DNA of 64,000 bases from the NCBI GenBank assembly GCA_002163135.1, contig MAAN01000036.1:62001-126000 (forward strand), given 5' to 3'. Positions 1 through 64,000 of this stretch are shown here, piece after piece. A program made the translations under genes and the position numbers. Under the pieces are notes generated by a model that was given only the letters and a program-made list of their open reading frames with translations, made no database searches and had not been told where the DNA came from. Position 1 is the stretch's first letter. Each line of letters starts with the position of its first letter. The DNA is from Alphaproteobacteria bacterium 46_93_T64 (GTDB lineage: Bacteria; Pseudomonadota; Alphaproteobacteria; Sneathiellales; Sneathiellaceae).

Positions 1-84
1 TTATTGCAATGGGGAACTGTTACACGGACCTTAAGGCACGTAATAGTTCACGCAAACTACAATTATTTAAATATTAGATAAATG

Positions 85-113
85 TGTCCTCGCTAGTTTA
101 ACCAGCGAGGACA
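85..113 (-). promoter_or_regulatory. Stem-loop downstream of xylF
   Basis: A perfect 10-bp inverted repeat (TGTCCTCGCT at 85-94 and AGCGAGGACA at 104-113, 9-nt loop) starts 8 bp after the xylF stop in the direction of transcription. No strong T-run follows, so it is more likely an intercistronic mRNA-stabilising or partial-termination hairpin between a binding-protein gene and its downstream transporter genes than a full terminator. The rest of positions 1-84 shows nothing recognisable. Confidence 0.65.
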
Positions 114-121
114 GGTAACGT

Positions 122-1147
122 TTATTTACAAACGTCTGCTTTTGCGCCGCCTGCGCAAAGCGCTTTCTTAGAAATCCAACCTGCATCCAATACGACGCTT
201 AGGTTTTTAGCTGTCACCGGTACTGGCTCCAGGAATTTCGCTGTCATCTTGGTCCCTGCTGGTGAAGTCCAGCTTGAGGAGCCAGATACTTCCATCAACT
301 TTTTACCCTTTGCAAGAGAAACAGCGATTTGACCCGCCGCTTTTCCGAGTTCACGCGCATCTTTCCAGACAGAAACGGTCTGTGTTCCAAGTGCAACGCG
401 GTTAAGAGCTGCATGGTCTCCGTCTTGACCAGAAACAGGCAAACCTTCCATGCCCTGCGCAGTAAGAGCCGCAACCACTCCACCAGCTGTGCCGTCATTA
501 GAGGCAATAACTGCATCGACCTTATTATCTTGTGCCGTCAGAATTTGTTCCATGTTACGCTGCGCGTTAGCAGGCAACCAACCATCTGTATAGGCTTCAG
601 CAACGATTTTAATTTTACCAGAATCCACAGCCGATTGGATAATTTCCTGCTGACCACCGCGTAAGAAATCTGCGTTCGGATCTGTAGGAGATCCTTTGAT
701 CATTACATAATTACCGTTTGGCATAGCAGCGAGAACCGCTCTTGCCTGCATCCGTCCGACTTCAACATTGTCGAATGTTAAATAGAAAGCACGTGGATCT
801 TCAATGAGACGGTCATATCCAACTACCGGAATTCCTTCGTCTGATGCTGCGCTTACAGCCGGTCCAATTGCGGCAGCGTCTTGCGCCAATATAATAAGTG
901 CGTTTGCGCCCCGTGCAATAAGGCTTTCAACGTCAGAAAGTTGTTTTGCTGACGAACTTTGTGCGTCTGCAGAAATATACTTCGCGCCAGCTGCATCGAG
1001 TGCAGATTTTATCGCGGCCTCATCTGTCTTCCAACGTTCTTCCTGAAAATTTGACCAACTTACGCCAACAATTAGCTCACCTGCCATAGCAGAACTTGCG
1101 ATTACCGTTGCAAGTGCGGCTACTGTTATTAATTTGATGCCCTTCAT
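122..1147 (-). CDS. xylF: D-xylose ABC transporter substrate-binding protein XylF
   Basis: Periplasmic binding protein of a sugar ABC importer, 341 aa, the usual size of XylF. The first ~22 residues are a Sec signal peptide ([18 protein letters not shown], then GELIVG). The body is a periplasmic-binding-protein type 1 fold: [13 protein letters not shown] at the start of the mature protein, PVVGYDRLI, the [10 protein letters not shown] segment and the ASNDGTAGG and GQDGDHAAL sugar-pocket stretches typical of XylF. A paired Cys near the C-terminus ([11 protein letters not shown]) is also typical. It is transcribed leftwards, divergent from a xylose dehydrogenase and ROK regulator, and a hairpin follows it, so xylG/xylH-type ATPase and permease genes probably lie outside the window. 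Xylose specificity rests on family resemblance and neighbours. Confidence 0.9.
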
Positions 1148-1213
1148 TTCTCTCTCCCTATGAATTGAGCGCAGTTCTCCCTTTCCGCGCTTGACCTAAC
1201 AACTATCATTCGT

Positions 1214-1236
1214 TTTAATTTGCATGTCAAATTAAA
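1214..1236. promoter_or_regulatory. Inverted repeat, candidate XylR (ROK) operator 1
   Basis: TTTAATTTG, a 5-nt spacer CATGT, then CAAATTAAA: perfect 9-bp arms. It lies 67 bp upstream of the xylF start. The core TTTG-N5-CAAA recurs at 1318-1342. AT-rich symmetrical sites of this size suit a ROK-family repressor such as the one encoded at 2187-3413. Confidence 0.6.
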
Positions 1237-1317
1237 TTGCTCGGAAAAACGCACCAAATCACCTCACATTTTTCGTTTATCAAAGGATATGATATAAATT
1301 TCAGGTTGTTTGATGAT

Positions 1318-1342
1318 ATTTTATTTGTTATTCAAAATAAAT
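1318..1342. promoter_or_regulatory. Inverted repeat, candidate XylR (ROK) operator 2
   Basis: ATTTTATTTG, spacer TTATT, then CAAAATAAAT: 10-bp arms with two mismatches, and the same TTTG-N5-CAAA core and 5-nt spacing as the site at 1214-1236. It lies about 65 bp upstream of the dehydrogenase start. The two sites are about 105 bp apart and would cover both divergent promoters. Confidence 0.55.
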
Positions 1343-1407
1343 AACTTAGATAACCGCTATGTCTGATTTTGAGAGAAAACAGAATAATTACAGAAAGCCG
1401 GTCTAAC

Positions 1408-2190
1408 ATGACAAATACAAGCACGGGGCCCAATTCACTTTATTCCGACTTACAAGATAAAGGAATATTCATTTCCGGCGGCGCTACCGGCATAGGGCGC
1501 GATCTTGTGATATCTTTTCGCCAACAAGGCGCGCATGTCCTGTTTGTCGATATTAACAAAGCAGCAGGAATTGCACTTTGTCAGGAGTTATCGGATACAA
1601 CCGACGGCTCTACAACCTTCGTTGAGGCCGACGTTACAAACGACAATGACCTAGAATCCGCAATAAGAGAAACAAATGAATTAGGTAGCGGTTTGTATTC
1701 TGTTATCAATAATGCCGCCTATGATCTACGACACAAGTTCGAAGACATCACACCTGAGATATTCGCGTCCACTGTCGATGTAAACCTCCGCCACCAATTG
1801 AAAGCAGCGCAAGTTGGTTACGAGTTGATGAGATCTCGCAACGAAGGGTCCATCATCAACTTTGGTTCTGTCGCGCCAAAGATGGGAACTAAAGATCTGG
1901 ACGTATACGGCGCCTGCAAAATGGGGGTTCATGGTTTAACACGATCTATGGCAAGAACAATGGGACCGCATAATATTCGCGTAAACACGTTGGTACCCGG
2001 TTGCATTCTGACGCCAAGACAACTGGAGCTGTGGATTTCGCCCGAAGATGAAAAAAATATTCGTTCACTTCAATGTCTTGATCGAAGATTAATTGGTAAA
2101 GATGTTGCTGAACTCGCCCTCTTTCTGGCATCGAACTCTTCATCAGCCTGCACAGCCCAGGAATTCGTCGTGGATGGAGGTATTACTTGA
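1408..2190 (+). CDS. xylB: NAD-dependent D-xylose 1-dehydrogenase (SDR, Caulobacter XylB type)
   Basis: Short-chain dehydrogenase expected to oxidise D-xylose to xylonolactone in the oxidative (Weimberg/Dahms) route. The glycine-rich nucleotide site is SGGATGIGR, and the catalytic Tyr/Lys are in YGACK. Several stretches follow the Caulobacter enzyme closely as I know it: NNAxxDxRHK, VNLRHQLKAAQ, INFGS, VPGCILTPRQ, QCL and LFLASNSSSACTAQE. The protein is 260 aa from ATG 1408. A longer frame from TTG 1369 exists but is less likely. It starts the rightward xyl operon and its stop overlaps the regulator start by 4 bp. It could instead prefer L-arabinose, since enzymes of this family act on both sugars. 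In Caulobacter the name xylB denotes this dehydrogenase, not xylulokinase. Confidence 0.8.
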   Translation: MTNTSTGPNSLYSDLQDKGIFISGGATGIGRDLVISFRQQGAHVLFVDINKAAGIALCQELSDTTDGSTTFVEADVTNDNDLESAIRETNELGSGLYSVINNAAYDLRHKFEDITPEIFASTVDVNLRHQLKAAQVGYELMRSRNEGSIINFGSVAPKMGTKDLDVYGACKMGVHGLTRSMARTMGPHNIRVNTLVPGCILTPRQLELWISPEDEKNIRSLQCLDRRLIGKDVAELALFLASNSSSACTAQEFVVDGGIT

Positions 2191-3413
2191 TCGGCTCCGG
2201 CTCCTTTAAAATTCAGACAATGTCCAAGGCGGGAAACCGCGCGGCTATATTGGAATGTATTAGCACCGCCGAAGAAATTGCACGTGTTGATATCGCGCAA
2301 GCGACAGGCATTAATGCCGCAACAGTTACCGCTTTAACCAGTGAATTGCTTGATGAAGGTATCGTCGAAGCATTAATGGATGAAGAAAAACAAAATACAA
2401 AACGTGGCCGGCCACGCGTCAAGCTCTGCCTTAACCCTAAAGCCTTCAACCTTGCCGGCGCGAAAATATCAGAAGACGCCATCACCGTTGCTATTATTGA
2501 TTTTGCAGGCACCCTATTGTCAGAACATATGCAAAAGGGAAACAGCTTTGCAATTCCGAAGCACAAGCTAGCTGCAAACCTTAAGAAAGCTATTTCTGTG
2601 GCCGTTGATAAGGCGGGTTTGCACATCGACGATATCACTGCCCTCGGCGTTGGTATTCCAGGATATGTCGACATCGCGTCTGAATGTGTTCATTGGAGCC
2701 CTGCCCTTTCTGACACACCAACAAATTTTGTAGAAACTTTACGGGCTACGTTCGATTTTCCTGTGATGCTGGATAACGATGTAAACCTCGCAGCACTTGC
2801 CGAGCAGCGCTTTGGTCTTGGCAAAGGCATATCCGACTTTTTGGTCGTAACGATCGAACACGGCGTCGGTATGGGAATTGTTCTCAATAATAATTTATTC
2901 AGGGGCACTCGAGGCCTGGGCGGAGAGTTTGGACATACAAAAGTTCAATTGAACGGTGCCTTATGTCGCTGCGGTCAAAGAGGATGTTTGGAAGCCTACG
3001 TTGCGGACTACGCGCTCCTTCGGGAGGCGGATACAGCTATCAAGCTACAAAGCGCGAATAATTTACCAACAGCCCAACGCCTAGAAGCACTCTACCTTGA
3101 AGCAAAATCCGGTAATCAAGCCGCTCTTTCCATCTTTGAAAGAGCTGGTAAAATTTTTGGAATGGGCTTAGCCAATCTGGTGAATATTTTCGATCCGTCG
3201 TTGATTATTTTCGCAGGCGAGCGAATGCAATTTGACTTTCTGTACGAAGAAGACGTTCTAGAAGAATTACGACGGAACACTTTACAGATAGATCGAGCCC
3301 CCCCTAAGGTTCAAGTTCATAAATGGGGTGATTTATTATGGGCAAAAGGGGCAGCGGCATGGGCAACAGAGTATGTCATTCATCAAGCTGCTGCGAAAAA
3401 TAATGAAAGCTAA
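2187..3413 (+). CDS. xylR: ROK-family transcriptional repressor, XylR-like
   Basis: Sugar-responsive repressor, 408 aa. An N-terminal winged helix-turn-helix (about residues 15-75, ARVDIAQATGINAATVTALT) is followed by a ROK sugar-kinase-like domain. That domain has LGVGIPGYVD, the DNDVNLAALAE segment and the zinc-binding cluster C-R-C-G-Q-R-G-C-L-E. The chosen start is TTG 2187, which overlaps the stop of the dehydrogenase and has a GGAGG ribosome-binding site at 2174-2178. ATG 2220 is an alternative but has no such site. Probable ligand: xylose or a derived metabolite. Probable targets: the two inverted repeats in the xylF/xylB intergenic region. Confidence 0.8.
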   Translation: MIGSGSFKIQTMSKAGNRAAILECISTAEEIARVDIAQATGINAATVTALTSELLDEGIVEALMDEEKQNTKRGRPRVKLCLNPKAFNLAGAKISEDAITVAIIDFAGTLLSEHMQKGNSFAIPKHKLAANLKKAISVAVDKAGLHIDDITALGVGIPGYVDIASECVHWSPALSDTPTNFVETLRATFDFPVMLDNDVNLAALAEQRFGLGKGISDFLVVTIEHGVGMGIVLNNNLFRGTRGLGGEFGHTKVQLNGALCRCGQRGCLEAYVADYALLREADTAIKLQSANNLPTAQRLEALYLEAKSGNQAALSIFERAGKIFGMGLANLVNIFDPSLIIFAGERMQFDFLYEEDVLEELRRNTLQIDRAPPKVQVHKWGDLLWAKGAAAWATEYVIHQAAAKNNES

Positions 3414-4728
3414 GTGCTTATCACTTTGTCTTGTATTCTTTTGCTCAATCGCGTGGGCGGATCCCGTTAAATACCCAAGCGCCCCGACCGATACCGATTA
3501 CAAAAATATAATGCCAGAGCGCGCTAAACTGGGGCGGTTTTTGTTCTTTGATCCCATTTTAAGCGGCAACAAAAATATCGCTTGTGCTACTTGCCATCAT
3601 CCCAAATTAGGAACGTCTGATGGGATGTCGCTCGCTATCGGTGAAGGCGGTAAAGGTTTGGGCCCAGAAAGACGCTATGTCTCTGGCAGTAACGCCCCTG
3701 AGCAACGCATTGGCAGACACTCACCCAATCTTTTTAATCTTGGTGCGTCAGAATTCCGCATCCTCTTTCATGATGGCCGGTTGGAAGCACATGACACCGG
3801 AGTATCCGGTTTTCGCACCCCACTAGAAGGAGATATGGCTAAAAACTTTGATGGTGCCCTTTCTGCACAGGCTATGTTCCCTGTATTATCAGGCGATGAA
3901 ATGGCGGGTCATTACAGTGAAAACGAAATTTCCAAATCTGTCCGTATTGGATTATTAACAGGCCCAAATGGCGCATGGAAGAAGATCACCAAACGGGTCA
4001 CGGACATCCCTGAATATCGTCGTCTATTCACAGATATCTACGGTACGACGAAAACTGTTACCTTCACTGATATTGCTAACGTTATTGCTGATTTTGTTGC
4101 AACCGAATTTCGCGCTGACAATAGTTCGTGGGATAAGTATTTACGTGGCGAAATAAAATTATCTGCCGATGCGCAACGTGGTGCAGAGCTTTTCTATGGC
4201 AAAGCAAATTGTGTAGCCTGTCATTCTGGAAAGTTTCAAACAGATCATGACTTTCACGCCATTAGCATGCCACAATTTGGGCCCGGTAGAAATGCTCGGT
4301 TTGAAGGGCATCAACGCGACATCGGCCGAAAGCGTGTTACAGGAAAGAATGAAGACGCTTATAAATTCAGAACACCCAGTTTGCGAAACATTGCCTTAAC
4401 GGCACCCTACGGTCATACAGGCGCATACCCTACACTTGAGAGTATCATTAGCCACCATCTGGACCCACAACAGTCTTTCGCAAAATATGATTTCAAGTTG
4501 GCTAAACTTCCAAAATTTGGCGATTTAAAACAAGATGATTTTCAGATTATGAAAAACGCTCGCGAGGGTGCTGAAATCCTTGCTGCGAATGAGCTTGAGA
4601 AGCAGTCATTATCTCCTGAAGAAATAGTATATCTAGTTGAATTTTTGCGTTCATTGACAGATGAAACGTTCAAGCTTGGACGGCTCGGAGTTCCAAAAAA
4701 AGTTCCAAGTGGCTTGCCTGTCGACTAA
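3403..4728 (+). CDS. Dihaem cytochrome c peroxidase / MauG-family protein
   Basis: Exported dihaem c-type cytochrome, 441 aa from ATG 3403. The N-terminus is a signal peptide (KAKCLSLCLVFFCSIAWA before DPVKYP). Two haem-attachment motifs are present, CATCH near residue 65 and CVACH near residue 272, with the FRTPSLRNIALTAPYGHTGAY region that follows the second haem in this family. The annotated frame could begin at GTG 3328, but the signal peptide favours 3403, overlapping the ROK gene by 11 bp. It ends tail-to-tail with the CRTAC1-like gene, the two stops overlapping. MauG-type proteins oxidise a protein substrate or detoxify peroxide. Why one sits in a xylose operon is not evident. Confidence 0.8.
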   Translation: MKAKCLSLCLVFFCSIAWADPVKYPSAPTDTDYKNIMPERAKLGRFLFFDPILSGNKNIACATCHHPKLGTSDGMSLAIGEGGKGLGPERRYVSGSNAPEQRIGRHSPNLFNLGASEFRILFHDGRLEAHDTGVSGFRTPLEGDMAKNFDGALSAQAMFPVLSGDEMAGHYSENEISKSVRIGLLTGPNGAWKKITKRVTDIPEYRRLFTDIYGTTKTVTFTDIANVIADFVATEFRADNSSWDKYLRGEIKLSADAQRGAELFYGKANCVACHSGKFQTDHDFHAISMPQFGPGRNARFEGHQRDIGRKRVTGKNEDAYKFRTPSLRNIALTAPYGHTGAYPTLESIISHHLDPQQSFAKYDFKLAKLPKFGDLKQDDFQIMKNAREGAEILAANELEKQSLSPEEIVYLVEFLRSLTDETFKLGRLGVPKKVPSGLPVD

Positions 4729-6314
4729 AACTCCAAATTTGTCACAAGCAATTCTGTTCCTGATTTTTCAAGAACTATGTGTTGATTGACATCAACTTCG
4801 TACCAGTTACTTTTACCGCCACCTGGCCAAAGAATTCGGATTTGGGCTTTAGTTTCTTTTCCAATTCCAAAATGATGAAATCCGGCGTGACCGCTTGCAT
4901 GCCCGCCGCCGATTGTGATTTCCCGGTGCCAGACACGTTCTCCCGCTTTAACCTCGATCCATGCACCAACTGCACTTGGATTACTTCCTTTTTGTTCAAT
5001 CTTCAGGGACAAATACGAGCCGGTGTCTTTTGACATATTCTCCAAAATCTCAACGTTCGCGCGTCTATTCACAACAACTATGTCCAGAAGCCCATCCAGA
5101 TTTAGATCAACAACAACCGCACCTCGAGCCCTATGTAAACTCGCAACACCAGCCTCCAGCCCAACTTCTATAAATCGGCCATTTGGTTGGCCCATCATTA
5201 GATTGTTGGGGTCTGCCATTGCAGCATCTGGCATTTGATCAACGTTCCCCTTGGTAACAAACAGGTCATCAACTCCGTCATTATCAACATCTCCAAATTC
5301 AGCATGCCAACCGGTTGAGGGTCTGCCATCCCCGCCTACATAAGGTCTCTGCGCAGTAACGCCGACTTCAAATCGAGCATTTTCAAAACTCGGTTTTCCA
5401 TCTTCTTTAAGAAACTGTAATTTTTGATCGCCCATACTTGTCAAATATACTTCAGAAATTCCATCCCCTGTGATGTCACGACTAGCAATTCCCATTCCCC
5501 AAATACTGTGATTATTCCACCCTTCCGTTTTGGAATACAAAGTTGGTTTATCCTGCATTTTCCATAACTGCTCAGCACCGCCCCTCACATAATAATGCCG
5601 ATCATTTGAGACGCGGAGATCTTGACGGCCTGTTCGTCCCCAGTCACTGAATAACATGGAAAGACTGCAAAAACCGGGAGATAGAGTGTGCGGCGCAAGA
5701 TAAGAATTATCCTGTGGGCGATATAATTGATTGTTCTCGCATGTGCCGAAGGGTGCATCTTTATGATCTCTATCAACATAATTACCAACCGCCAGTGTTG
5801 GTAAGCTCTGGCCCCGCTCCCAAGTCGCAGAAAATGCAGTACTCCACATCCCGTGATCTTGATAACCAAAGCGCTCATTCGCTAGAGAAAAGGAACAATC
5901 CGGACCGCCCCTTAGAATTTTATTCTCGCCAACTTTCAGCAAAAACAAATCCAACCAACCGTCACTATCAATATCCAGCGGATAAACGCCGACGGTTCCT
6001 ATTTCACTCGTCGTTTCAATTATCTTAAAGGTAACGCGACCGTTCGCATCAGCAGAAGTATTTAAAAACAATTGATCTCTTGAGTTGCCACCAGATAGAT
6101 AGATTTCTGGATATCCGTCTCCGTTACAATCAAAGGCTGCAACACCCCCGCCGACAAAATGCTCCCATCCCCCCGTATAGATATGTTGGATATTGAGTTC
6201 CGTAGCGCGATCAATAAACTTTGGAGAATTTGCATTAACACTTGAAGGTAATACATTGAAAATAATGAATAACAGCAATTTAAAAAGGCCAAGATATCTC
6301 AAATTTACAGTCAT
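4725..6314 (-). CDS. CRTAC1-like FG-GAP/VCBS repeat protein with ASPIC/UnbV domain
   Basis: Secreted beta-propeller protein, 529 aa, with an N-terminal signal peptide (LGLFKLLLFIIFNVLPSSVNA). Repeated calcium-binding-like FG-GAP/VCBS units are visible: DCNGDGYPEIYLSGG, DIDSDGWLDLFLL, DITGDGISEVYLT, DVDNDGVDDLFVT and DLNLDGLLDIVVV. The C-terminal region (GSNPSAVGAWIEVKAGE, IGGGHASGHAGFHHFGIG, ILWPGGG) is an ASPIC/UnbV domain. It lies 33 bp downstream of the lacI-type gene on the same strand and converges on the dihaem peroxidase. CRTAC1-like proteins often occur beside MauG-type cytochromes, which may make the pair functional partners. Substrate unknown. Confidence 0.8.
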   Translation of the reverse strand: MTVNLRYLGLFKLLLFIIFNVLPSSVNANSPKFIDRATELNIQHIYTGGWEHFVGGGVAAFDCNGDGYPEIYLSGGNSRDQLFLNTSADANGRVTFKIIETTSEIGTVGVYPLDIDSDGWLDLFLLKVGENKILRGGPDCSFSLANERFGYQDHGMWSTAFSATWERGQSLPTLAVGNYVDRDHKDAPFGTCENNQLYRPQDNSYLAPHTLSPGFCSLSMLFSDWGRTGRQDLRVSNDRHYYVRGGAEQLWKMQDKPTLYSKTEGWNNHSIWGMGIASRDITGDGISEVYLTSMGDQKLQFLKEDGKPSFENARFEVGVTAQRPYVGGDGRPSTGWHAEFGDVDNDGVDDLFVTKGNVDQMPDAAMADPNNLMMGQPNGRFIEVGLEAGVASLHRARGAVVVDLNLDGLLDIVVVNRRANVEILENMSKDTGSYLSLKIEQKGSNPSAVGAWIEVKAGERVWHREITIGGGHASGHAGFHHFGIGKETKAQIRILWPGGGKSNWYEVDVNQHIVLEKSGTELLVTNLEF

Positions 6315-6347
6315 TACAGCCCCTTAACAATCAAACACCGCGAGTTA

Positions 6348-7379
6348 TCACTCAACCTTTTTTACAGATTTTCTAATAATAAGCTGGCTGCCTAGCGTGG
6401 TCAAATCAGCAATTTTGGCATCAGCACTTGATATCAATTCAACAAGTTGTTCCATTGCGACAACACCTAGCTGACGCCTCGGTTGGTGTATTGTTGTTAG
6501 AGTAGGATAATAATGCTCTGCAATCTCAATGTCATCAAAACCAACCACAGAAATATCATCAGGAACGGAAAAACCTGCCTCCCGTGCAGCGCTAATCACG
6601 CCCATAGCTATTTCGTCATTGGCACAGAAAATCGCAGTTGGAATAGCTTCTTTCTGGTTAATTTTTCCAAATGCTTGTTTACCGGAATTAATGGTAAAAT
6701 CACCGTAGAAAATATCGCTCAGGTTTTGTGCTAGGCCAGCGTTTTCAAGTGCTGATAAAAACCCATCGCGGCGATCTTTAGTCAAAATATTATCAATGGG
6801 TCCCGCCACATGAACAATGTTGGTATGTCCCATTTCAATGAGATGCTGTGTAGCAAGGCACGCGGCATCCACATTATCTATTACGACTGTTGGTAAATCG
6901 ACATTAGGTATCCGTTCACACAAAGCGACCATTGGCGGTAGATTACTCATATCACCAATAATTTTTTGCGCTCCATTGGGAACAGGAACATGTCCATTTA
7001 GGAGCAAAATACCGTCGGCCAAATTACTTTGGACATAGCTTGCGTAAATATGTTCACGTGCTGGATCATTATTGGTGTTAGCAATCAGAACGTTATACCC
7101 TTCGCGGGTTGCAACGCTTTCGATCCCCGATAAAATTTCGGAGAAAAACGGATTACTTATATCTGGCACAAGCGCAACAACCATACCTGTACGGTCCAAG
7201 CGCAGGTTCCTTGCCATTACATTTTGCGTATAACCGGTTTCAAGGACCGCTGCATTTACCTTTTCGCGTGTTTTTTCAGACACGACATCCGGTTTTTGAA
7301 GGGCACGACTAACCGTTGCGTTGGATACGCCAGCCAAACGCGCAACATCTCCAATCGTTATATTCCTGTTTCTCATCAA
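6348..7379 (-). CDS. LacI-family transcriptional regulator
   Basis: 343 aa. The N-terminal LacI DNA-binding domain is clear: TIGDVARLAGVSNATVSRAL, then the hinge helix ending YTQNVMARNLR. A periplasmic-binding-protein-like effector domain follows (VPDISNPFFSEILSGIE, FCANDEIAMG, VGFDDIEIAEHYYPTLTTIHQP). It is the penultimate gene of the long leftward catabolic operon and sits 133 bp after its last enzyme gene. Two palindromes with a central CG in the operon leader (20191-20204, 20221-20240) have the form of LacI-family operators and are its likely targets. The effector is probably a sugar or sugar acid handled by the operon. Confidence 0.88.
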   Translation of the reverse strand: MMRNRNITIGDVARLAGVSNATVSRALQKPDVVSEKTREKVNAAVLETGYTQNVMARNLRLDRTGMVVALVPDISNPFFSEILSGIESVATREGYNVLIANTNNDPAREHIYASYVQSNLADGILLLNGHVPVPNGAQKIIGDMSNLPPMVALCERIPNVDLPTVVIDNVDAACLATQHLIEMGHTNIVHVAGPIDNILTKDRRDGFLSALENAGLAQNLSDIFYGDFTINSGKQAFGKINQKEAIPTAIFCANDEIAMGVISAAREAGFSVPDDISVVGFDDIEIAEHYYPTLTTIHQPRRQLGVVAMEQLVELISSADAKIADLTTLGSQLIIRKSVKKVE

Positions 7380-7411
7380 AAGTTATTCTCTTCACGAAGC
7401 AGAGCTTTAAA

Positions 7412-7436
7412 ACCGATTTTCTTATGAAAAATCGGT
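7412..7436 (-). terminator. Inverted repeat between enzyme gene and lacI (weak terminator or operator)
   Basis: ACCGATTTT (7412-7420) and AAAATCGGT (7428-7436) are perfect 9-bp arms with a 7-nt loop. On the minus strand the hairpin is followed by TTTT and then AAAGC. This could be a weak terminator for the upstream operon or an autoregulatory site for the LacI-type gene that begins 33 bp further on. The sequence does not decide. Confidence 0.45.
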
Positions 7437-7512
7437 CAATTTTCAAGACACAATAGAGAACTTTAGGTTTAATTCAATTCAATCAGAAACAAATTTCCAA
7501 CGACAATCGACG

Positions 7513-8667
7513 TCAATCGATAGGCGTCCATAAAGCCCCTTGTTGACTTGATGAAACAGCGGCTTCAATGAATTTCAAACCATCAAGGCCATCATGCACG
7601 TTCGGAACAAGGGTATCAGCATCAGATATAATCATGTCCGCAATATCTGAGTAGATATTTGCGAATCCTTCTAGATAACCCTCAGGATGGCCAGGTGGAA
7701 TTCGCGTGCCTGCCTCAGCAATTGGCAGATTTCCAGCCCCTCCACGAGTGATGTGTCGTGGTTGCTCGCCAAAGGGTGAGAAAAGTAAATAGTTTGGATC
7801 TTCCTGCGACCATTCCAAACCCGCCTTTTCACCATAAACCCTTAACCTAAGTCCATTTTCGTTACCAGGTGCCACCTGACTTGACCAAAGCATACCTCGA
7901 GCACCGTTTTCGTATCTCATCATGATTTGAGCATTATCATCCAACAAACGCCCCTCAACAAACGCCGTTAACTCAGCGCAAATTTCAGTAGGCTTCAAAC
8001 CGGTTACAAAATTTGCCAGATTATAGGCATGAGTACCGATATCCCCGATACAGCCACCAGCTCCTGATTGTTTTGGATCTGTGCGCCAGTTTGCTTGTTT
8101 GTTGTCCCCACCTTCTTGCTTGGTTGTCAGCCAATCTTGCGGATATTCAACCTGTACAACCCGTATTTTACCAAGGGCGCCTTCAGCGATCATTTGACGC
8201 GCCTGACGGGCCATCGGGTAACCCGTATAATTGTGTGTTAAAGCAAACTTTTTACCGCTTTGTTCAACTATCGAAATTAGTTCTCGCGCTTCGTCAGAAT
8301 TAAGTGTCATTGGTTTATCACAAATAACGTTAATTCCAGCTTCCAGAAAAGCTTTGGCGGGCTCAAAATGCATATTGTTGGGCGTTACAATGGAAACCAC
8401 GTCGATACCGTCTTCCCGAGCGGCCTCCATTTTCGCCATTTCCCGAAAATCCGTATAGGCACGATCTTCTGCAATATGAAGTTCAACAGCAGAAGACTTT
8501 GCCCGCGCAGCGTCTGACGACAAAGCACCTGCAACCAACTCGAACCGATCATCAAGACGCGCCGCAATTCGGTGCACAGCCCCGATAAACGATCCTTGTC
8601 CACCGCCAACCATACCCAAACGTAGACGGCGATTTGAAATCGGTGATGAATTTCCTTCAATAGTCAT
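7513..8667 (-). CDS. Gfo/Idh/MocA-family oxidoreductase
   Basis: NAD(P)-dependent sugar or cyclitol dehydrogenase, 384 aa. An N-terminal Rossmann fold (LGMVGGGQGSFIGAVH) is followed by the family hallmark CDKPM around residue 117 (the usual EKP, with D for E). The C-terminal alpha/beta domain includes the GGCIGDIGTHAYNLANF segment, with the substrate-pocket Asp and His. It begins 9 bp downstream of a TIM-barrel isomerase gene, a pairing typical of inositol, glucoside or sugar-acid catabolism. The substrate cannot be assigned from sequence. Confidence 0.82.
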   Translation of the reverse strand: MTIEGNSSPISNRRLRLGMVGGGQGSFIGAVHRIAARLDDRFELVAGALSSDAARAKSSAVELHIAEDRAYTDFREMAKMEAAREDGIDVVSIVTPNNMHFEPAKAFLEAGINVICDKPMTLNSDEARELISIVEQSGKKFALTHNYTGYPMARQARQMIAEGALGKIRVVQVEYPQDWLTTKQEGGDNKQANWRTDPKQSGAGGCIGDIGTHAYNLANFVTGLKPTEICAELTAFVEGRLLDDNAQIMMRYENGARGMLWSSQVAPGNENGLRLRVYGEKAGLEWSQEDPNYLLFSPFGEQPRHITRGGAGNLPIAEAGTRIPPGHPEGYLEGFANIYSDIADMIISDADTLVPNVHDGLDGLKFIEAAVSSSQQGALWTPID

Positions 8668-8676
8668 TTTCGCGCC

Positions 8677-9732
8677 TCACCCAAGTCCAAGAATTCTACA
8701 GTTTGCTTCATGGTCTGTTCCACCATCAGCAAAATCGTCAAATGCACGTTCTGTGACCCGAATGATGTGATCGTTGATAAACTTTGAACCTTCTCTCGCC
8801 CCATCTTCAGGATGTTTTAGGCAACATTCCCATTCCATTACGGCCCAACCGTCAAAATCGTTTGCTGCCAATTTTGAAAAGATACCTTTGAAGTCTACTT
8901 GGCCATCGCCCAAAGATCTAAAGCGGCCAGCCCGATCCACCCACGATTGGTAACCGGAATAAACCCCCTGCTTCGCTGTCGGGTTAAACTCAGCATCTTT
9001 TATGTGTGCCATCTTAATTCGGTCTTTATATTCATCAAGGAAAGCCAAATAGTCGAGTTGCTGCAGCAAAAAATGGCTCGGATCATATAGAATATTGCAC
9101 CGAGGATGATTGTTTACACGCTCTAGAAACATCTCGAATGTAATACCGTCATGTAAATCTTCACCAGGATGAATTTCATAACAAACATTCACGCCAGCAT
9201 CATCAAACGCGTCCAAGATCGGTAACCAGCGTTTTGCAAGTTCATCGAAAGCGGCTTCGACTAGTCCCGCAGGGCGTTGCGGCCATGGATACAGATACGG
9301 CCACGCCAATGCTCCAGAGAACGAAGCATGATCTGTAAGCCCAAGATTTTGTGACGCTTTTGCGGCCTTCATCATTTGATCAACAGCCCACTTTTGGCGA
9401 GCAGCCGGGTTACCGCGAACTTCAGGTGCCGCAAAACCGTCAAACATTTCATCATAGGCTGGGTGAACGGCAACCAATTGCCCCTGCAAATGCGTAGAAA
9501 GTTCTGTAAGAACTAGTCCATGTTCTGCAAGAGTTCCCTTCACTTCATCGCAATAATCCTTGCTCGAAGCAGCCGCATCTAGATCAAAAATTCGTTCATC
9601 CCAACTGGGCATTTGGACGCCTTTAAATCCAACTGACGCTGACCATCTTGCGATCGAATCCAATGAATTGAAAGGGGCTTCATCTCCAGCGAACTGGGCC
9701 AAAAAAATCGCAGGTCCTTTAATGGTTTTCAT
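8677..9732 (-). CDS. Sugar phosphate isomerase/epimerase (xylose-isomerase-like TIM barrel)
   Basis: 351-aa AP-endonuclease-2-type TIM barrel. Metal-ligand stretches are visible as CYEIHPGED, ILYDPSHF, KMAHIKDAE and AVMEWECC, the Glu/Asp/His/Glu set of this superfamily. A GGAGG-containing ribosome-binding site lies just upstream of ATG 9732. It is co-transcribed with the Gfo/Idh gene, so the two probably act on consecutive intermediates such as keto-sugar isomerisation and dehydrogenation. Specific substrate unknown. Confidence 0.8.
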   Translation of the reverse strand: MKTIKGPAIFLAQFAGDEAPFNSLDSIARWSASVGFKGVQMPSWDERIFDLDAAASSKDYCDEVKGTLAEHGLVLTELSTHLQGQLVAVHPAYDEMFDGFAAPEVRGNPAARQKWAVDQMMKAAKASQNLGLTDHASFSGALAWPYLYPWPQRPAGLVEAAFDELAKRWLPILDAFDDAGVNVCYEIHPGEDLHDGITFEMFLERVNNHPRCNILYDPSHFLLQQLDYLAFLDEYKDRIKMAHIKDAEFNPTAKQGVYSGYQSWVDRAGRFRSLGDGQVDFKGIFSKLAANDFDGWAVMEWECCLKHPEDGAREGSKFINDHIIRVTERAFDDFADGGTDHEANCRILGLG

Positions 9733-9760
9733 GAGATATCCTCCGCATTGACTGTTTATA

Positions 9761-10492
9761 TTATTTGTTTTCTATTATGAGATCGGCTTCAGACGAAGCA
9801 TCTTGATTAATTCGTTTTTCCCAGAACTCTCCTACTGTCGCCAAATGGCTATTTAGGACAATTTCTGCAGACTCAAAATCACGGTCGACGAGTGATTGGA
9901 AAAGTTTCAAGTGATCCTTATGAGATCTTTGGCATTGTTCTTTGGATTTAAAAAATACCTTGCGTCGTTTTCGAGATGTCAAATAAAACGAATTCACTAA
10001 ACGCACATAAACTTGATTGTGAGCAGCCCCTACAAGAGCAAGGTGGAATACAGCATCCAACTCGCCAAGAGAATTTCCCTCTTCAATCTCGTCTTCACAT
10101 TGTTTTAAAATTTTCTCAATTTTTTCAATATCTTCTTCGGTGCGGCGCTCGCAGGCCAACCTGAAGGCTTCAATTTCCAAAATCCGTCTTGTTTCAAGAA
10201 AATCTACGATTTCCTCGTGTAAAAGTGGAACGCCAGCATCCTGAAACATTACCATTGCATCAACACTGGTATCTTTGGAAAGTTCCTTAAGAAAAATTCC
10301 AGAATTTGGCCGACGCTCCACAACTCGCATGATCTCAAGCGCAGTCAATGCCTCACGAACTGAGTTACGGCTAGCTTTAAATTTGCTGCACAAATCTCGT
10401 TCTGATGGCAAACGATCACCGGGTTTTAAACGATGATATCGTATATAGGGTAAGAGCTCGGCTACTATCCTATTGACTTCCGCTTGGTTCAT
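9761..10492 (-). CDS. FadR-subfamily GntR transcriptional regulator
   Basis: 243 aa. The N-terminal winged helix is RLKPGDRLPSERDLCSKFKASRNSVREALTAL in outline, and the C-terminal all-helical FCD effector domain contains the FETRRILE-like and FHLALVGAAHNQVY segments, with Asp and His positions that bind a metal in this family. The start is set at ATG 10492, which has AAGGCAGAAG upstream. A 23-residue longer form from 10561 would overlap the preceding gene. A site matching the FadR-type consensus TNGTNNNACNA lies in the operon leader at 20086-20098. Confidence 0.82.
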   Translation of the reverse strand: MNQAEVNRIVAELLPYIRYHRLKPGDRLPSERDLCSKFKASRNSVREALTALEIMRVVERRPNSGIFLKELSKDTSVDAMVMFQDAGVPLLHEEIVDFLETRRILEIEAFRLACERRTEEDIEKIEKILKQCEDEIEEGNSLGELDAVFHLALVGAAHNQVYVRLVNSFYLTSRKRRKVFFKSKEQCQRSHKDHLKLFQSLVDRDFESAEIVLNSHLATVGEFWEKRINQDASSEADLIIENK

Positions 10493-10527
10493 ATAATTAC
10501 TTCTGCCTTTTCTTTTACGGTTTCTTT

Positions 10528-10836
10528 TTATTGGTTCGTTAGATAAATGCCGTATGCCCACGCAGCGATAAGTGCAAGCACGACAACAATAACAAAAACA
10601 ATGGCTACGATTGATAGGACCCTAAGAAGTTTTCGATAACTAGTTCCTGCCACACAAAATGGAACCAGATTAAAAATTAGACCGCTAAAAACAACACCGA
10701 TACATCCGATTGGAAACAGCCACATATAAAATGGCTGGAATATAAAAGCCATCGACAGTATGGATAGAACAATAATACCGTGTTCCAGTCTTTTGGCTTG
10801 GCTTGCCGTCATGCTTTTATCTAGTATTTCGTTCAT
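10528..10836 (-). CDS. Small three-helix membrane protein of the ABC transporter operon
   Basis: 102 aa with three hydrophobic segments (about residues 20-38, 40-60 and 72-95). Its start overlaps the stop of the ATPase gene by 4 bp (ATGA), showing translational coupling to the importer. I do not recognise the family. Small accessory membrane proteins occur in some glycerol- and sugar-type ABC operons that also carry two different ATPases, so an accessory role in the transporter is plausible but inferred from position only. Confidence 0.6.
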   Translation of the reverse strand: MNEILDKSMTASQAKRLEHGIIVLSILSMAFIFQPFYMWLFPIGCIGVVFSGLIFNLVPFCVAGTSYRKLLRVLSIVAIVFVIVVVLALIAAWAYGIYLTNQ

Positions 10837-11921
10837 GATGCAATCAGCCTTTCATCTTTACCAAAAACTACATTTTGGCCTGTTTTACTGACGATGTTCA
10901 CACGCTCCCCTACCGCAACTTTTTGCGATCGGTTAACAACAACGCGGATGTCTATGCCTCCGGCCATAGTATGAAGTAACGTTTCGGCTCCCATCGGCTC
11001 TATAAGATCAACCTCTGCTGTGAATCCATGCTCAGTGGGTTCACTAGAGAGTTCAAACGCTCTGGGGCGGATCCCGACGGTAACGTCAGAACCGGGAGAT
11101 TGGTTCCCAACCGCGGGATCCACGTCCAAAGCTACCTGCTGCCCACAGATATCAAAACGAGCAAGACCGTCTTGATATTCCATGAATTGACCGGAGAGAA
11201 GGTTCATAGCAGGAGTACCGATAAAACCAGCGACAAAGAGATTTGCCGGTTTCGTAAAAATGTCATGCGGCGTCGCGATTTGCTCGATCGCGCCTTGACG
11301 CATAACAGCAATTCGATCCGCCATGGTTAGCGCTTCAAGTTGATCATGTGTAACGATTACCGTCGCTTTTGATAAACCGTTCAGTATTTCCTTAATCTCG
11401 CCGCGCATCGTTTGTCGCAGTGTCACATCCAAGCGACTTAGGGGCTCATCGAATAAGAAGCAATTCGGATCTCGCACAACGGCACGTGCCACTGCAACGC
11501 GTTGTTTTTCGCCTTCACCCAATTGTCCTGGTGTACGATTAAGGACCTCATGCAATTGCAATGCTTTTGCCACTCCGTCAACACGGCCGTCAATTTCAGA
11601 TTTGCTCAAACCTTCAGAACGAAGTGGAAATCCAATATTCTCAGCAACAGTGAGGGTTGGGTATAAAGCATAGAACTGAAACACCATGGAAATATCTCGC
11701 TCTGACGGAGACATTTGATTTACGCGTTGCCCACCGATATATACATCTCCATCACTTTCAGCCTCAAGCCCAGCGATCATACGTAATGTCGTTGTTTTTC
11801 CGCATCCTGAGGGGCCTAGGAGGCAAAGCACCTCACCCTCGTCAATAGACATACTCACAGAATTTACAGCGGTGAGTTTATCGAACCGTTTTGTGAGATT
11901 TTCTACTCTGATTGTACTCAT
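10833..11921 (-). CDS. ABC importer ATPase 1 (MalK/UgpC type) with degenerate signature motif
   Basis: 362 aa from ATG 11921. Walker A is GPSGCGKTT, the Q-loop VFQFYALYP, Walker B FLFDEP and the switch His is intact (IVTHDQLEAL). The C-terminal TOBE-type regulatory domain is present. The ABC signature, normally LSGGQ, reads LGEGEKQR. Its operon partner ATPase 2 has a good signature but lacks the switch His, so the two defects would fall in the same composite ATP site of a heterodimer. Membrane-associated on the cytoplasmic side with the two permeases at 11932-13703. Confidence 0.85.
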   Translation of the reverse strand: MSTIRVENLTKRFDKLTAVNSVSMSIDEGEVLCLLGPSGCGKTTTLRMIAGLEAESDGDVYIGGQRVNQMSPSERDISMVFQFYALYPTLTVAENIGFPLRSEGLSKSEIDGRVDGVAKALQLHEVLNRTPGQLGEGEKQRVAVARAVVRDPNCFLFDEPLSRLDVTLRQTMRGEIKEILNGLSKATVIVTHDQLEALTMADRIAVMRQGAIEQIATPHDIFTKPANLFVAGFIGTPAMNLLSGQFMEYQDGLARFDICGQQVALDVDPAVGNQSPGSDVTVGIRPRAFELSSEPTEHGFTAEVDLIEPMGAETLLHTMAGGIDIRVVVNRSQKVAVGERVNIVSKTGQNVVFGKDERLIAS

Positions 11922-11931
11922 AATATTCGCC

Positions 11932-12813
11932 CTACTTCTTAACTGTACCGAAGGTGACACCGCGCAGAAGATGGTTCTGCAGAAGATAGGTCACGATAAA
12001 AACCGGGATAAGGAACAATGTGATAATCGCGGCAAGAAGCCCCCAATCCACACCTAGTTGCCCGCCCATGGAGCGGGCCATTGCGACAGGAACCGTTCGG
12101 GTATCATTTCCGGTTAAAAGAAGTGCAAACAAAAATTCATTCCACGTAAGAATTAAGGCAAACACTGATGTCGCTGCGATCCCTGCTTTTAACTGCGGAA
12201 GGCAAATTTTGAAAAATACTTTCCATTCATTTGCACCTTCTAAGCGTGCAGCATCTTCGACATCGGTTGATAATTCATCAAAGAAACTCTTCATCATCCA
12301 AACGGAGAAGGCCAAATTGAACATCGCGTAGAGTAAAATTATACCAATATAACTACCGCTCAATCCTGTAATACGAAACATCAGGAAAATTGGCACAATA
12401 ACTACAATCGGCGGCAACATTCTCGTCGTCAGAATAACAAACAAGTACGTATCGTTTCCTTTTAATGGAAAGCGCGAAAACCCGTATGCGGCTGACGTTC
12501 CAATTATCACGGCAAGTAAAACACCTGCGCCGGCGATAAAGATGGAGTTAAAGAAAAACAATCCCATTCCTGTTGCCATCTGCTCGCCTTCACTTGTAAG
12601 GCGATAGAACACACGCACAAAATTATCAAATGTAGGCGTAAAGAAGAATGCAGGTGGTGTGGCCAAGGCATCCTGACGTGTTTTAAAGGACGTCAAAATA
12701 ATCCAAAGCACTGGTGAAAAGTAAACAAGGCCAATCGCACCGCAGATCGCCGAATATCCCCATCCGGCTTCACGCAACGCGTGTTTTTTTCTGCCTTTTC
12801 CGAATATACTCAT
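11932..12813 (-). CDS. Carbohydrate ABC transporter permease 2 (MalG type)
   Basis: 293 aa inner-membrane permease with about six transmembrane segments (first at about residues 15-40). The cytoplasmic EAA-type loop that docks the ATPase is DVEDAARLEGANEWKVFFKI followed by CLP. It ends just before the ATPase gene and its start overlaps the stop of permease 1 by 4 bp. Together with permease 1 it forms the membrane channel of the importer. Confidence 0.88.
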   Translation of the reverse strand: MSIFGKGRKKHALREAGWGYSAICGAIGLVYFSPVLWIILTSFKTRQDALATPPAFFFTPTFDNFVRVFYRLTSEGEQMATGMGLFFFNSIFIAGAGVLLAVIIGTSAAYGFSRFPLKGNDTYLFVILTTRMLPPIVVIVPIFLMFRITGLSGSYIGIILLYAMFNLAFSVWMMKSFFDELSTDVEDAARLEGANEWKVFFKICLPQLKAGIAATSVFALILTWNEFLFALLLTGNDTRTVPVAMARSMGGQLGVDWGLLAAIITLFLIPVFIVTYLLQNHLLRGVTFGTVKK

Positions 12814-13703
12814 GTTTCTTGTTCCCGCTGATTTACGAAGTAAAGATAAAGATTGGTCAATACGATCACGACAAACAAAAGAATGTAGGAAAGTGCGGAT
12901 GATTGGCTGGTTTTAAAGAACTGGAATGCCATTCGGTAAACATAAACTGCAATGGTTTCAGTTGATGTCCCCGGGCCTCCAGCTGTGATTATGTAAACCA
13001 CATCAAATAATTTAAATGTCTCGATGGTTCTGAACAAAAGCGCCAGCAATAGAAGACCTTTTACATAAGGAAACGTTACTGTTTTAAACCGCTCCCACTT
13101 CGTCGCCCTATCGACTTCGGCTGCTTCGTATAAATAATCTGGAACGCTCACCAATCCGGCTAGAACCAGCAACATAACGAAGGGTGTCCACATCCATGCA
13201 TCTGCAATAACGATACCGGCGATGGCGCCCCATTTTGTGGAAAGCAAAATAAGCGTTTCCCCAGTAATATACTTAAATGCCTGACCAACAAGGCCAAATG
13301 TCGGTTCATAAAACAACTTGAAAAACACACCAACGGCCACAAACGAAAGCATCATTGGTGTGAGTACCAACATCATGATTTCACGGCGCAAAGGGAATTT
13401 TTTTGAAAACAGAAGTGCCAAAGCAAATCCGAAAATCATTTGAACCAAAACGCTTAAGGAAACGATTAAGGCTGTTGTCTGAAACCTTTCCCAAACAACA
13501 GGGTCAGAAAGTACTTTTTCATAATAATACAATCCGGCAAAACTTGGCGGTTTCATTGAAGAGGCTTTGTAGTGAAAAAAGCTCAACCCGAACGACCACA
13601 TTAGCGGAAATATATTCATCACAAATAATAGAATAATGGCCGGAGCGATTAACATCGCGCCCCTGCGTTTCGGGTCCATTATCCAATCTAAAAAACCACG
13701 CAT
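12810..13703 (-). CDS. Carbohydrate ABC transporter permease 1 (MalF/UgpA type)
   Basis: 297 aa with about six transmembrane segments (first at about residues 14-36) and the EAA loop YEAAEVDRATKWERFKTVTF before PYVKG. It follows the solute-binding gene with a GC-rich hairpin in the 100-bp gap, and overlaps permease 2 by ATGA. Substrate specificity is shared with the binding protein at 13808-15238. Confidence 0.88.
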   Translation of the reverse strand: MRGFLDWIMDPKRRGAMLIAPAIILLFVMNIFPLMWSFGLSFFHYKASSMKPPSFAGLYYYEKVLSDPVVWERFQTTALIVSLSVLVQMIFGFALALLFSKKFPLRREIMMLVLTPMMLSFVAVGVFFKLFYEPTFGLVGQAFKYITGETLILLSTKWGAIAGIVIADAWMWTPFVMLLVLAGLVSVPDYLYEAAEVDRATKWERFKTVTFPYVKGLLLLALLFRTIETFKLFDVVYIITAGGPGTSTETIAVYVYRMAFQFFKTSQSSALSYILLFVVIVLTNLYLYFVNQREQET

Positions 13704-13748
13704 TTCGTAATTTCCGACTCTTTAAAATTCATACATATTTAGATAATT

Positions 13749-13785
13749 GAGGGCGGAGAGATTTTAATACCTTCTCACCGCCCTC
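13749..13785 (-). promoter_or_regulatory. Intercistronic stem-loop after the binding-protein gene
   Basis: Arms of 13 nt (13749-13761 and 13773-13785, GAGGGCGG paired with CCGCCCTC) with one mismatch and an 11-nt loop. No T-run follows on the minus strand, so it fits a transcript-stabilising or processing hairpin that lets the binding protein be made in excess over the permeases. The hairpin after xylF has a similar position and form. Confidence 0.65.
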
Positions 13786-13807
13786 GATGCAGTTTCTACA
13801 CTAAGGC

Positions 13808-15238
13808 CTAATTAATACGGCCTGCTTCTGTCAGCAATTCTTGCTGAAATTTAGCAATCGCATCTAGCGCTTCTTTAGCTGACACTTGGCCCGTGATCGC
13901 TTTGTCGTATTCTTCTTGTTGCTGAGTAAGCAATTCAAAGAATTCTGGTGTGTGCCAAACGTCTTTTTGCCAAGGAAGAACGGCAGCATGCGCACGGTTC
14001 CATGGGTTAATGGCGTTATATTCAGGCAATGCCATCACACTCATCAAAGCAGCGTTACCACTACCTTTTTTGGCGAACTCAAGTTGAGTTTCTGGTGACA
14101 ACCACCATTTAACCACTTCAAGGCTTTCTTTAACAACTTCTTCGCTGTTCCAAGTTGTCAAAACAAAAGGTTGACCGCCGATATTGTCCCAGCGTTCCAT
14201 TTTACCTGATCCGTTTTTCGTTCCCGGAGGAATTCCAAAAGCGGTTTTATCAGCAACTTTGGAGTTTTTTGCGTCCAACGCAGCAGCAGCAACAGCATTC
14301 CAGTTAATCATCGCTGCGATTTTGCCCTGCATATAGAGTTCTTGTATCGCAAAAATATCCATCTGGCCTGTTTTCGCGATAGGAGGTGAATGTTTCAATA
14401 TATCCAGGTATTTCTCGAGACCTTTCACAGCAGCAGCCGAGTTTACGACCCCTTCTGCTTGAGCTTTAGGCTGGTTTGACTCATCCCAAATACCGCCGCC
14501 ATTTTGCCAAATAAAGGCGTTGATCTGCATTGACGAGAAATCGTAACCCTTACCAGCTTGATAAGCTGTACCGTAAAATTCTTCCGTTGATTTACCTGCA
14601 CCCAGTTTATCACCTGGTGAACGTCGGAAAAATTCGCCGATATCTGACCAAGTCGTCCAGTCAACTTTTTCCCAATCTTCATAGGAGCAAGGAAGAGTTT
14701 TACTGTATTTGGACTTAAATGCCGCCTGTTCACCTGCATCACAGAACAAGTCTTTGCGGAATGCTGTCACTTTCGTATCCGGCATTTGCGGGAAGCCATA
14801 TATGTTGCCCGATTTATATGGATAAGTTGCATATGCCTCTGTAAGAGCTGGATGGACGTCATCCAATGTTTTCTGCAACGCAGGGTCAGCATCAATATAT
14901 TTATTCAGCTTCATGAATTGGCCACCTTCAATAAAGGTACCGATCCACTGGCTGTCAGAAACAACTAACTGGTACTTTTTCTCACCAGAAGCCATTGACG
15001 CTGCAACACGCTCATAGAAACTCGGCCAAGGAATGAAATCAATTGCCAGTTTAACGTTATTTCCACTTGGTGCTTTGTACGTTTTGTCAGCAAATTCCTG
15101 CATGAACCGGGTTGGTCCCCAATCCGGAGCTGCCATTTGTATTACGATGTCTTTTGAAAATGCGGGAGAGGATACACCCAGCGTTGTTGCTACAAAAGCC
15201 CCAAGCGCAATGGCTCCTCCTTTTTTAACTATAGTCAT
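13808..15238 (-). CDS. ABC transporter extracellular solute-binding protein (family 1)
   Basis: 476 aa periplasmic protein with a signal peptide (GGAIALGAFVATTLGVSSPAFS, then KDIVIQMAAPDWG). The fold-type cues are VVSDSQWIGTFIEGGQFMKLN, the FPQMPDTKVTAFRKDLFCD stretch and a conserved AMINWNAVAAAALD segment. The length matches binding proteins for larger polyols and sugar derivatives. It lies between ATPase 2 and permease 1. The operon enzymes suggest a sugar acid, polyol or cyclitol ligand. I cannot name it. Confidence 0.85.
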   Translation of the reverse strand: MTIVKKGGAIALGAFVATTLGVSSPAFSKDIVIQMAAPDWGPTRFMQEFADKTYKAPSGNNVKLAIDFIPWPSFYERVAASMASGEKKYQLVVSDSQWIGTFIEGGQFMKLNKYIDADPALQKTLDDVHPALTEAYATYPYKSGNIYGFPQMPDTKVTAFRKDLFCDAGEQAAFKSKYSKTLPCSYEDWEKVDWTTWSDIGEFFRRSPGDKLGAGKSTEEFYGTAYQAGKGYDFSSMQINAFIWQNGGGIWDESNQPKAQAEGVVNSAAAVKGLEKYLDILKHSPPIAKTGQMDIFAIQELYMQGKIAAMINWNAVAAAALDAKNSKVADKTAFGIPPGTKNGSGKMERWDNIGGQPFVLTTWNSEEVVKESLEVVKWWLSPETQLEFAKKGSGNAALMSVMALPEYNAINPWNRAHAAVLPWQKDVWHTPEFFELLTQQQEEYDKAITGQVSAKEALDAIAKFQQELLTEAGRIN

Positions 15239-15299
15239 ATTTTCCTCCGTGCTCTTCCTGCTAAAAAATTCTAGGTTTCAAATTATAATTCTGAACCGG

Positions 15300-16403
15300 T
15301 CACCTAATTACCGTTCCAGTTTCCTTCGCAAACAATTGGGTTGATCCCACATCAAACCCGCATGTCATTTTCATTCCGACCTGATAAGCAGTCGCTTGCT
15401 CCTCAGGCAGAACCATTTTTAATCTCGATTGGTTCGCAATCAGATCCAATATCACCACATCACCTAGCGGCTCTGTCATATGTACTTCAGCGTCAAATGT
15501 CGGCCCCTGAAAGTCAGCCCGGTTCTCAACAGGTACAATTTCATGCGGCCGAATACCGAATATCAGTTGTTCTCCAATCGGGAAATCTTTGAGCGCTTGC
15601 ATCCATGAACCACCGCTATAATCACCAAAAGGCGCGGCGATTTCAGGATTTGCGTCCGTTCCTTTACGCGTTGCATCTATTAAGTTTATTCGGGGAGATC
15701 CGACCATACCTGCGACATATGTGTTGTCCGGCGCCTCATATAGCTCGTCAGGTGTGCCAACTTGAACCATCTTTCCGTCTTTGAGGACGCCAATACGGTC
15801 ACCAAGTGTCAGTGCTTCCAACTCGTCAGGCGTGGCGTAGATAATAGTAATACCGCGCTCACGATGTATGCGCTTAAATTCAGCCCGCGTATCATGACGT
15901 AATTTTGCATCCAAGTTTGTCAGCGGTTCATCCAAAAGCAATAATTCCGGATGTCGGATCAATGCCCGCCCAATTGCAATGCGTTGTTGTTCACCGCCGC
16001 TTGCGGTACCGGGCTTTCTATCCAATGTATGAGAAAGCTTAAGAAGTTCAGCCGTCTCCCCAACGCGTTTGGAAATCTCGGCCTTGCCCAACTTCATTTG
16101 TAAAAGTGGAAACTCAAGGTTTTCACGAATTGATAAATGGGGATAAAGGGCGAAAGTTTGGAAAACCATCGCAACGCCGCGATCCCTCATCGGACTATTC
16201 GTCATATCTTGACCATCAAGGAAGATAGATCCAGAATCGGGGGCTTCAATTCCACAAATTGTACGAAATGACGTCGTTTTACCACTGGCACTCGGCCCGA
16301 GAAGGGCAAAAAATTCGCCTTTTTCAACATCTAGATCTAAACCATCAACGGCTTTAACATCGCCAAAATGCTTGATCAGTCCTGTTACTTTCAGTGCCGA
16401 CAT
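15300..16403 (-). CDS. ABC importer ATPase 2 (MalK type) lacking the switch histidine
   Basis: 367 aa from ATG 16403. Walker A is GPSASGKTT, the Q-loop VFQTFALYPH, the signature ASGGEQQR and Walker B LLLLDEP. At the H-loop, where MalK-type proteins have THD, the sequence reads YATPDELEAL, so the catalytic switch His is replaced by Pro. The C-terminal TOBE-like domain is retained. It precedes the binding-protein gene by 61 bp. With ATPase 1 it probably forms an asymmetric pair in which only one site hydrolyses ATP. Confidence 0.85.
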   Translation of the reverse strand: MSALKVTGLIKHFGDVKAVDGLDLDVEKGEFFALLGPSASGKTTSFRTICGIEAPDSGSIFLDGQDMTNSPMRDRGVAMVFQTFALYPHLSIRENLEFPLLQMKLGKAEISKRVGETAELLKLSHTLDRKPGTASGGEQQRIAIGRALIRHPELLLLDEPLTNLDAKLRHDTRAEFKRIHRERGITIIYATPDELEALTLGDRIGVLKDGKMVQVGTPDELYEAPDNTYVAGMVGSPRINLIDATRKGTDANPEIAAPFGDYSGGSWMQALKDFPIGEQLIFGIRPHEIVPVENRADFQGPTFDAEVHMTEPLGDVVILDLIANQSRLKMVLPEEQATAYQVGMKMTCGFDVGSTQLFAKETGTVIR

Positions 16404-16448
16404 ATTCTTATTTCTCACAAACTTTGTTTAAATACTTAAAAAAGATCA

Positions 16449-17387
16449 TCATGCCGCCCCACCAAATATCGAAAGTGGTTCGGGTGTACGATTTGATAAA
16501 ATTGCGACAACATTCTTTGCCGTAAAAGCGCACATTTCCTGATATGTCTGTTTAGTCAGCGCAGCAACATGCGGGGTGATAAAACTATTCCTATGAGCAA
16601 TTACAGGATGATTTTCCTCCGGCGGATCGCCATCAACCACATCAGCTGCATAAGCTGCAATATGGCCATCATCGAGATTTTTAAGCAGCGCGTTTTCATC
16701 CACTAATTCACCACGTGCGGTATTGATCAAAATTGCACCCGGCCTCATCAAAGACATCATTCTTTCATCGAACAGAGAACGCGTAACGTCATTCAGTGGG
16801 ATATGTAGGGATACAACGTCACTTTCTGGAAGGTAGCGTTCTAAATTCGCGACAAGTCCGGAATGCCCTTGACCATCGCGCCCGCAAAATCTGATATTTT
16901 CAGAAAAGGCTCTGCAAAGTGCTGCCGTTTTTCTTCCAATCTTACCGCCACCAACTATACAAATATTTTTGCTTGCTAAATCGTTACCAGCAAATTCGTT
17001 TCGGCAATTCCAATTTCCGTTTTTAACTTCAGTACCTGTTAAAAATCCGTTTCTTACCGCGCTTAGCATCAGCATCAAGCTATGTTCCGCGACGGCAGTA
17101 GCATTGATCCCAGGCGCAAAAACAACAGGAATATCGTTGGATTTCGCTGCCGCAACATCTAGATTGTTAAGTCCTGCCCCACAACGGGCAATGACCTTCA
17201 AATTCGGACATTTTTGTATCAACTCTTTGTCAATTTGGCCAAGACCGCGGGTCACAATTGCCGTTATATCGCCAAAGGGAAGGTCATGTGCATGCGCGTC
17301 TGCAGAGGGAGACAGGTAAACCTGCGCCGCATCCTCGAGCATCGTCATTCCCAATTGATCAATGGTTTCCAACAACAATATTGTCAT
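16449..17387 (-). CDS. D-isomer-specific 2-hydroxyacid dehydrogenase
   Basis: 312 aa from ATG 17387, one base after the stop of the VOC gene, with GAGGA upstream. The nucleotide-binding motif is VGGGKIGRK. The catalytic Arg is in NTARGELVDE, Glu in DVVDGDPPEENHPV and His in FITPHVAALT. Family members reduce 2-keto acids or oxidise D-2-hydroxy acids, and some are phosphoglycerate or glyoxylate/hydroxypyruvate reductases. In this operon it may handle the keto acid released after dehydration of a sugar acid. Confidence 0.83.
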   Translation of the reverse strand: MTILLLETIDQLGMTMLEDAAQVYLSPSADAHAHDLPFGDITAIVTRGLGQIDKELIQKCPNLKVIARCGAGLNNLDVAAAKSNDIPVVFAPGINATAVAEHSLMLMLSAVRNGFLTGTEVKNGNWNCRNEFAGNDLASKNICIVGGGKIGRKTAALCRAFSENIRFCGRDGQGHSGLVANLERYLPESDVVSLHIPLNDVTRSLFDERMMSLMRPGAILINTARGELVDENALLKNLDDGHIAAYAADVVDGDPPEENHPVIAHRNSFITPHVAALTKQTYQEMCAFTAKNVVAILSNRTPEPLSIFGGAA

Positions 17388-17388
17388 A

Positions 17389-17862
17389 CTAAGCTGTTCC
17401 TCTTCGAGGATCATTACGGCCAGATTTGAATAGCTGATTGCCTTCTGCGGCATGAACCAATTCATCTTCAAATATGGCAGGGTCTATCTCATCCCCTTTT
17501 CGGCTCGCAATCTCCAAAAGATTTCCAGCAGGATCACGGACGAACATCTGCATGGTACCTGTTGGCAGGCGGCGGATTTTCCCCCAAGGTTCGTTGTCTA
17601 TAGCCCCCGCGGCTTTGACGCGCCTAAATACAGCGTTAAAATCATCAACAACGATACAGAAATGTGCTCGATACGGTCGCGTATCCTTAAATTCATTCAT
17701 ATGAATTTGAGCGCCATTGGCAAACTTAAAAAATTGAGCAGGGAAATCCAGATCTGGAGTATCGTCGAGTTCCACGCCGAGCACACCGTTGTAAAACGCA
17801 ACCCCCACCGCGAGATCATCAACGAGAATGTTTACGTGCTGCAACAACCAATTCTCAGACAT
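17389..17862 (-). CDS. VOC-family (glyoxalase-fold) protein
   Basis: 157 aa from ATG 17862, the start best placed behind AAGG. Upstream in-frame starts at 17868, 17880 and TTG 17883 exist. The vicinal-oxygen-chelate fold has candidate metal ligands: His in QHVNILVDD, His in RAHFCIVVDD and Glu in NLLEIASRKG. Members include dioxygenases, isomerases and lyases acting on vicinal oxygen groups. It is one gene in a tight four-enzyme block with the dehydratase and 2-hydroxyacid dehydrogenase. Reaction not assignable. Confidence 0.78.
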   Translation of the reverse strand: MSENWLLQHVNILVDDLAVGVAFYNGVLGVELDDTPDLDFPAQFFKFANGAQIHMNEFKDTRPYRAHFCIVVDDFNAVFRRVKAAGAIDNEPWGKIRRLPTGTMQMFVRDPAGNLLEIASRKGDEIDPAIFEDELVHAAEGNQLFKSGRNDPRRGTA

Positions 17863-17892
17863 ATCCATAACCTTTTTCATCAAGCGAGCCCA

Positions 17893-19068
17893 TCATTTCG
17901 CATACTCCGTGACAAAATCTGGATTTAGCGTAAGTCCCCAACCTTCACCCGTAGGCGGAGAAAAGGATCCGTCTACAGCATCAATATCCTCAACCACCAA
18001 ATCCTTTAGAAGCGGATTAGCCCCTAAAGAAAATTCGATAATCCGTGAAGCTGGACTTGCGAAAGCTAAAGTTAATCCCGCAACAAATGAGAAGGCAGAC
18101 CCCCAACAATGTGGCGCGAGTTCCAATTGGTTAGCGACAGCTAGGGCTGAAATCTTTATGCCTTCGGTGAGCCCGCCGCAGATTGCCATATCCGGTTGCA
18201 AAATATCAGCCGCTTCTCGGTCAATCAAATCTTGGAAGTCGAAACAGGTAAATTCGCTTTCACCCATAGAAATCGGCATCTTCGCGTCACGGCGAACAGA
18301 AGTCATTGCTTTGCGTGCATCTGCACTTACCGGCTCTTCAAACCAACGAAGATTAAGATCGACTGTTCGGCGGCAAAATTCCTGAGCTTCACTTGGGTTA
18401 AATGTCCCGTGAGCATCAACCATTATACCATAATCAGGCCCAAGAGCCTCCCTTGCAGCTTTTACTCTGGCGACACTGGCAGACACAGATCCATCCATCA
18501 CGCCAACGCGCATTTTAACGGATTTAAACCCATGTTCTACGTAGGATCTAAGTTGCTCACCTATGGTATTGACATCTGCCCAGCCACCACTTGCATAAGC
18601 ATCCATTTTCTCGCGGGCAGCTCCGCCCATCAGATCTAGAACAGGTGTCCCCATTCGTTTTCCAGCAAGATCCCATAACGCAAGATCAATGCCGCTCATG
18701 GCTGAGATCCAGATACCGCGTCTTCCAAGAACGTGAAAGGATCTACCTTCCGTTTCCCCGTAGCCGCTACGCGTACCGTTGTATAACAAACTCCAAAGTC
18801 TGCTAATTTGTCTGGAATTTTTACCTATCAGTTGTGGTTTGAATTCTTTCTCAATGATGGCAACTAGTGCCTCACAAGACCCTTGACTTCCAACCGCCGC
18901 TTTAGCCTCACCGTAGCCGACCATTCCGTTTTCAAGCGTAATTGTCACGAGCGCCATATCGAAACTGCTGATACGGCCAAAATCCGATACATGTTGTTTT
19001 TCATACGGGATTGGGCAACTGATCCATGTTGCCGTTACATCCGCAATATTTGATCCATAAATAGTCAT
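17893..19068 (-). CDS. Mandelate racemase/muconate lactonizing (enolase superfamily) sugar-acid dehydratase
   Basis: 391 aa. The C-terminal barrel carries a KMR catalytic motif (SVKMRVG). Metal ligands are Asp in IMVDAHG, Glu in RWFEEPVS and Glu in MGESEF, and a His/Asp dyad is present (ILQPDMAICGG and LAPHCWG). This is the mandelate-racemase-type arrangement found in sugar-acid dehydratases. Its start overlaps the epimerase stop (TAATG). It is the strongest clue that the operon degrades an aldonic or uronic acid or a similar polyhydroxy acid. The exact substrate is not decidable by eye. Confidence 0.85.
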   Translation of the reverse strand: MTIYGSNIADVTATWISCPIPYEKQHVSDFGRISSFDMALVTITLENGMVGYGEAKAAVGSQGSCEALVAIIEKEFKPQLIGKNSRQISRLWSLLYNGTRSGYGETEGRSFHVLGRRGIWISAMSGIDLALWDLAGKRMGTPVLDLMGGAAREKMDAYASGGWADVNTIGEQLRSYVEHGFKSVKMRVGVMDGSVSASVARVKAAREALGPDYGIMVDAHGTFNPSEAQEFCRRTVDLNLRWFEEPVSADARKAMTSVRRDAKMPISMGESEFTCFDFQDLIDREAADILQPDMAICGGLTEGIKISALAVANQLELAPHCWGSAFSFVAGLTLAFASPASRIIEFSLGANPLLKDLVVEDIDAVDGSFSPPTGEGWGLTLNPDFVTEYAK

Positions 19069-19955
19069 TATGAAATCAAAGGTATGATGTGCTGGCAGGA
19101 GCGTTTGACCATTTCTGTGTAGAACTCTTCGCTGAGCAGGCTACTTCCGTGATCTTCAATAAATTTGAGTTGTTCAGGGGAGATATCTACTGGATTAGTT
19201 TCAACTTGATTTGGCCATTTCGATACTGGCGTTCTGTCAATCGGCGTCACGAACTCAAGCGTCATCGCGCCGTCATATCCAACTTCAGTTAGCGTTTTTA
19301 CGATTTCCGACCAGTTAAGTTGTCCCATACCGGGTGGCATACGATTATTGTCGGCAACATGAAAATCAAACAGCATATCGCCGGCAGTACGAATAGCCTC
19401 CATAAAATCGACTTCTTCGATATTCATATGAAAAGCATCGAGACAAACACCGCAATTTGGTCCCACGTCCTTTGCGAGTGCGACGGCCTGATCAGCCCGA
19501 TTTAGAAAGTATGTTTCGAAACGATTGAGCGGCTCAATGGCAATTTTTACGCCGAAACTCTCAGTCAGTTCATAGACTTCCTTAAGGCTGTCGACCACCC
19601 ATTTCCATTCTTCTTCTGGAGATCCGTCAGGCGACACTTTACCAACCGTCGCGGGAACAACTGTAAGTTCGGTCCCTTCCAATTCATGGACCATCGTTGC
19701 GACACGCTTCATATAATCCACTGTAGCGGCTCGTTGAGCTTCGTCTTTCGCAGCGAGATTACGATCGCCGAGAGTTAGTGTGACCGACCCCCAACAAAAC
19801 ATATCGAGTTCTTTCAACAGTTTTCGTACATCACCCGTATCGTACTGATCTGGCTCACCACTAATTTCTATGCTTTGCAAACCGTATTTCTTGCCACGTC
19901 GTAATGTCGTTTCAACTGGTTCTGCTCTCATCCAGTTATGCGTTGAAAGATGCAT
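19068..19955 (-). CDS. Sugar epimerase, D-tagatose/D-psicose 3-epimerase-like TIM barrel
   Basis: 295 aa, first gene of the leftward operon. Likely metal ligands lie in IAIEPLNRFE, VCLDAFHMNIEE, FHVADNNRMPPGMG and MTLEFV, the Glu/Asp/His/Glu set of 3-epimerases and xylose-isomerase-like proteins. It would interconvert a keto sugar or an epimeric form of the substrate before dehydration or oxidation. The upstream 360 bp hold the operator candidates for LacI- and FadR-type regulators. Confidence 0.8.
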   Translation of the reverse strand: MHLSTHNWMRAEPVETTLRRGKKYGLQSIEISGEPDQYDTGDVRKLLKELDMFCWGSVTLTLGDRNLAAKDEAQRAATVDYMKRVATMVHELEGTELTVVPATVGKVSPDGSPEEEWKWVVDSLKEVYELTESFGVKIAIEPLNRFETYFLNRADQAVALAKDVGPNCGVCLDAFHMNIEEVDFMEAIRTAGDMLFDFHVADNNRMPPGMGQLNWSEIVKTLTEVGYDGAMTLEFVTPIDRTPVSKWPNQVETNPVDISPEQLKFIEDHGSSLLSEEFYTEMVKRSCQHIIPLIS

Positions 19956-20085
19956 TTCTCACTCCCAGGTATCTGAATATTATTTATTATTCGATTTCGT
20001 ACGGTTGGCAGAAAAAAGAAATCAATCTCTCCTTCCCCCAAAGGAAAAAGCTACTTTTATCCGCCAACCACTTTGGTTTACCTAA

Positions 20086-20098
20086 TTGGTCCAACCAA
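20086..20098. promoter_or_regulatory. FadR-type operator candidate
   Basis: TTGGTCCAACCAA contains TGGTCCAACCA, an exact fit to the FadR-subfamily consensus TNGTNNNACNA. It lies 131 bp upstream of the operon's first start. A second inverted repeat with the arms swapped (AACCA-CTT-TGGTT, 20066-20078) is adjacent. The regulator would be the FadR-type protein at 9761-10492. Confidence 0.5.
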
Positions 20099-20190
20099 TA
20101 CAAGCGTTTCCTCCCAAAATAACGCATTTTCCTCACATAACAATATTCGAAATTCGTGTTAATCCATCAAATACAATAGTTTACTTGCTT

Positions 20191-20204
20191 TGTAATCGAT
20201 TACA
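20191..20204. promoter_or_regulatory. LacI-type operator candidate 1
   Basis: TGTAATCGATTACA is a perfect 14-bp palindrome with a central CG, the usual form of LacI-family operators. It lies about 240 bp upstream of the first gene of the operon, which also encodes a LacI-family protein. Confidence 0.6.
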
Positions 20205-20220
20205 TAATCATTACCCTAAC

Positions 20221-20240
20221 GAATGTAATCGTATACATTC
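20221..20240. promoter_or_regulatory. LacI-type operator candidate 2
   Basis: A 20-bp inverted repeat with arms GAATGTA and TACATTC around a CG centre and two central mismatched pairs. Its centre is 33 bp from the centre of the palindrome at 20191-20204, about three helical turns, so two repressor dimers could sit on the same face. Confidence 0.5.
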
Positions 20241-20319
20241 AAGCAATTTCTTTCCCATATCGAGAGAATCAAATATAAAAATGTTTTGAGAAACGAATTT
20301 TCTTTTACGTCAGATAGAC

Positions 20320-21009
20320 TTAGCCAATGCCAAAAATTCGATATTGCAACCAGATTATAGACGGATAAGCAGCCAACCAAATCCAAAAAAAACGGTTTAG
20401 CCCTAACATGCAGGCATTTGAAAAATGAAAACACGCAGCGATAACCAATCCGGCAACTAATGTGGTTTGCGTGATTAATGTAAGCGGGAATATCAGTTCA
20501 AACAGTATTACCGCCCAAGACATGCTCCATAATAGTCCCGGTGAGTTTGCTAAGGATCTTAAGGCTTCACTGACGGGATAAGCAGAGAAGCTAAACACAT
20601 CTTTAAGTGCAAGGCCATTCCGCCACTCCGGATTAATGATTTTCACCCAGCCTGAGATAAAATATGACAGCACGAGTTGCAGGGCGAGATATCCAAAGAT
20701 GACTTCCTGCCATTGTAATATTGGGATGAAGTTCGCAAGACATAAGCAAGACAAAATGAGAAGGCTCATGCGGTCACTACCGCCGTTATACGGGCCTTGA
20801 AATCGATGTAAAATGAACAGCCCTAGCATGACGAGCGCAAGACAAACCCATGCCGTTTGGAAACCGAGCACCAAAAGGAGACTTAAAACTGCACGCGGTA
20901 TAAATAACCGTTGCTCATTTTTTGGCGCGCGAAAATGCTCGACACTTTGCTGAAGAAACGCAAGGCCTAGCAGAATTTCAGTTATTCGAATTGCGAAATC
21001 CAGGCTCAT
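20320..21009 (-). CDS. HTTM-like polytopic membrane protein
   Basis: 229 aa with about six transmembrane segments. The stretch SGWVKIINPEWRNGLALKD and the following helices resemble the HTTM domain (related to the membrane part of vitamin K gamma-carboxylase). Its start overlaps the stop of the upstream partner gene (TAATG), so the two are translated as a pair. Bacterial HTTM proteins are usually uncharacterised. No carboxylase activity should be assumed from this fragment of the fold. Confidence 0.65.
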   Translation of the reverse strand: MSLDFAIRITEILLGLAFLQQSVEHFRAPKNEQRLFIPRAVLSLLLVLGFQTAWVCLALVMLGLFILHRFQGPYNGGSDRMSLLILSCLCLANFIPILQWQEVIFGYLALQLVLSYFISGWVKIINPEWRNGLALKDVFSFSAYPVSEALRSLANSPGLLWSMSWAVILFELIFPLTLITQTTLVAGLVIAACFHFSNACMLGLNRFFWIWLAAYPSIIWLQYRIFGIG

Positions 21010-21473
21010 TACTTGAAGCCTTCTATGTAATGATGAACCTTTGAACTATATGTAACTCGTTTATGAATTTCTTCGCCTTGCCTAACTAGAAACACCAATC
21101 TGAACTGCAAATATGGGGTTGATTGGACGTCCCTCCTCGCCTCATCCAGTTCGGCTCCAATTCGGTTAAGTATTTCACGCTCACTGTGCTCTGTCGGGTG
21201 AGCCATAAGCCGTTCAGCGCAACTCATTAGAAAGAGTTGTTCATTCCAGCGAGGATTCCAGAACATACGTTTCAGCATTAAGCTAATGGGGACGGTCAAA
21301 GGTCTTGGACGAAATTCTTGCCAATTAACAGGCGTCTCATCGGCCGTTCCCAGCAAGGTATATTCAATACGCGGTGACGGCGCAATTACATCGAAGAAAC
21401 GCCACGAAGGGATTAATGCGGGTAAAAGCAGCTTTAAGGTATGCAGGACGGTTCCAACTGGTATGAAGCCCAC
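21009..21473 (-). CDS. Hypothetical partner of the HTTM protein
   Basis: 154 aa, not recognised as a named family. The N-terminus has a short hydrophobic stretch (VGTVLHTLKLLLPALIPSW), followed by a region rich in charged residues (CAERLMAHPTEHSEREILNRIG). The tail (YLQFRLVFLVRQGEEIHKRV) could be a membrane-proximal domain. Translational coupling to the HTTM gene suggests the two proteins form a complex. Confidence 0.55.
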   Translation of the reverse strand: MGFIPVGTVLHTLKLLLPALIPSWRFFDVIAPSPRIEYTLLGTADETPVNWQEFRPRPLTVPISLMLKRMFWNPRWNEQLFLMSCAERLMAHPTEHSEREILNRIGAELDEARRDVQSTPYLQFRLVFLVRQGEEIHKRVTYSSKVHHYIEGFK

Positions 21474-21574
21474 TTATTCTTCCTTTAGCTGTTTTCGTAG
21501 TATTTTGATGCCCGGAACCCTAGGTGGGGAGATAGATTATATCAATATTGGTTGTGGAGAGATACAAATTCTAT

Positions 21575-21604
21575 AAAAAAGCAGCTCCGAAGAACTGCTT
21601 TTTG
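21575..21604 (-). terminator. Rho-independent terminator with UUCG loop
   Basis: On the minus strand AAAAAGCAG and CTGCTTTTT pair around a C-TTCG-G loop, with one G-T pair inside. A T-run is present on both sides, so the structure could stop transcription in either direction. It lies 22 bp after the VPLPA-CTERM gene. Confidence 0.85.
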
Positions 21605-21625
21605 TTTGCATGGTGTAGTTTCTAC

Positions 21626-22225
21626 TTAAGCCATTGCTACTTTTCTCTTACGTCTCCACCCAACTAATCCCATAATAGCAAGACCCGCACCGTAAAGTGG
21701 AAGCGCCGCTGGCAACGGCACAGCCGACACTTGAGGTTCAGAATATGTGAGAGAAGCGACAGTACCAGTGCTTGGCGAACCACCTAATATGTAAACGCCT
21801 CTGGATGTTATAGAATTCAGTGGCATTTGAGGTAGTAAGTTATCTACCAAATTCATACTGATAGGCACATAAATTTGTAAAGCAAACAACGTCCCCCCTG
21901 TTGGAACTCCTATATTTCGATCGGCAAACCCAAATTGCATTAGATCAGGTCGACCGTCGTCATACCGATACAAGAGTTGATTATTCAATGAATAGGTAGA
22001 CCCATTATAAGTAACACTGCTGTCAAAAAATGCGTCACGACTAAATTCACCGAGCGAACTAGTGGTGAAAGTCGCAGAAGTATTAATCCGCCAGTCCAAT
22101 TGGAAGCGGTTTCCATCGCCTAATAAAATGTCTGCACTATGTATTGGAACAGCGCTTGCTGCGCCCACAGAACATACAGCACTGATAAGAGAAATTAGAC
22201 CTATTAAAAGGAATTTACGTATCAT
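21626..22225 (-). CDS. VPLPA-CTERM sorting-signal protein
   Basis: 199 aa secreted protein. The N-terminal signal peptide is LISLISAVCSVGAASA. The C-terminus has a VPLPAALPLYGAG motif, a hydrophobic helix (LAIMGLVGW) and a basic tail (RRKRKV). This is the alphaproteobacterial variant of the PEP-CTERM signal, processed by an exosortase and linked to exopolysaccharide or surface display. The middle is a beta-rich domain with Thr/Ser-rich strands and no recognisable enzyme motif. No exosortase gene is in the window. Confidence 0.82.
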   Translation of the reverse strand: MIRKFLLIGLISLISAVCSVGAASAVPIHSADILLGDGNRFQLDWRINTSATFTTSSLGEFSRDAFFDSSVTYNGSTYSLNNQLLYRYDDGRPDLMQFGFADRNIGVPTGGTLFALQIYVPISMNLVDNLLPQMPLNSITSRGVYILGGSPSTGTVASLTYSEPQVSAVPLPAALPLYGAGLAIMGLVGWRRKRKVAMA

Positions 22226-22503
22226 CGAACACCCCCGAATTCAAAGAATATTATTCACTCAAATAATACACAAAGTAGATTTTTATAATCTATAACAATT
22301 AAAAACAGCTAATTGAAGAGTTATTTTCATATGCATACCAATTATAATTTCCTTGCACGTGATTGACGCATTACCTTCCAGAACATTCTACTATTTGATA
22401 GAATTGATAATTCATGACGCATATTGGACCTTGAATTTCTGAAGCACCGTTGAGAGCTCAGTGGCATCCGGTTGAAGATAGCGTCAGTAATTTCGTCCTC
22501 TTT

Positions 22504-23058
22504 CTAATTTGATGGAAATTTTGCGCTTGTATCTTCGGGGTCTAGGCGTGTCGTATTAGCGATAAAACTAACTGTATGATAATTTCCGCAAAGTGCGAAG
22601 ATCTCCAACTGTTGTTCCAAATTCCAAGTATTTTGAAAAGTATCGTAATGCGGCAATTGAATTTGCGCGTTTGAACACAAATCATCGACACTTTTTAACA
22701 ATAGTTGGTCTCGCTTCGTCCAGCAGTCGACAACAGGCGCAGATAAACGTGTTGCAGCAATTTGTTTATCATCTAATTCAGCTGCTTTTGAAAACGCTGA
22801 AACATGTACACCCCACTCATATTCACAATTGAGGTTAGCGGTTACGCGAAGTATGACAATCTCGCGCTCACGAATAGATAACGGACTTTCTTTATCAAGA
22901 AGACCAACGACACCTTTGCCTTTCAGAAACCTGTCGCTGTTTGCAAAAACCCGAAACAATTGGATAATATATCCATCTTTTCCTTTTGGATATTTCGCAA
23001 AGATAGCTGACGCCAATTCAGAAAAGGGCTCCTGCAGCGGCTTAAGAATATATTTCAT
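22504..23058 (-). CDS. Carboxymuconolactone decarboxylase-family protein (CxxC absent)
   Basis: 184 aa from ATG 23058. A longer frame to 23151 would run into the divergent promoter. The AhpD/CMD-like core is visible as SIREREIVILRVTANLNCEYEWGVHVSAF, with conserved Glu, Trp and His. The redox CxxC pair of AhpD is not present (only one Cys, NCEYEW), so a peroxidase-reductase role is unlikely. It is divergent from an HxlR regulator with tandem operators between them. Its target compound is unknown. Confidence 0.75.
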   Translation of the reverse strand: MKYILKPLQEPFSELASAIFAKYPKGKDGYIIQLFRVFANSDRFLKGKGVVGLLDKESPLSIREREIVILRVTANLNCEYEWGVHVSAFSKAAELDDKQIAATRLSAPVVDCWTKRDQLLLKSVDDLCSNAQIQLPHYDTFQNTWNLEQQLEIFALCGNYHTVSFIANTTRLDPEDTSAKFPSN

Positions 23059-23074
23059 AGTGCAACATCCGTAT

Positions 23075-23091
23075 GCTATAAAAAATGTAGC
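23075..23091. promoter_or_regulatory. HxlR operator candidate 1
   Basis: GCTATAAAAAATGTAGC: GCTA and TAGC arms in a 17-bp site, imperfect in the centre. It is aligned with the perfect 17-bp site at 23102-23118, centre-to-centre 27 bp. Confidence 0.6.
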
Positions 23092-23101
23092 AAAAAAATA
23101 T

Positions 23102-23118
23102 GCTACAAAAATTGTAGC
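23102..23118. promoter_or_regulatory. HxlR operator candidate 2
   Basis: GCTACAAAAATTGTAGC, a perfect inverted repeat with 7-bp arms and a 3-nt centre, in the 77-bp gap between the CMD gene and the HxlR gene. This is the form expected for a dimeric HxlR regulator controlling both divergent genes. Confidence 0.7.
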
Positions 23119-23135
23119 GTCAAGAAATTTGGATA

Positions 23136-23450
23136 ATGAAGAGCATGTCAAAAGCCATAGAAGCTTCTACGCGGCGACCAATAATGCGCCTTATCGATGT
23201 GCTTGGTAAGCGCTGGTCATTAAGAATTATGTGGGAGTTGAAAGATCAACGAATGACGTTCCGAGAACTTCGCACAAAATGTGATGATGTATCGCCAAAT
23301 AGTTTAAACAGTCGGCTTAAGGAGTTGAGGCTATTGAATTTACTGGATCACAACAGCGAAGGATATGGTTATACCAAATGGGGACACGAATTAGGTGAAC
23401 AGCTAGTTGATTTAAATGATTGGTCAAAGGAATGGGGGCAATCTCTTTAA
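23136..23450 (+). CDS. HxlR-family winged-helix transcriptional regulator
   Basis: 104 aa, the usual HxlR length. The winged helix is recognisable: VLGKRWSLRIMWELKDQRMTF, then RELRTKCDDVSPNSLNSRLKEL and a wing (HNSEGYGYTKWG). ATG 23136 or ATG 23145 could start it. It is divergent from the CMD protein and probably represses it through the tandem sites between the genes. HxlR regulators often respond to electrophiles or aldehydes. The effector here is unknown. Confidence 0.88.
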   Translation: MKSMSKAIEASTRRPIMRLIDVLGKRWSLRIMWELKDQRMTFRELRTKCDDVSPNSLNSRLKELRLLNLLDHNSEGYGYTKWGHELGEQLVDLNDWSKEWGQSL

Positions 23451-23810
23451 CGGCCTTTTACGTACAACAGGCGCAAAACAGCTTCACCCACTGAGGTGCT
23501 GAAATGAGTTTCAAAACGTTTGTATGAGCCGATGGATCTATAATCCAATCAGTGAAGATATAAATCTATCCAAACCAGTATTCATTTGTGTGGAATCTAT
23601 CAGTACTGGATTGAAGTGTGTTTAGCAGTTGGCGCTCCGCACAAAGCGAGTCACGGCAAATGGTTCCACCGGAAAGAACTAATGGGTATATGACTGATCG
23701 GAAACGCATTTCAATATTAGCTTAATTTACATGTCATTAGCTAATGATAGTAATCGCAAAGCTTGAGACAAAAACTACAAACGTGCAAAAAAGTAGTTTT
23801 CTGTTGCATA

Positions 23811-23875
23811 ACAAGTCATTGATTTAATTGTATCATATAGCCTGAAAAACCAATGACGGCGAAGGTGTGCGCCTA
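23811..23875 (+). repeat. att-like repeat, copy 1
   Basis: CATTGATTT, about 20 nt of spacer, then AACCAATGACGGCGAAGGTGTGCGCC. The layout matches 25647-25710 and 45996-46060. The right half (GGCGAAGGTGTGCGCC) is the most diverged of the three. The remainder of 23451-24293 has only a doubtful 71-codon frame (24045-24260), and I call no gene there. Confidence 0.55.
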
Positions 23876-24293
23876 GTTTGTTAGATTTATTATACTTTAT
23901 TGCTAAAAATTTTTTCTACCTATATTTCTTTGGAATTCCACCGATACCAACTTCAGGAACCAATACTACCCACCTAATAGCCTTCTGTTTTCATCGAAAT
24001 CAATGAGTAAATACTTTAATAAATACGCTACGAGTTATCTATAAGTGACTTCAATTAGTTTACTGTTATTGATGAGAGTACTGCCTACATTAGTAAAATC
24101 ACGAAGATTTGAAAGTGAGATGGTCACAATTATTCTTCAATTTGAGCGTTTATCAAGTAGATATTCTGCCCTTCTGACAATATTCAGAGCGATATTCAAG
24201 ATTTTCATCTCGTTGTTCTTCGACACAACTGATCACAGAGGCATTCTCTGTAAAAATTGACCGTGCTTACCAGTATCTGAAATAGAATGATAG

Positions 24294-24893
24294 TTAGCCA
24301 CTTAATGGTGGGGTTTCGTCATCAGAAACAATCATATGACGCTTTATAACGGGAATTTGACTGGCAAAAAATAATGCGTTTAAAGCAAGGATCCCGTACA
24401 CTCTAAAGGTGATCCATATGTCTGTAGTTGCGTTTAGGCGGACTATTTCATTGGTAATGGCAATAACGATCAGAAATAAACCTAAATTCCAAGATAGCGT
24501 GGCCCAGCCTTCATCTTCAAGCTCGACCATATCGCCAAAAGCAACTTTGAGTAAAGATTGCTTGAGTAGGACGCCACCCACTAAAATTATGCCGCACAAG
24601 CCGTTGGTAACGGAAACTTCAATTTTAATGAATTCCTCATCCCCCAGCCACAAAGTCAGTCCTCCGAAAATCAACACAAAAATAAGAGAGGCAGAGGCGA
24701 TGACCGGAATTCTATGAACCATTTTCCATGAAACCAAAAAAGCCAAGGTGCAGGCGACAAGCAAAACACCAGTAGCAACAAAAATATCTTCCAATTCATC
24801 GACAATAAAAAAGAGGAGAAGAGGGCCAAAATCTATCAGCATTTTTAACAGAGTAGGCATCTGTTTCGGAACTGGCTTTGAAGTTTGGTTCAT
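24294..24893 (-). CDS. yciB: YciB-family inner membrane septation protein
   Basis: 199 aa with about five to six transmembrane segments. Family-defining stretches are LKMLIDFGPLLLFF near the N-terminus, FGGLTLWLGDEEFIKI, ATLSWNLGLFLIVIAITNE, TFRVYG and FFASQIPVIKRHM near the C-terminus. YciB supports inner-membrane integrity and cell-envelope and septum functions. It is normally a housekeeping gene, so its place between recombination relics may mean the flanking insertions hit a core region rather than that yciB is cargo. Confidence 0.88.
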   Translation of the reverse strand: MNQTSKPVPKQMPTLLKMLIDFGPLLLFFIVDELEDIFVATGVLLVACTLAFLVSWKMVHRIPVIASASLIFVLIFGGLTLWLGDEEFIKIEVSVTNGLCGIILVGGVLLKQSLLKVAFGDMVELEDEGWATLSWNLGLFLIVIAITNEIVRLNATTDIWITFRVYGILALNALFFASQIPVIKRHMIVSDDETPPLSG

Positions 24894-25017
24894 TGTAATT
24901 GTTCCGCTTCGTAAGTCTCATAGAGTTTGCTGGAGATAAACTGTAGTTTGATCATTTTCAAATAAACATGGCATCACAATGATACACCTTTAAGGTGTTT
25001 GTAAATATAATTTTTAA

Positions 25018-25230
25018 TCAAAATGGTGTGGGATTGAGTTCGCGGGTCTCTTGTAAATGCAAGATACCCCATGGATCTAATGCATCGGTCCTGAGGGTAA
25101 TCGTGAAATTGCGCCCACTCCAATCGTCGACAAAATACTCCAACGCAAAATTGCGCTTAGTTCCTAGCACCACGGAATCGAAAGCATCATTCTTGAAATA
25201 AAGAATGTTGTATTTTCTATAATGATCACA
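25018..25230 (-). pseudogene. C-terminal fragment of an unrecognised gene
   Basis: An open frame of 70 codons (ending ...ETRELNPTPF) has protein-like composition but no ATG start, and is bounded upstream by a stop. It begins where the Rha fragment ends, and the two frames overlap. It looks like the surviving 3' end of a gene joined to the Rha relic by recombination. Family not recognised. Confidence 0.4.
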
Positions 25231-25516
25231 TCAGTATGAAGCCATCCTTTGTAATGTCGTATGGGATGTAACTCATACCGTTCTGTTTATTGACAATATT
25301 TCTCTGGTTAAAACCAACGACACCCCATTCCCTGTCTTCTGCAATCAATATGTCAGCTGCCTCTAGAACGTTGTCATGCTCTTTACCAAAGAACGCAACA
25401 ATGTCCCTACTATTGGCATACTCCTTGTTCATCTTGATGATTACTTGAGGATGCTTTGTGATGTCTGCTGTAGCAGGGGTAATTGGAAAAATTGACGACA
25501 GCTTATCATTAAGCAT
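25226..25516 (-). pseudogene. Rha-family phage regulatory protein, truncated
   Basis: 96 aa, ending right after the YDITKDGF motif (residues ~86-93), where intact Rha proteins continue with a conserved MGFTGKKA-type helix. The N-terminal stretch (HPQVIIKMNKEYANSRDIVAFFGKEHDNVL) is the Rha helix-turn-helix-like domain. The frame has an ATG start at 25516 but has lost the C-terminal part. A homologous longer copy at 45036-45851 is fused to a resolvase tail. Confidence 0.7.
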
Positions 25517-25558
25517 TTCAATTGACAGTAACCAACGGAGAAGTTCTGAACCACTGAC

Positions 25559-25710
25559 ACGAAATTGACACGCAAATTACTTACACAAACCGTGCGGGGG
25601 AAATAAGCGGGGTAACCGTGTGGGGATGTGACGTTGAAATTTACGGCAAGTCATTGATTTTAATGTATTATTCTGGATAAAAATCAATAACGGAGAAGGT
25701 GTCCGCTTAG
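25559..25710 (+). repeat. att-like repeat, copy 2, with upstream GTGTGGGG-rich segment
   Basis: A stretch with TGACACG repeats and short GTG-rich direct repeats (25559-25630) is followed by CATTGATTTT-N18-AAAATCAAT and AACGGAGAAGGTGTCCGCTTAG. The whole segment is homologous to 45898-46060. The terminal part can form a hairpin whose paired bases differ in a compensatory way between the copies. Confidence 0.6.
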
Positions 25711-25852
25711 AATGTACATTTTAAAGGTATTAGTAAGAAACAACACCTTTTATCCACAAAATAACCCACGAACTAAACTTGATTAATGTTTTAATTTTGA
25801 TCCCCTTGGCTCGCATCTATAATCACCGAAAAATAAAAAGCTATTACAACTC

Positions 25853-26653
25853 TCATTTTACGACATAATCTCTTGAAAATTCGGGTCTAATTTTTTTTAT
25901 CATTAAGGTTTCAAATAATTTTGGCGACAGCTTGTTTATCCAATAGGATAATTTTGACACTCGACCAATGGTCAGAAATCGACGCTTAGTTTTAATACCG
26001 GTTAGAATTTCTGCAGCAACAAAATCGGGACTTAATGGCTTCCCTGCAGTTTGGGTGGCAGATCCCGGCCTGGCTGTCGCCCCCTCTTTCTCACCGTCAT
26101 TTTGTTGAGATGCGATAAAGGATGGACATACCGTCAACACATGGACGCCCGTCTCCGCTATCTCCGATCTCAAACTATCGAAGAAGCCCTGCATTGCGTG
26201 CTTGCTGGCGCTATAACCGCTTCGCCCATAAAGAGGGGAAAATCCTGCAACGCTTGAAATTGCAACGACAGTCCCGCTCCGCTCCATAATTGATGGAAGG
26301 GCTGCGGACGTCATATTGACAGCACCAAAGAAGTTAACCTCCATCACCTTTTGAATTGTTTGAGGTTTCATATCCTGAAACTTGCTGAAGTGGGTTATGC
26401 CTGCGTTATTAACAAGAATATCAATGTCTCCAACCTGTGTGGCCACGTCCAAACACTTCGCCTCGTCCGTGATGTCACATTGGAATGTGAGCAAGCCTTG
26501 AGGGGCCTTCTGAACCAGTTCATCAAGCCCGCTCAGGTCCAGATCAATGGCGGCCACACGGGCACCTGCATTTATCAATAACAGACAAAGGGCTTGGCCT
26601 AATCCGCCTCCAGCGCCGGTTACGAGAACAGTTTTCCCCTGAAAGATCATCAA
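25853..26653 (-). CDS. Short-chain dehydrogenase/reductase
   Basis: 266 aa classical SDR: nucleotide motif TGAGGGLGQA, NNAG at about residue 88, Ser in ISSVAG and the catalytic YSASK. The long C-terminal tail (about residues 215-266, KRRFLTIGRVSKLSYWINKL and beyond) is typical of SDRs acting on lipids or bulky alcohols. Last gene of the leftward 26-32 kb operon. A hydroxysteroid- or terpenoid-type substrate is possible given the bile-acid-type symporter upstream, but this is inferred. Confidence 0.82.
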   Translation of the reverse strand: MMIFQGKTVLVTGAGGGLGQALCLLLINAGARVAAIDLDLSGLDELVQKAPQGLLTFQCDITDEAKCLDVATQVGDIDILVNNAGITHFSKFQDMKPQTIQKVMEVNFFGAVNMTSAALPSIMERSGTVVAISSVAGFSPLYGRSGYSASKHAMQGFFDSLRSEIAETGVHVLTVCPSFIASQQNDGEKEGATARPGSATQTAGKPLSPDFVAAEILTGIKTKRRFLTIGRVSKLSYWINKLSPKLFETLMIKKIRPEFSRDYVVK

Positions 26654-26661
26654 GACTTCCT

Positions 26662-27858
26662 TTACATAGCTCGATTGTACGAACGAATGACGTTCAGCTT
26701 ACCCATACTAATAACTGCCGCAGTTACGATCAGCATTCCACATATAAGGAGCCCCCATACGACCCCTAAATATTCCGACAAGATACCAGCCCCCAGCCCT
26801 GATAATGCCGGTGTGATCTGGCTGGTGATGGTGTACATGCCCATGACTCGCCCCCTCACTCCGGCTCCGGCTTCGGCTTGCAGGCCAGCGACGATCAAGC
26901 TCACAATCATGCCTCCTATAATTCCGGAAAACAGCAAAACCAATCCGGAAGTGATGGGTGTCGTAATCTGAGAGATCGCAACAATAGATGCACCGGCAAT
27001 CATCGTACCGATGAGGATGGTCATGCCGTCGTGAACCCGGCGTTTCAAAATCATACAAAGCACGCCACCAATAATCAGAGCCAACGCTAAAACGCCAAGA
27101 TAAGATCCACGTTCAATTTCATTTAAACTAAGCTCGGAGCTCGCTATACGGGGTAAAAGTACCTGCATGGGACCCATGAGCATGTAGGCAAGTACGGAGG
27201 CTAACAGAAGCTGAGACAAAATCGGTTTCGCCGCAACAGCATGTAGTCCTTCACGAATTTCAGCACTCACCTTCATCCGGACTTTGTCACTGCCTTGAGT
27301 AGGTACAAAAAACACCAGAATTGTTGCCAGAAAAAATCCAATAAATATTGAAATAAAGACACCCGACCATCCGAAACCCGAATGAGTATAAGCAATAAGG
27401 AGAGGCCCAAGGCCAAAGCCGACCATAGACAGAAGGTTCAGCAAAATTGTTGCGCCATGCAGAGATTTTTCCGGAACGATTTGCGCTAATGTTGCAAAAC
27501 GTGCGGGCGCAATAAAAGACCAGCTACAGCCAGCAAGAAAAGCGCCGATGATAATCATCGATGCTTTCATCATCATATCACTAGCCAAATAATTGCCAAA
27601 AAAAAGAACTAGGGCACACAGCATAAAGGTAATCTGACTGAAAAGTATGAGCCGACCCGGCGCAAGGCGATCACAAAGAACACCGGCATACCATCCCAAT
27701 ATAATCGGCGGGCCAAAACACAAGCCGAACCCAACACCTGAAATCAGATCTGAGTTCAGTATGTCTTGGGAATACATAATCACAGAATAATTTACAGAAT
27801 GACCGCAAAGAAAAGCCAGAAAGCTCGACACATAAAAAAGAAAAGCTCTGACAGTCAT
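26662..27858 (-). CDS. Major facilitator superfamily transporter
   Basis: 398 aa from ATG 27858, whose ATG overlaps the stop of the symporter gene (ATGA). About 12 transmembrane segments can be traced. The intracellular loops have basic residues (RLAPGR; VRGRVMG). A longer frame from 27951 lies inside the symporter gene and is not used. Likely exporter or importer of the compound handled by the operon. Substrate unknown. Confidence 0.82.
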   Translation of the reverse strand: MTVRAFLFYVSSFLAFLCGHSVNYSVIMYSQDILNSDLISGVGFGLCFGPPIILGWYAGVLCDRLAPGRLILFSQITFMLCALVLFFGNYLASDMMMKASMIIIGAFLAGCSWSFIAPARFATLAQIVPEKSLHGATILLNLLSMVGFGLGPLLIAYTHSGFGWSGVFISIFIGFFLATILVFFVPTQGSDKVRMKVSAEIREGLHAVAAKPILSQLLLASVLAYMLMGPMQVLLPRIASSELSLNEIERGSYLGVLALALIIGGVLCMILKRRVHDGMTILIGTMIAGASIVAISQITTPITSGLVLLFSGIIGGMIVSLIVAGLQAEAGAGVRGRVMGMYTITSQITPALSGLGAGILSEYLGVVWGLLICGMLIVTAAVISMGKLNVIRSYNRAM

Positions 27859-28784
27859 GAATTGGGTCCAAAGACCAGGGGGTCTTCGACATCGTCTTTT
27901 GCAAACAACCGAACACCCAATGATATCAGCAAGCCAGACACGATGTGCCACGTACCCCAGAAGGCCGCGATCAGTGCCATTCCAGCCTGTCCATCAAATT
28001 GGGAAAAGATAATGGCGATAGCCAACGACGAATTTTGTATACCAACTTCGATAGTTACAGCCCGGGTATCGCGCCCTTTCAATTTCGCAAATTTAGCAGT
28101 TCCGAAACCCAACGCCAAAGCGATGCCATTGTGAATAAGCACACACGTAAATAATAAGACGAAATACTGGGTGAAGGCATCCAAGTTTTTGAAAACCGCC
28201 ACCCCGATAAAGACAAAGAGTACGACTACAGATACCCGACTCAAACCCTTATGGAGCTTCTGAGCTATTGTTGGAAATTTGTTAGCGACAATCTGCCCAA
28301 GAACCAAAGGCAAGGCCAACACGATAATCAAGGATTTAAAGATATCCAGACCGCTAACGTCAATTGCCCGCATTAATTCGGAGGATTCAGCATTGAAACT
28401 CGCCCAGAAAGCAAAATTGATGGGCATCATGAAAATTGCGATCAGACTGGAAAAGGCAGTCATGCTGATCGACAGAGCCACATTCCCGCGCGCCATATAG
28501 GTAATGAAGTTTGAAACGGCACCACCTGGGCAGGCCGCAACCAATATCATGCCGAGCTCTATCCCCACCGGTAGGTCAACCAACAGGGTCAAGACACACG
28601 TCACCGCAGGCAAAAGGAGAAACTGAGCGACCAGGCCAGCTACCGGGGCTTTAGGTTGACGAAAGACTCGTTTGAAATCTTCCACGCGTATGTCCAGCGC
28701 CAAGCCAAACACCATCACCGCCAACACTAAATTGAGGGTTATTTGCTGCCCCTGATCGTAGTCAATTTCGGCAAGTTCAATCAT
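27855..28784 (-). CDS. Bile acid:sodium symporter-family (BASS) transporter
   Basis: 309 aa with about ten transmembrane segments. The family cues are LVAACPGGAVSNFITYMARGNVALS in the first repeat and TRAVTIEVGIQNSSLAIAI in the second, which form the crossover and sodium sites. Bacterial BASS members carry bile acids, pantoate, pyruvate or other organic acids. Its place next to an SDR, an MFS and a 3-beta-HSD-like epimerase would suit an acidic terpenoid or steroid, but specificity is not determinable. Confidence 0.85.
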   Translation of the reverse strand: MIELAEIDYDQGQQITLNLVLAVMVFGLALDIRVEDFKRVFRQPKAPVAGLVAQFLLLPAVTCVLTLLVDLPVGIELGMILVAACPGGAVSNFITYMARGNVALSISMTAFSSLIAIFMMPINFAFWASFNAESSELMRAIDVSGLDIFKSLIIVLALPLVLGQIVANKFPTIAQKLHKGLSRVSVVVLFVFIGVAVFKNLDAFTQYFVLLFTCVLIHNGIALALGFGTAKFAKLKGRDTRAVTIEVGIQNSSLAIAIIFSQFDGQAGMALIAAFWGTWHIVSGLLISLGVRLFAKDDVEDPLVFGPNS

Positions 28785-28787
28785 AGC

Positions 28788-30536
28788 TTACTCTCCCGTT
28801 TCGATACGAATGATTGTGGGCTGTCCATCTTCAATGTGCCAAGCAGGGAAACTGCCGTTTGACGTGTAGATAAACCCATCTTCGGCAATATCCACATCTC
28901 GGGTAAAGGTACGGCGGCGCGGCAATGGATAAATCTTCCATTTTTCAGACGCGATCTCGAAACGGATCATGGTATCCGACGCTGTCCCATTAATCCAAAC
29001 TACGCCCCTATCACGATCCACATTCAGCGAATAGGGAGTTTCACTCCCCAGAGGTTCCGTCGGAAGATCGTATAGGGTGAACTTTTCGGATTTTGGTTCA
29101 AACTTTGCCAGTTTTCCTTCGGCAAAAACTGTTATCCACAAATTACCATCAGCATCTACTCTCATACGACGAGGGCTGACAAAAGGTGTTTTAAACAGAG
29201 TAACTTCATGGGTGTCTGGATTTACTCTTCCGATTTCGTCGCTATGAAGTCGTGTGAACCACACGTGGCCGTTCGGTGCTATATCGATACCATAGGGAAG
29301 CGGCAGACCACCTGATTGCGCGTCAATCGGCATTTTGTGAATGGGCACACCCCAGTTCGCCAACTTAAGCACAACCGGCAAGGCAAAAATCGTCACAGTT
29401 TCCTTCATCCCCCGCGTTGGAAGATCATAGAACCTGAAACTCTTGGATTTGCGGTCAAACATGGCGACCTGATTACTAACTGCCATGGTGAACCACACCC
29501 GATCCTTTTGGTCGATACGAACTGTATGAGGATAAAACCCATCGGGAAGATCATACAGGATGAACTCTTTCGTTTCCGGGGCAAATTCCACCAAACGACT
29601 GCTATCGGAGCCAGTCAAAAACAAATGCCCATCTATCGGGCTTTCATCAAGTGAATGCAATCCAACATAAGTACCGACACCCGGATAATTGCTCAACCGC
29701 CCCCCAATATTACCGCCTAGTTTGTCACCGGGGCGTTTGGGAATTTTGTGAGTTACGGTTTCATTGGTTTCTGGGTTCAGCTCGATCAAGTTATCCTGCA
29801 AATTGTCTCCCGCATAAACCAGACCACTGCTGGCCACAAATACATCATGCAATTGGGAAGAATTATCGCCCAGCGCCCATTCCTTGATCGTCGTCTTTTC
29901 AAGATGTGGCTGCCAAGGTTTAGTCGCTGGAACCAGTGACGGATTTGCGATCAGACGTTTGTGTTCTGCTTTTAACAATGCTGGAAGTTTTTCCTGAGCG
30001 CTAGAGCGCAGACGGGAGCCATAGCGTACCATGCGGTCGATTATTTTCTCCCACTCTTCTTCGGTGCGGTCAGCTTTGGTATGGGGAGTACCTTGCTGAT
30101 GACAAAAACCGCATTGAAGTCGGAAATGATCTTTAAGATTTTCGTCCCCTAGATCAATGGCAGACAACCAAGCGTTGGCGGGTGTGTTTTCCGCAAGGGC
30201 CGCGACATCGGTTTCTAGTTTAATGGTCAATGATATATGGGTTTTCGATGCCGAGAGCATTACATCTACATCGACAAATCCCGGTTTCCTCAGCCGTAAA
30301 TCCACGTCTATGTTGTCAGGAACATCCAGTACAGCGTTGCCGTCACCATCGGTGAAAACCGATATTTCAGGAAGAACCACGTGTTTACCGTCATTCTCCG
30401 GGATGGCTGTTACCATCACCAGTGATGCTGGCTTTCCCATGGCATCGGTAAGGGTAATCGTTTTTTCTTTGGCTTCAGCTGTAAATGCGATCAAAACAGA
30501 CGCGAAATAAGCCCCAACTAAAAATCTTTTTTTCAT
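28788..30536 (-). CDS. Streptogramin-lyase-like beta-propeller protein with a haem c-binding motif
   Basis: 582 aa exported protein (signal peptide VGAYFASVLIAFTAEA). After an N-terminal beta-sandwich-like region (about residues 25-120) there is a single CGFCH motif (residue ~142) in a cytochrome-c-like helical domain. From about residue 220 to the end, repeated Vgb/SMP-30-type blades follow (YGIDIAPNGHVWFTRLHSDEIG, RMRVDADGNLWITVFAEGKLA). It is translationally linked to the next gene by a 4-bp overlap. A virginiamycin-lyase label would go too far, because the haem motif suggests an electron-transfer or oxidative role. Confidence 0.72.
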   Translation of the reverse strand: MKKRFLVGAYFASVLIAFTAEAKEKTITLTDAMGKPASLVMVTAIPENDGKHVVLPEISVFTDGDGNAVLDVPDNIDVDLRLRKPGFVDVDVMLSASKTHISLTIKLETDVAALAENTPANAWLSAIDLGDENLKDHFRLQCGFCHQQGTPHTKADRTEEEWEKIIDRMVRYGSRLRSSAQEKLPALLKAEHKRLIANPSLVPATKPWQPHLEKTTIKEWALGDNSSQLHDVFVASSGLVYAGDNLQDNLIELNPETNETVTHKIPKRPGDKLGGNIGGRLSNYPGVGTYVGLHSLDESPIDGHLFLTGSDSSRLVEFAPETKEFILYDLPDGFYPHTVRIDQKDRVWFTMAVSNQVAMFDRKSKSFRFYDLPTRGMKETVTIFALPVVLKLANWGVPIHKMPIDAQSGGLPLPYGIDIAPNGHVWFTRLHSDEIGRVNPDTHEVTLFKTPFVSPRRMRVDADGNLWITVFAEGKLAKFEPKSEKFTLYDLPTEPLGSETPYSLNVDRDRGVVWINGTASDTMIRFEIASEKWKIYPLPRRRTFTRDVDIAEDGFIYTSNGSFPAWHIEDGQPTIIRIETGE

Positions 30537-30997
30537 TTTACTTCAAACTCCCAGCTAACGGTATCAAGCAGGCGATACTTGACCGTTGATTGACCCTGCC
30601 CTAATTGCATTCCTGTTTTGCGATCCAAGAGGGTTAGCTTGAAATCCGCCCTCAAGTTATTACTGCCGCAATCTTTTATGTAATCCACACTAATCCGATA
30701 AACGCCTATCTCAGCATTGGGGATATTCATTGTCTCTTCATACGGGGGGGACAGTGTCTCAACTGCTTGGCATCCTGTCATTGCCCCCATACGAACGCCG
30801 CTTCTGGCCTTACGATTTGCGAAATAGACGGTTTCGCCCGAAGGATCCGTCAGAAATAAATCCAGATCGACAGGCAAATCCCAGCTAAGCTGGACTGTCA
30901 TTTCCAAGCCTTGCCCATTTTCTATTGGAACAGGATCGGCCTTAACGGACGAGTTAAAACCAATCACCAACAAAAGGACAAAAAGCAATTTCTTCAC
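30533..30997 (-). CDS. Secreted YfaP-like (DUF2135-type) beta-sandwich protein
   Basis: 154 aa with a signal peptide (KKLLFVLLLVIGFNSSVKA before DPVPIENG). The segment LSWDLPVDLDLFLTDPSGETVYF is a motif I associate with DUF2135/YfaP-like domains. Two Cys (GCQAVE and KDCGSNN) may form a disulfide. It overlaps the epimerase gene by ATGA upstream and the propeller gene by ATGA downstream, so its stoichiometry is tied to these. Function unknown. Confidence 0.6.
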   Translation of the reverse strand: MKKLLFVLLLVIGFNSSVKADPVPIENGQGLEMTVQLSWDLPVDLDLFLTDPSGETVYFANRKARSGVRMGAMTGCQAVETLSPPYEETMNIPNAEIGVYRISVDYIKDCGSNNLRADFKLTLLDRKTGMQLGQGQSTVKYRLLDTVSWEFEVK

Positions 30998-31962
30998 TTT
31001 TTCGCTCCTCCAAATCGTGCTTGGCGGAACAATTCAAAGGCTTCCCGTGTTGTTTTTTGTAAAGAAATTCCAAAATCATTCTTCAGACTTGAATTATCCA
31101 GCACCGGACGATATTGAAGAAATTTCACATGTTCAGGTCCCAGTTTTCCCAACCCCAATGACCGGACAAGACCGAGTGCTCCGCCAACTAATCCGGCTGG
31201 CAACGGCACATAAGGTTTTCCCAGCACTTTGGCAATTTCTCGCATGGGCATCGCCCCATCGCCGGCAAGGTTATAAATTCCTTCTTTCCTCTCCAGAATG
31301 CCTTTAACCATGCAAGACACTACATCCCTGTCCCATATGAAGACGAAAGAGCAATCTGAACCGGCAATACCAAGAATAAAAGGACGTTCAAAAATCGCCG
31401 TAATCTGGTTAGTTACATTTTCGCCAATAACCGAACCTGGTCGAAAAACGAGCTGTTTTAGTTGCGGATGTTTTTCTCGGTACTCAGCCAGTAATTCCTC
31501 AACCATGCGTTTGTGCCGCGAATAAGCAAAATCCTCATTGCCCCGCAAGGGGTCTGTTTCGCACAACCAATCGGGACTGTCAGCGTGATAGCCATAAGCG
31601 GCCCCGCTGCTGGTCACCACAATTTGCTCCACATTCGCAGCTAAGCAGCTATCGAGCACGTTTTTTGTTCCCAAAACATCGACGGAATATTCAAACTCAG
31701 GGTCCCCACCTGCACTCACAATGGATGCCAGATGAACGACCGCTTGGGGGCGTACGCGCTCCACCACCGCTTTAAACGCCGGGCTTCGAATATCTGCGGT
31801 TTCATACTCGACATGGGGTAGCCGATCTACGATTGGCAATTCGTAGATATCACAGGCAACGATCCGAATACTCCCATTCCCTTCCGCACTCAATCGTTTG
31901 CAGAGTTCCCGCCCAATATACCCACAGCCACCAGTGATCAGAATTGTTTTCATTTGGCTCAC
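30994..31962 (-). CDS. NAD-dependent epimerase/dehydratase (extended SDR, 3-beta-HSD-like)
   Basis: 322 aa. The N-terminal motif is ITGGCGYIGRELC and the catalytic centre is near residues 120-165 (TSSGAAYGYH, then YSRHK). Extended SDRs of this size act on nucleotide sugars, sterols or dihydroflavonol-like substrates. First gene of the leftward operon that ends with the SDR at 25853. The divergent AraC-type gene starts 110 bp away and probably controls it. Confidence 0.8.
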   Translation of the reverse strand: MSQMKTILITGGCGYIGRELCKRLSAEGNGSIRIVACDIYELPIVDRLPHVEYETADIRSPAFKAVVERVRPQAVVHLASIVSAGGDPEFEYSVDVLGTKNVLDSCLAANVEQIVVTSSGAAYGYHADSPDWLCETDPLRGNEDFAYSRHKRMVEELLAEYREKHPQLKQLVFRPGSVIGENVTNQITAIFERPFILGIAGSDCSFVFIWDRDVVSCMVKGILERKEGIYNLAGDGAMPMREIAKVLGKPYVPLPAGLVGGALGLVRSLGLGKLGPEHVKFLQYRPVLDNSSLKNDFGISLQKTTREAFELFRQARFGGAKK

Positions 31963-32072
31963 TTCAATAATGTAGTGCCTTCTCTTTTTTGTTTCGTTTC
32001 AGAAGGTCCTCTCGTATTCTTCTATCTTGAGGGAATATCTCTCATACGTCATTAACCAAGAGCGACAAACTA

Positions 32073-33107
32073 TTGACCAAAAGTCTCACTCAAAAAACCG
32101 TATCTGCCAGTTACATTGATACACTTCTGGATGCTTTTGCCAGCAAGGGCAGTGGTGGCGTTGCACTTGACCGTGCATTTTTGCTTAAAAAATCTGGAAT
32201 AGATCAAAACAATCTCAGTGATCCGGATGCCCGCCTACCGGTAGAAATTGTGACAAAGATATGGGAAACTGCAAAGGACGCTACTAACAATCCACTAATA
32301 GGCTTGCAGGTCGGAGAACATATCCGCCCTGGATCATTTAGTGTTTTAGGCCACCTTTTGATGACCTGCGCCACCTTGCGTGATGCACTTGAGCAAGCTT
32401 CCCGTTTTGCCGCTTTGGTAGGTGATAGCGGCAATTTTGACGTTTTATTTAACGGATCAGGCGCGGAATTAATCTACGATCTGTCTGAACATGACATTCC
32501 TTGCCGTAGAGAACGGATTGAAGCGATAATTGCCAGCTTGGTTGGTTTTTCGCGCTGGATCACTGGAGTTGATATTTTACCAACACGGATCACGTTTCGT
32601 CATTCGGTTCCAGACGAAATTCAAGCTTACATTACATTTTTCAAAGTTACTCCGGTATTTGGCGCTTCAACCAACAGCGTGTTTATCGACAAAAAATCCC
32701 TCGACCTTCCCTTGCAGCAGGCCAACCCAACCTTAGCCATATTACTCGATAGTCATGCAGAGAAAATCCTTGCACGCCTCACTGAAACTAATCCGTTCCT
32801 ACTGCAATTACGCCAGACAGTTCTTAAAAACCTACCCCATGGCACTCCCGAACTTGAACAAACAGCTCAACTTTTGGGCACTACAGAAAGGTCTCTTCAG
32901 CGTAAGCTGACCGAAATGAACACCAGTTATCAAGAACAACTCAATAGCCTTCGCAAAGAAGCAGCCATTGCGTATCTACAAGCTGGAGAATATCCCCAAA
33001 GCGAAATCGCCTACCTATTAGGTTTTTCCGATCCAGCGAGCTTCAATCGAGCCTTCAAGAGATGGACTGGTATGCCGCCCGGCAGGTGGATGATCAAAGA
33101 TAAGTAG
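32073..33107 (+). CDS. AraC-family transcriptional regulator
   Basis: 344 aa. An N-terminal arabinose-binding-like/OruR-type ligand domain (about residues 20-200) is followed by a C-terminal AraC/XylS double helix-turn-helix (LEQTAQLLGTTERSLQRKL; AYLLGFSDPASFNRAFKRWTG). The likely start is TTG 32073. The gene is divergent from the 31962-25853 operon, with the thiolase gene next downstream. It probably activates one or both in response to the degraded compound. Confidence 0.86.
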   Translation: MTKSLTQKTVSASYIDTLLDAFASKGSGGVALDRAFLLKKSGIDQNNLSDPDARLPVEIVTKIWETAKDATNNPLIGLQVGEHIRPGSFSVLGHLLMTCATLRDALEQASRFAALVGDSGNFDVLFNGSGAELIYDLSEHDIPCRRERIEAIIASLVGFSRWITGVDILPTRITFRHSVPDEIQAYITFFKVTPVFGASTNSVFIDKKSLDLPLQQANPTLAILLDSHAEKILARLTETNPFLLQLRQTVLKNLPHGTPELEQTAQLLGTTERSLQRKLTEMNTSYQEQLNSLRKEAAIAYLQAGEYPQSEIAYLLGFSDPASFNRAFKRWTGMPPGRWMIKDK

Positions 33108-33233
33108 TAGACGGCTGTAATCCCCTAATTAGAATTTTGCCCAAATAGTATTTAGCTAAAATATATTGATGCTCTTAAGACAGCCGTTAATGTGCTAGAA
33201 ATTTTCTGTGAACTATAAAAATAAGGAATAAAA

Positions 33234-34445
33234 ATGTTTGAAGATGTTGTCATTTGCGAGCCAGTCAGAACTCCAGTCGGTCGATTTGGCGGTCAGTTTA
33301 AAGACCTGCATGCACAAGAACTAGGGCGCACAGTCATAAGTGGATTACTTTCTCGGTGTGATGGCCTTGCAGAACGTGTTGAAGATATAATATTCGCTCA
33401 ATGTTATCCCACAATGGATGCTCCTGCTATTGGTCGTGTCGTCGGTCTCGACGCAGGATTGCCGATAGGAATTGGCGGCTACCAGCTTGATCGCCGGTGT
33501 GGCTCAGGACTACAAGCCGTCATCAATGCGGTTATGCAAGTTGCAACAGGTGGATCCTCCTTGATTATTGCAGGCGGTGCGGAATCTATGTCCAATGCCC
33601 CTTTCTATTCGACGTCCGGCAGATGGGGTATCAAGGGATCCTCCTTGGAATTTCACGATGCGCTTGCACGTGGGAGAATTACAGCTGGCGGCTTAAACTT
33701 TCCAGTTCCGGGCGGTATGTTGGAGACAGCGGAAAATTTACGAGCAAGTCACAGTATCTCTCGAGAAGAGCAAGATATTTTCGCTGTGGAATCTCATCGC
33801 CGCGCCATAGCTGCACAGAGTGAGGGTCGTTTCGATGAAGAAATCATCCCAGTCACTGTATTAGGGCGCAAAGAAGATCGTATTTTCACCAAAGATGAAC
33901 ATCCCCGCCCTGAAGCCAACGTCGAGGGGTTAGCTAAATTAAGGCCAATCCTTGGAAAGAATGATCCAACGTCAACCGTCACTGCTGGAAATGCCAGTGG
34001 GCAAAATGATGGTGCATCCGCCTGCATAGTTACAACGAAAGCAATCGCCAATGAACTCGGCCTGAAAGCATATGGCAGGATGGTAAGCTGGGCCGTCGCT
34101 GGTGTTGGACCCGAAATAATGGGTATTGGCCCCGTGCCTGCAACTGCTAAAGCTCTTGAGAGGGCTGGTCTTTCACTAAAGGATATTGACCTAATTGAAC
34201 TCAACGAAGCTTTTGCTGCTCAAGTTCTCGCTTGTACGAAAGACTGGGGTTTCGACAAATCTGATTTCGACCGAACTAACGTAAATGGGTCCGGGATATC
34301 TCTTGGCCATCCAGTTGGTGCGACGGGTGGACGTATCCTTGCGACCCTTCTTAGAGAAATGGGCAGGCGAGATGTTAAATACGGATTGGAGACAATGTGC
34401 ATCGGTGGCGGACAAGGTCTGGCTGCTATTTTTGAGCGAGTTTAG
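33234..34445 (+). CDS. Acetyl-CoA C-acetyltransferase (thiolase)
   Basis: 403 aa. The nucleophilic Cys is in LDRRCGSGLQAV (about residue 90). The other catalytic parts are NEAFAAQ, His in GHPVGATGGR and the C-terminal Cys in MCIGGGQG. The gene has an AAGGAA ribosome-binding site before ATG 33234. Degradative thiolases finish beta-oxidation-like cycles, and the AlkB-like hydroxylase 365 bp downstream fits a hydrocarbon or terpenoid degradation context. A biosynthetic acetoacetyl-CoA role is the alternative. Confidence 0.9.
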   Translation: MFEDVVICEPVRTPVGRFGGQFKDLHAQELGRTVISGLLSRCDGLAERVEDIIFAQCYPTMDAPAIGRVVGLDAGLPIGIGGYQLDRRCGSGLQAVINAVMQVATGGSSLIIAGGAESMSNAPFYSTSGRWGIKGSSLEFHDALARGRITAGGLNFPVPGGMLETAENLRASHSISREEQDIFAVESHRRAIAAQSEGRFDEEIIPVTVLGRKEDRIFTKDEHPRPEANVEGLAKLRPILGKNDPTSTVTAGNASGQNDGASACIVTTKAIANELGLKAYGRMVSWAVAGVGPEIMGIGPVPATAKALERAGLSLKDIDLIELNEAFAAQVLACTKDWGFDKSDFDRTNVNGSGISLGHPVGATGGRILATLLREMGRRDVKYGLETMCIGGGQGLAAIFERV

Positions 34446-34480
34446 CGTTGTAAGGACTACGTAGTTATTTATGTAAAGGG

Positions 34481-34530
34481 CGTTGCTCTCCAATAGCAGA
34501 GGTCACACGTTTGAATCGTGTCGGGTACGC
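34481..34530 (+). tRNA. tRNA-like 3' half (Trp-type anticodon arm), likely remnant
   Basis: TTGCT and AGCAG can pair around a 7-nt loop CTCCAAT (anticodon position CCA). A variable region AGGTC follows, then a T-arm with perfect ACACG/CGTGT pairing around TTTGAAT, and a 3' acceptor-like CGGGTAC. I cannot find a matching 5' acceptor strand or D-arm in the ~36 bases between here and the thiolase stop, so this is probably a 3' fragment such as an integrated tRNA end, not a working gene. Confidence 0.35.
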
Positions 34531-34565
34531 GATATTCTTCAATAATTTAGATGATCACACCAGAA

Positions 34566-34614
34566 ATTAGATGTCGCTCAAGGCACCGACATGGCACCTT
34601 GAGCGACATCTAAT
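34566..34614. repeat. Long perfect inverted repeat (18-bp arms)
   Basis: ATTAGATGTCGCTCAAGG (34566-34583) and its exact complement (34597-34614) enclose a 13-nt loop. No T-run follows on either side, so it is not a standard terminator. It lies 36 bp after the tRNA-like remnant, which suggests a mobile-element end or recombination site. The remainder of 34446-34809 has no gene. Confidence 0.7.
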
Positions 34615-34809
34615 ATGCATTATTGATGCGTAAAACTCACCTCGGTGAACATCACTGAATTATCCGCCGCTAGTCTGGTACATTGGCCAAAATAGTATGC
34701 CTTCGCAAATATCGAATGGAAATTTCCGGTCTCAGGTATAAAGTAGTGTCCACGTCAACAAGTATCGCCCCCTATTTTGGAGGCAGTCAATTCAAGTTAG
34801 GCCTTATCC

Positions 34810-35862
34810 ATGCCCCACTTTGGCTGGTATTATCTGACATTCCTTTTGCCCCTGTCCGTAATCGCCGGGCTAGAAAGTGGCGGCATCGCGGTCTGGATGA
34901 CACCGATTTGGGTCTTCGCAATAACGCCCGTGCTGGATTACGTTTTTGGCGAGAAGACAGGAAATGTTTTGGCGGAGTCGGAAGCAGATCGAACCCTGTC
35001 CTTTGGATATAATTTTGTCTTATGGGCCTGGCCTCCTGTTCAGCTTGCTATCCTTTACCAAGTAACGTTGTTTGTCATCGCACCCACATCAACAATGGCC
35101 GAGATTGTAGGCGCCACTCTATCAGTCGGGATCATGACTGGCGCTATCGGCATTACTTGGGCCCATGAATTATGCCATCGGACTAAATTGTTTGAACGGG
35201 TTCTCGCAGAAATCTTGTTGACATGTGTTGCTTATGCTCATTTTTCCATTGAACATGTATACGGGCATCATAAAAATGTTGCAACCCCCCGTGATCCGGC
35301 GTCCGCTCGGTATGGAGAAGGTTTCTACCGGTTCCTGCCCAGAACTATAATTGGAAGTTACCGCAACGCCTGGATTATTGAGAAACATCAATTGGCGAAA
35401 AAAAAACTTCCCTTCTGGCATTATAGAAACCGCATGCTGCGATATGGTGTGGTCCAAATCTTGCTTCTCTTCGGTATTTATGGGTTTGCTGGCGGCGTTG
35501 GTATTGGCTTCTATCTTGGGCAGGCGATTATTGCCATAATCTTACTTGAACTAATCAATTATCTCGAACATTACGGACTACAAAGACAAGCTGACAAGAA
35601 CGGGAAATATGAACGAGTACAACCATGGCACAGCTGGAATTCCAGCCATGTTGTCTCAAATCTTTATTTGATCAACCTCGCCCGACATTCTGATCATCAT
35701 TACAATGCCTCGCGGCGCTATCAGATATTGCGCCATTTTGAGAATGCGCCTCAGTTGCCGCTTGGATATGCTGCCCTTCTGATTGTGGCCTTGATTCCGC
35801 CGCTTTGGTTCCGTTTAATGAACCCCCGTGTTCAGCGCTGGCAAGAAAAATACTTGTTATAG
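34810..35862 (+). CDS. AlkB-like membrane alkane hydroxylase
   Basis: 350 aa membrane diiron monooxygenase. The His motifs are HELCH (about residue 119), the ExxHxxGHH-type segment EHVYGHHKN (about 147), EHYG within NYLEHYGLQR (about 252) and HSDHHYN (about 296). Hydrophobic helices precede and separate them. The order is as in AlkB alkane 1-monooxygenases, with the third motif as in NYxEHYGLxR. It would hydroxylate a terminal methyl of an alkane or similar chain, needing rubredoxin partners not found here. The start has no clear ribosome-binding site. Confidence 0.82.
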   Translation: MPHFGWYYLTFLLPLSVIAGLESGGIAVWMTPIWVFAITPVLDYVFGEKTGNVLAESEADRTLSFGYNFVLWAWPPVQLAILYQVTLFVIAPTSTMAEIVGATLSVGIMTGAIGITWAHELCHRTKLFERVLAEILLTCVAYAHFSIEHVYGHHKNVATPRDPASARYGEGFYRFLPRTIIGSYRNAWIIEKHQLAKKKLPFWHYRNRMLRYGVVQILLLFGIYGFAGGVGIGFYLGQAIIAIILLELINYLEHYGLQRQADKNGKYERVQPWHSWNSSHVVSNLYLINLARHSDHHYNASRRYQILRHFENAPQLPLGYAALLIVALIPPLWFRLMNPRVQRWQEKYLL

Positions 35863-36045
35863 AAACCACACGAACGGTGAACGAACGCAGTGTTTCTTGT
35901 TGTAAGTTATTTCGGCGTCATTGGGCTAGAAAATCCACTGATATCAGTACATAGCTGCATGCACAGCGGTTCTAAGTCATATTAGTGATTGGTGCTACCA
36001 GAGCAGACTATTTCTGGCTGACACGCTTTAATTTCAGATCATTCA

Positions 36046-36180
36046 AGTTTTTTGAGGAAGTACCGTGAATAATTAGGGGGGCGGGTGTTTTCTCTATAGG
36101 GGCTCCCCCCTTCGGTAATGTCAGCAATCAGGCGCTAACCGGTCTACATTTTACTCCAAAAAACAGGTCCGTTTAAGACC
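36046..36180 (+). repeat. Dispersed repeat, copy A (TTTTTTGAGG ... G6/C6 hairpin)
   Basis: TTTTTTGAGGAAGTACC and about 25 nt of spacer lead to GGGGGGCGGG, then CTCCCCCC and a trailing GTCAGCAATCAGGCG. The same order occurs at 40090-40225 and 44908-45000. The G6 and C6 arms can pair. Intervals 35863-36045 and 36181-36527 hold no gene that I can support. Confidence 0.65.
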
Positions 36181-36527
36181 CTAAGCCGATCTTCGGAAAA
36201 TTTCATGAATGACCGCAGCGCGGACAAAGCGACCACATTCAAATATCGGCCAATTGCTGAACTGGGCGATAAGGAGTCGTTCGCAACGTGGAACTTATAC
36301 GAAAGCTTCGTAAGACTTTCGATTTTCCAATTCAGATCGCTACTCTTAGCGCTGCTCAGCGCCAACTGCCCAAATCCACCATTCTAGCGAAGCGTAAAAA
36401 ACACTGACTGTGTGCCAGCCGCATAGACGCTGCATTTCGTGGTTGTAGTAGAACGGAGGATAAGTAAAATTTTCGGCCGGACCGGAATCCACTCAGTTTA
36501 CATTTGGTCGTACATGCTCACTCCTGA

Positions 36528-37109
36528 TCAAGAGATCGCACGAATTGCTTCACTTCTGACGGCCTCAAGCCCTTCCTCACCAAATGTCCCTCGGGCCAAT
36601 ACACGAAGCCCTATGACCGTCGATAATAGCGATTTTGAGGTTGGCTCAGGATCAACCGAGCTTGGAATCGTGCCATAACTTTGGCCCCGAAGGATAGTTT
36701 CTTTAAAAAAGTCTTCAAAACCAGCCAATGCTTTCGTCACCATATCTTTTACATCATCTGGCTGATTTGGCAGATCCAGAGCCGTGTTTACAAGAAGACA
36801 GCCTTTATGATCCTTGTCTGCCTGCGATTCTGCGACCAGTCCGTCGAATAATTCGACTATCGCGGCGTGGCCGTCCTCGACAGTACTAAGATACGAAAGT
36901 GTTTTTTGACGGTTTTGCTTGTCAAACGTTAACAAGGCCCGATCGAAGAGCGCTTTCTTATTGCCGAAGGCATTGTAAAGGCTGCCTTTATTGATCCCCA
37001 TTGCTTTGGTTAGATCGGTGATCGACGTCGCCTCATAGCCCTTCCGCCAGAATACCACCATGGCCTCCTGTATTGCTGCATCTATATCGAAGCTTTTTTC
37101 CCAGGGCAT
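36528..37109 (-). CDS. TetR/AcrR-family transcriptional repressor
   Basis: 193 aa from ATG 37109 (AGAGAG upstream). The longer frame to 37205 lies in the operator. The N-terminal HTH is visible: AAIQEAMVVFWRKGYEATSI, then TDLTKAMGINKGSLYNAFGNKKALF, the TetR signature. The C-terminal half is the ligand pocket with LVNTALDLPNQPDDVKDMV. It is divergent from the AhpD-like gene with a near-perfect 28-bp-arm inverted repeat between them. TetR proteins of this NemR-like type often sense electrophiles. The effector is unknown. Confidence 0.88.
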   Translation of the reverse strand: MPWEKSFDIDAAIQEAMVVFWRKGYEATSITDLTKAMGINKGSLYNAFGNKKALFDRALLTFDKQNRQKTLSYLSTVEDGHAAIVELFDGLVAESQADKDHKGCLLVNTALDLPNQPDDVKDMVTKALAGFEDFFKETILRGQSYGTIPSSVDPEPTSKSLLSTVIGLRVLARGTFGEEGLEAVRSEAIRAIS

Positions 37110-37175
37110 TTTGTCTCTCTTTTGTTGCGCTCTATCACGATAGTCTTGTTTATACCGTACGTTCCAAAAAAAAGC

Positions 37176-37242
37176 AAATAAGTCTTGACCAATCAGTTTA
37201 AACAAATTAGATATGTTTATACCGATCGGTCAAGACTTATTT
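37176..37242. promoter_or_regulatory. Long inverted repeat, TetR operator and divergent promoter region
   Basis: Arms at 37176-37203 and 37215-37242 are 28 nt with three mismatches. The outer 15 bp (AAATAAGTCTTGACC) are perfect. The right arm contains ACCGATCGGT, a palindromic core resembling TetR/NemR operators. The structure overlaps the promoter region of both the TetR gene and the AhpD-like gene. Confidence 0.75.
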
Positions 37243-37264
37243 CACCTTAATGAATGGAACCTCC

Positions 37265-37834
37265 ATGACGGACTTCACTACCCATACAGCCGCTTCTGCT
37301 CCCGACGCCTCCAGGCCATTTCTTGAAAAAGCCAAGAATGCCTACAGCTTCATTCCAAATCTTCTAGGCACCATGGCCGAAGCTCCGGCGCTGCTGGAAG
37401 GATACATGACGCTGGCTGGGATCTTCGACAAAACCAACCTTTCCGAGACCGAGCGCCAGATCATTCTACTGACGAACAACCGACTGAATGGTTGCGTCTA
37501 TTGCATGGCGGCCCACACATCGATCTCGCAAATGGCAAACGTCCCAACAGACGTTATCGACGCACTCCGTAACAATACCCCAATTGCGGGCCCAAAGTTG
37601 GAAGCGCTTCGAAACTTTGCCACGGTCATTAATGAAAGTCGTGGATGGCCCACGGACGCGCAAGTCGAAACCTTCCTTGCTGCCGGATACAAACGGCAAA
37701 CTGTGTTTGAGGTAATCGTTGGTACTAGCTTGAAAGTTATGTCGAATTACACAAACCACATTGCATCAACCGAACTTGATGAGGCCTTTGCACCTAACAT
37801 TTGGACTGCACCAGCTGCTCAAGCTGCCGAATAA
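37265..37834 (+). CDS. AhpD-like carboxymuconolactone decarboxylase-family protein
   Basis: 189 aa from ATG 37265. The AhpD core has the redox pair and partner His: RLNGCVYCMAAHTS. Unlike the CMD gene at 22504-23058, the CxxC is present, so it may be a peroxide- or alkyl-radical-related reductase. It is first in a rightward operon with a haloalkane-dehalogenase-like hydrolase and a thioredoxin-like protein, and is likely repressed by the divergent TetR protein. Confidence 0.82.
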   Translation: MTDFTTHTAASAPDASRPFLEKAKNAYSFIPNLLGTMAEAPALLEGYMTLAGIFDKTNLSETERQIILLTNNRLNGCVYCMAAHTSISQMANVPTDVIDALRNNTPIAGPKLEALRNFATVINESRGWPTDAQVETFLAAGYKRQTVFEVIVGTSLKVMSNYTNHIASTELDEAFAPNIWTAPAAQAAE

Positions 37835-37879
37835 GAACAAGACTACCGTTTTCTTACTTCTATAAAAGAAAGTTACCCA

Positions 37880-38896
37880 ATGAAAACCTCTATATCTGTC
37901 CTCACAACAGCCGTAACGGCCGCGTTCATGCTTTTGCCAGCTGTCAGTCTCTCTCAAGCGGCAACCCCTTATGATGGGTTCAAAGTTCCACCGGCGGAGA
38001 TTTCTTCCGAATTTCCCTATCAGCATAAATTCGTCGAGGTCCACGGCTCGAATATGGCTTACATCGATGAAGGTGTAGGCGATCCAATCCTCTTCCTGCA
38101 TGGTCAGCCGACATCGTCCTATCTTTGGCGTAATATTATACCGTTCGTGGAGAGCAAGGGCCGCATTATTGCCCCCGACAACATCGGCTTTGGTCAGTCG
38201 GATCAGCCCGAGTTAGACTATACCTTTGGTGACCACTACAAATACTTCGAAGCGTTCGTCGAACAACTGGGACTTAAAAACATTACACTGGTTGTTCACG
38301 ACTGGGGATCGAGCCTGGGGCTGCATTATGCCACGCAACATCCAGAGAACATTAAAGGCATTGTGACAATGGAATCTCTGATAGCGCCGATCCTGCCCGC
38401 AGCCAGCCTTGATACGATGCCAGAAGCACTGGGTGAGTTCTTTCGCTACGTTCGCGACCCTGACAACGGACGTCGTATTCTGATTGAAGAGAACCAATGG
38501 TTGGTCGATGGCGGGTTCTTACAAGGTTTCATCAACCGCCCGTTAGCTAAAGAGGCACTGGACGTCTACCAAGAGCCTTTCCGGACCGAAAAATCCAGAA
38601 TTCAGGTCAATCAATGGCCAAACGAGATCCCGATTGCGGGCGAACCGGCAGCAACAACTTCGATCATCGCCAACTATAACTCGTTTTTGGAAAAGACACA
38701 TATTCCATGGTTGTTCCTCTACGCTTCACCTGGTGCAACGTCTCCTGAGGCCGCAGCTGACTATTGGGCAGCGCGCGCTCAGAATATTGAGACCGTCTAT
38801 ATTGGCAACGGCTTGCATTATGTGCAGGAAGATCAACCTTACGCCATCGGACGGGCAATCTCTGATTGGTATCGCCGTCTGGAAAAAAGTAACTAG
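37880..38896 (+). CDS. Haloalkane-dehalogenase-like alpha/beta hydrolase (HLD-II type), exported
   Basis: 338 aa. The N-terminus is a signal peptide (about residues 1-28, VSLSQAA before TPYDGF). The hydrolase core has HGQPTSSYLWRN, the nucleophile Asp141 in HDWGSSLG, Glu165 in VTMESLI as catalytic acid and His313 in GLHYVQED. Order and spacing follow HLD-II enzymes such as DhaA/LinB. In the oxyanion/halide segment the usual HGNP is HGQP, so halide-binding Asn is Gln76. Substrate and dehalogenase activity are unproven; other ester- or epoxide-type hydrolases share this fold. Confidence 0.75.
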   Translation: MKTSISVLTTAVTAAFMLLPAVSLSQAATPYDGFKVPPAEISSEFPYQHKFVEVHGSNMAYIDEGVGDPILFLHGQPTSSYLWRNIIPFVESKGRIIAPDNIGFGQSDQPELDYTFGDHYKYFEAFVEQLGLKNITLVVHDWGSSLGLHYATQHPENIKGIVTMESLIAPILPAASLDTMPEALGEFFRYVRDPDNGRRILIEENQWLVDGGFLQGFINRPLAKEALDVYQEPFRTEKSRIQVNQWPNEIPIAGEPAATTSIIANYNSFLEKTHIPWLFLYASPGATSPEAAADYWAARAQNIETVYIGNGLHYVQEDQPYAIGRAISDWYRRLEKSN

Positions 38897-38975
38897 CTTG
38901 ACTTTTCGGGGCTGAGTAGATGACTGCTTGGCCCCAACTATACTAAGATAACCTAATATTTTGAAAGGCCACGCC

Positions 38976-39521
38976 ATGCTCCTTAACACTCCAATCTGCG
39001 ATTTTGGCTGGAAAGCTCCGGATTTCACGCTGATGGATCCTGATGGTAAAAGTTTTACCATGTCCAAGCACTTGGGCGACAAAGGGTTGCTCATCATGTT
39101 CTTGTGCAATCATTGTCCCTATGTTCAAGCAATTGCGGAACGATTGGCGGACGACGCCAATTGGCTAAAGACGAACGGTATCAATGTATTGGCTGTTATG
39201 TCGAACGATTACCGTAGTGTGCCCATCGACAACCCACCAAACATGAAAATATTTGCCGCTCATTTTGGTTGGGATTTTCCGTATCTGGTTGATGAAAACC
39301 AGTCAGTTGGCAAGGCTTACAATGCAGTGTGTACACCTGACTTCTTTGGCTTCAACAAACACGGTGACCTGCAGTATCGAGGACGCCTTGACGACGCTCG
39401 GATGGGAAATTCCAGTAACCGAAATAAAGAACTTGTGCAGGCCATGCTCCAAATTGCTGAAACGGAGCAAGGGCCACGCCAGCAAACCGCATCTGCTGGC
39501 TGCTCAATCAAGTGGAGGTAG
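38976..39521 (+). CDS. Thioredoxin-like (AhpC/TSA-type) protein with CNHC
   Basis: 181 aa from ATG 38976, with GAAAGG upstream. The thioredoxin fold (PDFTLMDPDGKSFTM) has the active-site motif MFLCNHCPYV. The cis-Pro region is probably VCTPDFFGF. It lies 80 bp after the hydrolase gene and shares the TetR-controlled operon. Cytoplasmic, with no signal peptide. Possibly a peroxiredoxin or thiol reductase. Confidence 0.72.
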   Translation: MLLNTPICDFGWKAPDFTLMDPDGKSFTMSKHLGDKGLLIMFLCNHCPYVQAIAERLADDANWLKTNGINVLAVMSNDYRSVPIDNPPNMKIFAAHFGWDFPYLVDENQSVGKAYNAVCTPDFFGFNKHGDLQYRGRLDDARMGNSSNRNKELVQAMLQIAETEQGPRQQTASAGCSIKWR

Positions 39522-39695
39522 AATTATGCGCCCACACTTAGGCAACTCCGCACAGCAGGAAAACCTTGGGCATCTGCTCCTCATCTAATTTGGCGAAGTA
39601 AATGGGACGGACAATTAGTTGACATTCGAACGGCGGTGAGAACACCAAATTATCCTTATTACAAAACCACCCGGATAAATGAAGAGAATGTCCCC

Positions 39696-39821
39696 ATGCC
39701 ACACATTTTGACTATTTTCAGCGGCAACAACATTGTTGAAGAGGACTCGTACCGGTCCTTCGTCGTAGCGGTCATGAATGCCGGCTCTAGGCCAGAAACG
39801 CTGGGCGTTGTTTTATGCTAA
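39696..39821 (+). pseudogene. Short 41-codon frame, possible gene remnant
   Basis: MPHILTIFSGNN begins at ATG 39696 with AGAGAATG upstream, and the frame runs 41 codons to the stop at 39821. It has no recognisable domain and may be the remaining end of a longer gene. The interval 39822-40024 shows nothing else. Confidence 0.25.
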
Positions 39822-40024
39822 CGTCAAACTAGGCTCGGTGCTGCCGTTCGTTACATTCGCCGAATGACCGGTATTGGCCCGTTTTTGACGTAAATACAGA
39901 TACAGTACAACTTCCGTTACCTAGTGATAACCAGACCTTAATACCAAAGCGACGATGGCGACCGTGCCGCGTTATAGGCTGAAGACTTCATAGTCATGCG
40001 CATAGCAGAGGTAAGCAACGTTGT

Positions 40025-40225
40025 CGGCATCAAGAGCCAATTGGAACTCCTACCAGCCTGCATGCATTCCAGCTCGGTTAATTGCACTCAGCTTTTTTTG
40101 AGGAGGTACCTTGTATTAATAGGGGGTATGTATATTCAAATTCGGAGGCTCCCCCCTTCCTGATTTCAGAAACCAGGCGATAATCACAACATAAGTTTTG
40201 CTACTAAAAATAAATCCGGACCTGA
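40025..40225 (+). repeat. Dispersed repeat, copy B
   Basis: Homologous to copies A and C. It has TTTTTTGAGGAGGTACC, then AATAGGGGG, CTCCCCCC and GATTTCAGAAACCAGGCG. Its left part, shared with copy C, reads open in one frame (GIKSQLELLPACMHS) and aligns with GVKHQMKLLPASMHS in copy C, so this part may be the end of an ancestral coding sequence. Confidence 0.65.
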
Positions 40226-40387
40226 CCCAAGGCGGCCCTGTCCATGGTTAAAAATATCACCCAAAAACCTAAATATTTTTCTATCTAGGGCTTCATTCTT
40301 CGTGCTTGATGACTGTGCCGTTGTTCAATCAAAATTACCGACCGGACTGACAGATAATTGCGACAAGCCAACCTCATGCCGCCATAT

Positions 40388-41239
40388 CTACAAGAAATAA
40401 TCCCAGATCCGTTTGCCAACTGGTCCTAAGCTTCTGTTCGCTAGTTTGGTCAGGTATATGGGGAGTGAGAGATCACCTAAGGTGCTAAGTACTACGAGCT
40501 TTCCGCTATCTATTTCTCGTTCGACCAAGTGATGCGGAAGCCGTCCCCAGCCAAGGCCAGAGCAAATCAACTCTTTCTTTGCATGCAAGTCAGTAACGTA
40601 CCATTTCAACGCGTCATCCAGTATTCCGACATCCGGGTTCTTTTCATCGGAGGATTTTACGATTACCTGAGGGTGCTGCGCCAAATCAGTTTCGGAAATA
40701 TTCAAAGGATCATCTTTCAGGAGCTCACTGGAAATCACCAAAGGAATTTTCATTCTATCAATCTGCCGGTAGTCAATAAACACGCTCTTGCTAGGGGCAC
40801 CAAAGATCGCAATGTCGACTTTTTCGGCTAGAAGAATTCGTTCGCCCGATGCGGTCTCAATTTCTAAATGCACAGTGGTCGCCGGAAAGTCAGCCTTCAA
40901 GGATTTTAATAATCCCGAAAGTTTTGCAATCGGAAAATGGCTGCTCACACCAAGCTTAAGTTCGACTTCATTTTCACCTTTCATATCCTGCACGAAGTCT
41001 TCGAATTTCTGCGCCTGCTTCAATAAATGCCGTATTTGTACCAGAAGGATTTTCCCGTCAGCCGTTAATTCTGGCCGATATTTTGAACGGTCAAATATTT
41101 GAATCTGGTAGAATTCTTCTACCTGCTTTACGGAGTAGGACACAGCGGATCGCGCTTTGTTCAGTTTCTCGCTGGCCTGCTGAAAGCTACCCACATCACA
41201 GATGATACTAACAGCGTTTAAATGTTCGAGATTTGTCAT
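40388..41239 (-). CDS. LysR-family transcriptional regulator
   Basis: 283 aa. The N-terminal winged HTH (LEHLNAVSIICDVGSFQQAS, then LNKARSAVSYSVKQVEEFY) is followed by a co-inducer-binding domain (ELKLGVSSHFPIAKLSGLL). It ends in a shortened tail, but the length is within family range. It is divergent from the SDR/hydrolase operon at 41345-44782 with a 105-bp intergenic region, and probably regulates it. Confidence 0.87.
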   Translation of the reverse strand: MTNLEHLNAVSIICDVGSFQQASEKLNKARSAVSYSVKQVEEFYQIQIFDRSKYRPELTADGKILLVQIRHLLKQAQKFEDFVQDMKGENEVELKLGVSSHFPIAKLSGLLKSLKADFPATTVHLEIETASGERILLAEKVDIAIFGAPSKSVFIDYRQIDRMKIPLVISSELLKDDPLNISETDLAQHPQVIVKSSDEKNPDVGILDDALKWYVTDLHAKKELICSGLGWGRLPHHLVEREIDSGKLVVLSTLGDLSLPIYLTKLANRSLGPVGKRIWDYFL

Positions 41240-41344
41240 GGTCTAATTTTACGACCGTCTTGATCTAAAAGCTATGCTTTTTGTCGACAGAATTTAGTCG
41301 TAGTTATTTCTCAATATGAAATCACACGTACAAAGGAACACTTT

Positions 41345-41944
41345 ATGAAAGTACTCATAGTCGGCGCCTCAGGCGTCATCGGCAGCGCGATCGTTAAAGC
41401 TCTCTCGGACAAGCATCAGGTTATTACGGCCAGCAGGTCCGCCGGTGACGTGAAAGTTGACCTTTCCAGTCCGGAATCCATTCACGCAATGTTTGACCAG
41501 ATTGGCCAAGTTGACGCGATCATCTCTGCCGCTGGCGAGGCTGAAATCAAACCGTTAGATGCTTTAACAGATCTGGATTTTGACCGTGCATCTGGCATGC
41601 AGCTTATGGGACAGATCAACTTGTTTCGCTATGGCAGGAACAGCCTTACACCCGGCGGTTCGGTGACGCTGACGTCAGGCATCGCCAGCCAAATCAACTT
41701 TCAAGGCGCCGCCGCCATCGGCATGGCGTGTGCTGGACTTGAACGGTTCACGGATGCCGCGTCGCAAGAACTGACAGACATACGCCTGAACGTCGTGTCG
41801 CCAGTATCAGTCACAGAATCCATGGAAAAACTGGGTTGGCCAACTGAGGGCACCATATCGGCCACTGATACCGCAAAATCATATTTGGCCGCCCTAAACG
41901 GTACGATGAATGGCCAAACTCTGAGTACGCCTGAATACGCTTAG
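41345..41944 (+). CDS. Short SDR-fold protein lacking the catalytic Tyr-x-x-x-Lys
   Basis: 199 aa. The N-terminal Rossmann motif is LIVGASGVIGSAI, with the cofactor-binding segment ITASRSAGDVKVDL. Where SDRs have YxxxK the segment reads FQGAAAIGMACAGLERF, without the pair. This subgroup exists in many bacteria and its reaction is unclear. It is the first gene of the operon with an HLD-I-like hydrolase, with an AGGAACA-type site before the start. Confidence 0.75.
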   Translation: MKVLIVGASGVIGSAIVKALSDKHQVITASRSAGDVKVDLSSPESIHAMFDQIGQVDAIISAAGEAEIKPLDALTDLDFDRASGMQLMGQINLFRYGRNSLTPGGSVTLTSGIASQINFQGAAAIGMACAGLERFTDAASQELTDIRLNVVSPVSVTESMEKLGWPTEGTISATDTAKSYLAALNGTMNGQTLSTPEYA

Positions 41945-42019
41945 GCACTGACATCCAAGATCGGAAGTGCGGGCTAAAGTCGCCCGCCCTTCGATCAGAC
42001 AAATATATCGGAGACCATC

Positions 42020-43018
42020 ATGTCCAAATTTGAGAAACTTCAAACAACTCCTATCAAAATCGGAGTTTTTAGAACCCCCGACTCTGCGTTTGCGGATCTT
42101 CCCGACTATCCATTTGAACCGAATTACATCGAAGTGGACGGGATGCGGATGCATTATCTTGATGAAGGCCGCGAAAATGAAAAGACTATTTTCTTACTGC
42201 ATGGCCAGCCTTCATGGAGCTATCTCTACCGCAAGATGGTTCCGATATTTGTCCGCGCTGGTTATCGCGTCATTGCACCAGACCTAATTGGCTTTGGTCG
42301 CTCCGATAAACCTATGAGCTCGGATGCACATTCTTATCAGGCGCATGTAAACTGGATGACGTCGTTTGTTCAACAACTAGGGATCAAAAACGCTACCGTG
42401 TTCATGCAGGACTGGGGTGGAATGATTGGGCTACGCATACTGGCGGAAAATCCCGACTGGGCGTCGCGCCTAGTCGTTGCCAATACCGCGCTGGGCAACG
42501 CTAAAGCTCCGTTTAAATACATTCTGCCGCGCATTCTCAAGGCTATGCGATTTTTTGCAGGCAACGCATCAATCGAGGATCTGACTGCCAAACAATCCTA
42601 TGGCAATTGGGCAGGCTATTTTCTGCGATCCAAAAAGCTGGAATTCGGCAAAGTAATGCAGATCCTTACAACGTCCAAATTAGCTCCTGCCGAAATGGCA
42701 GCCTACGAGGCGCCATTTGCCGATCACCGCTCCTATGCTGGCCCCCGCAAGATGCCCCAAATTGTTGCGGCGCAGCAGGACGAAGGGCGGGCCGCTTGGG
42801 ACAAGCTGGGACAAAGCAACAGGCCAGTTCTGACCCTGTTCAGTGACAAAGATCCTTTCCTGGCAGACACTGGAATTGACAAGCAGTTTCAAGCGCTTCC
42901 CGGTGCAGCGTCCCAACCGCATGAAACAATCACTAACGCATCACATTTCCTGCAAGAAGACAAAAGTATCGAAATTGCAGACAAGGTGCTGAATTGGCTA
43001 GAGAATACAGGTTATTGA
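42020..43018 (+). CDS. Haloalkane-dehalogenase-like alpha/beta hydrolase (HLD-I type)
   Basis: 332 aa, cytoplasmic. Opening (FRTPDSAFADLPDYPFEP) and HGQPSWSYLYRKM are very like HLD-I enzymes such as DhlA. The nucleophile is Asp131 in MQDWGGMIG, the acid is probably Asp in SDKDPF and the base His309 in ASHFLQED. As in the HLD-II-like protein at 37880-38896, the usual HGEP is HGQP (Gln63). It is the second gene of the LysR-controlled operon. A haloacetate or haloalkane substrate is not proven. Confidence 0.75.
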   Translation: MSKFEKLQTTPIKIGVFRTPDSAFADLPDYPFEPNYIEVDGMRMHYLDEGRENEKTIFLLHGQPSWSYLYRKMVPIFVRAGYRVIAPDLIGFGRSDKPMSSDAHSYQAHVNWMTSFVQQLGIKNATVFMQDWGGMIGLRILAENPDWASRLVVANTALGNAKAPFKYILPRILKAMRFFAGNASIEDLTAKQSYGNWAGYFLRSKKLEFGKVMQILTTSKLAPAEMAAYEAPFADHRSYAGPRKMPQIVAAQQDEGRAAWDKLGQSNRPVLTLFSDKDPFLADTGIDKQFQALPGAASQPHETITNASHFLQEDKSIEIADKVLNWLENTGY

Positions 43019-43110
43019 GGCCGCAAAAGTAAGAATGGAGTAAATCCGTATCGCAGCTAGTTCCCGACACCGTCGAGCGGCCGATAAAGCGAGTGATTAG
43101 GAAAAATCAG

Positions 43111-43968
43111 ATGAAAAAAACTGCAATCGTCACCGGAGCCAATACCGGACTCGGATATGAAACCGCGCGCGATCTTTATCAGCAAGGAATGCATGTTATC
43201 GTCGCGTGCCGAAATGCGGATAAGGGGCACGAAGCCATTGAACGCATTCGCGCCTCAGCACCGGATGCGGACGGTGGGCTAGAATATTCGCAGTTGAACC
43301 TGTCTTGTCTCGAGGACGTGAATGCCTTTGCCGATTGGGTGAACCGTCATCTGGATCACCTTGATCTTCTAATCAATAATGCGGGTGTCATGGCAACACC
43401 GCCAGCGCTTACCGATGATGGGTATGAAACTCAATTCGGGGTGAATTTCGTTGCGCATTTTGCCCTAACCGGAAGTTTGTTTCCGTTGCTGGAAAAAACG
43501 CTCGGCTCCCGTGTTGTTTCACTAAGCAGCAGGGTGCATCGCGGCGCGGCAATCGATTTTGGCAATTTCGCTCTCGAAAAACCCTATGATCCCTGGCGTG
43601 AATACGGGCAAAGTAAACTTGCAAACTTGATTTTTGCGATAGAATTCGACCGCTGCCTTCGCGCAAATAGTCGCCAACTTATGTCCTTGGCTGCACACCC
43701 CGGTATCAGCCGAACAAACTTGTTCCGCTACCAAGGTCAAATTCCGGACGGGATCAAATTTATGACGGCCGCAGAGGGGGCTGCTCCAACGATCATGGCC
43801 GCAACTTCGGACCTAGTGCAGGGTGGTCAGTATTTTGGGCCCGACGGTCCGGGAGAGGCCAGCGGCAAGCCAGCTTTGGCACGTGTCGATGCGGTGGCAT
43901 CAGATGTGATGACAAATTCCAAACTCTGGCATTGGGCCGAAGAAGCCACTGGCGTTCACTATCCCTGA
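43111..43968 (+). CDS. Short-chain dehydrogenase/reductase (retinol-dehydrogenase-like)
   Basis: 285 aa from ATG 43111 (AGGAAA upstream). The nucleotide motif is VTGANTGLGYETA, NNAG is present (LINNAGVMATPP) and the active site is SSRVH and YGQSK. The C-terminal part resembles the retinol dehydrogenase and protochlorophyllide reductase-like group. Third gene of the LysR-controlled block. Confidence 0.85.
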   Translation: MKKTAIVTGANTGLGYETARDLYQQGMHVIVACRNADKGHEAIERIRASAPDADGGLEYSQLNLSCLEDVNAFADWVNRHLDHLDLLINNAGVMATPPALTDDGYETQFGVNFVAHFALTGSLFPLLEKTLGSRVVSLSSRVHRGAAIDFGNFALEKPYDPWREYGQSKLANLIFAIEFDRCLRANSRQLMSLAAHPGISRTNLFRYQGQIPDGIKFMTAAEGAAPTIMAATSDLVQGGQYFGPDGPGEASGKPALARVDAVASDVMTNSKLWHWAEEATGVHYP

Positions 43969-44050
43969 TTGATGCGAGCTAAAGCCACTGCCAGCACGCT
44001 GCCAGGCAGAACTGGCGCCGTAAAATAGAGAAAAAATGAAGGAACTAAAA

Positions 44051-44782
44051 ATGCAATCTAACTTTCCTGCCGCAACACTCCACGGTGAAATTCGAGAGAT
44101 TTTTGAAGACGTATTCACCGTTACAGGCAGCGTCATGATGGTGCCGCAGGTGCAGATCAGTCGCAACATGATCATCCTTCGCGAAGGAGACGCGCTGACG
44201 CTGATCAGTACCGTTCGCTTGCATGACGACGGCCTGAAGGCACTAGACGCAATGGGGCGGGTCGAAAACATCGTCAAGCTTGGCGCCTATCACTTAGGTG
44301 CTCACAACGGTTTGGATGATCCGTTCTATAGCCACCGGTACGCCCCCAAATTATGGGCTTTGGACGGGATGGAGCACCACGACGGACTTGAAACAACTCA
44401 TATCCTGCGTCCCGGAAGTAACATGCCGGTAAAGCAGGCTTCCTTGTTCACATATGACAGCTCCAAAATGCCGGAGGGAATGCTCTTGCTTGACAAAGAG
44501 GGTGGCATCTTAATCTCAGCCGACAGCTTACAAAATTGGGCTGAGGCCGATGAGTTTTTCAGCGAAATCGCGGCGGTAAGGATGCAACAGGCAGGTTTCA
44601 TTCAGCCCGCAAATATCGGGCCGGAATGGCTGCGTGTGTGCCAACCAAAACCACAAGAGTTCGCTAAAGTGGCTGAACTGGATTTTACTCATCTCTTGCC
44701 CTCGCACGGAACACCCATTTTGAACACCGCGAAGGAAGAATTCAAAGCGACGTTCGCGAAACCGTCCGTCCTGAAAACTTAG
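44051..44782 (+). CDS. Metallo-beta-lactamase-fold-like hypothetical protein
   Basis: 243 aa from ATG 44051, with AAGGAACTAAAA upstream. The order of GEIREIFEDVFTVTGSV, a probable HLGAHNG motif, LISADSLQNW and HLLPSHGTPI resembles degenerate metallo-beta-lactamase-fold proteins. The standard HxHxDH metal site is not seen, so catalysis in the usual manner is doubtful. Last gene of the cassette. Function unknown. Confidence 0.5.
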   Translation: MQSNFPAATLHGEIREIFEDVFTVTGSVMMVPQVQISRNMIILREGDALTLISTVRLHDDGLKALDAMGRVENIVKLGAYHLGAHNGLDDPFYSHRYAPKLWALDGMEHHDGLETTHILRPGSNMPVKQASLFTYDSSKMPEGMLLLDKEGGILISADSLQNWAEADEFFSEIAAVRMQQAGFIQPANIGPEWLRVCQPKPQEFAKVAELDFTHLLPSHGTPILNTAKEEFKATFAKPSVLKT

Positions 44783-44847
44783 CCTATACGGAATTCTCCT
44801 AGGAGGGTTTCCTCTAGCGCTAATCTAAGTATCGAAAGCACCATTGG

Positions 44848-45000
44848 TAGGCGTCAAGCATCAAATGAAGCTCTTGCCTGCAAGCATGCATTCCAAAGTG
44901 GTCAACTGCACTTAACATTTTTTGAGGAAGCACCCTATATATACAGGGGGGTGGGTATTTTGATTTGGTGGGGGACTCCCCCCTTGTTCAGCTTAGAATT
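44848..45000 (+). repeat. Dispersed repeat, copy C
   Basis: GGCGTCAAGCATCAAATG and GCATGCATTCC match copy B, followed by TTTTTTGAGGAAGCACCC, CAGGGGGGTGGG and ACTCCCCCCTTG. The left frame shared with B ends with TAA here. This copy sits at the end of the LysR cassette and 35 bp before the Rha/resolvase chimera. Confidence 0.65.
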
Positions 45001-45035
45001 CTGATAGACCCAGCAAAGTTTTTCGGCCTTAACAA

Positions 45036-45851
45036 TTACCCAACCACCATCTGTTTGACACTCTCCGCCCCATACGGCTTCCCACTAACCGAATGATGGC
45101 CCAGATCCGCTAGCTCCTTAGCAATAACGCGCAGGTTCCGTCGCTTACCAGTTCTTGGACTTTTGCGGTATAAACGCTTGGCCTCTTTGATCACAATATT
45201 AGGCACGGGTTTGCGGCCTTCACAGCGGCCGGTCTCCATGCGCTTACGTTCGCGGGCTTTGCGCAGCTTCTCACCCAATGACGCTTTCTCAAATTGAGAC
45301 ACCGCGCCGAGTATCTGCCTGACCATGATTGCAGGTGCTTTACTGTCGACTATCCTAAGAACTTTGCTCCCTTCGATCACACGATCCACCTTGTGTTCCA
45401 GTTCAATAACCTTCTCTGTATAACCAAGGAGTGCACCACGAAGTGCTATTGGATCATTGAGGATGTCTTGAGGTTGCGTTACAGGTTGAGCATTGGCGTG
45501 TGATGCCATTTCATTGAAGCGGCGAATGTAGGCCATCTTGAAATCCATAGCCTTCTTCCCCGTGTAGGACATAACAAGAAGACTAAAGCCATCTTGTGTC
45601 ATATCTTCTGAGGACTGCTTTCGGTTCCTCGCATCAACATAGAAAACCTGCCATAACATTGAGTTGAAGGCCGATGTGTCCAGATTTGCGCGGATTACAT
45701 CTCGAATGTCCCTCAGTACATGACGATGTGTCTTGCCAAAGTACGCAGCAACATCCCTGCTATTGGCAAATAGTTCGTTGTTCTTAATGATAACGCGAGG
45801 GTGCTTTGATGTGTCGGCTGCTGTCGATGTGGTGAATGGGAGAGCAACAGC
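45036..45851 (-). pseudogene. Rha-resolvase chimera, start codon lost
   Basis: Open frame of 271 codons. The N-terminal half is Rha-like (HPRVIIKNNELFANSRDVAA, FGKTHRHVLRD, DMTQDGFSLLVMSYTGKKAM), followed by a short helix, then the C-terminal part of a serine resolvase (ILGAVSQFEKASLGEKLRKA, then helix-turn-helix-like ending). The resolvase catalytic N-terminal domain is missing. The N-terminus is homologous to the relic at 25226-25516, but the ATG there is AGG here, and the frame between that position and the Rha domain is shifted. An ATG at 45659 could express only the second part. It is a fused relic rather than an intact gene. Confidence 0.7.
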
Positions 45852-45897
45852 TTATCACTAAACCTATCAATTGATGGCAACTCACACAGTCAGCATG

Positions 45898-46060
45898 AAC
45901 CGCTGACACGAATTTGACACGCAAGCAACCTACGCAGAACGTGTGGGGGAAGTGTGTGGGGTAAACCTGTGGGGAAGCAATTTTTCACTTAGCATTAAGC
46001 CATTGATTTTATTGCAATATTATGGCTAAAAAATCAATGGCGGAGAAGGTGTCCGCCCTA
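45898..46060 (+). repeat. att-like repeat, copy 3, with upstream GTGTGGGG-rich segment
   Basis: Homologous to 25559-25710 over its whole length. The terminal element is CATTGATTTT-N19-AAAATCAATG followed by GGCGGAGAAGGTGTCCGCC, a perfect 6-bp-stem hairpin. It lies on the outer side of the Rha-resolvase chimera, as in the left copy. The interval 46061-46188 has no gene. Confidence 0.6.
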
Positions 46061-46188
46061 CACATACTATTTTATTGATTTATTTATATATTCTAAATTC
46101 TACCCATATTCCTACCCATATTCATTTCTTTATTGAAATTATCTTTTTTTCTAACAATAGATCATAGCCTTGTGGTTCAAAACGAACT

Positions 46189-46350
46189 TCAGTCTTGCGG
46201 TTTCAGTTGAAAAGTCTTCGGGCCGTATTTCCTAATGCATTCAAGTGACTTTAAGTAACGCGCTGCATCATGGCTGTTGCCACTCTCAGGGTTCTCTGCG
46301 ATACGAAGGTGCCGCTGAAGATATTCGAGGATTAAGAGATCTAACTTCAA
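46189..46350 (-). CDS. Possible short ORF downstream of the vWA genes
   Basis: TTG-started frame of 53 codons (MKLDLLILEYLQRHLRIAEN-like opening). It has helical, protein-like composition but no ATG and is not a family I know. It sits 96 bp after the vWA gene stop on the same strand. It may be part of the operon or the remnant end of an older gene. Confidence 0.3.
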   Translation of the reverse strand: MKLDLLILEYLQRHLRIAENPESGNSHDAARYLKSLECIRKYGPKTFQLKPQD

Positions 46351-46446
46351 GGCGGAATAGTTATTGCAGTTCGAAGAATGGGACCCAGCTCTGGCGCGGA
46401 GTTGATAGCGTCAAAACAAGGGCTTTATTGGCTTATCCAAATCCAA

Positions 46447-47394
46447 CTATTTCGGTAAGGCGAGAAATGTTCCGCCATTTCTTTTTGACACTTCTCGCAG
46501 CAATATTGAAAAACGATTTGTCGCTCCGTGTGAAATAAAACCAATGCCATGTATTTTAGCTAGGGGCTTCCCTGTAATCCGATTTGTGTTTCTTTTCTGT
46601 AAATCATCAATGACCAAATCATAATCCGAGCCCGAATAATCATCTCCCAGGATATAAATCGACATGGATATACTCGGTTTCGCATAGCGTTTTAAGGCTA
46701 CTTTTAGCCCCTCTACCGGGCTACTATTGGATGCACTTCCCCAATTTTGGAATGCTTTAAAGATGTTCTTCCTTCGATTGGCTGTATCTGGAATCCATTT
46801 TCCGGCGTAGGCCGATATCAAATGAATGCCGTTATCATTCATGATTTGGAAGCCCTTCACTTTCGGATGGATTGCCAACACGTTCTGCATCTCGTTGCTA
46901 ACTCGAGGCCAAATTGCTTGCATACTTCCGGATGTATCTACAATAAACAGAACGTAATCACTATCAACCGGGATGCCACCAACTTCTTCATCACGCACAG
47001 CATTAGTTGTAGCTGGCCGAATGTTTGCCTTTTTGAGAGCGTCATCAACGAGCTCCAAACCTTCGAGATCATCTTTTGCGGCGTCATCAGCTTTGACCGC
47101 ATTATTCAATTTGTCCCTCAAAATGCTTGTTTTGGTCTTCAACGCGGCCAATTCAGCAAATTTCTTCTCTATACTGTCATTCTGCTCGGTCACAGAAGAG
47201 TTTAAGCCTGCTATAGAGCGCTCTGTCGCAGTCATCTGCGACAAGATGTTCCGTGCATCCTCAATGGACGCTGTCGCCACATCTTCGGAGGTTCTCGAAA
47301 TCAATACTAACAAAACAACAGCGCCGAACCCGCAAGAGATCAAATCAAGAAAAGAGAGACTGAATATCTCGAATTGTCGGTTTCTTCTCTTCAC
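46447..47394 (-). CDS. vWA-domain protein 2 with ExbD-like N-terminal membrane anchor
   Basis: 315 aa. The N-terminus is basic (KRRNRQFEIF), then one transmembrane helix beginning SLSFLDLISCGFGAVVLLVL, with a charged Asp at the membrane edge as in ExbD/MotB stator subunits. Next is a coiled-coil stalk (about residues 40-135), then a von Willebrand A domain (about 145-315). The MIDAS Asp-x-Ser-x-Ser is DTSGS. The Thr of the second motif is Ser-Pro (NSSPVEGL), and the third Asp is in YILGDDYSG. It overlaps vWA protein 1 by ATGA and is paralogous to it. Probably anchored in the inner membrane with the vWA domain in the periplasm. Confidence 0.82.
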   Translation of the reverse strand: MKRRNRQFEIFSLSFLDLISCGFGAVVLLVLISRTSEDVATASIEDARNILSQMTATERSIAGLNSSVTEQNDSIEKKFAELAALKTKTSILRDKLNNAVKADDAAKDDLEGLELVDDALKKANIRPATTNAVRDEEVGGIPVDSDYVLFIVDTSGSMQAIWPRVSNEMQNVLAIHPKVKGFQIMNDNGIHLISAYAGKWIPDTANRRKNIFKAFQNWGSASNSSPVEGLKVALKRYAKPSISMSIYILGDDYSGSDYDLVIDDLQKRNTNRITGKPLAKIHGIGFISHGATNRFSILLREVSKRNGGTFLALPK

Positions 47395-48461
47395 GGCCAG
47401 CTCACCGCAGGACTAATGAGCAGTCCCCCTGTGGTATAGGTCCATCCCCAGAATTCAGGAGCGGCTTCCGGATCACCCTCCAACGGTAGCAAGATAATAT
47501 TCACTGGTTGCCCACCTCGCGGCCCGCTTTCCTGAACAGATTGACGGAACAATTTCACACGGCATTCACCAGATATTTTACTCGACGTCCCAATCAGCGA
47601 TGAACAACTCGAAAACGGATTTAGACTTCGGTAATTGGATGTGCCGGCTGTCGGTAATCCATCGGTCACAATGTAGTAATTGGTGGGTGCAGGAGATAAC
47701 TTTTTGGCTGATTGAAGGGCATTTTGAAGGTTTGTTGCATTCTCTGGCACGAGAGTGTCCAAACTTGCGAAGACTTTTGAGATGGCTCCAGTGTCAGCCC
47801 CTTGGAACCATCCATTAGGTCCAACTGATGTTGTCTTGTTGTTAAATCCAATCACTACCGCTTTTGATTGTTTCGGAATTCGGTTTGATAACCACCGTGC
47901 AATACGAACAGTTCGTTGCCACTTAGGCCCTTTTTTCTTTTCCGCATCGGTCCCAGATTTACGGAGAATGATATTTATGAGTTTTTCGTCAGTCATCGAG
48001 GCGCTCATATCAATGAGGAACACGATCCGCTTTCCTTCAACTTTCAGCCCCAACAAATAATTTTCTTCACCGACATTCTTATCTTCAATAACATCCTGCG
48101 TTTTTGCAATCGGTGTTTTTTCGATTTTATCTTTTAGTCCTTCAACCTCAGCTTTCTTGTTCGCAGTACTTTGACTAACATCCATAATCTGCTGATCGAC
48201 TTGGCTCAACTGGCTATTGAGTGAGCTTGCTTGACTGTTCAAGTTCGCTTTTTCCTGTGTTTTTTTATCTAGCGTAGTTTGAAGCTGTTCTTCCTGCCTC
48301 TGTAATTCCTCCAAATCCGCCTGTAATGCCTCAAGATCCACAGGAACCTCTTCCGGCTGTACTTTAAGCAAGATCAAGACAAGGATCACAGCTCCCAATC
48401 CGCAGGACATGATGTCGAGGAATGCGAGGTTAAACCCTTCTGTTTGACGCTGGCGTCTCAG
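47391..48461 (-). CDS. vWA-domain protein 1 with ExbD-like N-terminal anchor, CTG start
   Basis: 356 aa if read from CTG 48461. An ATG exists only at 48410, which would cut off the positively charged N-terminus and half the anchor. The CTG overlaps the stop of the ExbB-like gene (CTGA, cf. the ATGA of the next pair), and AGGTG lies about 7 nt upstream. The start region LRRQRQTEGFNLAFLD aligns with KRRNRQFEIFSLSFLD of its paralogue. After the anchor (ExbD-like Asp in FLDIMSCG) and a Gln/Leu-rich coiled coil (about 40-115), the vWA domain has a complete MIDAS: DMSAS, Thr in ATNLQNAL and Asp in VTDGLP. Confidence 0.8.
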   Translation of the reverse strand: MRRQRQTEGFNLAFLDIMSCGLGAVILVLILLKVQPEEVPVDLEALQADLEELQRQEEQLQTTLDKKTQEKANLNSQASSLNSQLSQVDQQIMDVSQSTANKKAEVEGLKDKIEKTPIAKTQDVIEDKNVGEENYLLGLKVEGKRIVFLIDMSASMTDEKLINIILRKSGTDAEKKKGPKWQRTVRIARWLSNRIPKQSKAVVIGFNNKTTSVGPNGWFQGADTGAISKVFASLDTLVPENATNLQNALQSAKKLSPAPTNYYIVTDGLPTAGTSNYRSLNPFSSCSSLIGTSSKISGECRVKLFRQSVQESGPRGGQPVNIILLPLEGDPEAAPEFWGWTYTTGGLLISPAVSWP

Positions 48462-49225
48462 AGATCACCTAATTTACTTATCCGGTTCAACAAGAACTTC
48501 TCGCAATAGGCTTGGGTATCTACAATCTGGTTGTCCTGAAGCCTTTGAAGCTGATGCAATAAAAACATCAATAGAATGCTAATTACCAAAGCAACCAATG
48601 TTGAATTAAAGGCAACACCCAGGCTATTAGTCATCCCCGAGATATCGCCCGCCAAGGCCTGATCCGCTTGAGAAAGAGCGGCACCAATACCACGGACTGT
48701 TCCGATAAAGCCGATGGAAGGGATCGCCCAAATTAGGTAGCGGATCATTGAGTTTCCTGCCTCTTGGCGCAATGCTAAGGCGTCAACACTAGTCTCAATA
48801 GCATCTGAAGTATTTTGAACATCATCGGTTATGAGATATCGCCGTATGCTTGAAGTTAAAGTCTGAATAAGTGGAGAAGATCTAATTTTCACAGGAAGAT
48901 TTTCGATTTTGGAAAGAATGCTGCTCAAGCCCTCCTCTTCTGCTCCACTAGTATCCAGTAAATCCACGTCATACAGATACCCATCTTTGACGATATTGAA
49001 ACACCGGTCACCAATTAGAAAAATTCCCCACAACATCAAAATGAAGCAAATTTCTTGCTCCGCATCTTTCAAGATGATGATGAGATCCCGTGGTGCAGAT
49101 GTTCCTGCTTGTTTTGACGCTTCCAGAATATGTTCAGCTTCAGGCCAAATATAACCGACATAAATCAAGTGAATAGCGAGAATGGAGAGGATTAGTATCC
49201 CCAAGCTTTTTGCCATATGTTTCAT
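48458..49225 (-). CDS. MotA/TolQ/ExbB-family proton channel protein
   Basis: 255 aa inner-membrane protein. One N-terminal transmembrane segment (LGILILSILAIHLIYVGYIW), one near residues 57-75, then a cytoplasmic region, and two long helices in the C-terminal half: NSMIRYLIWAIPSIGFIGTVRGIGAAL and MTNSLGVAFNSTLVALVISILLMFLL. These are the ExbB/MotA-type channel signatures. It is the gene before the two vWA genes and after the 46-aa peptide. It should form a pentamer that uses the proton-motive force to drive the anchored partner subunits. Confidence 0.88.
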   Translation of the reverse strand: MKHMAKSLGILILSILAIHLIYVGYIWPEAEHILEASKQAGTSAPRDLIIILKDAEQEICFILMLWGIFLIGDRCFNIVKDGYLYDVDLLDTSGAEEEGLSSILSKIENLPVKIRSSPLIQTLTSSIRRYLITDDVQNTSDAIETSVDALALRQEAGNSMIRYLIWAIPSIGFIGTVRGIGAALSQADQALAGDISGMTNSLGVAFNSTLVALVISILLMFLLHQLQRLQDNQIVDTQAYCEKFLLNRISKLGDL

Positions 49226-49366
49226 TTAGATATCCACGGGGAATGATACAGGAGAATTCAGATTGATTTTACTGCCCGTCTGAGCCACTGCATATTGAAG
49301 AGCAAAAGTAGCGATAGCCAATCCCAGCATAATTCCAATCCATTTTTTCAACTTATTTATTTTCAT
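49226..49366 (-). CDS. 46-residue membrane micropeptide between FGE-like and ExbB-like genes
   Basis: Starts at ATG 49366 with GGGGAGG about 8 nt upstream, and its TAA is followed directly by the ATG of the ExbB-like gene. It has a basic N-terminus (KINKLKKW), one hydrophobic segment (IGIMLGLAIATFALQYAVA) and a short polar tail (TGSKINLNSPVSFPVDI). This is the form of an uncleaved single-span protein or a secreted peptide. The precise fit into the operon and the strong ribosome-binding site argue that it is real. Confidence 0.75.
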   Translation of the reverse strand: MKINKLKKWIGIMLGLAIATFALQYAVAQTGSKINLNSPVSFPVDI

Positions 49367-49380
49367 CGAAGCCTCCCCTC

Positions 49381-51375
49381 TTACAAATAACGAGCAACAC
49401 GGAAGCCTACGTGCTTGCTGCCCTTATTACCAGCTTGGCGGAACGCTGGCCTAATCTCAGTCAAGTTCCCAGAGGACCAATTAGCCCCTTTGATGACATG
49501 TTTATTGCCAAATCGATCTCCAAGTGGATCCTTTAAAATAGTAGATTTACTCGGCGGTACTAAAGAGTAGAAATCATGGGTCCACTCACTCAAATTCCCG
49601 AACAAATCATATAACCCGGCTTTATCTTTGCCAAAACTACCGACAGGAGCAATTTTTACAAATCCATCGGTATAATTCGGAACGTAGAAACGAGTGGTGC
49701 CGTTTGCTGTCTCATCTGCAATATTTCCTGCATCCGCAGGAATAATAGATTTATCACCCCATGGAAATTTGGTTTGCCTGTTTCGACCAGCTTTTCTCGC
49801 AAGCCACTCCCATTCCGCTTCACTCGGCAGACGATACCCATTTGCACCAACTACAAACGACTTCAGTTTCCCGTTTACGAGTTTATAAAACTGTGACAGC
49901 CCTTCATTTTCACTCATCCAATTGCAAAACGTGACAGCGTCTAGCCAAGAAACATTGGATGCAGGTTGAGTTTTGGATCCACCGTTTGCTCCCTTTTTGA
50001 ACAGTGCAAACTGATGTTCTGTAATCTCTTTTTCTCCGGCATAAAAATGCCGAGAAAACTCAACTTTTCGAATGAATTCATTCGCCCGCTGTCCCTTTTC
50101 ATACCGAGGCGCACCAAGAGTGATTTTCTTTGGCTTAAACAAGAGCATCTGTCCGCCGACAGAATTCTGATAACTGTTTTTTGCTTCAGATCTCCGAGCG
50201 GATTGCACCGTTTTCAGTGAAACATTTATCGCAAGTGAGGTTTTACCGGATGGTTTGATTTGTTTTTGGACTGCACGATAACCAGTTGCTCTAAAATCTA
50301 CTTTGTGAGTGATCGCAGGTAATCTTAACGTCAGCGGAGTGTTCCCCACTGGCTGGTCATTCACAAACACTGCAGATGACGGTGAAGAACGTAAAGTAAT
50401 CTCACCAATTTCAGCCTTTAACTTGAAAGATATCTTTTGCATCTGACCCGGCTTGGCCTTTATTTTTTTCTCAGACGAAAAGTATCCCGCTTTCTCATAT
50501 CGAAGGTAATAGGTTTTGTTCGCTAAAATAGATTGCTTGGCTCCAGGCCTGATCACTTTACCGCTTAACGTAAGCCGCCCACCCTGCGGGCTCACAGATG
50601 CCGCTGTAAAGGATTGCAGCAATTTCAATTTGTATGATCGTTGAATGTCAGCATTGCGATTGGTTATCGCGATTTTCTCACGAATGGTTTCATAACCATT
50701 TTTTCGAATTGAAACATCATAAAGCCCACCAACGAGTAACTTCGATATCGGATCAGCGCCTTGTTTGTCGCTATTGATAAACAACACTGCATCATGTGGC
50801 ATTCGATTAATGGTCAAACGCCCTTGAACCGGAATAAATTCAAGCACTTTTTCAACAGTTTCACCACGACCGAGGTCGATATCAAAACTCTGTGGCTCAT
50901 AGTATTTATGTGTCGCCGAAATCCGGTAATGACCCGCAGGTAGCGCAACGTCAAGAATGTCAGAGATAGCAACAGATTGATCGTTAATAAACCAAATAAT
51001 ATCTGATGAAGAGATTACTGTCTTTAGCTTCAATGTCGCCGGAAGTTCTGTCAGCTGTATCTCAAGATGCTCACCTTCGATATCTGGAGAAATATGGATA
51101 AGTTCCGTTTCAAATCCCACATTTGAAATCACGACCTCAGGATTCCGCGTGAAAGAGAAAAGTGTTCCATTCATGAAGAGAGCGAAACCGCTCGTCACTT
51201 CAAACGTTGCAGTTTTCGATATTTCGTTCGGTGTTACCCTTACACTCGTACCTTTTAGGAACACCGCGAATGCACCAACGAATACAACAACCGTCACTAT
51301 AAGTGTGACGAGAGATAAATAAAACCGCTTTTGCTGAGCCGCTGCGTTTGAAATGTCTTGATTAAACTGGTTCAT
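49381..51375 (-). CDS. PEGA-repeat protein with C-terminal SUMF1/FGE-like domain, non-catalytic
   Basis: 664 aa. N-terminal membrane anchor (about residues 19-42, LSLVTLIVTVVVFVGAFAVFL), then several PEGA-type beta repeats (about 50-385; LTINRMPHDAVLFINSD, ITLRSSPSSAVFVNDQPVG). The C-terminal domain is SUMF1/FGE-like (about 410-664): NVSWLDAVTFCNWMSENEGL, YRLPSEAEWEWLARKAG, GLYDLFGNLSEWT. The two active-site Cys of true FGE, expected after the GGSW-like strand, are absent (KGANWSSGNLTEIRPAFR), so it probably binds rather than converts. Overlaps the upstream gene by 14 bp. Confidence 0.82.
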   Translation of the reverse strand: MNQFNQDISNAAAQQKRFYLSLVTLIVTVVVFVGAFAVFLKGTSVRVTPNEISKTATFEVTSGFALFMNGTLFSFTRNPEVVISNVGFETELIHISPDIEGEHLEIQLTELPATLKLKTVISSSDIIWFINDQSVAISDILDVALPAGHYRISATHKYYEPQSFDIDLGRGETVEKVLEFIPVQGRLTINRMPHDAVLFINSDKQGADPISKLLVGGLYDVSIRKNGYETIREKIAITNRNADIQRSYKLKLLQSFTAASVSPQGGRLTLSGKVIRPGAKQSILANKTYYLRYEKAGYFSSEKKIKAKPGQMQKISFKLKAEIGEITLRSSPSSAVFVNDQPVGNTPLTLRLPAITHKVDFRATGYRAVQKQIKPSGKTSLAINVSLKTVQSARRSEAKNSYQNSVGGQMLLFKPKKITLGAPRYEKGQRANEFIRKVEFSRHFYAGEKEITEHQFALFKKGANGGSKTQPASNVSWLDAVTFCNWMSENEGLSQFYKLVNGKLKSFVVGANGYRLPSEAEWEWLARKAGRNRQTKFPWGDKSIIPADAGNIADETANGTTRFYVPNYTDGFVKIAPVGSFGKDKAGLYDLFGNLSEWTHDFYSLVPPSKSTILKDPLGDRFGNKHVIKGANWSSGNLTEIRPAFRQAGNKGSKHVGFRVARYL

Positions 51376-52852
51376 CAGAAATAACTTTTACCTGTATTGC
51401 CTTATCCGTTGTTTTGATTTGGATCGTTACAATTTTTGCTTTGAAACCCTCTCTTCTACCTTCAAACAAATAGATGCCGGGTTTAAGTTCTATTTGATAT
51501 TTTAGTATTTTCCCAACTTGGCCAACTCCGCGCACAAAAATATGTGTGAGATTATCAGAAACAACTGTGACCTGAACGGGTTTATTACGAAGTGTTATTT
51601 GTTCAGTAAGAGTCGACAGTTGCTTATTTAGTGAGGGGCTGAGCGCTCCATATAAATCGGCATCATTGATAGCTTTTTGGGCTGCTCTAGAAATTTCGGG
51701 AGATGACAACCGGTTTGGGGCATCAAGATATTCAGAAATCAAAGCTTGATGGACAATAATTTTGGTCGACATATCTAACCCGCGAAGAACGTCACCATCT
51801 GACGGATCCAAAGCAGCTGCTTTTTCAAATGCAGCATGAGCAATTTTCCACTGATCAGCCTTGATGGCGTTCTCTGCTTTTTGACTAAAACCCGTAATCG
51901 CAATTTTCATTTTTAGATCGGTCAACTTACTTTCAAGCGACCGGATTTCTGATCGCAAGGGATAAATATTCCTAGCACGCAACAAAGCCTTTTTAAGATC
52001 TGGAAAATTCTCCTGTGACGCCGCCAACAAACCCGAAGAAACAGCTTGCTCGAATTCCCGTTCAGTCAATATCATTTCAATTTCAGAAACTCTGGCCTCA
52101 TACTCTAAGCGAGTAGGATCTTGAATAAGTATTTCCTGTAATAACTGCTTTTCTTTCTGCAGATTATTTTCGATATTTGCAACCTTAGCGGCTTCCTTCA
52201 AATCAAGTAATTTGGGTAATTTTGAGATCCTTTTCTGAAGTGCTCTCGATTCCTCATCGTCACCTTTAAGGGTTAAGGCTCTGCTGATAGCTAACCTAGC
52301 ATCCTCATATTGGTCGGCCTCATAGGCTGTTCTTGCAGCAATAAACTGTTCAGAAAATACTTGCTCGAACTCTGTTACAAAGTTGCTGGAATTCACTAAT
52401 AATTCTTCCAAGTTTGTAATGGCGTTTTTTATATTGCCTGTGGCGATTTCATTAATGGCCGCTTCTTTCAAAGAAGTCATAGATGACGGTGCCTTCTCAT
52501 TCCAAGCTCTGAAACCATCATTGGTGACGAAAGTTTCAAACTCGACCTCGTATCGTCCAAGAAGTTCCACGGCTATCTTGCGTAACTTAGTATCATCAAC
52601 TTTGTCGGCGGACTGTGAAACCACTTTTGGAGATGGCGACCGAACTGGCAACTCAACGACCTTTGGCCTCTTTTTTAAAACAGTCTGTTTGGAAATAAGG
52701 ATAGTGTTTTCTGGCTTTGAAATAAGCCAACTGTTTCCAGCCAACACGAAAGCAAGAGCACCGCCCATGAGAACAATAAGACCGACCAGCGACATCACTA
52801 GAAAATTTTGTTGTCTTCCCCGTGCAGCCTCAGCTAATTTTTTATCCAACAT
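51362..52852 (-). CDS. Membrane-anchored helical-repeat protein with C-terminal PEGA-like domain
   Basis: 496 aa. One N-terminal transmembrane segment (about residues 18-42, FLVMSLVGLIVLMGGALAFVL), a Pro/Ser/Lys-rich linker, and about 300 residues of alpha-helical, TPR-like repeats. Examples are AAINEIATGNIKNAITNLEE, QYEDARLAISRALTLKGDD and DQWKIAHAAFEKAAALDPSD. It ends in a beta domain resembling PEGA (KYQIELKPGIYLFEGRREGFKAKI). Its N-terminal layout matches that of the FGE-like protein. It probably forms a periplasmic scaffold with the vWA proteins. Confidence 0.78.
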   Translation of the reverse strand: MLDKKLAEAARGRQQNFLVMSLVGLIVLMGGALAFVLAGNSWLISKPENTILISKQTVLKKRPKVVELPVRSPSPKVVSQSADKVDDTKLRKIAVELLGRYEVEFETFVTNDGFRAWNEKAPSSMTSLKEAAINEIATGNIKNAITNLEELLVNSSNFVTEFEQVFSEQFIAARTAYEADQYEDARLAISRALTLKGDDEESRALQKRISKLPKLLDLKEAAKVANIENNLQKEKQLLQEILIQDPTRLEYEARVSEIEMILTEREFEQAVSSGLLAASQENFPDLKKALLRARNIYPLRSEIRSLESKLTDLKMKIAITGFSQKAENAIKADQWKIAHAAFEKAAALDPSDGDVLRGLDMSTKIIVHQALISEYLDAPNRLSSPEISRAAQKAINDADLYGALSPSLNKQLSTLTEQITLRNKPVQVTVVSDNLTHIFVRGVGQVGKILKYQIELKPGIYLFEGRREGFKAKIVTIQIKTTDKAIQVKVISDEPV

Positions 52853-52862
52853 TTTTTATACT

Positions 52863-54083
52863 TTAGAGCTGTTTCAACGGTGTTTTTTCTTGCTCGTAAA
52901 TCTCTTTTAGAAAGGCACGCCATTCCGCAAATTGTTTTACAGCATCTCCTGTTATTTCCTTGGTCTTATCTTCAAATTCGATAACTCGTGGGCCAAGATC
53001 AATGTCAATTGACTCACCAAGTTCTTCCAACGTTTCACGATGGAACTCTGCTTCTTTGCTTGATTTAAAACTGCTGGCAATCAATGCGGCCCCACCTACA
53101 CCTGCGGCAACAGTCCCCAAATCTGTCCCAATATTGCTGCCATTCCCAGAACCTCCGGATGCAGCTAAACCAATCATAAGCGCTACAGCCAACACACCTA
53201 AGACAGCCTTTCCTGCTTGGGCATACTTTGCTGCCCGCATGGCTTTTACTTCTTCCATGCTTTGCTCTTGCCATGCAACGTAACTCTCGGACATTTTAGC
53301 ATTAAATTCTTCATAGTGACTTTGCATATTATCGATATAAAGTTGATCGCGAATACGAACGGCTCGGATCCGTTTTAACATTGGATCATTGTCGCTAGGT
53401 AGACTGTTCAATTGAAAGCTTCCATCTTTTTCCGTGAGATGCTCTGCAAACGCGTCTTCAGAAAAATGCGCCGCAAATCTCATTTCTGTCAGTGATTGTA
53501 AAAGTGCCAGATCTGTATTGCTCTGACCTTTCAACAATTCGACAAGATCAGCAGCGGCCTCTTCAAAAACTGGTTGATATGGATCTTTATCTTTATTTCT
53601 TATATTCTTATAAAACTTTTCATGGACTTCGTGATCATAGTTTTCATTATACAAACGTTTCCCAGTGATATCCAAAACCTCGATATCTATTTCGACTTCT
53701 TCGCCGTTGGATTCGACTATTTTGCCAATAACATACAGATCTCCAGTGGCATTGGCATCGGGTGTCACCCTAACAGCACCAAATCGTCCGGTTTTTTCGA
53801 TTTCTTCCTTAAGTTTTAAAGCAAAACGATTTGCCTCAGCTCTTCGAAGCTCAGGCCAAACCATTTCTTCTTCTTGTTCTTTATCTGTTGCGGGGATACC
53901 GGGATCAAACACGGGAACAACAATATCCAGTTTGACCTGTGAAGTATCTAACTCCTTCTGAATTACTTGCGCAACTTGAGAGGAAAATTTGGGCCCCACC
54001 CTTGTTGATTGGCCTGGAGTAACACAGCTGGTTAAGAAAAAACTCACGCAGACAATCCATACCAGGGATTTTTTAAATATCAT
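52863..54083 (-). CDS. Lipoprotein with CsgG/LpoB-like N-terminal domain, novel C-terminal region
   Basis: 406 aa. The signal peptide ends in a lipobox (FFLTSC, Cys at residue 20). The first half (about 25-190) has alternating strands and helices: VKLDIVVPVFDPGIPATD, GDLYVIGKIVESNGEEVEIDIEVLD. This is like outer-membrane-associated penicillin-binding-protein activators and curli secretion lipoproteins, but the match is structural by eye. The second half is helical with a hydrophobic Ala/Gly-rich stretch (about 295-345, VLGVLAVALMIGLAASGG) that could insert in a membrane. It is the second gene of the operon. Confidence 0.65.
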   Translation of the reverse strand: MIFKKSLVWIVCVSFFLTSCVTPGQSTRVGPKFSSQVAQVIQKELDTSQVKLDIVVPVFDPGIPATDKEQEEEMVWPELRRAEANRFALKLKEEIEKTGRFGAVRVTPDANATGDLYVIGKIVESNGEEVEIDIEVLDITGKRLYNENYDHEVHEKFYKNIRNKDKDPYQPVFEEAAADLVELLKGQSNTDLALLQSLTEMRFAAHFSEDAFAEHLTEKDGSFQLNSLPSDNDPMLKRIRAVRIRDQLYIDNMQSHYEEFNAKMSESYVAWQEQSMEEVKAMRAAKYAQAGKAVLGVLAVALMIGLAASGGSGNGSNIGTDLGTVAAGVGGAALIASSFKSSKEAEFHRETLEELGESIDIDLGPRVIEFEDKTKEITGDAVKQFAEWRAFLKEIYEQEKTPLKQL

Positions 54084-54108
54084 TTTTTATTCTCCTGAGG
54101 GATGTCGT

Positions 54109-54669
54109 CTAATGTTGTTTAAGAGGAAGGCCTTTATACTTTCGATACTCATCCCAAAGGCGTTCTTTTTTGGCGGGATCAGTTTCGTTAATGGCAGCTT
54201 GCCGAATTTGCGCTTGTAAAACGCTATCGTTATCGGCTTTTGGAATATCTTCAGGAAGTTTTCCATTTGATTGCGGTGGTCGCGAAGCCGATGCAGTGTC
54301 TGCAGAACCACTCGCTTCCGTATTCCCAGCAGTTACAGTATTTGCAGGTGATGTCGCCTCAGTACCGGACACGTCTGATGCCGCCGACGAAGATGTTGCT
54401 CCTCCGCTGCTATTAGAACTGGCAGCAGAAGAACTATTCACAGACGTAACGCAACTATCGTACCTGTTCAGACTATTATTCAGCGCACGGTCCATTGCCG
54501 CTATTTTCTCCTGATGCGTAAGGCTTTCATCATCGGCATAATTTACAGAGTTATCCACGCAGTCATCGGCTCCCTTTTTGCCACCGCTATCGGCAAACGA
54601 ATTCACAGGCATGATAATTGCCAAACCGAGGCAAATAATCTTAAGTAAACTATGAAAACGGTAAATCAT
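54109..54669 (-). CDS. Secreted Ser/Ala-rich low-complexity protein
   Basis: 186 aa. It has a signal peptide (LLKIICLGLAIIMPVNSFA). Two conserved-looking Cys (DDCVDNS and DSCVTSV) flank a short helix. After these is a low-complexity region rich in Ser, Ala, Thr and Gly (about residues 85-140), followed by a charged C-terminal helix (DPAKKERLWDEYRKY). It is the first gene of the leftward operon, 128 bp from the divergent ankyrin gene, so that gap should hold the promoter. Function unknown, but it is probably a periplasmic or exported subunit. Confidence 0.65.
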   Translation of the reverse strand: MIYRFHSLLKIICLGLAIIMPVNSFADSGGKKGADDCVDNSVNYADDESLTHQEKIAAMDRALNNSLNRYDSCVTSVNSSSAASSNSSGGATSSSAASDVSGTEATSPANTVTAGNTEASGSADTASASRPPQSNGKLPEDIPKADNDSVLQAQIRQAAINETDPAKKERLWDEYRKYKGLPLKQH

Positions 54670-54797
54670 GTAACACCTAAATTAAGAATTATACATACTG
54701 TAAAATCGCTAAGGTTATTATCTTAAACATATCTGCTCCTTGTCAACCAAATAGGCACGATCAAATTTCCGCCACAAATCCTTATTAGTCTGTATAT
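54670..54797. promoter_or_regulatory. Divergent promoter region of the envelope system and the ankyrin gene
   Basis: A 128-bp AT-rich gap between the two divergent first starts (54669 on the minus strand, 54798 on the plus strand). It is the only place upstream of the eight-gene operon with room for its promoter. I do not see a convincing repeat or operator in it. Confidence 0.4.
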
Positions 54798-54851
54798 ATG
54801 AAGAAAATTAGACCCTCCACTCTCTTTGCCTGCATCCACTAGAGTTTCCTT

Positions 54852-55574
54852 GTGGCGGCTTTAATGATTACCAGTATAGCGACAGTGCAATCAGCTGAAT
54901 ATAAGTCAATCTACAATCCTCTCTACCTTGCTGCCAGTAAGGGCGACATCGTCTTGCTCAAGCGGCTTATAGACCAGAAAATCATTATCAATTCTGTAGT
55001 CATGACCCGTGAAGACAATATGTTTGCAACGAGAACTTGTGAGTTTTACTCCCCTCTTTATCAGACGGCTGCCAACGGGCATCTGGAAGCGACCAAATTA
55101 TTGATTGGGGCCGGAGCTAATCTTGATAAAGGAAAATCCTGCTCTTCAATACTTATACGCGTAGTGGAAACACCCCTAACTATTGCAGCGAGAAACGGTC
55201 AACTGAAAATTGTGGAGTTGTTGCTCGACGCCGGTGCCAAAATCAACATCCGTTCAAGCGGTGGCGCGTTTAGTATCGGTATTAACCGCGCAAAAAACCC
55301 GGTCGATGAAGCTGTAAATGGAGGGTATGCTGACATTGCACGACTGTTACTTTCTCATAGTGGGAAGGCCGACTTCCGCAAATTCATAAAATTAGTCTCC
55401 CTTGGAGACTTATCCTTAGTGCACGCCTTCCTCGCAGCTGGATCTGGCGCCTGCACAACAGATCCTGTTAGTCAACAAAATGCCGGCGAAGTCGCTCTTA
55501 AAAAGGGCTACAAAAAGATTGCCGATTTTCTAAAACCACTTGTCGCGACATGCCCAAATGGTAAAGCGTCTTAG
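54852..55574 (+). CDS. Ankyrin-repeat protein, signal peptide interrupted by an amber codon
   Basis: 240 aa from GTG 54852. Ankyrin repeats are visible: NPLYLAASKGDIVLLKRLID, SPLYQTAANGHLEATKLLIG, TPLTIAARNGQLKIVELLLD, NPVDEAVNGGYADIARLLLS, and a diverged last unit. An in-frame ATG at 54798 would give KKIRPSTLFACIH, then TAG at 54840-54842, then SFLVAALMITSIATVQSA before the repeats. That is a normal signal peptide with a stop in its middle. Without it the protein would lack its full signal and perhaps stay in the cytoplasm. It may be a recent nonsense mutation or a restart. Confidence 0.6.
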   Translation: MAALMITSIATVQSAEYKSIYNPLYLAASKGDIVLLKRLIDQKIIINSVVMTREDNMFATRTCEFYSPLYQTAANGHLEATKLLIGAGANLDKGKSCSSILIRVVETPLTIAARNGQLKIVELLLDAGAKINIRSSGGAFSIGINRAKNPVDEAVNGGYADIARLLLSHSGKADFRKFIKLVSLGDLSLVHAFLAAGSGACTTDPVSQQNAGEVALKKGYKKIADFLKPLVATCPNGKAS

Positions 55575-55825
55575 AACGCCAATTAACTTCTGTAAAATTG
55601 CAGGGAAACGCTTTTCACAGCCAATGCCGACTATTCTTTTAGCGAGATCGCACAGTCTCCCTTTCCATGGGCTGCCGGCCTTTATTCAAATCCAGCGCAC
55701 GCTGTATGGACAGCTATAATGGACGACAAAACCACACTAAATAAACACCTAGCAAATCGTTTCAAAATCCCCCCACAATTGTTTTGTAAAAAACAATATT
55801 TTCAGTTGTTGCAGATTGTTTTCTC

Positions 55826-56467
55826 TTACCGATTTACAATGTTTCGCACCGTCGCAGGATGCCAGTCTCCTCCTCTCGCCGTTTGGATGCCTCTAGCGTT
55901 CAATGCTTGGGCAATCCCTCTATAAGTTTTTACCCCCGCGGCCTGTATCTCGTGGATGATAGGGACAACATTGTAGGCAAAGCGGTCGGCATTTCGGGTA
56001 AGCTGAACAACACCTACCTTGGAACCTTTCTCCGGATTAGGCGAACCAAGCTTTACCCCCCTCGCCTTCGCAGCTTGCAGAGCAACCTTTGTGCGTTGTG
56101 AAATCATTTCCCTTTCATGTTCAGCAACCGCCGCCAGAATGTGAATAGTCAGCTTGTTCGCTTCTGGCATGTCACAAGCGACGAAGTCCGCTTTGCTGTC
56201 CATAAGGTTTGCGATGAAGGCAACGTTTCTCGATAGACGGTCCAGTTTCGCAATAACCAAACGAGCTTTACGCTTCTTACAAAGGGCGAGTGCTTTGAGC
56301 AGTTCTGGTCTGTCAGCTTTCTTTCCGGATTCAATCTCTGTGAATTCTTCCAGAGGAACAATATTGCCGATGAAGTCAGACACCGCGTTTTGCTGAGCTT
56401 CCAGACCTAAACCGCTCCTGCCCTGCTTGTCTGTTGATACGCGATAATAGGTTACATATTCGACCAT
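55826..56467 (-). CDS. Serine recombinase (resolvase/invertase family)
   Basis: 213 aa from ATG 56467 with AGAGGTG upstream. The catalytic N-terminal domain has YYRVSTDKQGRSGLGLEAQ with the nucleophilic Ser, and later LVIAKLDRLSRNVAFI and the helix AAVAEHEREMISQRTKVAL. The C-terminal helix-turn-helix is AQALNARGIQTARGGDWHPA followed by TVRN. It is a short type without a zinc domain, like Tn3-type or DNA-invertase enzymes. Its likely substrates are the short repeats at 56500-56538, 57209-57247 and 59303-59328. Confidence 0.88.
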   Translation of the reverse strand: MVEYVTYYRVSTDKQGRSGLGLEAQQNAVSDFIGNIVPLEEFTEIESGKKADRPELLKALALCKKRKARLVIAKLDRLSRNVAFIANLMDSKADFVACDMPEANKLTIHILAAVAEHEREMISQRTKVALQAAKARGVKLGSPNPEKGSKVGVVQLTRNADRFAYNVVPIIHEIQAAGVKTYRGIAQALNARGIQTARGGDWHPATVRNIVNR

Positions 56468-56499
56468 TCTGCACCTCTGTATAAATTGCATACCAACGT

Positions 56500-56538
56500 A
56501 TGGTTTATATACACATAGGAATTAGTAGACAGATATCA
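56500..56538. repeat. Candidate recombinase site 1
   Basis: TTATATACACATAGGAATTA continues as GTAGACAGATATCA just upstream of the recombinase gene. The core CATANATAGGAATTnAGTnnACAnATA recurs at 57209-57247 and in shorter form at 59303-59328. Confidence 0.55.
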
Positions 56539-56867
56539 ATATTTCATCAGATACAGGTAGAATTGAAACTGCGAAGTGCTACTATTTCTTAGATCTACTA
56601 CCAAAACACCTGCTGTGGGCTAACATCACAATAAACAGCATTTGATCGTCACGCGTCGGCTCGGTTTTATTTTACAATATGCCATACACCAGATAATTCG
56701 AATCGATCATTAACGAACAGTATCGACACAACAGAGCTTGATTGATTTATACCAACTAAAAATGAGTATAAATATTCCGCTATTCTCACTTAGCTTGCCA
56801 AACGATACCCTCTTAGGTAGTCTACCTTTGGAGAGTAACTACTAATTGAAGCATGGGGAGTAATCAG

Positions 56868-57059
56868 ATGAGATATGTGTGGGTATTAGCTCTTTTCCCG
56901 TTATTGGCCCTGACAGGGTGTGAATCTGGCTGGGCTGGGAACTCCTTATCTCAAATTTGTGAAGCAAGAAAGTTGGAATACGAACGACTTGGAGGAAAAG
57001 ACAATCCAAACCTCCAGACAGAAGAGGCCTTACGTCAAAGATCAGTTTGTAATTACTAG
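56868..57059 (+). CDS. Small lipoprotein
   Basis: 63 aa from ATG 56868 (GGGGAG upstream; ATG 56853 is an alternative). Signal peptide with lipobox (WVLALFPLLALTGC, Cys at residue 18). The mature part is short and polar with another Cys pair (QICEARK and RSVCNY). Lies between two repeat copies and so may be cargo of the recombinase. Unrecognised. Confidence 0.7.
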   Translation: MRYVWVLALFPLLALTGCESGWAGNSLSQICEARKLEYERLGGKDNPNLQTEEALRQRSVCNY

Positions 57060-57208
57060 TGTGACAACAATAAAAACACTTTAAGTATCAGATACCTATA
57101 ATAAGTTCTCCAAAAACGCCGGTCAAATAGGGCGGATTTGAAGATCACAAAAACTTTTTGATGGCCCTCATTCTTGTGTGAGGGTTATGGAGAGAAGGAA
57201 AAGGACGT

Positions 57209-57247
57209 TTGGTTTTTATACATATAGGAATTAGTAAACACATATCA
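57209..57247. repeat. Candidate recombinase site 2
   Basis: TTTTTATACATATAGGAATT followed by AGTAAACACATATCAG, matching 56500-56538 with six or so differences. The 57060-57515 stretch holds no other supportable gene; a 69-codon frame at 57145-57354 overlaps the repeat and has no protein features. Confidence 0.55.
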
Positions 57248-57515
57248 GCACTGTGAAGGGTCGGGGTATTTTGAAAAATCTCATTTTGTGGACAACTAAA
57301 TGTATCTACCACACGGTATAGAACGCGTAAAACGCAGTGCTTTTTCAAAGACACAAACAGTTAATCAGATTTATCTATTAGCCAATCCAAAGTTTTATTA
57401 TTCGATTTAGGCAGTATTCTTCTGCAATTCCATAGGATTACAGAACTCTAATTTTCTTTCCGTTCTTCTTATTAAGACAATCACTTATGGTACTCTCAAT
57501 TAATTGGGTTCTAAT

Positions 57516-57764
57516 TCAATCCAGACTGTCCTGAGCATCGCCGTGCCCCTGATCTGCAGCAAGCGTGTACCACTTGATGGCTTGCGTGGAATCCTATAGA
57601 GCGCACTGTTCATTTTTATACATTACACCCAGATTGAACCGTGCAAAGGCCTCCCCTTGTTCAACATCCGCCACTGAATCTAAGTGGAAGTATAAATCCT
57701 CTTCGCCGAGTCCAGTTTCACAAAGACTGCTCCCAGCTGGCGCTAATTCAACGACGAATTCGGA
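57516..57764 (-). pseudogene. Sel1-repeat gene fragment with in-frame stop
   Basis: Reading leftwards, the frame gives EGEAFARFNLGVMYKNEQCAL-like residues, then TAG, then DSTQAIKWYTLAADQGHGDA: the Sel1-like repeat pattern (LGxMYxxG...AxKWYxxAAxQG). The TAG falls inside the repeat, no ATG precedes it, and the frame is short. It is a decayed Sel1 gene directly downstream of the lipoprotein at 57778. Confidence 0.65.
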
Positions 57765-57777
57765 ATATCACTTCGGT

Positions 57778-58311
57778 CTATTGAAACACCGCATTCAAAA
57801 AGTCCTGAACTGTCTTAGGCACAAGGTCTAGCGGATGATCACCGCCTAAAGTCGCCCACCCGCTTGTTGCGCTGGCCGTTGTCGATGCAACCTTTTTTCC
57901 GGTAATCGCTTCGTAAATAACATAATTCATAGTGATCTTATCAGAGAGCCCGCTCCACTCCGTTGCTCTATCTTCCCAATGGAGGATTTTCGTATAAAAC
58001 AAGTAAGTAGCATCAACGTTTACTGCTCTAATTTTTGCTCCCTCGATGGTCTCAACACTATCTGCGACGACAACCTCAACCCCCTTTTTGCTAAGCTCTG
58101 CAGAAATAGCTGAACTGGTCATTTTTCCTGATCCGACATAGTTCGTATTGCCGTAAACACCGTCTTTTGGTTGAGTGATATAGAACTTACTCTCCGCAGC
58201 AATTTTTGTAGCCGGTTTTTTAATAGCAGTTGCGCCATAGCTATTCGCACATCCAGAGAGTATCCCAATACACAGAAATAGCGGGATTGTTTTTACATTT
58301 GAAAATTTCAT
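57778..58311 (-). CDS. DUF4823-like lipoprotein
   Basis: 177 aa from ATG 58311. The signal peptide (KTIPLFLCIGILSGC) ends at a lipobox Cys, residue 21. Longer starts at 58365 or 58404 exist. The mature region has FYITQPKDGVYGNTNYVGSGK near the start, the stretch by which I associate it with DUF4823 lipoproteins. A later domain (LHWEDRATEWSGLSDKITM) is probably beta-sandwich. Outer-membrane or periplasmic, of unknown role. Confidence 0.65.
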   Translation of the reverse strand: MKFSNVKTIPLFLCIGILSGCANSYGATAIKKPATKIAAESKFYITQPKDGVYGNTNYVGSGKMTSSAISAELSKKGVEVVVADSVETIEGAKIRAVNVDATYLFYTKILHWEDRATEWSGLSDKITMNYVIYEAITGKKVASTTASATSGWATLGGDHPLDLVPKTVQDFLNAVFQ

Positions 58312-58630
58312 AATCTTTTCGAACTTCCCCATTGTAAAAGCGACAAGCATTAGTTTATTTTTCATTATTTTCCCTTGCAGACTAATTTTTGATGGAACGT
58401 ACAATCAATTGAAGTTGTTTGGAAAGCTCATTGTTGCAATTGCTTGAACGTAGATTTTCTAAGGAACATGAATGCTCAGTAATCTTACCTAGAAACCTTT
58501 GTATTTACCCTCAACACATTCACCGGCAAGTTGTTTATTCAAGCGACATTTATTTTCAACCCAAACTTGTATAAATAATTTTGGTAGAGTAATTTCGCAT
58601 CTTGAGCAATTTTTAAGGGTGATAAAACAG

Positions 58631-59176
58631 ATGATTAAAACGTTTCTATTTGGCTTGTTTGTACTTTCTTTTTATAGCGTTCCGTCACTTGGCAATGCAG
58701 ACGAATTAAGTGACCTAGAAAACAGGGTCAAATTCCTAAAAGAAATGAAGGTGATTGAAGCCAATATAAGCACGTTACAGAATCAAAAGAAAATACTCAT
58801 GGAAAAGTACAATATAAAATCAAACACTACTACAATACAAACTGTTAATGTCCCAAAAATGAATGGCGATTATACCGGCAATTGGGAAATGACGATGAAG
58901 AGTGGCGATGGTCTTTGCCAACAATTTGGCAATGCCTACGATGTCAAAATCAAAAATAACATTCTGACGGCGGCTGCGCCTCACCAAATGGCCGGCGTCT
59001 TTTATGTAAAAGCGAAGGTTTCTGTTGATGGCCAAATCAAAGGAAAGGCTTCTGGAAATATTAGCGACCCGGCAATAGCGTCTGGCAAAATCAACGGCAA
59101 GACAGGTGTTGTGAAATTTACGCTTGATGGGCGTGAAAATTGCTCGGTAACCTGGGATATTAAGAAAATGTCATAG
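58631..59176 (+). CDS. Secreted protein with coiled coil and beta domain
   Basis: 181 aa from ATG 58631 (AAGGGTG upstream). Signal peptide LFGLFVLSFYSVPSLGNA, then a short coiled coil (about residues 24-60, LSDLENRVKFLKEMKVIEAN), and a beta-rich C-terminal half (DYTGNWEMTMKSGDGLCQQF, KGKASGNISDPAIASGKING). Two Cys may pair. Unrecognised. It lies between repeat copies 2 and 3, so could be cargo. Confidence 0.6.
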   Translation: MIKTFLFGLFVLSFYSVPSLGNADELSDLENRVKFLKEMKVIEANISTLQNQKKILMEKYNIKSNTTTIQTVNVPKMNGDYTGNWEMTMKSGDGLCQQFGNAYDVKIKNNILTAAAPHQMAGVFYVKAKVSVDGQIKGKASGNISDPAIASGKINGKTGVVKFTLDGRENCSVTWDIKKMS

Positions 59177-59302
59177 CGACCGCACGTACTATCTATCGCC
59201 AAACTCCGTTCAGGCCTTTCAATGTTTCTGTTGCTTTGGTAATCAAATTGAAAGCGCTTGAGCGACTTGCTTGGGACTTGTAAAATTCCAATATTTCACG
59301 CG

Positions 59303-59328
59303 ACATAAATAGGAATTTAGTGACATAC
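59303..59328. repeat. Candidate recombinase site 3 (shorter copy)
   Basis: ACATAAATAGGAATTTAGTG followed by ACATAC matches the core of the 56500 and 57209 repeats. It is more diverged, so a chance AT-rich match is possible. Interval 59177-59302 and 59329-59498 hold no gene. Confidence 0.4.
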
Positions 59329-59498
59329 CAACAGCCTCACACTAACTTTCTACTATTTTAGTGTGAATTCCTCGCGTAGTGGGACCGAAAAAACCTTCCG
59401 CCGTCTCGCGTGCGTGCGCCAACCGGACTGAAAACTCATTCAGATAACAGATTCTGAATTTTTACTATTGTATCTAGCGCAGCATAACCGGCGCCAGT

Positions 59499-60962
59499 TC
59501 ACACAATACCCTTATTAGAATAGCTCAGCTTTCCCCAATCTCTTTGAACGGGGTTGTATCCTGTTGCAAATGTCATAAATCCGTCTGCGCCGTGGCTGGC
59601 TGCGTCGTGACGAGGGCCGTCTTTAAACACACCCTTACTGTCATTCCATTCTTTCCGGTAATTATCCAAATGGCGGACGCCCTGAGCGCATTTCGTTTCA
59701 TCGAACCAGCAACTTGAAAGATTGCCTCTGGCTGCTTCGATTGCATCCAACTTATCGTCAACGCGCTTTACCACTTCAAAGGTAATGCCGAGCGATTTTG
59801 CAGCCTCAAGCCTGCTGGTGCCTGTTCCTAGCTCTCTGACAGATAGATCATGCGGACCATAATGCTTATCATAGGTATAGCCTCTGTCATTCAGCATATT
59901 TTTGTAGTGGGCAAATCCCTCGCCAGAATTTTCGTAATAATCAATGAAACGGTTTTCCATGCCGACGCGTTGGTGGAACCAGATGGTCATTGAATCATTC
60001 ATCCCCAAGTCCCAGAAAGTATTAACGGCAATACTCGCCTCATAAGGCACTCGGCAAATCTGGTTATTCTTCCGGATCAATGCCATTTGCTTGGCGAAAT
60101 ACGCCCCTTCAATGGATGCCTCGAAAGCCTCATCAGCCGTAGTCGGAAATTCTCGTTTCATGTCGTCGCCTTGCTCTTCAGCTTTACGCTTGTACCAATT
60201 CATTTGCGCTTGCGTTAATTCAAACTGATTTAGATATTTTTGTGTTTCGGTGGGGATGATGGTTTTGACGTCGATGCTATATCGCGGGTCTTGATTCCAA
60301 CTGTAGAAATGAAACTTGAAATCCATACGGGTCATCTCTGCTCCAGTATCATCCATCTGCCGGGCCCGCCTTACGATTTCAAAGAACTCACCGTCCTGTC
60401 CTTCCGCCGTGCTTTCTATCCAACACAATGAGTTCTCATGCAGTGTGTTCAATGCACCAGCTTTGATCTCTCGGGCCTTGTCGGGATATTTAGCCGATAT
60501 CTTGCCGTATTCTGAAATATGCAGAAGCTGATAGGTGCCAGATCGTAAGCTTGTACCAACTCGTATGCTGGACCCGTTGGCAAAAACAAGATGCTTGGCA
60601 CTGTCCGCAGTTGCCGGGTTTACCTCTCGGAATTCTTCATCCATATGCTCGTAGGCGAACTTGATTTTCTTGGTAAAAAAGTCCTCTGCGTCCTCACGAT
60701 TATGGGCAATAATACCAGCCTGGATGTTGTTCATGAACATGCAGCAATCCAGAATATAGATTTGAATAAAAGTGGTGAACCCCAACTGACGGGCTTTAAG
60801 GATCACGTTCTTATCGTGCATGTTGTCCAACAAGTCTTTTTGTGCCCAGTTCAGCTTAAACCGCACTTCCTTGCCCTGTTCATTCAGGATTGTGTAGAGG
60901 TTGTTTAATCGCCACTCTCTGTCCTGGAGTGAGTTATCAGCCGAGGATTTTAGACTGCTCAT
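59499..60962 (-). CDS. Phage terminase large subunit
   Basis: 487 aa. ATPase domain: Walker-A-like KARQLGFTT (about residue 57) and a Walker-B-like LLHISEYGK with catalytic Glu. Nuclease domain: FWDLGMNDSMTIW, YGPHDLSVRE and HDAASHGADGF, the acidic cluster. Its start overlaps the small-subunit gene by 26 bp. No capsid, portal or tail genes follow in the window, so it is a remnant or part of a satellite element. Confidence 0.86.
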   Translation of the reverse strand: MSSLKSSADNSLQDREWRLNNLYTILNEQGKEVRFKLNWAQKDLLDNMHDKNVILKARQLGFTTFIQIYILDCCMFMNNIQAGIIAHNREDAEDFFTKKIKFAYEHMDEEFREVNPATADSAKHLVFANGSSIRVGTSLRSGTYQLLHISEYGKISAKYPDKAREIKAGALNTLHENSLCWIESTAEGQDGEFFEIVRRARQMDDTGAEMTRMDFKFHFYSWNQDPRYSIDVKTIIPTETQKYLNQFELTQAQMNWYKRKAEEQGDDMKREFPTTADEAFEASIEGAYFAKQMALIRKNNQICRVPYEASIAVNTFWDLGMNDSMTIWFHQRVGMENRFIDYYENSGEGFAHYKNMLNDRGYTYDKHYGPHDLSVRELGTGTSRLEAAKSLGITFEVVKRVDDKLDAIEAARGNLSSCWFDETKCAQGVRHLDNYRKEWNDSKGVFKDGPRHDAASHGADGFMTFATGYNPVQRDWGKLSYSNKGIV

Positions 60963-61209
60963 TTATTCTTTCCATCAGCACAGACAACTCGGAACTTTTG
61001 ATTTCGGCTTTGATTTCAGTCGGGATAACTTTTCCAACCAATGATAAAAACGCCCTCGGATCTGTCTTGGATAACGTCAACAAATAGTCTTTTCCGCCAG
61101 CTTCAAAGAAAGCATCCTGAATTTCTTTCTTGATGTTGCCGTTAATCCTATTCAACGAACCCTTTTTCCTGCCCCCAGTTTTGGGTTGTCCTTTTGGCCT
61201 GCCAACCAT
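60937..61209 (-). CDS. Terminase small subunit-like protein
   Basis: 90 aa. N-terminus GRPKGQPKTGGRKKGSLNRI is the basic motif common to small DNA-packaging proteins (DUF5681-like). A helical C-terminal part follows. Immediately upstream of the terminase large subunit gene. Short for a full small subunit, but the layout supports the label. Confidence 0.65.
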   Translation of the reverse strand: MVGRPKGQPKTGGRKKGSLNRINGNIKKEIQDAFFEAGGKDYLLTLSKTDPRAFLSLVGKVIPTEIKAEIKSSELSVLMERINEQSKILG

Positions 61210-61229
61210 TTCTATACTTTCTGTCTTAG

Positions 61230-61253
61230 ATACTTCGATGACGGTCGAAGTAT
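61230..61253. promoter_or_regulatory. Inverted repeat upstream of the terminase genes
   Basis: ATACTTCGA and TCGAAGTAT arms, perfect 9 bp, with a 6-nt spacer, 20 bp before the start of the small subunit gene. A probable operator. The remaining 61254-61660 contains no supportable gene. Confidence 0.5.
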
Positions 61254-61660
61254 ATCAGTTTATTCGGAAGTTAACAAGGGTGCGTAGCTAAATCCACGAG
61301 CGGTAATTGCAGACGAGAAGAGTCTGCTTACTGTATAAATGCGGACATAAATGTGGGACGATTGAATGGTCTCTTTTGTGCCAGCAGCGGACATTGATCT
61401 AGCAAAGTATTTCTCGCGATCCAGCCGTTAGTATTAGTTAATTTCTTTGTTTGATAAGTCACTACCCTAAGTCGGCATCGATTGGACAATCAAATGGGAA
61501 TGTAAACATCCCTATTTTGGTTGTTGCAGACGACGGTTTCGAACCCATATTGCTCTTAGCGGAATTCTAGCTGATTTGCAGGTTAGGAAGGAGCAAACAA
61601 GCTTGCTGAGAGCTCACGCATTTCTGCCACGCTCCACAATGCATTAAATGTCTTGTAATC

Positions 61661-63205
61661 TCAGACGTCTACTGATTGCTGTTGAGATAAAACTCGCTTT
61701 CTTAGTGGGCTGACAAGCTTTGCTTTTTGGCCAACTAAGTAAACACCGAAAATGATAATTGCTATCGCGGGCAGACTCTCTATCGAGAGTTTTTCTCCAA
61801 GAATTACGACGCTCCATAGAAGGCCCGCTAAAACGACCGTATAGGCTTTTTGGCTGGCAAATACGGAGCCAGCCGAAGTAACCAGTTTCAACAGTAAGAA
61901 ATATGCCGTTGCATCGGCGAGTGAAAATAATAGTATTGTATAGTGAAACGGGCCGACAGGCTCTGAGGGGAAAACGATCCCACCCTCAAAAAACGATATG
62001 AAGATGAAGATAATAGACGCCAGTACCATAACGTATACTTGCGCATTTAGAGCGCTTGAAAAACTTTTGAAGTAGCTCCCGACCATTAGGTTTTTTATTG
62101 CATAAGCAAGAGGAACAAATACCGCTAACCCAATCCAGAAGATATCGCCAAATGCTTCATTTTGATGAAAATCAGGCAGGAAAATCCAGATACATCCTGC
62201 CAACGCAATCAAAATTCCACTGAGTTTTCGTACTGTTACTGAAGCAAGGCCACTTATCGCTGCGAATATAGCGGCGGCCACAGCTTCAAGTACCATGATG
62301 AGTGACATGGCAATCCCTGAAATGTGACCAGAAACGAAAAGAAGCAAATATATCGGTATAACTGTTCCAACCACACTCCAAACCACAATTTTCCTCATTG
62401 AATCTATAGAAAAATCGAATTCAAATCGGCGATTGAATATGAAACAAGCAATCAGCAAAAAGAGGGTCGTTAACGAAGATGTGAAGAACGCTAAATTTGA
62501 TACAGAATAGTTCGAGGTACTCAGTAGATTGCTCAAAACTGGCCTTAATCCAAAGCAAAGTCCTACTATCAATAGCAAAAATATCCCTTTGAGTGTGACA
62601 ATCTGCTGACGCGAATGTTGAAAACGATTATAGACATCAATCGATTTATTCACAAAAACATATGCTAGATGACCAATTGCGTCTTTTCTTTCCGCAATGT
62701 CGATAATATCCAGTTTTTTTGGATTTAAATCATCTTGGTCGAGATATGCGGCTGCTTTTGCTAAACGATCCAACTGCAGTAAAGTGTCTTTATCTCTGTC
62801 TTGAAGACGTTTTCGCTCTAAGCATGCATCTAACCGCGCTTCCAACAATTCAATATTGAACTCAGTTGGCAAAAAGTCTTCTGCGCCCAATTTTATGGCT
62901 TGAACAATATCACCCATCGCCTCAGATGACGAAATGACGATAACAGGTATATCTCTAAATTGTTTGTCGGATTTCAGATATGTTAATACTTCGAAGCCGC
63001 CCATTACGGGCATATAGATATCCAATAAAATCAAATCAAAACATTGAGATTTGATGACGTCCAATGCTTCGTTTCCATCACCAATGACGGTAACGGTATG
63101 CCCAAGTTGCTTGACTGCCATCGACATTTTCAATCGTTTTGTTTGGCTGTCATCTACAATCAGGATGTGACCGTGCTTAGCAAGTATATTTATCGACACC
63201 GTCAT
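61661..63205 (-). CDS. Receiver domain fused to an EamA/DMT-type membrane transporter
   Basis: 514 aa. The N-terminal REC domain (about residues 12-130) has the acidic pair (ILIVDDS), the phospho-acceptor Asp in LILLDIYMP, Ser for the switch Thr (VIVISSSEAM) and LPTEF where REC domains usually have the conserved Lys (LPKPF). A helical linker (about 130-205) follows, then ten hydrophobic segments of an EamA/DMT-type transporter (about 205-500; SGHISGIAMSLIMVLEAVAAA, LSGILIALAGCIWIFLPDF). It is last in a phosphorelay operon with an Hpt gene and a hybrid-kinase-type receiver. Confidence 0.85.
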   Translation of the reverse strand: MTVSINILAKHGHILIVDDSQTKRLKMSMAVKQLGHTVTVIGDGNEALDVIKSQCFDLILLDIYMPVMGGFEVLTYLKSDKQFRDIPVIVISSSEAMGDIVQAIKLGAEDFLPTEFNIELLEARLDACLERKRLQDRDKDTLLQLDRLAKAAAYLDQDDLNPKKLDIIDIAERKDAIGHLAYVFVNKSIDVYNRFQHSRQQIVTLKGIFLLLIVGLCFGLRPVLSNLLSTSNYSVSNLAFFTSSLTTLFLLIACFIFNRRFEFDFSIDSMRKIVVWSVVGTVIPIYLLLFVSGHISGIAMSLIMVLEAVAAAIFAAISGLASVTVRKLSGILIALAGCIWIFLPDFHQNEAFGDIFWIGLAVFVPLAYAIKNLMVGSYFKSFSSALNAQVYVMVLASIIFIFISFFEGGIVFPSEPVGPFHYTILLFSLADATAYFLLLKLVTSAGSVFASQKAYTVVLAGLLWSVVILGEKLSIESLPAIAIIIFGVYLVGQKAKLVSPLRKRVLSQQQSVDV

Positions 63206-63252
63206 CTAGCGATCCGTCCTCCACATTTCTCTATTACGGCACACAACTATGT

Positions 63253-63624
63253 TCACCCTTCATTGAGCTCGGCGTATAGTACCTCTAACTTTACGATGCC
63301 TTTTTTGTATTCAGCGTTAATTTCATTGATCATGACCTCGCAGTTTTCGAAATTCGACGCTTTACATTTCGCTTCAAGCTCGGCGCTTAATTTGCCAACA
63401 TTTTGAATGCCGAAATCTTTGGTGTTTGATTTCAAAGTATGAGCAGCACGGCGTATTTTCTCAAAATTTGAGGATTTTGCACCTTCCATCATAGCATCTA
63501 ACAACGAGGGTCCATCCAATAAGAAACAATCGATAAGTTCCCTTAAAGAGTCTAGGTCTCCGCCAATTAACTCAAGGAGTTCCATTAATTTCTGTTTATC
63601 CACCACTTCCGTTTGATAATCCAT
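63253..63624 (-). CDS. Hpt-domain phosphotransfer protein
   Basis: 123 aa, four-helix bundle. The phosphorylated His is in AAHTLKSNTKDFG, the classical Hpt signature. Between a hybrid-kinase-type receiver gene and the REC-EamA transporter, so it is the likely phosphotransfer step between them. Confidence 0.9.
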   Translation of the reverse strand: MDYQTEVVDKQKLMELLELIGGDLDSLRELIDCFLLDGPSLLDAMMEGAKSSNFEKIRRAAHTLKSNTKDFGIQNVGKLSAELEAKCKASNFENCEVMINEINAEYKKGIVKLEVLYAELNEG

Positions 63625-63632
63625 ACGTCCCC

Positions 63633-64000
63633 CTAGCTAGTATCCAATTCATGGCTTTTTTCATGTTTTGCGTTACGTAAGTTTGAGGCGATCTTGATCC
63701 CATCCATCAACGCGTCCATACGCATAGGTTTACTAATATATCCATCCATCCCAGCTTCCATATATGCTTCACGATCGCCAGTCATGGCATTTGCGGTCAT
63801 GGCTATGATATGGACATTTGCGCCTTCACCATCGAATTTGCGAATTCTTTGTGTCGTTTCACACCCGTCCATATCCGGCATTTCAATATCCATCAAAACA
63901 AGATCAAATGTTCGCTGCTTCAACACTTCTAGTGCATTAGCACCATCAACTGCGAGGTGTGGATCATAACCCAATTTTTTTAAAACCATGCTACCCAGCT
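63633..64000 (-). CDS. Hybrid histidine kinase receiver end (partial at the window edge)
   Basis: The frame is open to the window end. The stretch GYDPHLAVDGANALEVLKQR, DLVLMDIEMPDMDG (phospho-acceptor Asp), IIAMTANAMTGD and YISKPMR is a receiver domain with the phospho-Asp, switch Thr and Lys. The N-terminal portion is outside. The Hpt gene follows 8 bp after its stop, which suggests this is the C-terminal receiver of a hybrid kinase. Confidence 0.8.
   Translation of the reverse strand, partial: LGSMVLKKLGYDPHLAVDGANALEVLKQRTFDLVLMDIEMPDMDGCETTQRIRKFDGEGANVHIIAMTANAMTGDREAYMEAGMDGYISKPMRMDALMDGIKIASNLRNAKHEKSHELDTS

Follow-up and report, generated by a model that had tools for sequence, protein, structure and literature searches.

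Few machines are known as 5:2 rotary motors: the flagellar stator and the Ton, Tol, gliding/type IX secretion (T9SS) and Zorya systems. MotB, ExbD and TolR form homodimers, and the AglRQS gliding motor of Myxococcus combines one TolQ-like protein with two different TolR-like partners and is not known to have vWA, PEGA or FGE domains. Heterologous TPH-vWA pairs with a TolQ-like protein have been predicted to be rotary motors in Proteobacteria (Mol Biol Evol 2025, PMC12204202), with a seed cluster from Idiomarina and AlphaFold3 models that place both vWA Asp helices inside the pentamer. The main text of that paper makes no mention of PEGA, FGE or peptide partners.

We analyzed a stretch of 64,000 nucleotides (the window) that contains, at positions 46447–54669, a block of eight genes that probably builds a proton-driven rotary machine spanning the envelope. 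As in AglRQS, a single TolQ-like channel occurs with two different partners. In common with the motors of PMC12204202, the operon has a TolQ/ExbB-like channel gene adjoining genes for two different vWA proteins, a conserved Asp in the vWA transpore helix and Thr residues of the ring, it is without tolR/exbD, and its heterologous vWA proteins fall in separate clades; the PEGA, FGE and peptide parts of the operon, in contrast, go unmentioned in the main text of that paper. Because the vWA-pair motor had already been predicted there, the original description of the locus as a candidate undescribed machine holds for the operon as a whole and not for its motor core. What is new lies in the machine conserved as a whole, and in its peptide, rather than in the idea of the motor, and five of the eight parts, including the tiny exported peptide, seem to be undescribed. 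A literature search found no papers joining ExbB with a PEGA domain and vWA, a looser two-term search gave no such paper among the matches listed, and the literature searched contained no experimental reports on any of the eight members.

All eight ORFs were confirmed on the minus strand. Their junctions had been described as overlapping by 4–14 bp or abutting, which is the case for four of the seven (overlaps of 14 nt for TPR_PEGA/PEGA_FGE, 4 nt for ExbB/vWA1, with the sequence CTGA, and 4 nt for vWA1/vWA2, with pep46 and ExbB abutting); at the remaining junctions the genes are separated by 25, 10 and 14 nt. The start of vWA1 is a CTG at 48461, which the ORF lister had missed and which has a 4-nt overlap with the ExbB stop. 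Since an in-frame TGA lies just upstream of this CTG, vWA1 is 356 aa long with an intact Asp helix, and the lister's 339-aa ATG ORF was ruled out. Weakly supported candidate control signals flank the block on the minus strand. A candidate sigma-70 promoter (TTGACA-18-GATAAT, 54717–54746), 48 bp upstream of secSer, has the top score of the scan (11/12), with a total for the region no higher than in shuffles, and a candidate terminator downstream of vWA2 (46039–46057) has a 6-bp stem with 5 GC pairs and a T-tail, in a total count near the shuffle mean. A search with Rfam found no RNA genes in the operon region.

The channel subunit (48458–49225, minus strand) had been read as ExbB/MotA-like, and this is borne out by a match to PF01618 above the cut-off (2.1e-14) and by the alignment of T176 and T209 with the TM3/TM4 threonines of the TolQ, ExbB and MotA proteins that the genome also encodes. 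The spacing of 33 residues between the two threonines is that of TolQ, and both are retained in all 47 sequences compared. By eye, the subunit has four TM helices and no long cytoplasmic tail.

Both vWA proteins carry the Asp-bearing helix that had been noted. vWA1 (47391–48461, minus strand; PF13519, 1.4e-6) has a basic N-terminus, a transpore-type helix with D16, a coiled coil of ~80 aa and a predicted periplasmic vWA domain with a MIDAS; D16, D151, S153, S155, T243 and D267 are invariant in the alignment, and the helix motif is FLD or FID in 48/48 sequences. vWA2 (46447–47394, minus strand) matches this architecture, with D17 in the helix (FLD in 44/45 sequences, the motif not being found in locus L100) and the MIDAS DTSGSM, so that the MIDAS is intact in both. 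Of the two assignments to the vWA family, that of vWA1 stands by Pfam; vWA2 is below the Pfam call (E = 0.09) and is recognized by its hhalign similarity to vWA1 (probability 99.6%, E 5.8e-24) together with a DxSxS motif. A Pfam search found no tolR, exbD or motB among the eight genes, and inspection of the vWA alignments found no SHLS motif. Direct PDB profile searches with the ExbB and vWA2 alignments gave no matches; those of vWA1 were mostly coiled-coil noise, and its PADLOC and NCBIfam matches were coiled-coil noise. Judged by alignment, the residues of a proton-driven 5:2 motor (channel Thr, helix Asp) are kept.

The eight genes also proved to be co-conserved, a point on which the original prediction had staked its refutation. 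The seven large genes occur in identical order and strand in 34 relatives besides the window, from the Alpha-, Gamma- and Zetaproteobacteria, and a short peptide lies between the FGE and ExbB genes in nearly all of them. This recurrence places the grouping far beyond chance. Among uncut loci, only one small gammaproteobacterial group (L099, L101 and L102) departs from the order, and secSer is the first of the eight genes in all complete relatives in which the order is conserved. The lipoprotein and vWA2 occur together in 7/7 lipoprotein-positive genomes of one zetaproteobacterial family, and within the genus of the window 15/16 genomes are concordant for the two; the sixteenth, a 70%-complete genome, is represented by a contig fragment. 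The carriers include many marine and sediment bacteria.

Almost all genomes that gave a match carry the vWA genes as a pair. We consider it unlikely that they serve two separate, interchangeable homodimeric motors (ExbB with two copies of vWA1, and ExbB with two copies of vWA2) rather than a mixed rotor. Such motors would follow the known homodimers of MotB, ExbD and TolR, and the stoichiometry is not fixed by the operon data, but a mixed pair better fits the presence of a single ExbB gene alongside two obligately paired vWA genes, in an order that is conserved, and the small number of single-vWA genomes. The mixed-rotor machine is further favored by the AlphaFold3 docking of like TolQ/vWA pairs (PMC12204202).

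Two of the partner proteins have an inner-membrane anchor. TPR_PEGA (51362–52852, minus strand) has an anchor helix, a disordered linker, a helical-repeat superhelix and a C-terminal PEGA-like beta domain. Its Pfam match to TPR_2 is just under the cut-off (8.5e-6) and it has no Pfam PEGA match; its model (pLDDT 87.5) has a helix at 2–40, helices at 87–422 and strands at 426–489, and the top Foldseek rows are TPR proteins. PEGA_FGE (49381–51375, minus strand) consists of an anchor helix, PEGA repeats (PF08308, 1.8e-23) and a C-terminal domain that, as originally noted, has the FGE fold (PF03781, 6.3e-33). The likeness to FGE does not extend to catalysis, for which active formylglycine-generating enzymes have two cysteines near the C-terminus: across the aligned relatives, the stretch corresponding to the active site of human FGE contains no Cys, and by this alignment both catalytic cysteines are lost and the domain is non-catalytic.

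The FGE domain brings in GldK, which in Bacteroidota is a component of a mobile track pulling proteins of the outer membrane along (PMC12635249). GldK is the best NCBIfam match of PEGA_FGE (4e-19), but its score of 69.1 bits is far short of the cut-off, 350, by which the protein is not a GldK, and solved PorK chains match the FGE profile at 3e-21 to 5e-21, human FGE slightly better. Together with the proton motor, and with a lipoprotein fold common to the PelC and CsgG export lipoproteins, this could be read as a type IX or gliding-like secretion or surface-motility machine, in which ExbB/vWA motors drive a GldK-like FGE track or ring carrying surface proteins or polysaccharide. We regard this as doubtful, given that the FGE protein has an inner-membrane anchor and is not a lipoprotein, that the operon has no outer-membrane pore or cargo gene, that the relatives found are not GldL/GldM, and that Sov/SprA and GldN are lacking among the eight. 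No GldN relative was found in the genome, although the same GldN model matched in no control genome either.

The lipoprotein (52863–54083, minus strand) is predicted, from an LTSC lipobox seen by eye, to lie in the outer membrane. Residues 49–187 have a TolB-N/PelC/CsgG/FlgT-type fold and are followed by a long helical region. The model (pLDDT 71.5) gives Foldseek probabilities of 1.00 for TolB/PelC, with E of only 2e-3, and by VIA-align matches FlgT at Z 11.9 and PelC at Z 11.7 (rmsd 2.1). Such a TolB-N-like fold is no proof of a ring. The operon thereby resembles Tol-Pal in combining a predicted trans-envelope PMF motor with an outer-membrane-side protein of the TolB-N fold, but it is without TolA, TolR, Pal and the TolB propeller, the lipoprotein having no more of TolB than the N-terminal fold. 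A ybgC-tolQ-tolR-tolA locus is present in the window genome in its own right.

An energizer of outer-membrane uptake of the Ton kind is improbable. Two neighbourhoods of the same genus adjoin a cluster of a TonB-dependent receptor, an SbmA-type ABC protein and ChaN (haem), and the extended gammaproteobacterial forms come with a TPR protein whose match to TonB_C is weak, but the TonB_C matches are below the cut-off, the receptor cluster lies neither beside the window operon nor in the other neighbourhoods examined, and the operon itself has no receptor gene.

The two smallest products appear to be exported. secSer (54109–54669, minus strand) has a short N-terminal Cys-containing segment, a Ser/Gly-rich linker and a conserved C-terminal segment of ~45 aa (DIPxAxND..QIRxAAxxExDP...LWxEYRxYK), with C73, D141, W172, Y175 and R176 invariant in the alignment. 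pep46 (49226–49366, minus strand) had been taken for a 46-aa membrane peptide; the gene is present, but its sequence reads as a signal-peptide-like N-terminus (AVA-Q type cleavage site, by eye) and a short mature tail, and the product looks like an exported peptide. Its conserved part is the tail, whose C-terminus, LNSPVSFPVDI-COOH, is near-invariant: FPxDI or FPxDL ends 19/19 aligned pep46 sequences, and most extended-form loci have a similar C-terminal end.

The analysis shows which parts the operon has, how far they are conserved, which residues they carry and, for some, how they fold; beyond this, we infer an assembly of ring and rotor. Five ExbB-like subunits would form a ring round two transpore helices, most likely one of vWA1 and one of vWA2. 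Protons passing between D16/D17 of the helices and T176/T209 of the ring would turn the vWA pair against the ring, the coiled coils would carry both vWA domains into the periplasm, and metal-dependent MIDAS contacts would alternately hold and let go of a scaffold, composed of both PEGA proteins with the non-catalytic FGE domain. The scaffold would act on, or be attached to, what is probably a ring of lipoproteins of the TolB-N/PelC kind in the outer membrane, and the exported peptide may dock on one part by its free C-terminus FPVDI, as a plug, cap or ligand. The contacts proposed for the PEGA/FGE proteins, lipoprotein and peptide are conjectures drawn from the folds and the order of the genes. 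It is fairly likely that the operon encodes an envelope-spanning machine that is powered by the proton motive force and works via vWA rotors, a PEGA/FGE scaffold, the lipoprotein and the peptide. We regard it as most likely an energized trans-envelope force transducer, and its most likely purpose as mechanical work at the outer membrane, either maintenance or the assembly or movement of a surface component. More tentatively, it may be a trans-envelope machine not yet described, with one ring that is driven by protons and rotates two different, obligately paired rotors with vWA tips. These would turn against the PEGA/FGE scaffold and a ring of outer-membrane lipoproteins, and an exported micropeptide, recognized via its near-invariant FPVDI C-terminus, would regulate or seal the machine. 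A further 5:2 branch with vWA-tipped paired rotors would show how one motor was re-tooled for new outer-membrane work. With the conserved gene set, the motor prediction already in print becomes a machine of eight defined parts, and the near-invariant peptide tail offers a direct handle for finding its receptor.

The ZorAB pair of Zorya is likewise an ExbB/MotA-like channel with a single-TM partner, and the ExbB-like subunit has a weak PADLOC match to ZorA2 (6e-5). An anti-phage or envelope-stress sensor of this kind, firing through the proton channel, is nevertheless very improbable, as the partners are vWA and not OmpA-like, and the nuclease, helicase and long ZorA tail are lacking. No ZorB OmpA-like peptidoglycan-binding domain was found among the eight proteins, and, as originally noted, Zorya effectors are absent, with no PADLOC match to ZorC, ZorD or ZorE in the eight proteins or two upstream neighbours. 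Neighbourhoods also differ among genus members, the recognizable neighbours being metabolic or transport genes, and the tree is largely vertical.

The operon is dispensable, being absent from most genomes of the window's own genus. Flanking resolvase-like genes, patchy presence and differing neighbourhoods were hints that first favored a mobile cassette. In a five-protein tree, however, the genus is one clade with full support, which speaks against recent horizontal transfer of such a cassette and is better fitted by loss and rearrangement. No ExbB match was found in 72,556 plasmids at 1e-20. Judging from the tree, inheritance of the operon is mostly vertical, with many losses. A conserved ninth gene was rejected, the flank comparison being dominated by antisense ORFs; a tyrosyl-tRNA-synthetase-like gene, identified by eye, recurs near some loci.

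An ORF check of the window bears out the coordinates originally proposed for all eight minus-strand genes of the operon (46447-54669), which encode a secreted Ser-rich protein, a lipoprotein, TPR_PEGA, PEGA_FGE, the 46-aa peptide pep46, ExbB, vWA1 and vWA2. A single scan with ExbB recovered 21 loci, from Alpha-, Gamma- and Zetaproteobacteria and one contig labelled Deltaproteobacteria. ExbB identity across these loci is 42-81%, the gene order is the same, and all genes are present unless lost to a contig end; because of its small size the peptide escapes some of the BLAST comparisons, and it was located by reading the gap between the FGE and ExbB genes. Taking the ExbB-scan loci together with whole-genome hits, the seven large genes lie on one strand in conserved order in 34 relatives (leaving out L089, a repeat of locus L012) and in the window, spanning 8.2-12.7 kb. 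Co-conservation had been set in advance as a test of the original prediction, and the proposed genes are indeed kept as an ordered block. The only uncut loci that depart from this order (L099, L101 and L102) belong to one gammaproteobacterial group in which ExbB is displaced or not seen; the lipoprotein was not detected in two of the three.

The distribution is patchy: vWA2 is present in 9 of 25 genomes of the window's genus, in 16 of 398 from a phylum-wide sample and in 32 of 369 Gammaproteobacteria. The lipoprotein accompanies it in 7/7 cases in a zetaproteobacterial family, and the two agree in 15 of 16 genomes of the window's genus. Recent transfer of the operon was rejected, as this genus forms a single, fully supported clade in a five-protein tree. 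Because of that support, although presence is patchy and the operon neighbourhoods differ in almost all genomes compared, we read these sequence patterns as suggesting that the operon is old, has been passed down vertically and has often been lost or rearranged.

ExbB belongs to PF01618 (2e-14). Columns identical between it and the TolQ, ExbB and MotA of the same genome include G175-T176 and A205/T209. T176 and T209, the two channel threonines, have the 33-residue spacing of TolQ and are kept in 47/47 sequences of ExbB, of which 43 were recognised by motif and four by inspection. Both vWA families start with a basic stretch followed by a helix carrying FLD or FID, which corresponds to PFVDVM of TolR in the window's genome. 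The motif occurs in 48/48 vWA1 and 44/45 vWA2 sequences, and was not found in that of L100, a locus whose vWA2 frame is extended. DxSxS is present in both families. The two are homologous from the anchor through the coiled coil into a portion of the vWA domain (hhalign 99.6%), yet they fall into two separate clades.

The main text of a 2025 paper (PMC12204202), with Idiomarina as seed, predicts that vWA proteins beside tolQ-like genes without tolR/exbD stand in for the TolR dimer, mostly as heterologous pairs with a proton-binding Asp, and reports AlphaFold3 models that dock them within the Thr ring. The operon shows every feature examined of these predicted TolQ/vWA motors. The original observation is sound and its main inference, a ring with two different vWA proteins, is a good one, but it had already appeared in print as a prediction. 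PEGA, sulfatase and formylglycine are absent from that main text, though the paper's gene-cluster drawing may include some of these partner genes; literature searches for papers combining the operon's parts gave none among the matches listed. The remaining novelty lies in the machine as a complete and tightly conserved whole, its non-catalytic FGE/PEGA scaffold, its TolB-N-like lipoprotein and, above all, a micropeptide with a near-invariant tail.

This peptide has a signal-peptide-like start and a tail with terminal LNSPVSFPVDI, and its C-terminus is FPxDI or FPxDL in 19/19 aligned sequences. Residues 49-187 of the lipoprotein model (pLDDT 71.5) share their fold with FlgT (VIA Z 11.9), PelC (Z 11.7), CsgG and the N-terminal domain of TolB; the Foldseek probability is 1.00, yet E is only 2e-3. 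TPR_PEGA is modelled (pLDDT 87.5) as an anchored helical-repeat superhelix with a beta domain at its end. PEGA_FGE combines PEGA repeats with an FGE-fold domain in which other residues stand in place of the active enzyme's two cysteines, C484 being the only widely conserved Cys. Its nearest NCBIfam family is GldK, in Bacteroidota a component of the moving track in gliding and type IX secretion (PMC12635249).

With these parts, order, residues and folds observed, we infer that a five-subunit ring would enclose one vWA1 and one vWA2 helix, with rotation presumably powered by protons. The vWA/MIDAS region would touch the PEGA/FGE scaffold, the lipoproteins may form an outer-membrane ring, and the peptide could dock via its own C-terminus. 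Our best guess at the purpose is mechanical work at the outer membrane.

The vWA1 frame opens at CTG 48461, its CTGA shared with the ExbB stop; the ORF lister's version, beginning at an ATG within the membrane helix, is too short. Because an in-frame TGA lies immediately upstream of this CTG, vWA1 is without a usable standard start codon. In 10 relatives (L008, L009, L010, L011, L014, L017, L018, L020, L021 and L022) the start likewise appears non-standard, the helix being preceded only by CTG (ATT in one) and by no ATG, GTG or TTG. Such a repeated weak start may hold rotor copy number low relative to the ring.

Many gammaproteobacterial loci (L027, L075, L076, L092, L094-L100 and L103-L106) have an extended form, with an extra protein between ExbB and vWA1 that carries a C-terminal FHA domain (4.7e-13) and an N-terminal part that is possibly Hsp70/actin-like (a very weak match). 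Some also carry two small lipoproteins, an M48 peptidase and a TPR protein whose match to TonB_C falls below threshold. Most extended-form peptides end in FP(V/A/I/T)DI or YPVDI; no candidate was found when L096 and L101 were searched.

Two genes bracket the operon (45036-45659 and 55826-56491): one encodes a Rha-domain protein whose C-terminus, judged by eye, is resolvase-like, and the one across from it a serine recombinase. A divergent gene for a secreted ankyrin-repeat protein (54852-55574) adjoins it and is not kept at the relatives' loci. Judged by eye, a nearby 487-aa ORF (59499-60962) resembles the large subunit of a phage terminase; it has no Pfam match and is a possible prophage remnant. 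At 61661-63205 a response-regulator receiver domain is fused to EamA-type transporter domains, an unusual arrangement, next to Hpt and receiver proteins. In two same-genus genomes a TonB-receptor/SbmA-type ABC/ChaN cluster adjoins the operon (L067, 154-4489; L070, 13559-18574), which lies on opposite sides of it in the two. The window's genome also contains a further distant MotA/ExbB-type gene (399 aa; locus L006, G000:C33), adjoined by a long coiled-coil membrane protein.
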